Assembly (NCBI GenBank): GCA_029547745.1
Contig: JAKPOQ010000028.1
Span: forward strand, 1 to 39,132
Direction of reading: 5' to 3'
Length of the DNA stretch: 39,132 nucleotides
Source of the DNA: Actinomycetes bacterium
GTDB taxonomy: Bacteria; Actinomycetota; Thermoleophilia; UBA2241
Shown here one piece after another: positions 1-39,132 of this stretch. The translations under genes were made by a program, and so were the position numbers. Within the stretch, counting starts at the first letter, position 1. Every line of letters begins with the position of its first letter. The notes under the pieces are model-generated. The model was not told the origin of the DNA. It did not search any database and saw only the letters and a program-made list of their open reading frames with translations.

Positions 1-459
1 GTTGAGCCACCCGTTCAGGAGCCCGCCGTTGCCGAGGATCGTCATCCAGGAGTACGCGCGGATCAGGAAGCTGGTCCAGAACGGCATCATGACGAGGAGC
101 AGGAAGAGGGTCTTGCGGCGCCCGGACTTGGCGGAGACGAAGTAGGCCAGCGGGTACCCGATGACGAGACAGCCCACCGTGTTGCCGATCACCATCTCGG
201 CGGTCAGCAGGAAGGCCTTGCGGTTGGCCGGCTCGGTGAAGATGCGGCGGTACCACTCCGTGTCGAACCCGAGACTCACCCCCGTCTGATACGCCGACTG
301 CGTACCGAAGCTGTACAGCAGGATCAGGACGAGCGGGACCAGGAAGAAAGCCACCATCCAGAACGCCATCGGGGCGACCAACAGGGGGCCGGCCATTCCC
401 GGCGGGAGCGATCGCCTGTGTCTGTGGGCTTCCAGACGGACAGTAGCGACTTCAGCCAA
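1..459 (-). CDS. potB: Polyamine-type ABC transporter permease, 5' part (PotB family)
   Basis: This is an inner-membrane permease of a spermidine/putrescine-type ABC importer, truncated by the window edge so that about 153 N-terminal residues are visible. The protein shows a hydrophobic first membrane segment (LLVAPMAFWMVAFFLVPLVL), a periplasmic stretch, a second segment, and then the family hallmark PFWTSFLIRAYSWMTILGN near the edge. That hallmark is typical of PotB/PotH permeases that open with the binding-protein-dependent transport fold. I chose TTG at 459 because a GGGGGTGG element lies just upstream and the N-terminus then has the usual basic leader; an internal ATG at 395 would remove that leader. 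The rest of the operon (partner permease, binding protein) must lie to the left. An Orn/Lys/Arg decarboxylase at 12486 fits polyamine metabolism. The exact substrate is inference. Confidence 0.88.
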   Translation of the reverse strand, partial: MAEVATVRLEAHRHRRSLPPGMAGPLLVAPMAFWMVAFFLVPLVLILLYSFGTQSAYQTGVSLGFDTEWYRRIFTEPANRKAFLLTAEMVIGNTVGCLVIGYPLAYFVSAKSGRRKTLFLLLVMMPFWTSFLIRAYSWMTILGNGGLLNGWLN

Positions 460-808
460 TGCGGACCACCCCCAGCGTCGCGTTCGACGAGGACCCACCG
501 GCTCTCATGCGCGGGCCGGAGCAAGCCGCTGCGCCGCCGGTAACGACGGGAAGGACAATAGGGGAAGGAAGGGCATGGTCGGGCTGCTCCGGCGCGGCTG
601 CGCCGGCTGCGCGGGCGACGCCGCGCCCTGCCGCTCCCCGTCCATGCCGTTCGTGCATCCGCTCCCCCAGTTCGCACGACAAGCGCAAGAACGGGACCGT
701 GACGTCATGGTCCCGCATCTCGCCGACGTGCAGGCGCCGGCAGACGATCCACGATCCCCATCGCGCGTCCGGCGCCGAGATGAAGTCTGCATAACCACTC
801 GTCGACAT
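452..808 (-). CDS. Possible small protein of unknown function upstream of potB
   Basis: An open frame of 118 codons ends in a TGA that overlaps the potB TTG start by eight bases, which would permit translational coupling. The first 57 codons have the G/C-ending codon bias seen in neighbouring genes, and the peptide begins MSTSGYADFISAPDARWG. The second half is low in complexity and rich in Ala, Gly and Pro. I see no Shine-Dalgarno sequence before the ATG and I do not recognise a domain. It could be a real short gene, a remnant, or a chance open frame in GC-rich DNA. Confidence 0.2.
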   Translation of the reverse strand: MSTSGYADFISAPDARWGSWIVCRRLHVGEMRDHDVTVPFLRLSCELGERMHERHGRGAAGRGVARAAGAAAPEQPDHALPSPIVLPVVTGGAAACSGPRMRAGGSSSNATLGVVRIG

Positions 809-830
809 GGGCGCAAGAGCCGGGGCAACA

Positions 831-885
831 CGGCCGCGCCGCGGCGGCCGCCCTGATGCGGCCGCCGCGGCGCGGCCGCATCAGG
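831..885. repeat. Two overlapping, mutually exclusive perfect hairpins
   Basis: Positions 831-851 pair perfectly with 858-878 (21 bp, loop 852-857). The loop plus the second arm can instead form another hairpin, 852-865 with 872-885 (14 bp, loop 866-871). Because the second hairpin uses the first loop as its own arm, the two folds exclude each other. No T-tract follows on either strand, so a simple intrinsic terminator is not obvious. It could be an attenuation device, a protein-binding site or an inserted palindrome. Confidence 0.7.
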
Positions 886-1048
886 CCCCGGCCCGTCCCG
901 GGGCCGCCTGCTCTTCCACGGAAATCCCTGCTCCACGCCGCTCCTGGCGGGAGGAAGGGGATCGCTCCGACGCCTTCCGCTTTCCGATCACGCCGGCCCT
1001 CAGGGTCCCTTCGACCCGCAAACCGACCATGCGACCGGCTCGCAGTTC

Positions 1049-1064
1049 TTAACAAGTCTTCACA
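1049..1064 (+). promoter_or_regulatory. Pho-box-like direct repeat
   Basis: TTAACA at 1049-1054 is repeated as TTCACA at 1059-1064, a ten-base period on one face of the helix. This matches the pattern described for PhoP sites in Bacillus (TTAACA-like hexamers at 10-11 bp). It sits about 140 bases upstream of a phosphate transport operon, which is the expected context. The match rests on two hexamers only. Confidence 0.4.
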
Positions 1065-1133
1065 AAGGCGACGGCGACGCCGGGAGCGACCGAGCCCTCG
1101 CTCCTCCACGCCCACCGACGAGCGGCGGCGAGG

Positions 1134-1161
1134 TTGCGCCCACCTGCCGGTGGGATAGCAT
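1134..1161 (+). promoter_or_regulatory. Candidate promoter with embedded inverted repeat
   Basis: TTGCGC at 1134-1139 and TAGCAT at 1156-1161 are separated by 16 bases. The spacer holds a perfect inverted repeat CCCACC-TGCC-GGTGGG (1139-1154) that could be an operator. Transcription would start about 35 bases before the GTG of the DUF47 gene. Confidence 0.4.
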
Positions 1162-1202
1162 TACGCGCGCGGCAACGGGCCGGTAGGGGAAAGGAGCCCG
1201 CC

Positions 1203-1820
1203 GTGAGACTCAGTCTCGTTCCGAAGGAGCACGACTACTTCCGTCTCTTCTCGGACCTCGCGGCCAATCTCGACGAGGCGGCCCAGCTTCTCGTCAGGTT
1301 CATGGAGGACTACGGGCACGCCAAATCCCTCGCCGCCGCCATCCTCGAGCACGAGCACGTCGGCGACAAGATCCTCCACGACATCGTCAAGCGTCTGAAC
1401 AAGTCGTTCATCACGCCGATCGACCGCGAGGACATCTATGACCTCGTGGCGACCATGGACGAGGTCCTCGACAACATCGAGGAGGCCGTCGACGAGATGC
1501 TGCTCTACCGGGTCCAGGGACCGACCGAATACGCTCGCCGCCAGGCACACGTCATCGGTGAAGCCGCCCATGTCCTGCACCAGATCATCGACGACCTTGA
1601 GAAGCCGACCGACCTCATGGACCGCATCATCCGTGTCAACAGCCTCGAGAACGAGGGTGACCGGATCAGCCGCGAGGCCATGGCGGCCCTGTTCGACGAC
1701 GAGATGGACACGCGGGAAGTCGTCAAGTGGAAGGACATCTACGACGCCCTCGAGTCGGCGGTGGACGAGTGCGAGCATGTGGCCAACGTGATCGAGAGCA
1801 TCGTGCTTAAGCACAAGTGA
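1203..1820 (+). CDS. DUF47 / PhoU-like accessory protein of Pit transporter
   Basis: This 205-residue, all-helical cytoplasmic protein belongs to the DUF47 (PhoU-related, TIGR00153) family, which pairs with low-affinity Pit phosphate transporters and is thought to modulate them. Acidic metal-binding type helices are visible, including EHEHVGDKI, DREDIYDLV and MDEVLDNIEEAVDEM, and later NSLENEGDRISREA and ESAVDECEHVANVIE; these are the PhoU-fold repeats. The GTG at 1203 is preceded by AAAGGAG and gives a normal family length; a longer upstream frame lacks this support. The pit gene starts 14 bases after its stop, so the two are surely co-transcribed. The upstream Pho-box-like repeat suggests phosphate control. 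Confidence 0.92.
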   Translation: MRLSLVPKEHDYFRLFSDLAANLDEAAQLLVRFMEDYGHAKSLAAAILEHEHVGDKILHDIVKRLNKSFITPIDREDIYDLVATMDEVLDNIEEAVDEMLLYRVQGPTEYARRQAHVIGEAAHVLHQIIDDLEKPTDLMDRIIRVNSLENEGDRISREAMAALFDDEMDTREVVKWKDIYDALESAVDECEHVANVIESIVLKHK

Positions 1821-1834
1821 CCTGACGGGCTCCT

Positions 1835-2818
<984 letters not shown>

Positions 2819-2936
2819 CACGCTCCCCTCCGCCCGCGGGCCGCCGCTCCTGCCCGGACGACACGCCGCCGGGTCCGGAGTCGGAGACGCCACCAGAGCT
2901 CGGCGCCGGCGACGCCCGCCGTCCGTCGTGGTGCGT

Positions 2937-2942
2937 TAGAAT
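2937..2942 (+). promoter_or_regulatory. Candidate -10 element for the B12-radical SAM gene
   Basis: TAGAAT at 2937-2942 is identical to the better supported -10 at 34058-34063 and lies about 75 bases before the ATG at 3018. No clear -35 is seen. Confidence 0.3.
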
Positions 2943-3017
2943 CACGCGGATGTATCACCCTGCCCGCGACCCCGGCGTGCGCCCAGCGACTGGAGCGGAC
3001 GACACGCAAGGAGGACC

Positions 3018-4433
3018 ATGAAGATCCGACTCATCGAGCCCGAGCCTCCGGGCATGAACGTGTGGTCCAAGGTGTTCCTGCCACGTCTCGGCCTGCCCAT
3101 CATCGGGGCGGCGCTCAAGGCCGCCGGCCACGACGTGCTCATCTACTCTCCCCAGATGGCTCCGGTCGACTGGGACGACGTCCGCTCCGCCGACCTCGTC
3201 GGCCTTTCCACGACGACGTCCACAGCCGAGACCGCCTACGAGATCGCCGACGAGATGCGGGCGCGGAGCATCCCGGTCGTCATCGGCGGCTCGCACGTCA
3301 CCTTCTTGGCCGACGAGGCGCTCGACCACGTGGACTACGTCGCCCGCGGCGAGGGCGGCGAGCAGCTCATGCTCGAGCTGGTCGACGCCCTCGAAGGTCG
3401 CCGTGACCTCGCCTCTATCGCGGGGCTCTCGTATCACGACGACGGGACCGTCGTCCACAACCCTGCCCGCCCCCGCTGTCCCGACCTCGACGAGCTGCCC
3501 TTCCCCGACCTCGGACTCATCGTCGGCGCCGAGAAGAAGCTCTCCACCATGCCCATCATGACGAGCTGGGGCTGCCCGTTCGCCTGCAACTTCTGCTCGG
3601 TGACGGCGATGTTCGGACGCAAGTACCGGTTCCGCAGCGCCGAGAGCGTCATCGCCGAGATCGAAGAGAAGCGACCTAAGCGGATCTTCTTCTACGACGA
3701 CAACATGGCCGCCGACAGGAAGCGCCTCAAGCAGCTCCTCACGATGATGATCGAGCGCGGCCTCGTCATCCCCTGGTCGGCGCAGGTACGCACCGACGTC
3801 GTCCGCGACCCGGAGCTCCTCGACCTCATGCGGCGCTCCGGCTGCGAGCTCGTCTACCTCGGCCTTGAGTCCGTGAACCAGGCGACGCTGGACGCCTTCG
3901 ACAAGGCGCAGACCGTCGCCGACGTCGAGCGCGCCATCAAGGTGCTGCACGAGTACGGCATCCGCAGCCACGGCATGTTCGTCCTCGGCGCCGACACCGA
4001 CACGGTCGAGACCGTGCGTGACACCGTGAAGTTCGCGATGAAGAACCACATCGACACGGTGATGCTCAACATCCTCACCCCGCTGCCCGGTACTCCCCAG
4101 TTCGAGGACCTCGATGCCGCCGGCCGCATCTTCGACAAGCGTTGGCATCTCTACGACGCCCACCATGTCGTCTTCACCCCGGCGCAGATGACGCCCTACG
4201 AGCTCCAGATGGAGGTCCTGCGCGGCTACATGCGCTTCTACTCGCTGCGCCAATGGCTCCGTTACGTGTTCACCTTCCGTTTCACGAAGCAGCTCCTCTT
4301 CCACAGCTGGGGCATGGTCATCATCCGCAATTGGCGCCGCGACGAGCGGAACAAGGCGTTCATCGAGGCCATCAAGCGGCTGCCGCGGTGGCGCCCGGCC
4401 GCGCCGCCACAAGGCGCCACGATGCGCCACTAG
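3018..4433 (+). CDS. B12-binding domain radical SAM protein
   Basis: The 471-residue protein has an N-terminal cobalamin-binding Rossmann-like domain (about 1-140) and a radical SAM barrel (about 175-400). The cluster-binding motif is CPFACNFC with Cys186, Cys190 and Cys193 (CxxxCxxC). GGSH near residue 91 and ARGEGGEQ near 110 are typical of this B12-radical SAM superfamily. The cobalamin domain lacks the DxHxxG histidine, as is common in this group. The start is fixed by AAGGAGG just before the ATG. It probably performs a methylation or rearrangement, but I cannot name the substrate. The gene ends in TAG, of note in a genome with a pyrrolysine tRNA; reading through would add 28 codons before a TGA. 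Confidence 0.88.
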   Translation: MKIRLIEPEPPGMNVWSKVFLPRLGLPIIGAALKAAGHDVLIYSPQMAPVDWDDVRSADLVGLSTTTSTAETAYEIADEMRARSIPVVIGGSHVTFLADEALDHVDYVARGEGGEQLMLELVDALEGRRDLASIAGLSYHDDGTVVHNPARPRCPDLDELPFPDLGLIVGAEKKLSTMPIMTSWGCPFACNFCSVTAMFGRKYRFRSAESVIAEIEEKRPKRIFFYDDNMAADRKRLKQLLTMMIERGLVIPWSAQVRTDVVRDPELLDLMRRSGCELVYLGLESVNQATLDAFDKAQTVADVERAIKVLHEYGIRSHGMFVLGADTDTVETVRDTVKFAMKNHIDTVMLNILTPLPGTPQFEDLDAAGRIFDKRWHLYDAHHVVFTPAQMTPYELQMEVLRGYMRFYSLRQWLRYVFTFRFTKQLLFHSWGMVIIRNWRRDERNKAFIEAIKRLPRWRPAAPPQGATMRH

Positions 4434-4447
4434 CGGGCATCCGTGAC

Positions 4448-4476
4448 TTGCCTGCGAAGGCGTCAGGTGCTATGGT
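4448..4476 (+). promoter_or_regulatory. Candidate promoter for the NlpC/P60 gene
   Basis: TTGCCT (4448-4453) and TATGGT (4471-4476) are spaced by 17 bases, and a TG dinucleotide precedes the -10 as in extended -10 promoters. The leader to the GTG at 4596 would be about 110 bases. Confidence 0.45.
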
Positions 4477-4595
4477 CCCGGGCCGATGTCGGGCGGCCGC
4501 CAGGCGCGGCCCGTCCGTGAATGTAGCGTTTTGACCGCTCACCTCGACGCGGGCGCTCAGGTCTTTCGCCGGCGCACCCGAAGGGAGGCGATGCA

Positions 4596-5642
4596 GTGAA
4601 CGGCACGAGACGGGCAGTCGCCCCGCTCCTCCTTCTCCTCAGCATCCTCATCCTTACCCTCACTCTGGCCCCTGCCGCGGGCGCCACACCGCTCTCCGAG
4701 AAGCGCGCCAAGGCGCGCGAGATCGCCGCCCGTCTGCAGGAGCTCTATCCCAAGGTCGACATGGCCGTCGAGCGTTACAACCAGGCCATGGACAGCCTCG
4801 CCACCGTCAAGCAGCAGATCCGCGACAACCAGCGCCTGCTCAAGGTGGCCGAGTACAACCTCGAGCTCGCCCAGGCGCAGCTCGAGACGCGCGCCGTGTC
4901 CATGTACAAGGCGCGCGACGTCGGCTTCGTCGACGTCTTCTTCTCGACGAACAGTTTCGACGAGCTCGTCACCCAGCTCGACGTCATGGAGCGCCTCGGC
5001 AAGAGCGACGTTGCGACCATGAAGTCGATCGCCGCGTACAAGGCCGACATCAAGGACCGGCGCATCAAGCTCGAGGCCGACAAGCAGGCCGCCGTCGAGC
5101 TCGTCGCCAAGGCCAAGACCCAGAAGGACAAGGTCGAGGACCTCGAGGCAAGGCTCGAGCGTATGCAGGCCGGCGTCAAGGCCCAGATCAAAGAGCTCGA
5201 AGAGCAAGCCCAACGGCAGGCGGAGCGTGAAGCGCTGAGCGCCACCAGCGGGTCCTCCTCGTCCGGCGGCGGGACGGTCGTCGTCGATCCCGGCGGGCCC
5301 GGACACCCCGAGGTCGTGGCGCTCGCGCAGGCTCAGATCGGAAAGCCATATGTGTATGGCGCCGCCGGCCCAGGCAGCTTCGACTGCTCGGGCCTCACGA
5401 TGTACTGCTACGCGCAGATCGGCATCGGTCTCGCTCATGGCGCCACGGCGCAGCAGCACGCCAGCACGCCGGTCCCGCTCGACTCGCTGCAACCCGGCGA
5501 CCTCGTGTTCTTCGGCGGCGCCAGCTACAGCTACCACGTCGGCATCTACGTGAGCGGCGGCCAGATGATCCATGCCCCGCACACGGGCGCCGTGGTGAGC
5601 TACGGCTCCATCGGCGGCGCCTGGATCGGCGGCCGTTTCTAA
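4596..5642 (+). CDS. Exported NlpC/P60 peptidoglycan endopeptidase with coiled coil
   Basis: A secreted cell-wall hydrolase of 348 residues. Residues 1-30 form a signal peptide (basic start, Leu-rich core, AAGA before the mature chain). Residues 33-215 are a long coiled coil rich in Glu, Lys and Gln, then a Ser/Gly linker. The NlpC/P60 domain follows (about 238-348), with the catalytic triad candidates Cys264 in FDCSG, His314 in YHVGIY and His326. Such proteins cleave gamma-D-Glu-diaminopimelate bonds of the stem peptide; the coiled coil resembles RipA/PcsB-like partners of FtsEX. The GTG at 4596 is chosen because AAGGGAGG lies seven bases upstream. A promoter and a strong downstream hairpin suggest a single-gene transcript. 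Confidence 0.92.
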   Translation: MNGTRRAVAPLLLLLSILILTLTLAPAAGATPLSEKRAKAREIAARLQELYPKVDMAVERYNQAMDSLATVKQQIRDNQRLLKVAEYNLELAQAQLETRAVSMYKARDVGFVDVFFSTNSFDELVTQLDVMERLGKSDVATMKSIAAYKADIKDRRIKLEADKQAAVELVAKAKTQKDKVEDLEARLERMQAGVKAQIKELEEQAQRQAEREALSATSGSSSSGGGTVVVDPGGPGHPEVVALAQAQIGKPYVYGAAGPGSFDCSGLTMYCYAQIGIGLAHGATAQQHASTPVPLDSLQPGDLVFFGGASYSYHVGIYVSGGQMIHAPHTGAVVSYGSIGGAWIGGRF

Positions 5643-5704
5643 AGAGAGCCGCCCGCGCCGCCTCGACAGACGCTGCCCGGCTCGGCAAGGGCTGGACCGC
5701 GCCT

Positions 5705-5746
5705 GCACAAGGGCTGGACGGCCGAAGGACCGTCCAGCCCTTGTGC
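5705..5746 (+). terminator. Long hairpin after the NlpC/P60 gene, with duplicated left arm
   Basis: Positions 5705-5721 pair perfectly with 5730-5746 (17 bp, loop 5722-5729). A second copy of the core CAAGGGCTGGAC lies at 5686-5697, so the right arm could pair with either copy. A T-run is lacking. Confidence 0.6.
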
Positions 5747-5764
5747 GTCCGGAGAACATCGGCT

Positions 5765-5848
5765 ATGGAGGACATGACCATCAGCCCCGGCGGCACATCA
5801 TCGCCGCTCGTCCGGCAGTACGAAGATCGCTCCGCGCGAGACAGGTAA
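5765..5848 (+). CDS. Possible 27-residue peptide or gene remnant
   Basis: ATG at 5765 opens a 27-codon frame ending in TAA, lying in the 268-base gap before pilT. The peptide contains SPLVRQYEDR, which faintly recalls the extreme N-terminus of MutS (SPxxxQY), so it might be a 5' remnant. No Shine-Dalgarno sequence supports translation. This is weak. Confidence 0.15.
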   Translation: MEDMTISPGGTSSPLVRQYEDRSARDR

Positions 5849-5911
5849 GGCTTCGCGGCCAAGTGCCGACATAGAGGGCAAGTGACTGTCGTTCAACCAT
5901 GAGGTCGAGAC

Positions 5912-7003
5912 GTGAAACCGATCGATGAACTGCTGGCCGAGATGAAGACGCGCAACGCCTCGGACCTCCACCTCAAGGCGGGCAGCCCGCCGGTCCTGCG
6001 CATCGACGGCGAGCTCAGCCTCATGGACCAGCCGCCGATGACCCCCGAAGATACCAAGGACGTGGCCGCCTCGATCATGACCGACAAGCAGATCAGGCGG
6101 TTCTCAGAGCACAACGAGATCGACTTCGCTTACTCCGTCCCCGACCTCGGTCGCTTCCGCGTGAACGTCTTCCGCCAGCGCGGCAGCATCAGCATCGCGA
6201 TGCGCCAGGTGGCGACCAAGGTGCCGTCCTTCGAGGAGCTGCACCTGCCGGAGATCATCAAGCGCATCGCCCTCGAGCCCCGTGGTCTGACGCTGGTGAC
6301 CGGCACCACCGGGTCGGGCAAGACGACCACGCTGGCAGCGATGATCGACCACATCAACAGCCAGATGCGCCGTCACATCGTGACCATCGAGGACCCGATC
6401 GAAGTACTGCACAAGGACCGCAAGTCGATCATCAACCAGCGTGAGATCGGTCTTGACAGCGACTCTTACGCGACAGCGCTCAAGTACGTGCTGCGCCAGG
6501 ACCCTGACGTCATCCTCATCGGCGAGATGCGCGACACCGAGACCGTGCAGGCGGCCCTCACCGCGGCCCAGACCGGCCACTTCGTCATGAGCACCCTGCA
6601 CACCATCGATGCGACCGAGACGATCAACCGCATCATCGATTTCTTCCCCCCGCACCAGCAGAAACAGGTCCGCATCATGCTCGCCGGCACGCTCAAGGCG
6701 ATCATCTCGCAGCGCCTTCTCGTGCGCGCCGACGGACAGGGCCGCGTCCCCGCCGTCGAGATCATGATCTGCACCAACCGTATCCGCGACTTCATCCTCG
6801 ACCCTGAGCAAGCACACCTCGTACACGACGCGATCGCCGAAGGCGACTTCTATGGCATGCAGACCTTCGACCAGGCGCTGCTCAAGCTCTACGAGGACAA
6901 CATGATCACGCTCAGCGACGCCGCCTCGGTGGCCGCCAACCCGCACGACTTCAAGCTGCTCGTGCAGCAGCAGGGGTACGACGTCAGCCTGATGACGTTC
7001 TGA
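5912..7003 (+). CDS. pilT: Twitching motility ATPase PilT
   Basis: A cytoplasmic hexameric ATPase that powers type IV pilus retraction. The 363-residue length is normal. Walker A is GTTGSGKTT at 131-139, preceded by the N-terminal PAS-like domain (ASDLHLKAGSPP). Asp-box residues lie around VTIEDPIE, Walker B around LIGEMRDTET, and the His box around STLHTIDA. The C-terminal segment (RIRDFILDPEQ, then YGMQTFDQ) corresponds to the retraction motif region. The GTG at 5912 has GAGG seven bases upstream. No pilB, pilC or pilin genes are adjacent here, so the rest of the pilus machinery must be elsewhere. It converges with sigH. Confidence 0.95.
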   Translation: MKPIDELLAEMKTRNASDLHLKAGSPPVLRIDGELSLMDQPPMTPEDTKDVAASIMTDKQIRRFSEHNEIDFAYSVPDLGRFRVNVFRQRGSISIAMRQVATKVPSFEELHLPEIIKRIALEPRGLTLVTGTTGSGKTTTLAAMIDHINSQMRRHIVTIEDPIEVLHKDRKSIINQREIGLDSDSYATALKYVLRQDPDVILIGEMRDTETVQAALTAAQTGHFVMSTLHTIDATETINRIIDFFPPHQQKQVRIMLAGTLKAIISQRLLVRADGQGRVPAVEIMICTNRIRDFILDPEQAHLVHDAIAEGDFYGMQTFDQALLKLYEDNMITLSDAASVAANPHDFKLLVQQQGYDVSLMTF

Positions 7004-7034
7004 ACGCGCCGGAAGAGACCAGTGGTCAGTATGG

Positions 7035-7718
7035 TCAGTACACCACCCTGCGACTCTCGAGGTGCGTGTCGACCTTGCGCTTGATTCGTTGCAGGGCGTT
7101 GTCGACCGTCTTGCAGTCGCAGCCGAGCTGGGCGGCGATGCGCTCGTACGAGAGGCCGTTGAAGTAGAGGCGCAGGACGCGCCCCTCGAGGTCTGACAGC
7201 ATGCGCGTCAGACACCCCATGAGGCTGTCGATCTCTTCCGACGAGATGACCTGACTGAGAGGGTCGTGCGTCGTCGGGCCGGGAAGGACGTCGGCCAGGG
7301 AGCACTCGCCATCGTCGGCCACGTCGCTCGGCGCCTGACTGAACGACAGGTAGCCGTTGAGCGGCACGTGCTTCTGCCGCGTCGCGGTCTTGATCGCGGT
7401 GATGATCTGGCGCGTGATGCACAGCTCGGCGAAGCTGCGGAACGACGCCTGACGGTCGTCGCGGTAGTCGCGGACCGCCTTGAAGAGGCCCACTAACCCC
7501 TCTTGGATGAGGTCCTCGGCGTCGCCGCCGGCGATGAAGTACGAGCTCGCCTTGAGACGGACGAACTGGTAGTAGCGCTGGACGAGCGCGTCGAGCGCCG
7601 CCTGACTCCCTCGGCGATACGCGTGGACCAGGGCAAGGTCAGAACTCTCGGCATAAGGTTGAACGTTGCGTGCGGGTCCTGAGCCGCGCCCGGAGTCTCG
7701 GTGACGCGCAGCCTTCAT
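7035..7718 (-). CDS. sigH: RNA polymerase sigma factor, SigH (sporulation sigma-H) family
   Basis: A 227-residue sigma-70 family protein with region 2 (ALVQRYYQFVRLKASSYFI then DAEDLIQEGLVGLFKAV) and region 4 (LEGRVLRLYFNGLSYERIA followed by the helix-turn-helix CDCKTVDNALQRIKRK). This pattern (QEGxxGLxKAxRDY, then KTVDNALQRIKRK) is characteristic of the SigH family of Firmicutes and relatives. ATG at 7718 has GGAGGTG just upstream. The identification is strengthened by gene order: gltX-cysS-rlmB-yacP-sigH, as around Bacillus sigH. In Bacillus SigH drives stationary-phase and early sporulation genes; its regulon here is unknown, although a GerMN gene at 26020 hints at spore-related heritage. 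Confidence 0.9.
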   Translation of the reverse strand: MKAARHRDSGRGSGPARNVQPYAESSDLALVHAYRRGSQAALDALVQRYYQFVRLKASSYFIAGGDAEDLIQEGLVGLFKAVRDYRDDRQASFRSFAELCITRQIITAIKTATRQKHVPLNGYLSFSQAPSDVADDGECSLADVLPGPTTHDPLSQVISSEEIDSLMGCLTRMLSDLEGRVLRLYFNGLSYERIAAQLGCDCKTVDNALQRIKRKVDTHLESRRVVY

Positions 7719-7773
7719 CCCCCACCTCCGTTCGATACACCTGCAAACCGGCGAGCTACCCGCCGAGGGCGGT

Positions 7774-8298
7774 TCATCGCGGCTTGCGCCTGAGGTCCTC
7801 CAGCCGACGTAAAGTCTCAGGGTCTACTTTATCCTCAAGCCGTGAAGGCATTCTAGTCGAGTCTCGGGCAGAGTCAAGAGCCTGCGCGGCCGCATCGTCG
7901 TCGGGGCCGTGCGCGAGGGCGGCGCCGAGCTCGCGGGGGGTCATGCGTCGCACACCGGCGCGCGCCGCTGTGCGCTGGACCTCAGCGTCGGCGCTCACGA
8001 CGACGATGGCGACGTCCGGCGGTTGCTCGGCGATCCGCCGGGCGATCAAAGTGTCGGCGGTGAAACGCCCGCCGGCGAAGCAGACCTCGACCGGCGCGCC
8101 GGAGATCGGATGGCTGCTGGTGCTGACAGGGCCCGCGCCGTCGAAGACCAGGACGGCGGCGGCATCGAGGAGCGCGACGTGGTCGGCGAGCCGGTCGGTG
8201 AGCCAGTCACGGCGCGCGAAAAGCTCGTCGCGCGCGATGCCGGGGAACAGGGCGTGGAGGACGTTGTAGCCGTCGACGATGAAGAGCGTCTGGCTCAC
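7774..8298 (-). CDS. yacP: NYN-domain ribonuclease, YacP family
   Basis: A 174-residue protein with an N-terminal PIN-like NYN fold. The opening FIVDGYNVLHA carries the conserved acidic residue of the active site, followed by VLVFDGAGP and VVVSADAEVQ, the other expected acidic positions. The family (DUF901) includes Bacillus Rae1/YacP, a ribosome-dependent mRNA endonuclease. The C-terminal tail is charged and probably extended. GTG at 8298 overlaps the rlmB stop by four bases (GTGA) and has a G-rich Shine-Dalgarno sequence inside rlmB. It is the penultimate gene before sigH, 55 bases upstream of the sigH ATG. Confidence 0.88.
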   Translation of the reverse strand: MSQTLFIVDGYNVLHALFPGIARDELFARRDWLTDRLADHVALLDAAAVLVFDGAGPVSTSSHPISGAPVEVCFAGGRFTADTLIARRIAEQPPDVAIVVVSADAEVQRTAARAGVRRMTPRELGAALAHGPDDDAAAQALDSARDSTRMPSRLEDKVDPETLRRLEDLRRKPR

Positions 8299-9071
8299 GA
8301 ACCGGCTCGTCCCCCCCTGTCGGCCCTGCGACCGGCACGCGCGCTCCCGGGATCGCCGGTCTCGTCCGCCCCCCGCTGACGCACCGCCTCGAAGAGAAAG
8401 AGCGCCGCCGCGACGCTGACGTTGAGGCTCCGGACCGGCGGCTGCATGGGCACGGCGGCGAGCGCATCGCAGGCCCGTGCCACGAGCGGCCGCAGCCCAT
8501 GGCCCTCGGCGCCGAGCACGATCACGACGCGATCGCGGAGGTCGAGGTCGGTGTATCGTGTCGCGCACTCGGCGCTCGCGCCGTAGACCCAGAGGCCGGC
8601 GCGCTTCGCCTGCTGCAGGAAGCGCGCCACGTTGGGGACCTGGGCCACCGCGAGGTGCTCGAGGGCGCCGGCGGACGCCTTCACCGCGGCCGGCGTCACA
8701 TGCGCGGCGCGATAGCGTGGCACGACGAGGCCGGCCGATCCGACGGCCAGCGCGCTGCGCGCGACGGCGCCCAGATTGTGCGGGTCGCTCACCTCGTCGA
8801 GCACGACGAGGAGGTCGCCGGCAAGGAGGGTCTCGACCTCGACGTACGGGAACGGAGGGACCTCGAGGGCCACGCCCTGATGGTCGCGCGACCCCGTGAG
8901 GCGGTCGAGCGTCGCCGCCTCGACGGTGATGGTCTCAAGACCCGCAGGCAGGTCGGTAGCGAGGGCGCGCAGGGCCGGCGCGGTCGCGGCGAGCCGCACG
9001 GCTCGCCGCCGCGCGCCGGCCGCCAGGGCCAGACGCGCCACCTGTCGCCCGTAGATCCACTCGGTCGCCAC
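8295..9071 (-). CDS. rlmB: 23S rRNA 2'-O-methyltransferase, TrmH/SpoU family (RlmB)
   Basis: A SPOUT-class RNA methyltransferase of 258 residues, probably methylating the ribose of G2251 of 23S rRNA. The N-terminal substrate-binding domain begins TEWIYGRQVARLAL, a form of the family WxxGxxxV motif. The three SPOUT knot motifs are seen: DEVSDPHNLGAVARSA, VLGAEGHGL and SLNVSVAAAL. GTG at 9071 lies five bases after the cysS stop; a much longer upstream open frame on this strand is only a shadow of cysS. The C-terminus has a short extra Arg/Gly-rich tail before the TGA that overlaps yacP. Confidence 0.92.
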   Translation of the reverse strand: MATEWIYGRQVARLALAAGARRRAVRLAATAPALRALATDLPAGLETITVEAATLDRLTGSRDHQGVALEVPPFPYVEVETLLAGDLLVVLDEVSDPHNLGAVARSALAVGSAGLVVPRYRAAHVTPAAVKASAGALEHLAVAQVPNVARFLQQAKRAGLWVYGASAECATRYTDLDLRDRVVIVLGAEGHGLRPLVARACDALAAVPMQPPVRSLNVSVAAALFLFEAVRQRGADETGDPGSARAGRRADRGGRAGS

Positions 9072-9076
9072 CGTCC

Positions 9077-10675
9077 TCAGTCCCTGGGCACGACCTGCGT
9101 GCCCTGCTTCGTGTCGCGGACCTCGAACCCGGCCGCCTGGATAGCGTCCCTGACCCTGTCGGCGCTGGCCCAGTCCTTCATGGCGCGGAGATGGTCGCGC
9201 AACGCGCACGCGTAGGACGCGTCTCCACAGGCGAGGCGCTCCCGGTACAGAAGTCCGAGATCGTCCCAGCGCCCTTCGCGGGCGAGCCGCGCCGCAGAGG
9301 GCAGCGTCACGCTCTCGGTCGTGCACACGCGCTCGCCGGCAGCGCCGGCGGCCTCTCCGGAAGCCGGCACCCCTTCCACCGCCACTGACGGCAGGTAGGC
9401 CCCGACCGTCGTCGTCACCACGCGATCGGGCAGACCGATGAGCAGGGCGTCGAGACCGTCGACGATGACGTCCTGGGCCTCTTCGAGCGCGTCCGCATCG
9501 ACGGCCTTGCCGGCGGCGTCGGCGGCGGCGACATGGCGGAAGAGCCGGCGGGCGAGGGCGAACAGCTCCCCCAGCGCCGCCGCCGTGTTGAGGTCGTCGT
9601 CCATGTGCGCGGCGAAGGCGTCTTTGGCCGCCTTCGCCGCCGCCCGGAGATCGTCCGCGAGCAGCGCCTCGCCCGCGCCAGGGTGGTCGATGCGGAAGCT
9701 CGCCGTGCGCACCGCTTCGGCCAGCCGGTCGTACGCGGCCCTCGCCTCGTCCAGCTTCTCGAGCGAGAACTCGAGCGGGCTGCGGTAGTGCGTCGTCAGG
9801 AAGTACGTGAGCACGACCGCCGGCGCGTACCGGTCGAGCACCTCCCGCAGCAGGAAGATGTTGCCGACGGACTTGGCCATCTTCTCGCCGCCGAAGTGGA
9901 TCATGCCGTTGTGCATCCAGACGCGGGCGAAGGGCAAGCCGGCCGCCTCGCTCTGGGCGATCTCGTTCTCGTGGTGAGGGAAGATCAGGTCGCGGCCACC
10001 GCCGTGGATGTCGAAGCCGGGACCCAGGTAGCGCAACCCCATCGCGGAGCACTCGATGTGCCAGCCGGGGCGGCCCATGCCCCATGGGCTCTCCCATGCC
10101 GGCTCGCCCGGCTTCGCCGCCTTCCAGATCGCGAAGTCGAGCGGGTCCTCCTTGCCGGGCTCGCCCTCGACGCGCGCCCCTTCCTCGAGCTCCTCGATCC
10201 GCTGCCGCGAGAGCTTTCCGTATCCGGGGAAGCTGCGGACGCGGAAGTAGACGCTGCCCTCGGCCTCGTATGCGTGCCCCGACGCGACCAGTCGGCTGCA
10301 GAGGTCGATGATCTCGGGGATCGTCTCGGTGGCGAGGGGCTCGATGTCGGGGCGCAGGGCGTCGCCGAGGCGCCCCACGTCCTCGTGGTAGGCGTCGGTG
10401 AACTCCCGCGCGACCTCGGCGGCCGTGCGGCCCTCCTCGTTCGCCCGCGCGATGATCTTGTCGTCCACGTCGGTGATGTTCTCCACGAGGGTGACGTCGT
10501 AGTCCCGGCGCCGCAGCCAGGAACGCAGCACGGCGAACGTGACGTAGGGCCGCGCGTTCCCCACATGGACGAGACCGTAGACAGTCGGACCGCAGCAGTA
10601 GATGCCGGCCTTGCCGGCGTCGCGCGAGATGAAGTCCACTTTGGCCTGGGTGAGCGAGTCGTAAAGGCGGATCAC
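9077..10675 (-). CDS. cysS: Cysteinyl-tRNA synthetase
   Basis: A class I aminoacyl-tRNA synthetase of 532 residues that charges tRNA-Cys. The HIGH-like signature is HVGN at 37-40, after Cys28 of the zinc site in YCCGPTVYG. Further zinc ligands are in HIECSAMG and FPHHENE, and the KMSKS loop is EKMAKSVGN. It is longer than the usual ~460 residues because of an Ala/Gly-rich insertion late in the chain, before a normal C-terminal helix set ([12 protein letters not shown]). GTG at 10675 overlaps the gltX stop as GTGA, so translation is likely coupled. The gene order gltX-cysS-rlmB-yacP-sigH is conserved in Bacillus, where cysE and mrnC also occur; both are absent here. Confidence 0.95.
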
Positions 10676-12165
10676 AGATGGTCTCCAGCGGTCGGTGACG
10701 GTCTGGTGGCGACGGGCGGTCGCGCTTCGTCCGCCGCCGTGGCGAGCGCGTGGTCGAGGCGCGCCAGCGTTTCGCGGCGCTCCAGGGCCGCGAGCACGAA
10801 GTGCAGTTCGGGACCATGCTCGCGGCCGGTGAGCGCCACGCGCAGAGGCATGAGCAGGTCGCGCGCCGCGAGACCACGCTCCTTGCCCCAGGCGCGGTAT
10901 CCCGCAAGCATCTCGCGCGCCGCTTCGGGCTCGAGCCAATCTGGGCCCCGCTCGCGTCGGCGCCGGGCCTCGACGAGCTGGACCTGCGCGTCGGTCAGGA
11001 GGCGCCGCGCCGCGGCGTCGAGCCGCGGCGGGTCGAGGACGGCGGCGGCCAGCGCCGGCGCGTCACCGTAGGCGACGAGCGACGGCTGGTAGGCCGCCGC
11101 CAGAGCGGCCGCCGCCTGGGGCGCGACCGTGGCGGGAAGGCGCTCGGCGAAGCGACGCCGGTGCTCGGCGAAGTCGAGCGCCATCACGTGCTCGTGCTGG
11201 AGCCAGTCCAGCTTGGCCTGGTCGAAGGTCGCCGCGCTCGGCGAGAGCCGCGCGAGGTCGAACTCGCGCACCAGCCGGTCGCGGTCGAGCACCTCGTCGT
11301 CGCCGTGCGACCAGGAGAGCAGCGCCAGGTAGTTGACCATGGCCTCGGGGAGATACCCCGCCTCGCGGAACTCACGGACCGCCGTCGCCCCGTACCGCTT
11401 GGAGAGCCTGCCGCCCCCGGGGTCGTGGATCATACCGTGGTGGGCATAGGCGGGGGGACGGACGCCGAGGGCGGTGAAGACGGCGAGTTGGCGGGCGGTG
11501 TTGGCGAGATGGTCGTCGCCGCGGATGACGTGCGTGATCGCCATGTCGCGGTCGTCCACGGCGGCGGCGAAGTTGTAGCCGGCGACGCCGTCAGAGCGCA
11601 CGATGATGAAGTCGCCGAACGCGTCGGGACCGAAGCGCACCGGCCCCCGCAGGAGGTCGTCGACGACCGTCTCGCGCCCGGGAGCGCGCAGGCGCACCGC
11701 TGCCGGCTCGCCGGCGGCGAGCCGGCGCTCGACCTCGACCTGCGACAGCGTCGCGCAGCGACGGTCGTAGCGCGGCGGCGCGCCCGCAGCGCGCTGCCGC
11801 GCGCGCAACTCCTCGAGGCGCTCCTGATCGCAGAAGCAGTGGTAGGCGTACCCGGCGGCGAGCAACTGCGCCGCCGCCGCGCGGTACGCCTCCAGCCGCT
11901 CACTCTGCCGGTAGGGACCGTATGGCCCGCCTCGATCGGGACCCTCGTCCCAGTCGAGCCCGAGCCAGCGGAGGTCCTCGAGGATCGCCTCCTCGTAGCG
12001 GCGACTGGAGCGCGCCGCGTCGGTGTCTTCACTGCGCAGGACGAAGACGCCGCCATGACGGCGCGCGAACAGCCAGTTGAACAGCGCCGTGCGCGCCGAG
12101 CCGACGTGCAACTCTCCCGTCGGGCTCGGCGCAAAGCGCACCCTCACCCTCGAGTCGAGGCCCAT
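10672..12165 (-). CDS. gltX: Glutamyl-tRNA synthetase
   Basis: A class I synthetase of 497 residues charging tRNA-Glu (and possibly tRNA-Gln if a GatCAB amidotransferase is present). Signatures are FAPSPTGELHVGSAR at 11-25 (HIGH motif at 20-23), CFCDQ with a following YDRRC that suggests a zinc site, HVIRGDDHL, and GRLSKRYG as the KMSKS loop. The C-terminal anticodon-binding domain starts near residue 330. I chose ATG at 12165 because GGAGAG lies six bases upstream; the longer frame from 12225 lacks this support. It heads the five-gene leftward cluster ending with sigH, and its promoter should lie in the symmetric region 12208-12333. Confidence 0.94.
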   Translation of the reverse strand: MGLDSRVRVRFAPSPTGELHVGSARTALFNWLFARRHGGVFVLRSEDTDAARSSRRYEEAILEDLRWLGLDWDEGPDRGGPYGPYRQSERLEAYRAAAAQLLAAGYAYHCFCDQERLEELRARQRAAGAPPRYDRRCATLSQVEVERRLAAGEPAAVRLRAPGRETVVDDLLRGPVRFGPDAFGDFIIVRSDGVAGYNFAAAVDDRDMAITHVIRGDDHLANTARQLAVFTALGVRPPAYAHHGMIHDPGGGRLSKRYGATAVREFREAGYLPEAMVNYLALLSWSHGDDEVLDRDRLVREFDLARLSPSAATFDQAKLDWLQHEHVMALDFAEHRRRFAERLPATVAPQAAAALAAAYQPSLVAYGDAPALAAAVLDPPRLDAAARRLLTDAQVQLVEARRRRERGPDWLEPEAAREMLAGYRAWGKERGLAARDLLMPLRVALTGREHGPELHFVLAALERRETLARLDHALATAADEARPPVATRPSPTAGDHL

Positions 12166-12207
12166 GGTTCTCTCCGACACCTGAGGTTTCTCCTGCAAAC
12201 CGCGGCT

Positions 12208-12333
12208 CAGTGTATCACCCGTCACATCATACGTGGGCTCGAGCGTGGCGTGCGGCCGGCCACCGGCCGCACGCCACGCTCGAGCCCAGGCGCGGCGAAC
12301 GCGAGCCGTGCCGTATGCATGGCTGATACACTG
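12208..12333. repeat. Symmetric divergent control region with 26-bp perfect stem
   Basis: The 320-base gap between gltX and the decarboxylase holds a nested inverted arrangement. The core is a perfect 26-bp stem, 12234-12259 with 12263-12288, loop 12260-12262. Outside it, CATACG (12228-12233) is mirrored by CGTATG (12312-12317), and CAGTGTATCA (12208-12217) by TGATACACTG (12324-12333). The outer arms each contain TACACT, a plausible -10 pointing outwards to gltX on one side and to the decarboxylase on the other. No T-tract supports a terminator. It looks like a mirrored bidirectional promoter around a cruciform-capable centre. Confidence 0.6.
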
Positions 12334-12485
12334 CTCACGGTCGCCGCGAGAGCAGGGTCAGCGGATGACGGTCGCCTCAGGGGCGAGGCCGACAGATTCG
12401 CGGCCGAGCGGCGGCGACAGCCCCCCCAGGGGCGGGACCGACGACGGCCCCCGCAACGGACGGCGACGCGACGACAGGAGGATCC

Positions 12486-13958
12486 GTGCCTCACGATCAG
12501 CACGACACGCCGTACGTCGACGCCGTCCTCGCCTACCGACGGCGCGGTTTCACTCCCTTCCACACCCCGGGCCACAAGCTCGGCAAGGGCGCCCCGAGAA
12601 GACTGCGCGAACTGGTCGGCGAGACCTGCCTCCAGGCCGACCTCGCGATGGCCGGCGCGGTCGAGGACACCCGCGAGTCGACGGGGCTGGTCCGCCTCGC
12701 CGAAGAGCACGCCGCCGAAGCCTGGGGCGCAGAGCGCTGTCACTTCCTCGTCAACGGCTCGACGAGCGGCGTGCACGCGCTGGTCCTCGCCATCGCGGGA
12801 CCGGGGGACACCCTCATCGTCCCGCGCAACGCCCACAAGTCGCTGCTCAACGCCCTGATCTACGCAGGAGCGACGCCGGTCTACGTCGAGCCCGCCGTCG
12901 ACCCCGTCTGGGGCATCCCGCTCAACGTCACCGTCGCGCAGGCGGTCGCGGCCCTGCGCGCTCACCCTCAGGCGAAGGCCATGTTCGTCACGTCGCCCAC
13001 CTACAACGGCCTCTGCGCCGACCTGCCGGCCATCGCCAGTGCCGCCCACGCCGTCGGCGTGCCGTTCATCGTCGACCAGGCCTGGGGACCTCACCTTTGC
13101 TTCTGCCCTGACCTGCCCGTCGACGCGATGACGGCGGGCGCGGACGCCTGTGTCGTGAGCACCCACAAGCTGCTCAGCGGCCTCACCCAGTCGGCGGTAC
13201 TGCTCGCGCGGGGCAAGCGCCTGAACCTCGCCCGCCTCGAGAGCATGGTCAAGATGACGCAGAGCACCAGCCCGCAGGTCCTCATGTACGCGTCGATCGA
13301 CGCCGCGCGCCAGCAGATGGCGACGCACGGCGCCGAGCTCTGGCGCGCGGCGATCGCCGAGGCCGAGTGGGCGCGGGAGCGCATCAACGAGATCCAGGGG
13401 CTGCGCTGCCTCGGTCATGAGGTCCTCGCCGCCGAGGGCGTGGCCGCGTTCGACCCCACGCGGTTGACGATCTCGGCGCTCGACCTCGGGCACAGCGGGA
13501 CCGAGCTCGAGACGATCCTCCGCGACGACTACGCGGTGGCCGTCGAGGCGGCCGACCCGCTGGCCGTCATCCTCAACGTCACCTTCGGCGATTCGAGGAA
13601 GGACATGCGCGTCCTGGTCGACGCCCTGCGCGACTACGCGGCCCGCTTCGCCGACGCGCGCGGTCGCCGCGAGGCGGCCGCCAGGTGGCTCCGCCTGCGG
13701 CCGCCGGCCTTCACCCGTCAGGTCCTCTCGCCGCGCGAGGCGTTCTTCGCCCCGTCGGTCGCGTTGCCCCTGGCCGAGTGTGAGGGACGCGTGAGCGCCG
13801 AGAGTGTGACCCCGTATCCGCCCGGGATCCCGGTGCTGGGGCCGGGCGAGGAGATCGGCGCCGAGACGGTCGCTTACCTCGGCGAGGCCGCCCGCGCGCA
13901 GCTCAAGGTGCACGGCCCCGAGGACCTGAGCCTGCGCACCCTGCGTGTCGTCGCCTGA
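12486..13958 (+). CDS. Orn/Lys/Arg decarboxylase, fold type I PLP enzyme
   Basis: A cytoplasmic PLP-dependent decarboxylase of 490 residues in the Orn/Lys/Arg family, of the short Bacillus SpeA-like kind without the N-terminal response-regulator-like wing. Family features are FHTPGHKLGKG at 25-35, NGSTSGVHA at 90-98, RNAHKS at 114-119, VDQAWGPH at 197-203, and STHKLLSG with the Schiff-base Lys228. The C-terminal domain ends in the usual YPPGIPVLGPGE element. GTG at 12486 has GGAGGAT close upstream. The product would be a diamine or agmatine, the entry to polyamines; the potB-type permease at the left edge fits, but the true substrate cannot be told from sequence. Its divergent neighbour is gltX. 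Confidence 0.88.
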   Translation: MPHDQHDTPYVDAVLAYRRRGFTPFHTPGHKLGKGAPRRLRELVGETCLQADLAMAGAVEDTRESTGLVRLAEEHAAEAWGAERCHFLVNGSTSGVHALVLAIAGPGDTLIVPRNAHKSLLNALIYAGATPVYVEPAVDPVWGIPLNVTVAQAVAALRAHPQAKAMFVTSPTYNGLCADLPAIASAAHAVGVPFIVDQAWGPHLCFCPDLPVDAMTAGADACVVSTHKLLSGLTQSAVLLARGKRLNLARLESMVKMTQSTSPQVLMYASIDAARQQMATHGAELWRAAIAEAEWARERINEIQGLRCLGHEVLAAEGVAAFDPTRLTISALDLGHSGTELETILRDDYAVAVEAADPLAVILNVTFGDSRKDMRVLVDALRDYAARFADARGRREAAARWLRLRPPAFTRQVLSPREAFFAPSVALPLAECEGRVSAESVTPYPPGIPVLGPGEEIGAETVAYLGEAARAQLKVHGPEDLSLRTLRVVA

Positions 13959-14000
13959 CGGCTCACATCCGCCGGGCCGCCGCGTCGCACCCGACGATCC

Positions 14001-14022
14001 GTGGCGTCGCGCCAGACGCCAC
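14001..14022. terminator. Small hairpin between convergent decarboxylase and pyrE
   Basis: GTGGCGTC (14001-14008) pairs with GACGCCAC (14015-14022) around a six-base loop, placed between two gene ends. It could act as a bidirectional terminator. Confidence 0.4.
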
Positions 14023-14045
14023 CCCGGCGACCTCGGCGACGGCGC

Positions 14046-14576
14046 TCAGTCGGGCTTCCTGATCCCCAGCGAGGTCGCCGTGAACAACGGGTCGAACGGG
14101 ACGCCGGCGGCGGCGAAGGCGGCGCCCCCGCCCTCCTCCCTGTCGACCACGCAGAGCAGCCCGACGACCTCGAGCCCGGCGGCGCGCAGCTTGTCGACCG
14201 CCTGCAGCGCCGCTCCGCCCGAGGTGACGACGTCCTCGACGACGACGACGCGCTGCCCGGGCTCGGCGCGGCCCTCCATGGCCTTCTTCGTCCCGTACCC
14301 CTTCTCACCCTTGCGCACGATGACGAACGGCTTCCCGCTCGCCAGCGAGAGCGCGGCGACGATGGCGACGGCGCCCAGCTCGGGCCCCGCCAAGAGGTCG
14401 AACGGCTCGTACGCGGGCAGTTTCGCGACCAGACCGCCGGCGATGTCGCGTAACAGGTCGGGACGCGTCTCGAAGAGGTACTTGTCGAGGTAGAAGCGGC
14501 TGCGCCGCCCGGAACGGAGGACGAAGTCGCCCTCCAGGTAGCTCGCCTCGAGGATCCGGTCGCCGAGCTCGGTCAC
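14046..14576 (-). CDS. pyrE: Orotate phosphoribosyltransferase
   Basis: This enzyme joins orotate to PRPP to form orotidine 5'-phosphate in de novo pyrimidine synthesis. The 176-residue protein carries the PRPP-binding motif VVVVEDVVTSGG at 110-121 and the orotate/PRPP loop region VRKGEKGYGTKK at 87-98. The N-terminal part has FVLRSGRRSRFYLDK, the family's substrate segment. GTG at 14576 follows AGGAAGGA. It lies 78 bases after pmbA on the same strand; pyrimidine genes are otherwise not nearby. Confidence 0.95.
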   Translation of the reverse strand: MTELGDRILEASYLEGDFVLRSGRRSRFYLDKYLFETRPDLLRDIAGGLVAKLPAYEPFDLLAGPELGAVAIVAALSLASGKPFVIVRKGEKGYGTKKAMEGRAEPGQRVVVVEDVVTSGGAALQAVDKLRAAGLEVVGLLCVVDREEGGGAAFAAAGVPFDPLFTATSLGIRKPD

Positions 14577-14654
14577 GGTCGTTCCTTCCTGTCGCGGTGC
14601 CTTGCGGTGGCGGAGTCGGACGTGGGGCCCGCGGGCGCAAGCCGGACGGGCCCG

Positions 14655-15998
14655 TCAGGACCCGCCTACGGACAGCCCTTCGATGAGGACGGAGGGCGTG
14701 AGGACGCTGCCCGTGGGGACCCAGCGCGCGTCGTCGCCCACGGCGCGCACGCCCCGGAGCATGGCGATGATGTCGCCGGCGAGCGTCACCTCGCGGACGG
14801 GCGTCGTCATACGGCCGCCCTCGATGAGCACGCCGCTGATGCCGACCGAGAACTCGCCCGAGACCGGATTGGCGCCGGAGTGCACCCCGACGGCGTCCGT
14901 CACGAGCACGCCGTGGTCGATCCCGGCCACCAAATCGTCACGGGCCACGGCCACCCCCTCGACGATGAGGTTGCTGGGGCGCACGGACGGCGGGCTGTGG
15001 TAGCCGGCGCGCTGGGCGTTGCCCGTCGAGGCGACTCCCGCCTTGCGCGCCGTGTACGTGTCGTGGAGGAAGCCTTGGAGCACACCGCCCTCCACCAGCG
15101 GTGTCCGCTGGCAGGGCGTGCCTTCGCCGTCGAACGGCGCGCTGTCGAGACCGTCCGGGTGGGCGCCGTCGTCGACGAGTGTGAGCGACGGGTCGGCGAC
15201 CCGCCGGCCCTCACGACCGGCGAACAGCGAGCGTCCCTTCTGCACGGCTTCGGCGGTGAGCGCCGAGGCGAGGACGGCGAAGAACGCCGCTGCGACGAAG
15301 GGGTCGAGGACGACCGTCGCCTTCATCGACGGGCAAGGACGGGCGCCGAGCAGGCGGCACGCCCGTGCCGCCGCCTCGGCGCCGCAGGCCGGCCCGTCCA
15401 GATCTTCCGGAGCCCGACCGACGCCGTACGACACCCCGGTCTCGACCTTGCCGTCCTGCTCGGCCAGCACGTAGGCATAGACGTAACACTGGCCAGACCT
15501 GTAGTTCCCGCGCACGCCGGCCGAGTTCGCGATGAAGACCTCGCCGTCCCCGTCGGCGTAGACCGTGTCCTCGACCGTACGGACGCGCGGGTCCGCGGCC
15601 AGCGCCGCCGCCTCGGTCGCGAGGGCAAGCTCGATGCGGCGCTCGTCGGTCGCATCCGCGAGCCGGGGGTCGTACGGATGCACGGCGGCGGGCGGCGCCG
15701 TCACGGCCGGCAGGTCCCGGAACGGGTCCACGTCGGCCGCGGCCGCGTTCGCGACCGCCCGCTCGACCACGCTCTCAAGGCCCGCTCCCCCGAGGTCCGA
15801 GGTCGACGCGTACCCGACGGCGCCGTCGCGGAAGACGCGCACCCCGACGCCGCGCCGCTGCGCGGCGACGAGTTGCTCGACCTCGCCCCGGTAGACCTTG
15901 ATGCGGCGCGAGACGCCGCGCTCGGCATACACCTCGACCTCGCGCGCCCCGCGCGCCGCAGCGAACTCCAGGATGTGGTCGACGACCTCGAACATCAC
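14655..15998 (-). CDS. pmbA: TldE/PmbA family protein, partner of TldD
   Basis: A 447-residue member of the modulator of DNA gyrase family, the non-catalytic partner in the TldD-TldE metalloprotease that degrades unfolded peptides and matures some RiPPs. It resembles the adjacent TldD along its length (EVYAERGVSRRIKVYRG near the start; GVSYGVGRAPEDL mid-chain; NPVSGEFSVGISG and VLIEGLSVGG at the end) but lacks the HExxH motif, as expected for the E subunit. The start is either GTG at 15998, which overlaps the tldD stop as GTGA, or the next codon, ATG at 15995. Co-translation with tldD fits a heterodimer. Confidence 0.92.
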   Translation of the reverse strand: MMFEVVDHILEFAAARGAREVEVYAERGVSRRIKVYRGEVEQLVAAQRRGVGVRVFRDGAVGYASTSDLGGAGLESVVERAVANAAAADVDPFRDLPAVTAPPAAVHPYDPRLADATDERRIELALATEAAALAADPRVRTVEDTVYADGDGEVFIANSAGVRGNYRSGQCYVYAYVLAEQDGKVETGVSYGVGRAPEDLDGPACGAEAAARACRLLGARPCPSMKATVVLDPFVAAAFFAVLASALTAEAVQKGRSLFAGREGRRVADPSLTLVDDGAHPDGLDSAPFDGEGTPCQRTPLVEGGVLQGFLHDTYTARKAGVASTGNAQRAGYHSPPSVRPSNLIVEGVAVARDDLVAGIDHGVLVTDAVGVHSGANPVSGEFSVGISGVLIEGGRMTTPVREVTLAGDIIAMLRGVRAVGDDARWVPTGSVLTPSVLIEGLSVGGS

Positions 15999-17395
15999 CC
16001 GGTCCCGCCGATCGTCATGGCGCTGATGCGCAACGTCGCCTGCCCAGTGCCCACCGGTATGGCCTGACCGTCCTTGCCGCAGATCCCCGACTTCTCTTCG
16101 TAGTCGTCGGCGATCATATCGATGCTCTTGAGGACGTCGATGCCGTTCCCCACGAGCGTCGCGCCACGGAGGGGCGACGTCACGTGCCCTCCCTCGATGA
16201 GGTAGCCCTCGGCGACGCCGAAGACGAACGCGCCGCTCGCCGGCTCGACCTGTCCGCCCGCGAGGCTCTTCGCGTAGAAGCCCCTCGACGTCGCCGCGAT
16301 GACCTCCTCGGAAGTGGCGTCACCGGGCGCGATGGAGGTCGTCGTCATCCGCGGGATGGGCACGTGACAGAACGTCTGCCGGCGGCCGTTCCCCGACGGC
16401 GCCGCGCCGAGCTGACGGGCGCGGAGACGGTCGTAGAGGTAGCCCGTCAGCCTACCGTCCTCGATCAGCTGCGTCCTCTGCGTCGGCACGCCTTCGTCGT
16501 CGAAAGCCTGCGACCCCCAGCCGTTGGGGACGGTGCCGTCATCGAAAGCGTTGACGATCGCCGCCGCGACCATCTCGCCCATCTTGCCGGCATAGACGCT
16601 CGCCCCTTTGGCGACGGCGTCGGCCTCAAGGCCGTGGCCGCAGGCCTCGTGGAACAGGGTGCCGCCGAACCCGTTGGCGAGCACCACCGGCATGGTCCCC
16701 ATCGGCGCCGGGCGCGCGTCCAGCATGACGATCGCCTTGCCCGCCGCGGCGCGCGCCACGGCGAGGACAGCCGCCTCGTCCATGACTTCGAAGCCGGCGC
16801 TGGCGCCCAGGGTCTCATGGCCCGTCTGGATGATGCCGTCACGACGCGCCACGACCTGGACGCTCAGCCGCGTCCGCGTCCGGGCGTCGCGCACGACGTC
16901 GCCCAGCGAGTTGGCGATGAGCACCTCCTGGCGGACGTCGGCGTACCCGGCCACGACCTGCGCGACCTCCGCCCCAGCGGCGCGCGCCTCGTCGTCGGCG
17001 GCGTGGACCAGCGCCGCCTTGCGTGCCACGTCGACCCGGTCGGGCGGCACCTTCACCGGATGACGTCCGGCATCGCTCCGCACGGCGCCGAGGTCGATGA
17101 CGGACGTCGCGGGACGGGCGTCGCGCAGGGCGGCGGCGACGGCGTCGGCCGCCGCCGCCAGCGACGCCTCGTCCAGCACGTCGGTGTAGGCGTAGTACGT
17201 GTGCTCGCCGCTCAGCAGCCGCACCCCGGCGCCGCGCTCGCTGCCCCCGACGACCTGCTCGAGACGGCCGTCTTCGAGGCGCAACGTAAGCCCGTCGCGG
17301 TCCTCGACGAACACCTCGGCGAAGTCGCCGCCGCGCGCCAGAGCGCGGGCGATCGTAGCCTCGACGAGGTCCAGGCCGAGGTTGTCCAGGCCCAT
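15995..17395 (-). CDS. tldD: TldD metalloprotease subunit
   Basis: The catalytic subunit of the TldD-TldE heterodimeric metalloprotease, 466 residues, cytoplasmic. The zinc motif HEACGHG spans 249-255 (His249, Glu250, His254), preceded by LANGFGGTLF. The C-terminal third has GFYAKSLAGGQVEPASGAFV, the usual active-site cleft region. ATG at 17395 gives the standard family N-terminus; a longer upstream frame extends into the regulator gene and is rejected. Adjacent pmbA overlaps by four bases. No obvious RiPP precursor lies next to the pair, so a housekeeping proteolytic role is the simplest view. Confidence 0.95.
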   Translation of the reverse strand: MGLDNLGLDLVEATIARALARGGDFAEVFVEDRDGLTLRLEDGRLEQVVGGSERGAGVRLLSGEHTYYAYTDVLDEASLAAAADAVAAALRDARPATSVIDLGAVRSDAGRHPVKVPPDRVDVARKAALVHAADDEARAAGAEVAQVVAGYADVRQEVLIANSLGDVVRDARTRTRLSVQVVARRDGIIQTGHETLGASAGFEVMDEAAVLAVARAAAGKAIVMLDARPAPMGTMPVVLANGFGGTLFHEACGHGLEADAVAKGASVYAGKMGEMVAAAIVNAFDDGTVPNGWGSQAFDDEGVPTQRTQLIEDGRLTGYLYDRLRARQLGAAPSGNGRRQTFCHVPIPRMTTTSIAPGDATSEEVIAATSRGFYAKSLAGGQVEPASGAFVFGVAEGYLIEGGHVTSPLRGATLVGNGIDVLKSIDMIADDYEEKSGICGKDGQAIPVGTGQATLRISAMTIGGTG

Positions 17396-17409
17396 CTCAG
17401 CCGTCCCTA

Positions 17410-18132
17410 TCAGGCACGCTCGCCCTCGCCTACCGGGCGCGCCGGCGTGCAGAGGAGCTCGCAGCAGTCGGCGCCACGACTGATCGACGTCTCGGCGGCC
17501 GAGAACGAGACCGGCCCGCACGTCGCCATGACGACCTCCACGAGGCCGCAGAGGAACGAGCGGTGCATGCCGCACACGAGGTCCGGGTCGGCGCCCGAAA
17601 GCTCCCGGAAGACGCAGTTGCGGACGGTGATGTGGAGGCCGTCCTCGTGCCAGGCGAGGTCGGGCAGCATACCCTGCTCCTCGGCGACGGCTCGCACGAC
17701 GGCGGCGATCTCGTCCCGCGTCTGCGGCGGGCGGCGCCGCCCGACGACCAGGCGGCGCCCCTCGGCTATGCCCACCTCGTGCGCCGCCCGACAGGCCTTC
17801 TCGATCGACCCGTCCTCCGCCACGGCCTGGAGCGCGAGCCGGGCCAGCAACTCGTACCGCCGGGGCGGGAAGCCGAACGTGAGGACCCGGTCACTGAGCC
17901 GGTACAGGCGCGCCGGGCGTCCGCCCCCGCCGGTCTTGCGCAAGTCGGTGGCGAGAAAGCCGGCCTGTTCGAGCTTCGAGAGGTGCATGCGGGCCACGTT
18001 AGGATGCAGATGGAACCGCCTGGCGACGTCGGCCACGGTGACTTCCGCCCCCGACTGTTCGGCGATGGCGCGGTAGATGCGATAGCGCGTATCGTCGGCC
18101 AGCACCGCCGAAAGCTCGTGGTCGCGGTCCAA
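17410..18132 (-). CDS. COG2345-type HTH regulator with cysteine-rich C-terminus (SufR-like)
   Basis: A 240-residue transcription factor with an N-terminal winged helix (TRYRIYRAIAEQ then VADVARRFHLHPNVARMHL) and a GGGRPARLYRLS wing. The C-terminal domain has the family pattern NCVF, ..LVCGMH, ..TCGPV and GADCCELLC, with cysteines at 173, 187, 195, 205, 223, 224 and 228. In SufR, a member of this group, such cysteines bind an iron-sulfur cluster, so redox or iron sensing is likely by inference. I prefer the TTG at 18132, since GAGGAG is then five bases upstream; TTG at 18135 is the alternative. It precedes tldD by only 14 bases and may be co-transcribed. A GTGT-AA-ACAC element upstream at about 18183 might be its operator. 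Confidence 0.85.
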   Translation of the reverse strand: MDRDHELSAVLADDTRYRIYRAIAEQSGAEVTVADVARRFHLHPNVARMHLSKLEQAGFLATDLRKTGGGGRPARLYRLSDRVLTFGFPPRRYELLARLALQAVAEDGSIEKACRAAHEVGIAEGRRLVVGRRRPPQTRDEIAAVVRAVAEEQGMLPDLAWHEDGLHITVRNCVFRELSGADPDLVCGMHRSFLCGLVEVVMATCGPVSFSAAETSISRGADCCELLCTPARPVGEGERA

Positions 18133-18237
18133 CAAGGCTCCTCAGTCCGGTCCTCGGCGGATACTACAGGCGCGGAGCGACCGTGTAAACACGCCGCCCA
18201 TAGTGCGAACCGCTGCGCGACCGGCCGGCCGCGTGGC

Positions 18238-18282
18238 GGCGTACGAGCCGGCGGCGTGCCAGCCGACGGCGTACGAGCCGAC
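18238..18282. repeat. 15-bp tandem repeat, three units
   Basis: Three consecutive 15-base units with consensus GGCGTACGAGCCGAC lie at 18238-18252, 18253-18267 and 18268-18282, followed by a degenerate trace. The first and third differ at one position and the middle at four or so. They lie between the OsmC gene and the regulator gene, in untranslated DNA. Confidence 0.75.
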
Positions 18283-18338
18283 GGCGGTCGGGGCCGGCGG
18301 CGTAGAGGGTGCGCGCATGCCGGTCTCGGGCACACGGT

Positions 18339-18749
18339 CTAGCGCACGATCTCGAAGCGCGACGTGATCGGCACGGCGGGACGCAGCGTCGCCTCGACGC
18401 TGCAGTACCGCGTCTCCGACAGCTCGATGGCCCGCGCCACCTTCGCTTCGTCGAGGTCGCCCCTGAGACGGTACACGACCTCGAGCGACGTGTACCTCCT
18501 GGGATGCTCCTCCGCCCTCTCGCCGCTCACTTCGACGCTGAACGCCTCGACCGGCTGACGCATCTTCTGCAGGATGGACAGGACGTCCATGGCCGTGCAA
18601 CCGCCCAAGGCCACGGCGAGCAACTCCATCGGCCGTATCCCGCTCCCCTCGGGTTCGAGTCCGGATGCGAGATCGACGCGGCCGTTCGGCGTCACTCCCT
18701 CAAAACGCAGACCCTCGTCCTTCCACCGGACCGCTACTGGCTCGCCCAC
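18339..18749 (-). CDS. OsmC/Ohr family protein (YhfA-like)
   Basis: A 136-residue OsmC-fold protein, homologous to thiol peroxidases that reduce organic hydroperoxides. The two redox cysteines are Cys51 in ALGGCTAMDV and Cys116 in ETRYCSVEA, both present. GIRPMELLA and the YRLRGDLDEAKVARAI helix are typical. GTG at 18749 follows GGGAGG. The gene ends in TAG; the next frame runs on into low-complexity sequence over the 15-bp repeats, so normal termination is likely. It is upstream of the SufR-like regulator on the same strand, compatible with an oxidative-stress theme. Confidence 0.93.
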   Translation of the reverse strand: MGEPVAVRWKDEGLRFEGVTPNGRVDLASGLEPEGSGIRPMELLAVALGGCTAMDVLSILQKMRQPVEAFSVEVSGERAEEHPRRYTSLEVVYRLRGDLDEAKVARAIELSETRYCSVEATLRPAVPITSRFEIVR

Positions 18750-18803
18750 CTCGGCCTCCCGTCTCGCATCCGTAGCCTCTCGTAGACTGGACTTGCACCC
18801 CGA

Positions 18804-19030
18804 TCACCGTCCTTCAAGCGATCATCCCCGGCATCGTACAGGGTCTGACGGAGTCTCTGCCGATCTCGAGCTCAGGCCATCTCATCCTCGTGCCATGGCT
18901 GTTCGACTGGCACACGCTCCTCGACGACCCCGAGCTCACCAGGACCTTCGGCGTGACCCTTCCCGTCGGCGAGCACCTGGATCTTGATGTGACGCGGCGG
19001 CGCCGTCGCCGCCGGTCGGCCCTCCCGTGA
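18804..19030 (+). pseudogene. uppP: 5' remnant of undecaprenyl-diphosphatase gene uppP/bacA
   Basis: In one frame the DNA encodes [18 protein letters not shown] followed by [16 protein letters not shown], unmistakably the first membrane segment and catalytic loop of UppP, the enzyme that recycles undecaprenyl pyrophosphate. Homology continues weakly to about 18956 ([11 protein letters not shown], where TFDVALHLGT is usual) and then dissolves into an Arg-rich run ending at TGA 19028-19030. A TAG lies a few codons upstream and no ATG/GTG/TTG in a sensible place starts the frame. Some 200 C-terminal residues are missing. It is a decayed fragment between the OsmC gene and the CwlM-like gene. Confidence 0.75.
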
Positions 19031-19038
19031 GGCTCGTG

Positions 19039-19044
19039 TAGACT
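19039..19044 (+). promoter_or_regulatory. Candidate -10 for the CwlM-like gene
   Basis: TAGACT at 19039-19044 lies about 40 bases before the GTG at 19087. The surrounding CTCGTGTAGACTG is nearly repeated as CTCGTAGACTG at 18779-18790, just before the uppP remnant, suggesting that both are old promoters of the same type. No clear -35 is seen. Confidence 0.3.
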
Positions 19045-19086
19045 GACGCGAAGTCTCCCTTCTCCTTCCCGCCAGGAGCGGAACAC

Positions 19087-20184
19087 GTGCGCAATCTCAC
19101 CCTCGGTGACCGCGGCAGAGAAGTCTCGGATGTGCAGAAGCGCCTGCTTACTCAAGGCTTCGAGCTCGGCAGGGAGGGCGTCGACGGCTACTACGGGCCG
19201 AACACGCGGCTCGCCGTCCGCGCCTTTCAGCAGCGCCGCGGCCTGCTCGTCGACGGCGAGGTCGGCGACAACACGTGGCGGGAGCTGGTCGAGACGGGAT
19301 ACACACTCGGCGACCGCCTCCTCTACCTTCGCGAGCCCCAGTTCCGCGGCGATGACGTGCTCGGTCTGCAAGTCAAGCTGAATCTGCTCGGGTTCAATGC
19401 CGGAGCGGAGCGCGGCGTGTACGACGAGGACGTCGAACGCGCCGTCCTCGACTTCCAGCGCAACGCCGGTCTGGTCCCGGACGGTATCGTCGGTCCGGTC
19501 ACGCTGGCCAAGCTCGAGGCGCTGCGCAAAGCGGAGTCCGGGCGCGAGGGCAAGAAGATCCCCGACCGCTACGGCGGTCGCGTCGCCGCCCGTTCGCTCG
19601 CCGGGCAGGTGGTCGCGCTGGACGCCGGGCACGGCGGTCCCGACACCGGGGTCGTCTCCGCAAGCGGTCTGACCGAGAAGGACGTCGCCCTGGCGCTGGT
19701 CCTCCGCCTCGACGAGCTGCTCCGCGCCGACGGATGCCAAGTCGTGCTGACACGTAGCGGCGACCAGGACGTGCCCCTGTACGAGCGCACCGAGACGGTC
19801 ATGGCGGCCGACGCCGCCTTCATGCTCTCGCTGCACGCCAACGGCAACGACTCGCCGGAGGCGCAGGGCGCCGCTTGCTACTACTTCCAGCGCAGCCACT
19901 ACTTCTCGGAACGCGGGCGCCGACTGGCGGAGCACATCGGCGCCCGGCTCGACGACGCCGGCGCCCGCTTCCTGGGCAGCTTCGGGCGCAACTATGGGAT
20001 CCTGCGCGAGCCGAAGGCGATCGGACTGCTGGTCGAACCGCTCTTCCTGACGAGCCCGGCGGACGAGGGCTGGGCACGACGGCCCGGCTTCGTCGACCGC
20101 GTCGCCGCAGCGATCCGCGCGGGTCTCGCAGACTACCTGGCGAGGACGCCGCTCGCCTCGGAGCGGGGCGGCGAGAGGCCGTGA
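19087..20184 (+). CDS. cwlM: N-acetylmuramoyl-L-alanine amidase fold protein, CwlM-like, no signal peptide
   Basis: A 365-residue protein with two N-terminal peptidoglycan-binding type 1 domains (about 5-70 and 80-145) and a C-terminal amidase_3 domain (about 172-355). Zinc and catalytic positions are present: His182 in DAGHGG, Glu197 in LTEKD, His250 in SLHANG and Glu317 in LVEPLF. There is no signal peptide or membrane anchor. This architecture matches mycobacterial CwlM (Rv3915), a cytosolic regulator of MurA in PknB signalling rather than an exported lysin; that role here is inference. GTG at 19087 follows AGGAG. pylSc begins 93 bases downstream on the same strand. Confidence 0.85.
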   Translation: MRNLTLGDRGREVSDVQKRLLTQGFELGREGVDGYYGPNTRLAVRAFQQRRGLLVDGEVGDNTWRELVETGYTLGDRLLYLREPQFRGDDVLGLQVKLNLLGFNAGAERGVYDEDVERAVLDFQRNAGLVPDGIVGPVTLAKLEALRKAESGREGKKIPDRYGGRVAARSLAGQVVALDAGHGGPDTGVVSASGLTEKDVALALVLRLDELLRADGCQVVLTRSGDQDVPLYERTETVMAADAAFMLSLHANGNDSPEAQGAACYYFQRSHYFSERGRRLAEHIGARLDDAGARFLGSFGRNYGILREPKAIGLLVEPLFLTSPADEGWARRPGFVDRVAAAIRAGLADYLARTPLASERGGERP

Positions 20185-20277
20185 CGCGAGACCCGGACAC
20201 CATGACGCGGCGGCCGGACATGGCGACCCGGCGCGGGACCGGTGGGTGGACCCGCGACGCAGAGAGAGGTGCATGAC

Positions 20278-21129
20278 GTGGACACGGACCCGGGCCCGAT
20301 CGGCCTGACCCAGACCCAGACGCAACGCCTGCGCGAGCTCGGCGCCGACCCGACGAAGCTCGAGGCGACGTACGCGTCGCCGGCGGCGCGGGACGCCGCC
20401 TTCAAAGAGCTCGAGGACGGGCTCGTGCGCGCCGGCAGGGCGCAGCTCGACGAGCTGCGCCGCAACCGGCGCGTCCCCGGCCTCATCGCGCTCCAGGCGG
20501 CGCTGCGCGCCGCCGTCACCGGCGCCGGCTTCGTCGAGGTCGTCACCCCCCACATCATCAGCGCTGAGGGACTCGTGAACATGGGCATCGGCCACGGCCA
20601 TCCGCTGCGCGAGCAGGTCTTCTGGCTCGAGGACGGAACCTGTCTGCGCCCCATGCTGGCGCCCAACCTCTACGTCATGATGCGCAAGCTGGGGCGCATC
20701 TGGAGCCGTCCCTTCGGCATCTTCGAGATGGGCACCTGCTTCCGCCGCGACACCAAGGGCAGCCACCACCTCAACGAGTTCACGATGCTGAACCTCGTCG
20801 AGGTCGGGCTGCCCATGGAGGCCCGCCGGTCGCGCCTCGAGGAGCTCGCCGCGACGGTCATGCAGGCCGCAGGCATCGCCGACTACGCCCTCGTCCATTC
20901 GACGTCCGAGGTCTACGGCGACATGCTCGACGTCGAGGTCGGCGGTGAGGAGGTCTGCTCCGCCTCGTTCGGCCCCATCCCCATGGACGACGACTTCGGT
21001 ATCACCGAGCCCTGGGTAGGCCTTGGGTTCGGTCTGGAGCGCCTGCTGATGGTGCGCGAGGTCTACCCCAACATCGAGCGCGGCGGCCGCAGCCTCACCT
21101 ACGTGGACGGTGTCCGCCTCAACATCTGA
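20278..21129 (+). CDS. pylS: Pyrrolysyl-tRNA synthetase catalytic subunit (PylSc)
   Basis: A class II synthetase of 283 residues corresponding to the C-terminal catalytic half of archaeal PylS. Class II motif 2 and the amino-acid pocket are in CLRPMLAPNLYVMMRKL (122-138) and FEMGTCFRR; motif 3 is GLGFGLERLL (248-257). Other hallmarks are HLNEFTMLN, EVYGDMLDV and GPIPMDDDFGI. By alignment from memory with the Methanosarcina enzyme, Asn346, Tyr384 and Trp417 correspond to Asn172, Tyr213 and Trp246, whereas Cys348 is Val174 and Leu309 is Met135. The tRNA-binding N-terminal domain is absent and encoded separately at 23657. GTG at 20278 is chosen from GAGAGAGG eight bases upstream. It may share a transcript with the CwlM-like gene. 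Confidence 0.96.
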   Translation: MDTDPGPIGLTQTQTQRLRELGADPTKLEATYASPAARDAAFKELEDGLVRAGRAQLDELRRNRRVPGLIALQAALRAAVTGAGFVEVVTPHIISAEGLVNMGIGHGHPLREQVFWLEDGTCLRPMLAPNLYVMMRKLGRIWSRPFGIFEMGTCFRRDTKGSHHLNEFTMLNLVEVGLPMEARRSRLEELAATVMQAAGIADYALVHSTSEVYGDMLDVEVGGEEVCSASFGPIPMDDDFGITEPWVGLGFGLERLLMVREVYPNIERGGRSLTYVDGVRLNI

Positions 21130-21172
21130 CCGCCCCCCCGACGACGAGCTGTCCGAGGAGGCCGGAGATGCT

Positions 21173-21220
21173 CGGGGAGGCGCGGGGGCGGGCCATATGG
21201 CCCGCCCCCGCGCCTCCCCG
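21173..21220. terminator. 48-bp perfect palindrome between convergent pylSc and corrinoid gene
   Basis: Positions 21173-21196 are the exact reverse complement of 21197-21220, centred on CATATG with no spacer. It lies between the stop of pylSc (21129) and the TAG stop of the corrinoid gene (21256-21254), so it can serve as a bidirectional terminator, though no T-run follows. Confidence 0.65.
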
Positions 21221-21253
21221 TCCCGCCGGGATCTCCCCGGCCGCCCGCGCCCC

Positions 21254-21892
21254 CTACTTCGCGAGCAGGGCGTCGATCTTCTTGACGCCGTCGTTGGCGT
21301 CCTCGGCGTAGGCGTCGGCGCCGATCTGGTCGGCCCAGCGCTGGGTCGCCGGGGCGCCGCCGACCACGGTCTTGTAGGGGAGGCCCGCTTCCTTCACCAT
21401 CTTGACGACCTTCTTCTGCTCCTCCATCGTCGTCGTCAGGAGGGCGCTCATGCCGATGACCTGGGCGCCGACCTCCTGGGCCTTGTCGATGAAGCTCTGA
21501 GCGGGGACGTCGCGGCCGAGGTCGGTGACCTCGTAGCCGTTGGCCTTGAGGTAGGCGATGACGATCGCCTTGCCGATGTCGTGCACGTCGCCCTGCACGG
21601 TGCCGATGACGACGCTGCCCTTGGTGGTCTGCTCGCCGACCTCGAGGGCGGCGTTCGTGATCTCGGTCGCCCCGGCCATGGCGTCGGCCGCCATCATCAG
21701 CTCGGGGAGGAACATCTCGCCGCTCTCGAAGAGCTCGCCGACCTCCTGGATGCCCTTGACGAAACCGTTCTGCATGATGTCACCGGGGGTCAGACCAGCC
21801 GCCAGCGCCCGCCGCGCGACGTCCTCGGCAGCCGCGCGGTCGGCGTTCACGATCGCCTCGCAGGCTTCCTTGTAGAGCTCTTCGTTCGCCAT
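21254..21892 (-). CDS. Methyltransferase corrinoid protein (MttC/MtbC/MtmC-like)
   Basis: A 212-residue cobalamin carrier protein. The N-terminal helical B12-binding cap (about 1-85, including ELFESGEMFLPELMMAADAM) is followed by the Rossmann-like B12 domain with DVHDIGK at 102-108, where His104 would be the lower cobalt ligand, and the GMSALLTTTM and VVGGAPATQRWAD loops. Such proteins accept a methyl group from methylamine or methoxyl methyltransferases and pass it on for methyl-H4folate or methyl-thiol formation. Its location beside pylSc suggests a methylamine pathway with a Pyl-containing methyltransferase, but the substrate cannot be read from this subunit. ATG at 21892 follows GGGAGGAG. 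It ends in TAG; readthrough would add 44 codons across the palindrome. Confidence 0.9.
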   Translation of the reverse strand: MANEELYKEACEAIVNADRAAAEDVARRALAAGLTPGDIMQNGFVKGIQEVGELFESGEMFLPELMMAADAMAGATEITNAALEVGEQTTKGSVVIGTVQGDVHDIGKAIVIAYLKANGYEVTDLGRDVPAQSFIDKAQEVGAQVIGMSALLTTTMEEQKKVVKMVKEAGLPYKTVVGGAPATQRWADQIGADAYAEDANDGVKKIDALLAK

Positions 21893-22076
21893 GACCCTGC
21901 ACTCCTCCCAACGTCGTTCGCAGCCGTCGCCTCCACGCGGGGTGCGGCTCAGGGAGCATATCAGCCGCACCCGCTCGCGCCCACACAGGCTAGGGCAAGC
22001 GTTTCATCCGACTGGATGACTGTCAAGGAGCGGGCGTCCGGGCGCGATGCCGAGGCGAGTGGCAGCCGCCCTCTGC

Positions 22077-22082
22077 TACACT
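22077..22082 (+). promoter_or_regulatory. Candidate -10 very close to a start codon (leaderless mRNA)
   Basis: TACACT at 22077-22082 ends seven bases before the ATG at 22090, where the next gene starts without a Shine-Dalgarno sequence. A transcript would begin at or next to the ATG. The -35 is not recognisable. Confidence 0.3.
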
Positions 22083-22089
22083 CACAGGC

Positions 22090-22968
22090 ATGCGGTACCG
22101 CGGCGCCGTGATCCGTCCCCCGAGCGAAGCCACGAGCCTCATCTTGCAGGTCACGTACGGCTGCTCGAACAACACCTGCGACTTCTGCGGGACGTACCTC
22201 GACAAGCCCTTCGCCGTGCGGCCTCCGCACGAGGTCGTCGAGGACGTCACAGGGCTGCCGGCGGCGGTCAAGGAGCGCGCCCAGCGCGTCTTCCTCGCCG
22301 ACGGCGACGCCCTCGCGCTCTCGTCCCGCCGTCTCCACGAGATCCTCGACCTGCTGCACGCCGAGCTCCCCAACCTCGAACGCGTGAGCTCCTACGCCAC
22401 GGCCAGGAACCTGCTCGAGAAGGACGTCGAGGAGCTGCGCTCGCTGCGCGAGCGCAAGCTCGAGCTCGTGTACCTCGGCCTCGAGTCGGGCGACGACGAG
22501 ACGCTCGCCGCCATCCACAAGGGCATCACGGTAGCCGAGCAGATCGCCGGCTGCCGGCGGGCGAAGGAAGCCGGCATGAAGCTCTCGGTCACGGCCATCC
22601 TCGGCCTCGCCGGGGCCGCCCGCTCGCTCGCGCACGGGCGGGCGACGGGCGAGGCCCTCTCCGTCATCGACCCCGAGTACATCGGCATCCTGACGCTCAT
22701 GCTCGTCCCCGGGACGCGCATGCACCGCAAGGTGGCGAGCGGCGAGCTCGTGCTGCCCGACGAGATCGGCATGCTCCGCGAGCTGCGCGAGATCGTCGCC
22801 CACACCGACGTCAGCGACTGTCTCTTCCGCTCGAACCACGCCTCGAACTACCTGCCCGTCGGCGGCCACCTGCCGCGCGACAAGGACGCCATGCTCGCGC
22901 AGCTCGACAAGGTGCTCAAGGCGCCGGAGTCGGTCCAGTTGCGGCCCGAGTCCTGGCGCGCCCTGTAA
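22090..22968 (+). CDS. Radical SAM protein of unknown substrate
   Basis: A 292-residue radical SAM protein with an Elp3/MiaB/NifB-like barrel. The cluster motif is GCSNNTCDFCGTY near residue 29, a Cx4Cx2C spacing found in a family whose members have GCSxNxCxFC. Later ELVYLGLESGDDETL and IGILTLMLVPGTRMH are usual barrel elements. No B12 or SPASM domain is seen. The start is ATG at 22090 with a -10-like box immediately upstream and no Shine-Dalgarno. It is divergent from the corrinoid gene, so a role in methylamine metabolism is possible but unsupported. Its function is unknown to me. Confidence 0.85.
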   Translation: MRYRGAVIRPPSEATSLILQVTYGCSNNTCDFCGTYLDKPFAVRPPHEVVEDVTGLPAAVKERAQRVFLADGDALALSSRRLHEILDLLHAELPNLERVSSYATARNLLEKDVEELRSLRERKLELVYLGLESGDDETLAAIHKGITVAEQIAGCRRAKEAGMKLSVTAILGLAGAARSLAHGRATGEALSVIDPEYIGILTLMLVPGTRMHRKVASGELVLPDEIGMLRELREIVAHTDVSDCLFRSNHASNYLPVGGHLPRDKDAMLAQLDKVLKAPESVQLRPESWRAL

Positions 22969-22978
22969 GGCCGCCGTC

Positions 22979-23611
22979 GTGCATGGCCAGTGGCGCTTCG
23001 CCGTCATGGTCGTCGCCGCCCTCGTCGTGGCGTCGGCCGTGTGGACCTGGCTGCCGCCCGACGACGGGACGCAGGCGGCCATACGCGACACGATCGCCCG
23101 CTTCGAGAGCGCGAAGTGGCTGGTGTGGCCGTCCGACCGCTACGGCGAGACGGACCTGTCGGCGCCGACCCGGGAACGGCTGGAGGACCGCCGGCATCGC
23201 GAGCTGATGACCCTCGCCGAAGGCGCCGCCCTCGAGGACGCCCTGCACGTCGACGCCGTCGCCGCCCTGCTGCGTTCGCCGAGACTCCGGGACGGCCGTC
23301 TCCCCGTGTCCTGTCGCGCCGACGTCGTGTACTTCGACGTCCGCCGTCGCACCTTGCGCGGCGAGCTCCTCGTCCGCGCTGCCTGCGACATCGTCCAGAC
23401 CACCGGGCGCTGGAACCCACGGACCGGCGAGATCGTCGATCTCGCCGAGGACGAACCTTCGACCCTGTGCCAGGTCTTCGACTACACGCTCGTGCAGCGC
23501 GGGAACGCCTGGCGCGTCGTCGCCAAGGAACCCGTCGGCAGTCAGGACGGCGGGCCCCCGTCCTTCTACGACCGCTCCACGGGCGCCTTCGTGCAGGACA
23601 CCGGCACATGA
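22979..23611 (+). CDS. Hypothetical membrane-anchored protein
   Basis: A 210-residue protein starting at GTG 22979, ten bases after the radical SAM gene, so probably co-transcribed with it. Residues about 8-26 (AVMVVAALVVASAVWTW) form a single N-terminal membrane anchor or uncleaved signal; the rest is predicted outside the cell. The soluble part has an NTF2-like flavour (TIARFESAKWLVWPSDRY, then paired beta strands such as VVYFDVRRRTLRGELLV and FDYTLVQRGNAWRVV), but I cannot assign a family. It converges with pylSn. Confidence 0.7.
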   Translation: MHGQWRFAVMVVAALVVASAVWTWLPPDDGTQAAIRDTIARFESAKWLVWPSDRYGETDLSAPTRERLEDRRHRELMTLAEGAALEDALHVDAVAALLRSPRLRDGRLPVSCRADVVYFDVRRRTLRGELLVRAACDIVQTTGRWNPRTGEIVDLAEDEPSTLCQVFDYTLVQRGNAWRVVAKEPVGSQDGGPPSFYDRSTGAFVQDTGT

Positions 23612-23619
23612 CCGACGTC

Positions 23620-23647
23620 GGCCCGCACGGGCCGGCCCGCACGGGCC
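23620..23647. terminator. Tandem duplicate of a 14-bp hairpin between convergent genes
   Basis: GGCCCGCACGGGCC occurs twice in a row (23620-23633 and 23634-23647). Each copy folds as GGCCC-GCAC-GGGCC. It lies exactly between the ends of the hypothetical gene and pylSn, so it is a likely bidirectional terminator. Confidence 0.5.
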
Positions 23648-23656
23648 GTCAGGGGT

Positions 23657-24001
23657 TCAGCCGCGCGACTCGTCTTCGTCCCTGAGGAACGAGCCGTAGT
23701 CACGGCGGAACTTCGTCGCCGCGTACTTCTGCAGCTTCCACTCCGGGATACGGCACTGCGGGCACGCCTCGACGAAGAGCTTGTTGCGCAACCAGCGGGC
23801 GGAGCGGCTGGTCTTGGAATCGCGCACGACCATGCGCTTGCCACAGTGCGTCACGATGACGGCGTGACGGCCACGGGGCTCGAACTCGCGCACGCCGTGG
23901 AGGATGCCGCGCCGCGAGGGCCACAGCTTCATCTTCTCGACGAGGCGGAAGAGCGGCACCTGCTTACGGTAGTAACGCGCCTTGTTCGGGTCGGTGGGCA
24001 T
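23657..24001 (-). CDS. pylSn: Pyrrolysyl-tRNA synthetase N-terminal tRNA-binding subunit (PylSn)
   Basis: A 114-residue protein matching the N-terminal domain of archaeal PylS, which grips the T-arm and variable loop of tRNA-Pyl. The core pattern is LWPSRRGILHGV, then VTHCGKRMVVRDSKTSRSAR, then ACPQCRIPEWKL. His35, Cys53, Cys80 and Cys83 reproduce the spacing (18, 27, 3) of the zinc ligands as I recall them for the Methanosarcina domain. In bacteria this domain is commonly a separate gene. Here it is about 2.5 kb from pylSc and on the other strand, 89 bases after a serine hydrolase gene. ATG at 24001 has only a weak Shine-Dalgarno sequence. The name could be missed by routine annotation because the domain is short and divergent. 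Confidence 0.93.
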   Translation of the reverse strand: MPTDPNKARYYRKQVPLFRLVEKMKLWPSRRGILHGVREFEPRGRHAVIVTHCGKRMVVRDSKTSRSARWLRNKLFVEACPQCRIPEWKLQKYAATKFRRDYGSFLRDEDESRG

Positions 24002-24090
24002 CTCGGCCGGTCACGGTAGAGGGCTTCAACGGCGGGCGTGTCAGAGAGCCGCTGTCGGACACACGTCAGCGTATCGCACCGGGCGTCACG

Positions 24091-25875
24091 TCACAGCGTC
24101 TCGACCCGATAGAAGGACAGGAAGTCATAGACCGCCCGCGTCGCCCTGCCGTCGATGACCGCGTCGAGCGCAAGCCTGTCGGGACGCCACTCCTCGCACC
24201 CCACGCGATACGTGCCGTCGGCGAGCGGTACGAGCTCGACCTCGCCGCCCGGCTCCTCGACCCACGGCGCGATCAGCCACAGGGCGCCCCTCCGGGCGAC
24301 GATGCGCAGGTGGCTCATCCACGGGTCCCAACAACCGTAGTGGCCGCACACTTCGGAAGCGCGGGGGACGGAGGGGAAAGCAGCCGGGCCACCGTAGGCG
24401 GGCCCGGCGTACCAGTCCGGACCGTGCGTCGCATACGCGATGCGGCCGTCGGCGTCACGCCAGAACCGCAGGGCGAAGCGGTCGAGGTCGGGGTGCGGCA
24501 CGAGGAAGACGTCGACGCCGGCGCGCTCGAGGACGACGTCGACGCCGTCGTACCGGAGCACGAGACGGCCGCCTTCGCCGACGAGCGTGAGCGAGTCGGC
24601 GTCTCGGCCGTCACCGGCCGACCCGGCTCTCGCCGCGTGAGCGGGCGCACCGGAGACCGCATCGCCGCCGCGCGGCGCCGCAGAGGGATCGCCGAGATCC
24701 GGCGCCTCGTAGACGCCGGCGTACTCCTGCGCCGCGACGCCCAGGTCGCGCGGGTCGGCGGGCGGCGGCGGCGCGGGCACGACGTGCCCCGCCGCCGCCG
24801 CCCGCCCCGCCGCGAGCACGTCGTCGACGAGGTCGCGGCGCTCCTCGTTGCCGTTCATCAACACGACGACGCCGAGCCCCGCTCCGGGGTCGATCATCAG
24901 GTACGAGCTGAAGCCGACCATGCCGCCCGAATGCCCGATCAGGGTGCGACCGTCGACCCTGTAGACCCCGAGCCCGTATCCGTACCACGCGCCGGCCTCC
25001 GTCGGGTCCTCCACATGCCGTGTGGTCAGCAGCCGGAACGCGTCCTCGTTCAGCACGCGCCCGCCGGGCGCCTCGCCGGCGTTCAGGAGCAGCCGCGCGT
25101 ACACACACATGTCCTCCGCCGTCGACACGATGCTGCCGTCGGCACTCGACGACTCGAACCAGGGGCTCGGGACCAGAGGGTGGCCGGTGTGACGCGGTCG
25201 GTCATCGAAGAGGCGCTGGTGGGGTGTCGCTGTCGTGACCCTCATCGCCAGGGTGATCATGGGCGCGCTGTCCCGCATGCCGAGCGGGCCGAGCAGCCTC
25301 TGCGCGAGGAGTTCGGGGAACGGTGTCCCTGTGACCTCTTCGAGCACGACGCCGATCAGCTTGTAGCCGTCGTTCGAGTACAGGAAGCGCTCACCCGGAG
25401 GGTACGTGCAGGCGAAGTCGCGCAGGAGCCAAAGGGCGTGACGAGCGTCGAGGCTCGCCTCGGTACCCGTCGCGAGGCCGGACGTATGGGTCAGCAGATG
25501 GTGGACGGTGATAGGCGCGAAGGGGGAGCGGACGGCGAACCACGGCACGTAGTCCGTCACCGGGGCGTGGAGGTCGATGCGCCCCGCGTCGACTTCCTGG
25601 AGCAGGATGATGGCCGCGAACGACTTGCTGATCGAACCGATCTGAAAACGGTCGGACGGCGCCATCGGGCGCCGGGCGGCGAGGTCGGCCCACCCGTGCG
25701 CGGCCACCCCCAGCGTGCGCTCACGATCGCTGAGGCCGACCACGACGCCCGGCGCATGCCAGCGCGGCAGGCGCGCATCGACGAAGGCGCCGACCCGCTG
25801 CATCAGCGGGCCGACGTCCCACGGTCCAGCCGAGTCGCCCTTGTCCACGACCCGCGTTCCACCCGCGCCCGTCAT
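24091..25875 (-). CDS. Serine hydrolase, class C beta-lactamase family
   Basis: A 594-residue protein whose first ~380 residues are a penicillin-binding-protein/class C beta-lactamase fold. The nucleophile motif SISK is at 81-84, YSN at 166-168 and HSGG near 290. A proline/alanine-rich linker then leads to an extra C-terminal beta-rich domain of about 200 residues, as in the DUF3471/lipocalin-like tails of such esterases and peptidases. No signal peptide is visible from ATG 25875; a longer upstream frame overlaps gerM on the other strand and is not credible. The substrate is unknown (D-aminopeptidase, esterase or cell-wall peptidase). It is followed on the same strand by pylSn. Confidence 0.85.
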   Translation of the reverse strand: MTGAGGTRVVDKGDSAGPWDVGPLMQRVGAFVDARLPRWHAPGVVVGLSDRERTLGVAAHGWADLAARRPMAPSDRFQIGSISKSFAAIILLQEVDAGRIDLHAPVTDYVPWFAVRSPFAPITVHHLLTHTSGLATGTEASLDARHALWLLRDFACTYPPGERFLYSNDGYKLIGVVLEEVTGTPFPELLAQRLLGPLGMRDSAPMITLAMRVTTATPHQRLFDDRPRHTGHPLVPSPWFESSSADGSIVSTAEDMCVYARLLLNAGEAPGGRVLNEDAFRLLTTRHVEDPTEAGAWYGYGLGVYRVDGRTLIGHSGGMVGFSSYLMIDPGAGLGVVVLMNGNEERRDLVDDVLAAGRAAAAGHVVPAPPPPADPRDLGVAAQEYAGVYEAPDLGDPSAAPRGGDAVSGAPAHAARAGSAGDGRDADSLTLVGEGGRLVLRYDGVDVVLERAGVDVFLVPHPDLDRFALRFWRDADGRIAYATHGPDWYAGPAYGGPAAFPSVPRASEVCGHYGCWDPWMSHLRIVARRGALWLIAPWVEEPGGEVELVPLADGTYRVGCEEWRPDRLALDAVIDGRATRAVYDFLSFYRVETL

Positions 25876-26019
25876 CGCCTGTCCACCGTGACCGTCATCG
25901 CTCGCCCATGATAGCCGCTCTGAGGCGCGCGCGAGGTCAAGACCGCAGCATCTTCGGCGCAGGACTGGCGCCCGGTCGGGCGAAGAACAAGGTTCCCGTT
26001 GCCGAGAGGAGCGTGACCG

Positions 26020-26931
26020 ATGAGACGCGTCGTCAGCGCCGTCGCCGCCCTGGCCATCACCGTCGCCGCCGTCCTCGCCCTGGCCTTCGCATTCGCGTCC
26101 GGGCTCGGCGCCTGCGAGGGCGACGAGGACTCGCCGCCGCCCGCGGCGACGGTGACCGTCACCGAGACCGCCTCGCCGACTGCGTCGTCGCCGTCCGACT
26201 CCCGGGGCGGTGGGATGACCGTCTCGGTCTACCTCATGCGTGGCGAACACCTCGGCGTCAGTCACCGGACGGTGCCCTCGTCTGCCGCCGTCGCCACGGC
26301 GGCCATGAACGCGCTGCTCGCCGGCCCGAACGCGCGCGAGAGGGCCGCCGGCCTCGGCACGGCGATCCCCGCAGGCACGACGCTCAACGGCGTCGTCGTC
26401 GAGGGTGGGACGGCGCGCGTCGACCTCAGTGGGGAGTTCGCGGCGGGCGGCGGCTCCCTCTCGATGCAGGCGCGCGTCGCGCAGGTCGTCTACACGCTCA
26501 CCCAGTTCCGTACGGTCCGGCGTGTCGACTTCCTCATCGACGGCGGCCGTGTCGAGACGCTCGGCGGCGAGGGGATCATGCTCCACGCCGGTCAACGACG
26601 CTCCGACTGGAACGACCTTCTGCCGGCGATCTTCGTCGAGACGCCGGCGGTCGGTGGCACGGTGCGAAGCCCGCTGACCGTGGCCGGCACCGCCATGGTC
26701 TTCGAGGCGACCTTCGTGACCGAAGTGCTCGACGAGGAAGGGGAGATCCTGGCCCAGGAGACGGTGACGGCTTCACGCGGCGCCCCCCAGCGCGGGAGGT
26801 TCTCGGTCGAGATCGGGTTCCTCACGCACGGGGCGCGACGCGGTGCGCTCCTCGTCTACGAGGTCTCGATGGCCGACGGTTCGCGCCTCAACCAGGTGCG
26901 CATCCCGCTGCGCTTCGCCGTCGGGCAGTGA
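26020..26931 (+). CDS. GerMN-Gmad2 domain lipoprotein
   Basis: A 303-residue exported lipoprotein. The signal segment (1-31) ends in a lipobox LGAC with Cys32, then a Thr/Ser/Pro linker. The GerMN domain spans about 66-185 (VSVYLMRGEH, TAAMNALLAGP, RVDLSGEF, VVYTLTQFRTVRRVDFLIDG). A Gmad2 immunoglobulin-like domain follows (about 205-300; PAIFVETPAVGGTVRSPLTV). In Bacillus GerM is a spore envelope protein; many non-sporulating actinobacteria keep lipoproteins of this kind (for example next to MtrAB). ATG at 26020 follows GAGAGGAG. It stands alone between leftward Pyl genes. Confidence 0.88.
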   Translation: MRRVVSAVAALAITVAAVLALAFAFASGLGACEGDEDSPPPAATVTVTETASPTASSPSDSRGGGMTVSVYLMRGEHLGVSHRTVPSSAAVATAAMNALLAGPNARERAAGLGTAIPAGTTLNGVVVEGGTARVDLSGEFAAGGGSLSMQARVAQVVYTLTQFRTVRRVDFLIDGGRVETLGGEGIMLHAGQRRSDWNDLLPAIFVETPAVGGTVRSPLTVAGTAMVFEATFVTEVLDEEGEILAQETVTASRGAPQRGRFSVEIGFLTHGARRGALLVYEVSMADGSRLNQVRIPLRFAVGQ

Positions 26932-26976
26932 TTCGGTACGTCCCGGCCCCGCCACGCGCACCCGCCGAGGCATGAT

Positions 26977-27049
26977 TGGCGGGGACTGCGGGAGTCACAC
27001 CCGCCTGCGTGGGTTTAGAGCCCACGCTGATCCTTCCGATCGAGCCCCC
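26977..27049 (-). tRNA. pylT: tRNA-Pyl (amber suppressor, anticodon CTA)
   Basis: Read on the minus strand, 73 bases fold as a tRNA with the peculiarities of tRNA-Pyl. The acceptor is GGGGGCT pairing with AGTCCCC (one G-T pair), then discriminator G and an encoded CCA. One base separates the acceptor from a GATC/GATC D-stem whose loop is only GGAAG. The anticodon loop is CTCTAAA with anticodon CTA (27018-27016), on a stem CGTGGG/CCCACG. The variable loop is CAG and the T-arm is GCGGG-TGTGACT-CCCGC. It closely resembles the Desulfitobacterium tRNA-Pyl as I recall it. One extra base between the D and anticodon stems can pair with the first variable-loop base to make a seven-pair anticodon stem. 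Confidence 0.97.
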
Positions 27050-27060
27050 GCGCCAAGTCG

Positions 27061-27101
27061 ATGATAGCGCAAGCCCGACGGCTCCGCTGCGCTCTGAGCG
27101 C
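27061..27101 (-). promoter_or_regulatory. Candidate pylT promoter and palindromic site
   Basis: On the minus strand TATCAT (27066-27061) lies 11 bases before the tRNA 5' end, so transcription would begin a few bases upstream of it. No good -35 is seen; at that position lies a palindrome GCGCTC-T-GAGCGC (27089-27101) that might be an activator or repressor site. pylT may also be made by readthrough from pylD. Confidence 0.4.
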
Positions 27102-27126
27102 ACGGCGCCGGTCGACGACCAAGAAG

Positions 27127-27180
27127 TCCCGGTCGTCACGCATGTTCCCGGTCGTCAGCGCGTGCTCCCGACCGTCAGCG
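27127..27180. repeat. Three tandem 19-20-base repeats across the pylD stop codon
   Basis: Units beginning TCCCGGTCGTCA.. occur at 27127, 27146 and 27166 (the last reads TCCCGACCGTCA). On the minus strand the first unit is still coding (GCG CTG ACG), while in the second the phase shifts and TGA of the same motif becomes the pylD stop. Confidence 0.6.
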
Positions 27181-28081
27181 CCCGGGCCGCCATCACCGCG
27201 ACGCCGACGGCGAGCGGTTCGTGGATGTGTCGCTCGCCGAGCAGTGCTCGCGCCTCGGCGTCGAACGCCGGCGGTACGCCGGGGGCGGCGGCGATGGCGC
27301 CCGGGCGCAGGTCTGCGGCATGGACGATGTCGGCCGCCGGCGTCGCGTCGAAGACGAGGTCGCAGCGTCGCAGGCCCTCGGCCAGGTCGACCGCGGTGAA
27401 GACGAGGCCGTCGGCGCGGGCGCGGTCGACCGCGGCAGGGTCGCGCTCGGCGACGAAGAGGTCGGCGCCGAGGGCGGCCAGGCGGCGGCCGGCGGCGCGG
27501 CCGACCGGGCCCAGCCCGAGGAGCAGCACGGGACGGCCGGCCAGCCCGCCGGCCGCCGCCGCCAGCGCGGTCGCATAGCCGTCGGCCGTGGCGGGATCGT
27601 CGTCGGCGCAGACGCCCGTACGGATGTTCAAGGCGATGAAGCGGAAGTCGTCGGCGACGAACACGACCTCGTCGCCGCCGTCGACGGCCTGCTGCAGGCC
27701 ACGCACGTCAGGCGCCTCCGTCACCCGCGCCGCGCAGCCGAGGTGGCGCAGGATCGCGACGACACCCTCACAGAAGCCCGGGATGAACCCCTCGCCCTGG
27801 CTGATGGGCACGGCGGCGATGCGCGCGCCGGCGAACGGCACGTCCTCGCTCGCGGGAACGTCGGGGAAAGAAGCCGCAGGCGCCGGCGACGCGGCTGTAG
27901 GGGCCGTCCTGTGGTCGTTGCCGCCGGACGGCTCCTGGGCCGCGACCAGCGCCCGGTCGATGTCGACGGTGCGTTGCGCGAGCGCCCGCAGGGTCAACCC
28001 CGTCGCGGCGACAAGATTCTGCTCGAACTCGACCACGCGAGCGCCCAGGTCGCGAACATCCTGCTCCGTCAAGCGAGTCAC
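27155..28081 (-). CDS. pylD: PylD, 3-methylornithyl-lysine dehydrogenase/cyclase
   Basis: PylD performs the last step of Pyl biosynthesis, NAD-dependent oxidation of 3R-methyl-D-ornithyl-N6-L-lysine followed by ring closure to pyrrolysine. The 308-residue protein opens LTEQDVRDL, like archaeal PylD. It continues with the conserved AAVPISQGEGFIPGFCEGV, APDVRGLQQAVDGGDEVVF and ADDFRFIALNIRTG blocks, a Rossmann motif LLGLGPVGRAAG, DATPAADI and APGVPPAF. A Pro/Ala-rich insertion of roughly 30-40 residues near residue 55 makes it longer than the archaeal ~260-270. GTG at 28081 is preferred (GGGGA upstream, family-like N-terminus); GTG at 28126 would overlap pylC. It follows pylC by 28 bases. Confidence 0.96.
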   Translation of the reverse strand: MTRLTEQDVRDLGARVVEFEQNLVAATGLTLRALAQRTVDIDRALVAAQEPSGGNDHRTAPTAASPAPAASFPDVPASEDVPFAGARIAAVPISQGEGFIPGFCEGVVAILRHLGCAARVTEAPDVRGLQQAVDGGDEVVFVADDFRFIALNIRTGVCADDDPATADGYATALAAAAGGLAGRPVLLLGLGPVGRAAGRRLAALGADLFVAERDPAAVDRARADGLVFTAVDLAEGLRRCDLVFDATPAADIVHAADLRPGAIAAAPGVPPAFDAEARALLGERHIHEPLAVGVAVMAARALTVGSTR

Positions 28082-28109
28082 ATCGTCCCCGTGTGTCTCG
28101 CCATCGCGT

Positions 28110-29315
28110 TCAGGGACAAGGCTCACCCTCAGGTCGAAGCTGAAGCCGTTCCTCTGCCGCCGCTGCGGCGACCGCCTCGTCCGCTCTGGCGCGTGCTTCG
28201 GCGACGGTCCGGCCTGCGGCGATCAGCGTCGCCGCCCATGTCGGTCTCCCGGGCTCGTAATCGGTGAGCGCCTCGTCGACGCCGAAGAACCCCGGCGCCT
28301 TGGCGAGCGGACGGGCGCTGCCCATGACGTGTTCCCCCGCGACCTCGAGCCGCCCATCCCGGGCGTGGACGTGCTCGAAGACGCAAGCCCGCTTCGGCTC
28401 GCGGTCCACAGCGGGGACGCGGCCCTCCCGGAAGGTCCGCGTGAGCATCTCGACGATGTTGATCCTGCTGGACCAGTAAACGGCTGTCGGCGTCTGGCTC
28501 GGCAGGCGGGCGTCGATCTCGAGCACCCTGGGCTGCGCGTCGTGGACCATGACCTCCACGTCCATGAGCCCGCGCAGCCCGAGACCCTCGGCGAGCCTCA
28601 CGGTGACGCCGGCGAACGTCTCGAGGACGCCGGCGGGGAGGCGGCAGCCCCAGCCGGCTGCCGCCTCCCCGCCGGCGTCGCCCTCGGCGACCGGAGCGAC
28701 GACACGCTTGCAGTCGAACCCTTCGTCGAACTCGAGACCCGTCACCTGGAGCGGCACGGCGACGCCGTCCCAGCACAGCACCTCGAGCGAGAGCGACGGG
28801 CCGGCGACGTACTCCTCGACGACGACCTCGTGACCCTTCCCCTCGAGCGCTCCGCGCGCCTCATCGAGCCCACGCCCGTCGCAGACGACCCTGACGCCCA
28901 CGCTACCGCTCGCTCCGCTGGGTTTGACGACGAGCGGGAACCCCGCCTGCGGCCACGGTCGCGGTCGCGGCACGTCGAGGCGCGCGAACAGGGCGTTCGA
29001 GGCGATCTTCGACGACGTCACCCGGTATGCGTCGAAGTCGAACAGCAGCGGGACGTCCCAAGCCGGCACGTGCGCGTCCAGCCAGGCCAAGGTCGCGTCG
29101 TCCTCGCAGGCCGGGAGCACGGCGTCGCAAGACCCAAGCACGGCACGGGTCCGTTCACCGTCTTCCATCACGTCCATGATCACGTGACGGTCGGTTAGGC
29201 CGGCGGCGGGCGGCGCCTCACGGCGGTCCACGAGGACCGTCTCGTACCCTGCTTTGGCGGCGAGGTACGCAGCCTCGATCCCCTGCAGCTTGCCGCCGAC
29301 GATCGCGAGCCTCAC
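28110..29315 (-). CDS. pylC: PylC, 3-methylornithine--L-lysine ligase
   Basis: An ATP-grasp ligase joining 3-methylornithine to the epsilon amine of lysine in Pyl biosynthesis, 401 residues. The N-terminus RLAIVGGKLQGIEAAYLAAK is nearly diagnostic for PylC. The ATP-grasp core shows FPLVVKPSGASGSVGV, VVVEEYVAGPSLSLEVL, GFDCKRV, LRGLMDVEVMV and LEIDARLPSQTPTAVYWSS. Residues 213-230 are an extra 18-residue segment that is exactly one 54-base perfect inverted repeat. GTG at 29315 overlaps the pylB stop as GTGA, with AAGGAGG eight bases upstream. The chain is longer than archaeal PylC because of this insertion and an Ala-rich C-terminal tail. Confidence 0.97.
   Translation of the reverse strand: MRLAIVGGKLQGIEAAYLAAKAGYETVLVDRREAPPAAGLTDRHVIMDVMEDGERTRAVLGSCDAVLPACEDDATLAWLDAHVPAWDVPLLFDFDAYRVTSSKIASNALFARLDVPRPRPWPQAGFPLVVKPSGASGSVGVRVVCDGRGLDEARGALEGKGHEVVVEEYVAGPSLSLEVLCWDGVAVPLQVTGLEFDEGFDCKRVVAPVAEGDAGGEAAAGWGCRLPAGVLETFAGVTVRLAEGLGLRGLMDVEVMVHDAQPRVLEIDARLPSQTPTAVYWSSRINIVEMLTRTFREGRVPAVDREPKRACVFEHVHARDGRLEVAGEHVMGSARPLAKAPGFFGVDEALTDYEPGRPTWAATLIAAGRTVAEARARADEAVAAAAAEERLQLRPEGEPCP
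28626..28679. repeat. 54-bp palindromic element inside pylC, in codon phase
   Basis: 28626-28649 is the perfect reverse complement of 28656-28679 (24-bp arms, six-base loop). It spans exactly codons 213-230 of pylC and coincides with a Gly/Ala-rich stretch that archaeal PylC appears to lack. Confidence 0.8.
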
Positions 29316-30457
29316 GCCGGGGCCTCCTTCGGCGGCGGCGCGGCCGCGGCTGACGCGGCAGACCCGCGTCCCGCCGCGGAGGCGCGCAGACGCTCCAGCG
29401 TCAGGCAATAAGCGGCGGGACCGGCGGGGCGCAACCCCAGACGCTCCAGGTGGGGCAGCACGCCGGCGACCGTCCGGTAGCCTTCGTCGATGTCGAGCAC
29501 CGCGTTCGACACGCCGGCGAGACCGGTGGCCGGCGGCACGATCGACGTGACGACGTTCGCGCCGGCCAGCAGCCGACGCTCAAGACCGCGGATGCCGTCG
29601 ACGTCGAGGGAAGCAGGGATGAGCCGGTCGGGAAGCACGAGACGCAGGACGGCGATCGTCAGCAACTCCGCGAGGTCGCCTTGCGGAGGCACGCCGGCAA
29701 GCGGGGTGCCTTCTTGAGGCACGAACGTCATGACGCGCACCTGTTCCCAGGCCTCGTCGCGCATCGCCGCGACCGAGCGCGCGCGGTCGGCCGCCGTGTC
29801 GCCGATGCCGGTCAGCATGCCGTCCTCGACGAGGAGGCCGGCGGCGCGCGCGCCGCGGCGCGCCGCGGCGCGCGCGCCGAACGCCTGCCCGACACGCAGG
29901 CGCGCGTACAGCTCCGGCGTGTGCGTCTCCTGATAGAGGGCATACCAGTCCGCCCCGGCGGCGCGCAGGTCGCGCAGGGCGGCGTCCGGGAGCACGCCGG
30001 GCGAGACCATCACCGGCAGACCCGTCGCCGCCCGCACCGCGGACACGAGGTCCAACAGGGTGCGATAGCCGGGCTCGCCATGGATGACCGGGTCCTCCCC
30101 CATCGTGAGGTCGAGGAGGTCCACACCCGACGCGGCGAGACCTTCACAGACGGCGACGACCTCCTCCACGGTCTTGCGGTACCTCGGACTCATGGGATTG
30201 CCGGCGCGGTAGTAGCAGAACGCGCACGCGTTGCGGCAGTACGTCGAGAAGTAGACGAAGCCATAGAGGAAGACGCCGTCGCCGAAGTGCGCGGCGCGCG
30301 CCCGGCGAGCGGCGGCGAAGACCTCGCCGGCGAGGATCTCGTCGTCGATCGCGAGCAGCGTCTCGAGCTCCCTTTCGGCGAGCGGAGCGCCATCGAGGGC
30401 GGCCGCGCACAGGGCGCACACCTCGTCCCGAAGAGACCTCGTCCCTAAGCCGGTCAT
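29312..30457 (-). CDS. pylB: PylB, 3-methylornithine synthase (radical SAM)
   Basis: PylB is the radical SAM mutase turning L-lysine into 3R-methyl-D-ornithine, the first Pyl-specific step. The 381-residue protein has YFSTYCRNACAFCYY with cluster ligands Cys74, Cys78 and Cys81. It continues with DLTMGEDP, MVSPGVLPDAAL, ALYQETHTPELYARLRVGQ, EDGMLTGIGD, VRVMTFVPQEGTPLAG and LIPASLDVDGIRGLE, all blocks known from archaeal PylB. ATG at 30457 has AAGGAG upstream. The C-terminus carries an extra Ala-rich tail. It follows the nitroreductase gene by 25 bases and overlaps pylC by four, so B-C-D (and perhaps T) form one transcript. Confidence 0.97.
   Translation of the reverse strand: MTGLGTRSLRDEVCALCAAALDGAPLAERELETLLAIDDEILAGEVFAAARRARAAHFGDGVFLYGFVYFSTYCRNACAFCYYRAGNPMSPRYRKTVEEVVAVCEGLAASGVDLLDLTMGEDPVIHGEPGYRTLLDLVSAVRAATGLPVMVSPGVLPDAALRDLRAAGADWYALYQETHTPELYARLRVGQAFGARAAARRGARAAGLLVEDGMLTGIGDTAADRARSVAAMRDEAWEQVRVMTFVPQEGTPLAGVPPQGDLAELLTIAVLRLVLPDRLIPASLDVDGIRGLERRLLAGANVVTSIVPPATGLAGVSNAVLDIDEGYRTVAGVLPHLERLGLRPAGPAAYCLTLERLRASAAGRGSAASAAAAPPPKEAPA
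29842..29879. repeat. 38-bp perfect palindrome inside pylB
   Basis: The segment equals its own reverse complement with no spacer, composed only of G and C. It encodes the FGARAAARRGARAAG region (about residues 193-206), a stretch that aligns without a gap to other PylB proteins, so it is not an insertion. Confidence 0.75.
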
Positions 30458-30482
30458 GACTCCTTCGCCTCCTCGCTCCCTC

Positions 30483-31232
30483 TCAGCGCCAGGAGAGGAC
30501 CTGGTCGACCGGCAGCCGCGGGCTGTGGCGTGGGCGCCCCGCCGGACGGCCGATGGGCACGACCGCGGCGAGACGGGCGCCGGCCGGCGCCGCCAGAAGC
30601 TCCTCGATGGCCGGTGCGGCGAGCACCGGCGCCGTCATCCAGCACGACCCGTAGCCCATGACATGGGCCGCCGTGATGAGGAGCTGCACCGCGGCGCCGA
30701 TGCTCTGCAGGTCGGGGCGCTGGCGAAGGCGGTCGCGTTCGTCGCTGCTCAGGCCGCGCAGCGCGAGCAGCTCGTCGCTGCGCGCCGCGTACGGCAGGAC
30801 GAACACGGCGACCACCACCGGGGCGTCGGCGAAGAACGTCGCGTAGTTGCGGATGGCGCGGATGTCGCGCGCTCGACCGCGACACTCGGGCAGGCCCGCC
30901 ATGACGTCGAGCGCCGCGTGCACCGCCTCGGCCATCTCGCGGCGCAAGCCCTCGTCCTCCACGGCGACGAAGCGCCACGGCTGCGAGTTGCCGGCGCTCG
31001 CCGCCCGTTCGGCGACGGCGACCATCGCCTCGACGTCGCCGCGCGGCACGGGGTCGGGCAGGAAGCGACGCATGCTGCAGCGCCCGGCGACGGCGTCGGC
31101 GAAACTGACGGCGATGAGCTTGGCGCGGGCGTCGATCTCGGCTTCGCGGGCCGTCGGCCTGGCTCCAGGGACGCCGGCACCGCGGCCATGCTTTCGCCGC
31201 TCGCCGCTGTGATTGTGATCATCGGGGCACAT
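30483..31232 (-). CDS. Nitroreductase family flavoprotein, first gene of the pyl operon
   Basis: An FMN-dependent nitroreductase-fold protein of 249 residues. The N-terminal SMRRFLPDPVPRGDVEAM is the usual RRS/RRF phosphate-binding start, followed by RAASAGNSQPWRFVAVED and, late in the chain, SIGAAVQLLITAAHVMGYGSCWMTAP, all standard for the family. The first ~45 residues are an extra hydrophilic tail that contains Cys2 and His residues. ATG at 31232 follows AAGGAG six bases upstream. The gene ends 25 bases before pylB on the same strand and a TAGGAT box stands upstream, so it heads the nitroreductase-pylB-pylC-pylD unit. A link to Pyl chemistry is inference only. Confidence 0.9.
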   Translation of the reverse strand: MCPDDHNHSGERRKHGRGAGVPGARPTAREAEIDARAKLIAVSFADAVAGRCSMRRFLPDPVPRGDVEAMVAVAERAASAGNSQPWRFVAVEDEGLRREMAEAVHAALDVMAGLPECRGRARDIRAIRNYATFFADAPVVVAVFVLPYAARSDELLALRGLSSDERDRLRQRPDLQSIGAAVQLLITAAHVMGYGSCWMTAPVLAAPAIEELLAAPAGARLAAVVPIGRPAGRPRHSPRLPVDQVLSWR

Positions 31233-31274
31233 CGCTTGCTCCTTCGTCGCCTCGTCGCGGCGACGCGCCCCAGC

Positions 31275-31280
31275 ATCCTA
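31275..31280 (-). promoter_or_regulatory. Candidate -10 of the nitroreductase-pyl operon
   Basis: On the minus strand TAGGAT (31280-31275) lies about 43 bases before the ATG. It resembles the TAGAAT boxes elsewhere in the window; a -35 is not clear. Confidence 0.35.
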
Positions 31281-31303
31281 GCAGACCGGCGCGGCGACGC
31301 AGG

Positions 31304-31345
31304 GCGGATGGGGCGGGCGCGCCTCCGCGCGCCCGCCCCATCCGC
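31304..31345 (-). terminator. 19-bp hairpin after the MoaD-like gene
   Basis: 31304-31322 pairs perfectly with 31327-31345 around a CTCC loop, 15 bases after the end of the MoaD-like gene. It separates the AOR operon from the nitroreductase-pyl operon. No T-run is seen. Confidence 0.6.
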
Positions 31346-31360
31346 TCATCCGCTCGCCGC

Positions 31361-31630
31361 TCATCCGCCCGAGAGCGGCGGGACGACCAGCATCTTGTCG
31401 CCGTCCTCGAGCGGCGTGTCCAGCCCCTGACGGACGTTGATGTTGCGCCCGTTGAGGAACACGCCGGCGTACATGCGCCCGTCGTCGCGGAAGATGCGCG
31501 GCCGCAGGCGCGGTTCGACGGCGATCGCCTTCTCGATCGCCTCGCGGACCGTGGCGGCGTCGCACTCGATCTCACCCCGCCCGTCAGGCGTCGTCATCCC
31601 GGCCGGCAGCTTCAGGAACACCCTGGCCAT
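31361..31630 (-). CDS. MoaD/ThiS-like ubiquitin-fold sulfur carrier
   Basis: An 89-residue beta-grasp protein ending in ..PPLSGG, the Gly-Gly tail that becomes a thiocarboxylate in MoaD and ThiS. Internal features are VREAIEKAIAVEPRLRPRIF and VFLNGRNINVRQGLDTPLEDGDKMLV, a typical MoaD pattern. It is the last gene of the AOR-ferredoxin operon, so it probably supplies sulfur for the tungsto- or molybdopterin of the oxidoreductase; such small MoaD genes often travel with aor. ATG at 31630 lies four bases after the ferredoxin stop. Confidence 0.88.
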   Translation of the reverse strand: MARVFLKLPAGMTTPDGRGEIECDAATVREAIEKAIAVEPRLRPRIFRDDGRMYAGVFLNGRNINVRQGLDTPLEDGDKMLVVPPLSGG

Positions 31631-31634
31631 CGCT

Positions 31635-32132
31635 CTACGCCTGCAGCTCCTTGTCCATGCGGTCGACCTTGAGGTCGACGGCGAGGACGTGCGGGTTCTG
31701 GCAGAAGGCGATGCACTGCGGCTCACCGTCGCAGAGGTCGCACTTGAAGGCGACCTCACGCTCGGGGTGCTCGTGGATGACGCCCGTGGGGCAGACGTCG
31801 TAGCACTCGCCGCAGTTCGTGCACTTCTCCTCGTCGACGACGAGGACGTAGCCCTTCACGACCTCGCCGTTCTTCTCCAGGGACGGGTAGTCGCCCTTGA
31901 CGCGCACCGTGATCTCTTTGGTGACGATGGCGTCCTGGGGACAGACCTCCTGGCACTTGGCGCAGGCGGTCTGCAGGCAGGTGTGGCCCTTGATCGCCGC
32001 CGTCGTCGGGTTGACCTCGCTGAAGAGGCGGGCGACGGAGGGCCGGTAGGCGTTCTCGTGATAGGCGCTGCAGGCCAGCTCGCACATGTGGCAGCCGGTG
32101 CACTTCTTGCTCGAGATCAACACGTGAGGCAT
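31635..32132 (-). CDS. Multi-cluster 4Fe-4S ferredoxin, AOR electron-transfer subunit
   Basis: A 165-residue iron-sulfur protein with four cysteine groups: KCTGCHMCELAC at the start, TCLQTACAKCQEVCP, EKCTNCGECYDVCP and KCDLCDGEPQCIAFC. This fits the four-cluster HycB/AorB type subunit that passes electrons from aldehyde:ferredoxin oxidoreductase-like enzymes. It lies between aor and the MoaD-like gene, all leftward. ATG at 32132 follows AAGGGAG. The gene ends in TAG; downstream in the same frame only shadow sequence follows, so normal termination is likely. Confidence 0.9.
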   Translation of the reverse strand: MPHVLISSKKCTGCHMCELACSAYHENAYRPSVARLFSEVNPTTAAIKGHTCLQTACAKCQEVCPQDAIVTKEITVRVKGDYPSLEKNGEVVKGYVLVVDEEKCTNCGECYDVCPTGVIHEHPEREVAFKCDLCDGEPQCIAFCQNPHVLAVDLKVDRMDKELQA

Positions 32133-32162
32133 GGCATTCTCCCTTCGTCCGGCGTGACGCCG

Positions 32163-33968
32163 TCAGAGGCGCACGTCGACGCCGAGCTCGGCGAGCTTGG
32201 CCTCGCTGGGCACGCCGTTCTCGTCCCAGCCCCGGATCTGATAGACCTCCTGCAGGGCCTTTCTGAAGTTCTCGGCCCCGATGGCGCGACCGGCGGAGGC
32301 ACCGGTGGTGTGGGCGCCGTCCTCCTCGTAGAGCTTCTTCGGGATGTCGTCCGGCTCGACGCCCTCGCGCAGGTTGAACAGGCGGCCCAGGTTCCAGACG
32401 CGCTCGCCGACCCGGAAGACCTCCTCCTCGGTCACCTCACGCTTCCACAGGTGCCTGAAGAGCTGGGCGATCTGCTCCGGGGTGATGGCCCAGAAGTCGC
32501 ACCAGATGCCGCAGAACTTCACGGCGCTGAAGTTCTCGCCGATCATGCCCTCAGCCGGGTTGCCCCAGACGATCCTCTGCGGCTTACCTTCGAGCGTGTC
32601 CGGCGGCAGCGTGCCGGCGACGACCTCGTCGTTGATGGGGTAGGTGCGCATATGGCAGCCGCCGCGGTCCGACGTCGCGTAGGCGAGGCTCATACCGAAC
32701 GCGCCCCGCGGGTCGTAGCCGGGCAGCTCGAGGTTCTTGACCTCCATGGCGAGCTCGGGGTGACCGTACTTCGCCGCGAGGGCGCGGGCGCCGAGCGCCA
32801 GCTCGGCGCCGATGCCCTCGCGCTTCGCGATGAGCTCCGGCGCCTTGAGATAACCCTCCACCTCGCCGAAGCGCAGGCCGAAGTCGTGCACGCCCTTCTC
32901 GGTGAGGTCCATGGCGAGACCGACGACGCTGCCGCTGGAGATCGTGTCGAGACCGAGCTCGTCGCAGGCGGCGTTGAACTTCATCAGGGCGACGATATCG
33001 CTGATGCCGCAGTTCCCGCCGCAGAGGGCGATGGTCTCGTATTCGGGACCCTCGCCGGCCACTCCGTCGGCCTGGTGGAACTGGCGGCAGGCGATCGCGC
33101 ACTGGTAGCAGGCCCGGTTCCGGGTACGGATCTTGAGAAAAGAATCGGAGTTGATGTTCTCGACGCCCTCGAACGTGCCCGACGACCAGTTGCGCGTCGG
33201 CATCACGCCGGCGTCGCTCATGACTTGGGCAAGGACGGGCGTGCCCTCCTCGTGGGCCCACAGATTGTCCTCGGTGAGCACGTACTCTTTGTGGATACGG
33301 TAGATGTCGTCGAGGAAGACCTTGGCGTCGTCGCCGACCGCCACCGAACCGGTGCCGCGAATGGAGACGGCCTTGAGCTTCTTGTGGCCCCAGAGAGCCC
33401 CGTGGCCGCCCCTCCCGGCTTTGTGGAACTGGTCGGTCGAGAGGCAGGCCCAGAGGACCTCGCGCTCGCCGGCCGGGCCGATGGACATCGTCTTGGCGGC
33501 GGGATCGAAGTCGCGACGCATCGCCTCCTCGATCCTGGAGGTCGTCATGCCCCAGTACTTCTCGACGGCGGGGATGAACGAGACCACGTCGTCCTTGATG
33601 GTCACGACGACCGGCTCGGGCGACTCACCCTGGATGATGATGGCGTCGTAGCCCGCGAACTTCATCTCCGGGGCGAAGGAGCCACCGACGTAACTGTCGT
33701 TGAGGATCCCCGTGGCGGGGCTCTTGCAGCCGACGACGAGCCGCGAGCAGGTGCTCACGTTCGTCCCCGCGAACGGCCCGCTCATGAGGATGACAGGGTT
33801 CTCCGGCGCCCACGGGTCCCCCTTGGGCGGAACTTCCTCCCAGAGGTAACGGAGCAGCAGACCCTTGCCCCCGACGTACAGCTCGGCCCAGTCGGTATTC
33901 AACGGTTCGACCGCGCTCGTGGCCTTGCTCAGGTCGATCCTGAGCACCTTGCCTTGGTAGAAGTCCAC
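32163..33968 (-). CDS. aor: Aldehyde:ferredoxin oxidoreductase (tungsten enzyme)
   Basis: A 601-residue cytoplasmic tungstopterin enzyme that oxidises aldehydes to acids with ferredoxin, or reduces acids in reverse. The N-terminal domain shows FYQGKVLRIDLSKA, YVGGKGLLLRYL and VGCKSPATGILNDSYVGG, binding the bispterin. Cys287, Cys290 and Cys294 (ACYQCAIACRQF) plus a late cysteine in AVKFCGIWCDFW hold the 4Fe-4S cluster. GPEYETIALCGGNCG (307-321) is also a family block. The start GTG 33968 follows GGGAGG. A well-formed promoter at 34058-34086 drives aor, the ferredoxin and the MoaD-like gene. Substrate unknown. It supports an anaerobic lifestyle. Confidence 0.95.
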   Translation of the reverse strand: MDFYQGKVLRIDLSKATSAVEPLNTDWAELYVGGKGLLLRYLWEEVPPKGDPWAPENPVILMSGPFAGTNVSTCSRLVVGCKSPATGILNDSYVGGSFAPEMKFAGYDAIIIQGESPEPVVVTIKDDVVSFIPAVEKYWGMTTSRIEEAMRRDFDPAAKTMSIGPAGEREVLWACLSTDQFHKAGRGGHGALWGHKKLKAVSIRGTGSVAVGDDAKVFLDDIYRIHKEYVLTEDNLWAHEEGTPVLAQVMSDAGVMPTRNWSSGTFEGVENINSDSFLKIRTRNRACYQCAIACRQFHQADGVAGEGPEYETIALCGGNCGISDIVALMKFNAACDELGLDTISSGSVVGLAMDLTEKGVHDFGLRFGEVEGYLKAPELIAKREGIGAELALGARALAAKYGHPELAMEVKNLELPGYDPRGAFGMSLAYATSDRGGCHMRTYPINDEVVAGTLPPDTLEGKPQRIVWGNPAEGMIGENFSAVKFCGIWCDFWAITPEQIAQLFRHLWKREVTEEEVFRVGERVWNLGRLFNLREGVEPDDIPKKLYEEDGAHTTGASAGRAIGAENFRKALQEVYQIRGWDENGVPSEAKLAELGVDVRL

Positions 33969-34057
33969 TGCGTCCTCCCGAAGACGTCCCGGAACCGACC
34001 CCGGATGCGCCGCAGCGCGCACGCAGGAACGGCGCAACGGGGATGACAGGCCCGGCC

Positions 34058-34086
34058 ATTCTACGAGAGCGCGCTTGGGCGGGCAA
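34058..34086 (-). promoter_or_regulatory. Promoter of the aor operon
   Basis: On the minus strand TTGCCC (34086-34081) and TAGAAT (34063-34058) are separated by exactly 17 bases, about 90 bases before the aor GTG. It is the best sigma-70-type match in the window. Confidence 0.6.
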
Positions 34087-34138
34087 CACCCCGGTCAAGC
34101 CAATGGTTCGGACGACCGTCCGAAAAGGCCAGCAAAAG

Positions 34139-34175
34139 GCGGGCGGCGGCGCTCCTCTGGCGGGCCGCCGCCCGC
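34139..34175 (-). terminator. Rho-independent type terminator after the DUF3467 gene
   Basis: GCGGGCGGCGGC (34139-34150) pairs with 34164-34175. On the minus strand it is followed by CTTTTGCTGGCCTTTT, giving two short T-runs. It lies about 40 bases after the DUF3467 stop and ends the long leftward operon. Confidence 0.65.
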
Positions 34176-34215
34176 TCCGCCGTGTCCTGCCGTCACAAGG
34201 GCGACGGCCGGGGTG

Positions 34216-34506
34216 TCACTCGCGGCCCGGCGCCTCGGGCAGGTTCTTGATGTTCTCGGCCGCCTGCCACTTGCTGTAGTTGTCCTGCATGGCGTCCATG
34301 AGCTCCTTCATGAACCGCGGGGACATGTTCACCCGCGAGACGACGACACCCTGCAGCTCGTCGCCCTCGCTGCCCTCATGGTCGAGGCGCACGAAGGTGA
34401 TCGAGAACTCGTAGTCCGAGTGGCTGACGTTGGCGAAATTGGCGTAGACGCCCGCCATCTGCTCGGGCGTGGCATGCAGGTTGATGCGCTTCTCAGGCCC
34501 GTCCAT
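34216..34506 (-). CDS. DUF3467 protein
   Basis: A 96-residue cytoplasmic protein of the DUF3467 family of unknown function. Recognisable parts are YANFANVSHSDYEFSITFVR and VVSRVNMSPRFMKELMDAMQ, the usual two blocks. ATG at 34506 is preceded by AAGGAGGGA. It follows the isocitrate-dehydrogenase-like gene by 38 bases and is the last gene before a terminator, so it is expressed with the 2-oxoacid operon. No function is offered. Confidence 0.88.
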   Translation of the reverse strand: MDGPEKRINLHATPEQMAGVYANFANVSHSDYEFSITFVRLDHEGSEGDELQGVVVSRVNMSPRFMKELMDAMQDNYSKWQAAENIKNLPEAPGRE

Positions 34507-34544
34507 CGCTCCCTCCTTGCGCCAGATCGCCGGCGACGCCGGCG

Positions 34545-35549
34545 TCAGGCCTCGACGCGGGCGGCGATCGCCGCCGCCATCGCCTGCGTCCCGGCTGTAC
34601 CGCCGAGATCGTAGGTCACCGTCTTCCCCTCGGCGATCACGGCGGCGATCGCCGCCTCCATGCGCCGCGCTGCCTCGTCCTCGCCCAGGTGCTCGAGCAG
34701 CATCACGCCGCTGCGCAGGATGGCCGTGGGATCCACCTTGTCCTGACCGGCGTACCTGGGCGCGCTGCCGTGCACGGGCTCGAAGACGGCGGCCTCGGCG
34801 CCGATGTTCGCCCCCGGGGCCACGCCGAGGCCGCCGACCAGCCCTGCGCACAGGTCGCTGACGATGTCGCCGTACAGGTTCGGAAGGACGAGCACGTCGT
34901 ACAGCTCGGGCTTCTGCACGAGCTGCATGCACATGTTGTCGACGATGCGGTCCTCGAAGGCGATGTCGGGGTACCCCTCGGCCACCTCGCGGGCGACGCG
35001 CAGGAAGAGGCCGTCCGTGCACTTCATGATGTTAGCCTTGTGCACGGCCGTCACCTTGTGACGTCCGTGGCTCCGCGCGTACTCGAAGGCGAAGCGCACG
35101 ATGCGCTCGCTGCCGCGTCGGGTGATGATCTTGATGCTCTCGGCGGCGTCCTCTCCGACCATGTGCTCGATGCCGGCGTAGAGGTCCTCGGTGTTCTCGC
35201 GTACGACGACGAGGTCGACGTCCGAGAAGGCGCTGCGCACGCCCGCGAGGGACTTCGCCGGCCGCAGGCAGGCGTACAGGTCGAGCTCCTTGCGCAGCGC
35301 CACGTTGACACTGCGGAACCCCGACCCGACCGGGGTCGTGATCGGCCCCTTGATGGCGACCCGGTTGCGGCGCACCGATTCCAGAACATGATCCGGCAGC
35401 GGCGTGCCGTAGTGGGCCAGAGCGTCGGCGCCGGCGTCCTGTCGCTCCCAGACGATGGGGACACCTGCGGCCGCCATCACGGTCTCCAACGCCGTCGCCA
35501 GCTCCGGTCCGGTCCCGTCCCCGGGGATGAGCGTCACGGTGTAGGTCAT
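34545..35549 (-). CDS. Isocitrate/isopropylmalate dehydrogenase family, isocitrate-like
   Basis: A 334-residue beta-decarboxylating dehydrogenase. The substrate loop reads [21 protein letters not shown], with Ser80, Asn82 and Arg86 matching the isocitrate-binding Ser/Asn/Arg of E. coli Icd as I recall it, rather than the isopropylmalate loop. Further blocks are [22 protein letters not shown], and [13 protein letters not shown] with [12 protein letters not shown] at the NAD site. This favours isocitrate (or homoisocitrate) as substrate. ATG at 35549 follows GGAGGGG and lies one base after the leuD stop. With the synthase, LeuC and LeuD genes it completes a three-step 2-oxoacid elongation or citrate-to-2-oxoglutarate route. 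Confidence 0.85.
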
Positions 35550-35550
35550 G

Positions 35551-36114
35551 TCACCCCTCCGGGAGGGCGAAGCCACCGTGCTTCTTCACATGCGCGACGA
35601 GGCCTCCGTCCTCAAGGATCGTGACCATCACGGACGGCAGCGGCGCGAAGGGGACCATTGCCCCCGTGGTCAGGTCGCGTACCTCCCCGGCGCTGAGGTC
35701 GACCTCGAGCTCGTCGTACTGGGCGATCGCGCTCGTGTCGCACTGCAGAGCGGGCAGGCCGACGTTGATGGCGTTGCGGTAGAAGATGCGCGCGAAGGAC
35801 TGCGCCAGCACGGCGCCGACGCCGGCGATCTTGATGATGCGCGGCGCGTGCTCGCGGCTCGAGCCGAGGCCGAAGTTGCGCCCGGCGACGATGAAGTCGC
35901 CGGGCCGCATACGGGCCGCGAACTCGGGGTCGGCATCCTCCATCACGTGCTTGGCGAGCTCGGGCAGATCGGTGCGCAGGTGGAAGAGGCGACCCGGGGC
36001 GATGTGGTCCGTGGAGATGTCGTCGCCGAAGGTCCAGGCGCGCCCGCGCAGTGGGCCGGCGACACTGCCGCCGTCCGCCGGACCCTTCGCCGCCCCGGTA
36101 CCGGAGGCCGTCAC
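35551..36114 (-). CDS. leuD: Aconitase-family small subunit (LeuD type)
   Basis: The swivel-domain subunit of a heterodimeric hydro-lyase (isopropylmalate isomerase, homoaconitase or two-subunit aconitase), 187 residues. Signatures are [20 protein letters not shown] (the substrate loop contains HLRT), [14 protein letters not shown] and [16 protein letters not shown] start it at GTG 36114, which overlaps the cyclophilin stop as GTGA and has GAGGAGGAG at good distance; GTG at 36123 would sit directly on that Shine-Dalgarno. Its partner LeuC is two genes upstream, separated by a cyclophilin gene, an unusual split. Confidence 0.9.
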
Positions 36115-36632
36115 AGAGCCCACTCCTCCTCGTCGACCGTCACCGTGCGCATCACGACGCCCGGCTCACGCGCCGTCAGCGGGTCGCGCTCCGGGATCGC
36201 CATGACCACGTCCATCCCGTCGACCACCCGCCCGAAGACGGCATGCCTGCCGTCAAGGTGCGGCGTCGCCACACGGGTGATGAAGAACTGCGAGCCGTTC
36301 GTGTCGGGCCCGGCGTTGGCCATCGACACGACGCCGGGCCCGTCGTGCTTGAGGTGAGGATGGAACTCGTCCGCGAACCGGTAGCCGGGCCCGCCCCGGC
36401 CCGTTCCTGTCGGATCGCCGCCCTGCACCATGAACTCCTCGATCACGCGGTGGAACGTGCAGCCGTCGTAGAAACCCTCGCGGGCGAGGAAGACGAAGTT
36501 GTTGACCGTGTTCGGCACCTTGTCGGCGTACAGCTCGACGACGATGTCGCCGAGGTCCGTGGCGATCGTCGCCACGTAGCGCTTCGACGGGTCGATCGCC
36601 GGAGCGGGAGGCCGATCGTACTGGCGGGACAT
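36111..36632 (-). CDS. Cyclophilin-type peptidyl-prolyl isomerase
   Basis: A 173-residue cytoplasmic cyclophilin catalysing proline cis-trans isomerisation. [22 protein letters not shown] holds the catalytic Arg and Gln region, followed by [16 protein letters not shown] and [18 protein letters not shown]. There is no signal peptide. ATG at 36632 has a perfect AAGGAGGT. It lies between leuC and leuD in the same operon, overlapping leuD by four bases, so its translation is tied to the metabolic genes. It may be a housekeeping folding factor captured by the operon. Confidence 0.95.
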
Positions 36633-36646
36633 GGGGACCTCCTTCG

Positions 36647-37903
36647 CTAGAGCAGGTCGCGGGGATCACGGATCGCGCCGGCGACGGCCGTCGCGGCAGC
36701 CGTCGCCGGTGAGGCAAGGTAGATGGCCGCCTCGGGGTTGCCCATGCGGCCCTTGAAGTTCCGGTTGGCGGTGCTCACGCAGACCTCGCCGTCGGCGAGG
36801 ATGCCCTCGTGGACGCCGACGCAGGCGCCGCACCCGGGGTTGGTCACGACGGCGCCGGCCTCCCAGAAGACCTCGAGCAGGCCCTCGCGCGCGGCGGCGC
36901 GCGCGACGTCGCGCGACGCCGGCGTGACGATCAGCCGCGTCGCCGGCGCACGGCGGCGCCCGCGCAGCACCTCCGCCGCCGCGCGCAGGTCATCGAGGCG
37001 CCCGTTGGTGCACGTCCCGATCAGGACCTGGTCGACGCCGACGTCGCCGAGGCTCGCCGCCGGGGCGACGTTGTCGACCGTGTGGGGGCAAGCGACCGTC
37101 GGGACGACGGCGCCGGCGTCGAAGGGAAGGACGCGTTCGTACGTCGCGCCGGCGTCCGCGGCCAGCGGCCGCCAGTCGGCCTCGCGACCCCGCTCCGCCA
37201 GGTAGGCGAGCGTGGTCTCGTCGCTGGCCACCAAGCCGGCTTTGGCGCCGGCTTCGACGGCCATGTTGGCGAGCGTGAGACGGCCGGCCATGCCGAGCGC
37301 GGCGATGGCCGGCCCGCCGAACTCGAGCGCCTCGTACGTCGCCCCGTCGGCGCCCAGCGTCCCGACGACGGTGAGCATGAGGTCCTTCGCGCTCACCCCC
37401 GGGGCGAAGCCGCCCTCGACGTGGATGCGCACGGTCTCGGGCACGCGCAACCACGTCTTGCCGGTCACCATGCCGACGGCGACGTCGGTCGACCCCATGC
37501 CCGTGGCGAAGGCGCCCAGCGCCCCGGCGGTGCAGGTGTGCGAGTCGGCGCCGATGATAAGGTCGCCGGGCCGGGCGAAGCTCTCGGCCACGCGCTGGTG
37601 GCAGACGCCCATCTCGACGTCGCTCAGGGTCGCGCCGTAGGACGCGCAGAAGGCGCGGATCGTGCGCTGCGCGTCGGCGAGCTCGCGGCGCGGCGCCGGC
37701 GCCGCGTGGTCGATGAAGAACACGCACGTCGGCGCCTCGAGCCGCTCGGCGCCGAGCTCGCCGATCTGCTGGATGGCGAGCGGTCCGGTCCCGTCCTGGG
37801 CGATCGCGACATCCACGTCGGTGACGACGATCTGCCCCGGCGCGACCTCGTCGAGCCCGGCGTGGGCGGCGAGCAGCTTCTCGGCGAGGGTCAGGCCGCT
37901 CAC
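36647..37903 (-). CDS. leuC: Aconitase-family large subunit (LeuC type)
   Basis: The iron-sulfur subunit of a heterodimeric hydro-lyase, 418 residues. The 4Fe-4S ligands are Cys298 in GTCTNGR and Cys358 and Cys361 in [28 protein letters not shown] and [14 protein letters not shown] are also typical. The short form (about 420 residues) is the prokaryotic/archaeal LeuC type shared by isopropylmalate isomerase and homoaconitase, so sequence alone does not fix the substrate. GTG at 37903 overlaps the synthase stop as GTGA. The gene ends in TAG, 14 bases before the cyclophilin ATG. Confidence 0.9.
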
Positions 37904-39132
37904 GCGCGCCCCGCCTCCGGCGTCGCGCTGCGGGCGGCCTGACCCTCGCCGCGCTGCTCGCCCGCCGCGTCGCCGTTCATGCCGACCGGCACCGCGTCAC
38001 CGAGGCGCTCCAGATAGTCGTGGTAGATGTACATGAGCTCCTTGTCGAAGAGAGCGCGCTTGAGCTCGACCGCCGTCTGGCGGACCATCGCCAGGATGCC
38101 TTCGCAGTCCTCCTTGTTCAGCTCGATGCCGAACTCCTGGAACTTGCGGTAGATCGTCCGCGACCCGGAGTGCTTGCCGACCACGATCTGGCGCTCGAGA
38201 CCGACGTCCTCGGGCGCGAACGCCTCGTAGTTCAACGGGTTCTTGATGACACCGTCGGCGTGGATGCCGGACTCGTGGGCGAAGACGTTGGTGCCGACGA
38301 TCGACTTCCAGGCGGGGATGGTGCGCGCGGAGGCGGCGGCGACGTACTCGCTGAGCTCGCGGAAGCGCGACGTCTGCAACCCGAGATCCACCTTGCCCAG
38401 GTACTTGAGCGCCATCACGACTTCCTCCAGAGCGGCGTTGCCGGCGCGCTCGCCGAGGCCGTTGACGGTCGTGTTCACGTACGTCGCCCCGGCCTTGATC
38501 CCCGCCAGAGCGTTGGCCGTGGCCATGCCGAAATCGTTGTGCGTGTGCATCTCGATCGTCAGACCGTTGTGCTTGAGGAAGCTGATCACGTTGTAGGTGT
38601 CGAAGGGGTCGAGGATGCCCAGCGTGTCGCAGAAGCGCAGGCGGTCGGCGCCCTCGTCCTTGGCCGCCTGACCGAACCGAAGGAGGAACTCAAGGTCGGC
38701 ACGCGAGGCGTCCTCGGCATTGACCGAGACGTACAGGCCCTTGTTCTTGGCGAAAGCGACACACTGACGCACCTGGTCGAGCACCCACTGGCGCGACTTA
38801 CGCAGCTTGTGCTCGATATGGATGTCGCTCGCCGACATCGAGACCGCCACGGCGTCGACGCCGCAGTCGAGCGAGTGACGGAGGTCGTCGAGGACGGCGC
38901 GGTTCCAGGCGAGGATCGACGCGTCGAGGCCGAGGTCGGCGATCTGCCGGATGGTCGCCTTCTCGTCCCCGCCCATGGCGGGGATCCCGACCTCGATCTG
39001 GTGCACGCCGACCTCGTCGAGGAGCTTGGCGATGCGGATCTTCTCGTGGTTCGAGAAGACGACGCCCGCCGTCTGCTCACCGTCACGCAGGGTGGTGTCG
39101 TCGATGAAGACCGCCGGCTCCGCCGGCTTGGG
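37900..39132 (-). CDS. Homocitrate synthase / Re-citrate synthase-like enzyme, 5' end missing
   Basis: A DRE-TIM metallolyase-type acyl transferase, 410 residues visible, running off the right edge. The N-terminal active-site motif IDDTTLRDGEQTAGVVFSN and VEVGIPAMGGDE are closest to NifV-type homocitrate synthases. Other blocks are METHTHNDFGMATANA-like (here IEMHTHNDFGMATANAL), VNTTVNGLGERAGNA and ANVFAHESGIHADG-like (TNVFAHESGIHADGV). The C-terminus extends beyond typical NifV length. Anaerobes use homologues of this family as Re-citrate synthase, and the isocitrate-like dehydrogenase downstream favours that reading; homocitrate synthesis is the alternative. It leads the operon with leuC. 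Confidence 0.85.
   Translation of the reverse strand, partial: PKPAEPAVFIDDTTLRDGEQTAGVVFSNHEKIRIAKLLDEVGVHQIEVGIPAMGGDEKATIRQIADLGLDASILAWNRAVLDDLRHSLDCGVDAVAVSMSASDIHIEHKLRKSRQWVLDQVRQCVAFAKNKGLYVSVNAEDASRADLEFLLRFGQAAKDEGADRLRFCDTLGILDPFDTYNVISFLKHNGLTIEMHTHNDFGMATANALAGIKAGATYVNTTVNGLGERAGNAALEEVVMALKYLGKVDLGLQTSRFRELSEYVAAASARTIPAWKSIVGTNVFAHESGIHADGVIKNPLNYEAFAPEDVGLERQIVVGKHSGSRTIYRKFQEFGIELNKEDCEGILAMVRQTAVELKRALFDKELMYIYHDYLERLGDAVPVGMNGDAAGEQRGEGQAARSATPEAGRA

Follow-up and report, generated by a model that had tools for sequence, protein, structure and literature searches.

Pyrrolysine is the rare 22nd amino acid, inserted at UAG codons, and most accounts treat its presence in bacteria as scattered and acquired. 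Among the described systems, that of Methanosarcina has a fused synthetase, PylS, and contiguous pylTSBCD genes. The class S systems of Bacillota (Desulfitobacterium, Sporomusa and Desulfosporosinus) encode separate PylSn and PylSc proteins together with PylB, PylC, PylD and a CUA tRNA-Pyl, and are usually organized as one cluster, pylTScBCDSn or pylSnScBCD (PMC3941956). Two Actinobacteria with pyrrolysine have already been reported (PMC11764691), and a metatranscriptome showed that Actinobacteriota MAGs from Stordalen Mire express pyrrolysine-type mttB and mtbB (PMC10805028). The occurrence of pyrrolysine in Actinobacteria as such is therefore already in print. The accessible parts of the latter report describe the expressed methyltransferase genes as found through amber truncation and do not describe a pyl locus, the tRNA or an order-wide distribution.

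Organization of the pyl locus

The window, that is, the whole analyzed stretch of 39,132 nucleotides (contig JAKPOQ010000028.1), is part of a fragmented actinobacterial MAG of 203 contigs. It contains the following features between positions 20278 and 30457:

20278-21129, plus strand: pylSc, catalytic subunit of the split pyrrolysyl-tRNA synthetase (TIGR02367, 298.8 bits, cut-off 178)
21173-21220, no strand: perfect palindrome of 48 bp, with 24-nt arms that are 100% complementary and have no spacer
21254-21892, minus strand: mttC-type corrinoid protein (TIGR02370, 218.8 bits, cut-off 215.3)
22090-22968, plus strand: radical SAM protein (PF04055, 57 bits)
23657-24001, minus strand: pylSn, tRNA-binding small subunit of the split synthetase (TIGR03912, 121.6 bits, cut-off 51)
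26977-27049, minus strand: pylT, tRNA-Pyl with anticodon CUA, 73 nt (ARAGORN)
27155-28126, minus strand: pylD, dehydrogenase finishing pyrrolysine (TIGR03911, 185.7 bits, cut-off 150; PDB 4j43)
28110-29321, minus strand: pylC, ligase for methylornithine and lysine (TIGR03909, 358 bits, cut-off 248; PDB 4ffl)
29312-30457, minus strand: pylB, radical SAM methylornithine synthase (TIGR03910, 439 bits, cut-off 348; PDB 3t7v)

The pyl proteins were identified by profile matches above curated cut-offs together with their namesake structures in PDB. PylSc was most similar to the Desulfitobacterium-type PylSc (3dsq/2zni, E 3e-86), and PylSn matched 5ud5, the N-terminal domain of PylRS. The pylSc gene starts with GTG, with a possible alternative GTG upstream at 20242. 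An earlier note, made from the letters of this DNA, had proposed six intact pyl parts within about 10 kb, and this was borne out by all five protein profiles and by ARAGORN. It had omitted the corrinoid gene mttC between pylSc and the rest. This gene terminates with TAG, and its product carries the B12-binding domains PF02310 and PF02607; judged by its family, it is probably the cognate methyl carrier. The 48-bp palindrome lies between the convergent pylSc and mttC and may serve as a bidirectional terminator of both.

The pylSc, pylSn and pylBCDT genes form three separate transcription units with other genes interleaved, in contrast to the contiguous genes of Methanosarcina and the usual single cluster of Bacillota. 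As for the interleaved neighbors named before, the GerMN protein (Germane/Gmad2) and the radical SAM protein were recovered by family scan, while the serine hydrolase is a putative one, recognized by eye through an SxxK-type motif and by similarity in two relatives. The radical SAM neighbor is kept in the lineage, with 68-80% identity across Thermoleophilia-type loci. The same interleaved order is shared by related, independent Thermoleophilia/Actinomycetota MAGs, and the MAG isolate bog_752 (L078) also carries it. Judged from this gene order, the layout is a lineage trait and not a scrambled cassette. Six independent, specific families within 10 kb, in an arrangement recurring in independent MAGs, exclude a chance assembly. 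A different organization was displayed by the compact pyl operons L070, L071, L105 and L109, whose hosts are also Actinomycetota and whose PylBs belong to the same group as that of the window; these operons are arranged on one strand as pylT-Sn-Sc-B-C(-D), with a tRNA-Pyl of 72 nt.

The tRNA-Pyl of the window folds as a tRNA and was called by ARAGORN with the CTA anticodon proposed earlier, whereas the Rfam search for tRNA-Pyl gave no match at the gathering threshold. The features listed for tRNA-Pyl concern the D loop, the anticodon stem, the variable loop and the spacing between acceptor and D stems (PMC11764691). The window's tRNA displayed the CUA anticodon, a single base between acceptor and D stem and a D loop of five bases, while the 6-bp anticodon stem and the 3-base variable loop fit if an extra junction pair is left uncounted. 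This seventh pair exists in every relative, where it is G-C, G-U or A-U. The tRNA is one nucleotide longer than usual, and the additional nucleotide lies between the D stem and the anticodon stem. All 11 Thermoleophilia-type loci showing a tRNA had this 73-nt form, whereas the other bacterial tRNA-Pyls seen were mostly of 72 nt, with a few of 73 nt carrying the extra base in the D loop. The PylSn/PylSc pair may recognize the 73-nt tRNA-Pyl differently from other class S pairs.

Distribution and amber methyltransferases

In a phylum sample of 397 genomes, PylB exceeded the cut-off only in the window's genome and in one other of its class, while PylSc was detected in 14 of the 15 genomes examined for the window's order. 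The host, earlier called an unusual carrier, is thus unusual at the scale of the phylum but not within its order, and amber mtbB genes in all 15 order genomes and the published pyrrolysine-bearing Actinobacteria speak against an isolated one. The phylogeny of PylB placed Actinomycetota in one group apart from Bacillota (support 98), and the PylB of the window was nested inside this group. The pyl genes could be foreign or recent cargo of little use to the host, either on a contaminating contig or transferred from Bacillota or methanogens, as the rarity across the phylum and the literature view that bacterial pyrrolysine spread by transfer (PMC9723677) would suggest. However, the order-wide presence largely refutes this reading, the PylB phylogeny also opposes it, and a nitroreductase-like gene, the gene at 31437 and an amidase accompany the pyl genes in related MAGs. 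Moreover, the GC content of the window (70%) matched that of the genome sample (69.7%), in agreement with the GC-rich actinobacterial host proposed before. We consider a foreign origin of this kind very improbable.

Twelve methyltransferase genes of the window's genome, five mttB and seven mtbB, each carry a single in-frame TAG where pyrrolysine is known to be encoded. The earlier note had stated that a genome without any conserved amber gene would refute its proposal, and these genes show that this is not the case. Amber mttB is also common to the Bacillota class S systems, MttB and MtbB are target families in Methanosarcina too, whose pathway is the same, and both amber enzyme families occur in the Stordalen Mire Actinobacteriota, which belong to the same phylum (PMC10805028). 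The in-frame TAG of MttB lies in the motif VAG-x-O-x-D and that of MtbB in DG[L/Y]-O-xG; its distance from the C-terminus is fixed, at 160-168 codons in MttB and 103-136 in MtbB. Across the order, the number of amber mtbB matches per genome ranged from 3 to 11 and that of MttB-family matches from 20 to 40. In all 15 genomes, every MtbB match aligned across the site had one TAG, neither more nor fewer.

If these TAGs were true stops, the methyltransferase genes would be split or decaying and the system a relic. Elsewhere in the genome TAG does look like an ordinary stop, and it even ends four of the 12 amber genes (in L055, L056, L057 and one of the two MtbB in L053). Nevertheless, dozens of genes from the 15 genomes share the TAG at a single homologous position, every MtbB match covering the site has it, and the downstream frame is open and conserved, which makes decay a highly unlikely explanation. 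Still less credible is a decoding of UAG by some other suppressor tRNA that mostly delivers an amino acid other than pyrrolysine, since the lineage retains a dedicated tRNA-Pyl as a set with PylSn, PylSc and all of pylB, pylC and pylD.

The genome search suggested earlier had also included mtmB. The MtmB homologue at C115:15572-16933 of the same genome had no in-frame stop, and an Ile aligned with the Pyl residue of 1l2q in place of an amber codon at the Pyl202 position. By its sequence this protein is a non-Pyl MtmB homologue, a type with one demonstrated function, MtqB (PMC13044021). Candidates for a selenocysteine-type MttB with in-frame TGA (G399:C25 and G404:C464) were rejected, as the TGAs were gene boundaries and not internal codons. 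No amber proteins besides the 12 methyltransferases were found in 514 kb of the window's own genome (about 23% of it); other TAG-ended genes with a coding extension proved to be adjacent genes, among them sdhC-sdhD and a pair encoding an ABC permease and its ATPase, or non-coding continuations. A RamA at the level of TIGR04270 was not found in the stretches examined, where the activase seen scored 127.7 (cut-off 500) and was more AcsV-like. The acetyl-CoA synthase family PF03598 was present in eight of the 15 order genomes and was not found in that of the window.

Taken together, we regard it as very probable that the locus encodes a working bacterial-type split (PylSn plus PylSc) pyrrolysine system, one that this actinobacterial order has long possessed. 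By analogy with the known families, PylB would convert lysine to methylornithine, PylC would join methylornithine to a second lysine, and PylD would oxidize the product to pyrrolysine. PylSc, aided by PylSn, would charge pyrrolysine onto the CUA tRNA-Pyl, and the ribosome would insert it at the in-frame UAG of the five MttB and seven MtbB. These enzymes, with substrates assigned by family, would demethylate tri- and dimethylamine and load the methyl groups onto corrinoid proteins, of which the MttC of the locus is one example, and the host may accordingly be predicted to grow on methylamines.

UAG as apparent stop and probable sense codon

Stop codons were counted in sampled genome stretches with a home-made gene caller. 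UAG was the apparent stop of about 15% of the host's genes, compared with under 6% in Pyl archaea (PMC9723677). Pooled TAG stops amounted to 94 of 634 in four Pyl-bearing order genomes versus 114 of 357 in six class members outside the order, all six with PylB below the cut-off; the ranges (7-21% versus 15-51%) overlap and the genomes are related, so that these lower counts are only suggestive of UAG avoidance.

Of 67 sense TAGs, 63 were followed by G and four by A. A special context at sense UAG was rejected, because this bias is imposed by the following amino acid. Between TAG and TGA stops there was no clear difference at the +4 position, and no surplus of backup stops was detected.

In the genome of the window, no prfA scored above the cut-off. 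However, loss of RF1 with full reassignment of UAG was rejected, as prfA is present in the same-genus genome G408 and in most of the order. On contigs C11 and C153 the neighbor genes run to the contig ends exactly at the place expected for prfA, indicating that the missing gene is an assembly gap.

A stronger reading, which we put forward tentatively and consider possible rather than probable, is that the order combines fixed pyrrolysine and its own class of 73-nt tRNA-Pyl with a stably ambiguous UAG, which would stand for pyrrolysine in many methylamine methyltransferases and terminate about 15% of genes, at times with both readings in a single gene. The order-wide fixation, the junction base of the 73-nt tRNA-Pyl and this share of UAG stops are possibly new details.

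Implications

A whole actinobacterial order seems to have pyrrolysine as part of its core equipment. The abundance of amber mtbB and MttB-family genes per genome suggests that these organisms live on methylamines and that many of their proteins are cut off at the amber codon by ordinary gene callers. The lineage provides a natural case for studying how one gene can use UAG in both roles, and its PylSn/PylSc/tRNA sets are new material for genetic code expansion.

The pyl locus and its layout

An earlier note had claimed a complete pyrrolysine system at 20278-30457. The six features that it named (PylSc, PylSn, PylB, PylC, PylD and tRNA-Pyl) were all found intact and above curated thresholds, and the five Pyl proteins each matched the solved structure of their own namesake. 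The list fell short of complete, since it left out the corrinoid protein gene (mttC) at 21254-21892.

Features of the pyl locus
20278-21129, + strand, PylSc, above curated threshold, structure match 3dsq/2zni
21254-21892, - strand, corrinoid protein gene (mttC), passes the pyl_corrinoid model
22090-22968, radical SAM protein without an assigned family, adjoins pylSn in Thermoleophilia-type loci
23657-24001, - strand, PylSn, above curated threshold, match to 5ud5 (PylSn-equivalent domain)
26977-27049, - strand, tRNA-Pyl, CTA anticodon, tRNA fold with z-score -3.0
27155-28126, - strand, PylD, above curated threshold, structure match 4j43
28110-29321, - strand, PylC, above curated threshold, structure match 4ffl
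29312-30457, - strand, PylB, above curated threshold, structure match 3t7v

The convergent pylSc and mttC are separated by a GC-rich perfect palindrome of 48 bp (21173-21220). The radical SAM protein could be a pathway accessory; a relative (64% identical) is located near the compact operon of locus L109.

Enzymes of the PylB, PylC and PylD families build pyrrolysine out of two lysines; PylSc, aided by PylSn, loads it onto tRNA-Pyl; and MttB and MtbB that contain the residue move methyl groups of tri- and dimethylamine onto corrinoid proteins. Judging from these families, the window's PylB, PylC and PylD would make pyrrolysine from two lysines and its PylSc and PylSn would charge the tRNA-Pyl. 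Pyrrolysine would then be inserted in the host's MttB and MtbB, which would pass tri- and dimethylamine methyl groups to corrinoid proteins, among them the MttC encoded in the locus.

The Thermoleophilia-type loci were arranged as 31437 gene, nitroreductase-like gene, pylB, pylC, pylD and pylT, followed by GerMN and/or serine hydrolase, pylSn, radical SAM, mttC, pylSc and amidase. This order was nearly complete in L064 and L073, and partial runs ended by contig ends were present in nine more loci. The interleaved layout is thus a trait of the lineage, and the locus is unlikely to stem from contamination. The layout is not absolute, as in G408 (same genus) amidase and pylSc occur together while pylSn and mttC were not within the sampled 20 kb. 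In contrast, L070, L071, L105 and L109 from other Actinomycetota displayed a compact pylT-Sn-Sc-B-C-type operon.

Distribution and phylogeny

Of 397 phylum genomes sampled, just two passed the PylB cut-off: the window's genome and G044 (same class). In the order sample (15 genomes, all one family), PylSc was present in 14 and MtbB with one TAG in all 15, with 3 to 11 MtbB matches per genome, some of them fragments. Thus, at the phylum level the trait is rare, but within the order it is general. The sole order genome without PylSc, G401 (84% complete), nonetheless encodes amber MtbB.

A PylB scan of named genomes gave Thermoleophilia and Actinomycetota MAGs as closest (identity up to 74%). A quick tree was built from 81 PylB proteins. 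Of its 16 Actinomycetota rows, 15 formed one group (support 98) apart from Bacillota; the remaining one, L088, was placed outside it, and a long-branched Methanomethylicus PylB lay inside it.

The window's pyl set belongs to an already known kind of system. Pyrrolysine was noted earlier in two Actinobacteria (PMC11764691), and another report describes expression of Pyl mttB and mtbB by Actinobacteriota (PMC10805028). A literature search for pyrrolysine with Thermoleophilia returned little beyond passing co-mention. No earlier description of fixation throughout the order, of the interleaved locus and its conservation, or of the 73-nt tRNA form was found in the literature consulted, though one may exist elsewhere.

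All 11 Thermoleophilia-type tRNA-Pyl genes found were 73 nt long, with two nucleotides, not one, between D stem and anticodon stem. The tRNA-Pyl of the other loci compared were mostly 72 nt, and other bacterial 73-nt forms carry the extra base in the D loop instead of the D/anticodon junction. The extra junction nucleotide can form a base pair with the variable loop's first base, which would lengthen the anticodon stem to seven pairs. Among nine distinct sequences this seventh pair was G-U, G-C or A-U, and it was broken in none. Over the whole cloverleaf, both-side changes occurred in 6 pairs, above most shuffles.

Amber methyltransferases

The window's genome (2.27 Mb, 203 contigs, 95.8% complete) contained 20 MttB-family matches, five with one in-frame TAG, and seven MtbB matches, each with one TAG. 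By the earlier note, its claim would be refuted by a genome devoid of conserved in-frame amber genes; these five MttB and seven MtbB are such genes. The TAG lies in VAG-x-TAG-x-D in MttB and DG[L/Y]-TAG-xG in MtbB, and its distance to the C-terminus is fixed across the order in both families. By what is established for the two families, these positions are the published pyrrolysine sites. Each of the 15 order genomes, 2-4 Mb in size, had 20 to 40 MttB-family matches, most of them non-Pyl, an unusually large expansion.

The single MtmB homologue of the window's genome (G000:C115:15572-16933; L009, L048:10555-11937) has no in-frame stop and carries isoleucine where, in the alignment, the solved enzyme has pyrrolysine. 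It neighbours a corrinoid protein, a GntI/thiamine kinase-type kinase and a transporter-like gene. Comparable non-Pyl homologues occurred in seven further order genomes, in two score groups. There are precedents for MtmB homologues of this non-Pyl kind, including a tetramethylammonium/choline methyltransferase (PMC13044021).

Of the order's 15 genomes, 8 carried acetyl-CoA synthase (PF03598), which was not found in the window's genome. An AcsV/RamA-type reductive activator, under both curated cut-offs, is located near one mttB cluster. At L049:16493-17791, a lysine 2,3-aminomutase (TIGR03820, 590 bits) adjoins an AcsV/RamA-like activase, and an amber mttB is close by.

UAG as stop and probable sense codon

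With the 12 amber methyltransferases set aside, TAG terminated 57 of 380 called genes (15%) in 514 kb of own-genome stretches. TAG stops were scarcer in sampled Pyl-bearing genomes (94 among 634) than in six other class members (114 among 357), though the ranges overlapped. No special context was found downstream of TAG. Release factor 1 was found in most order genomes. Its absence from the window's genome is only apparent and explained by an assembly gap. On the simplest reading, RF1 may compete with charged tRNA-Pyl, some read-through being tolerated.

TAG was also the terminal stop in 10 of the order's 61 amber methyltransferase genes with visible ends. These included four of the 12 in the window's genome (L055, L056, L057 and one of two MtbB in L053), and amber mttB or mtbB of order relatives in L180, L183, L184, L190, L258 and L263. 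In such genes, one codon would serve as both sense and stop within the same gene.
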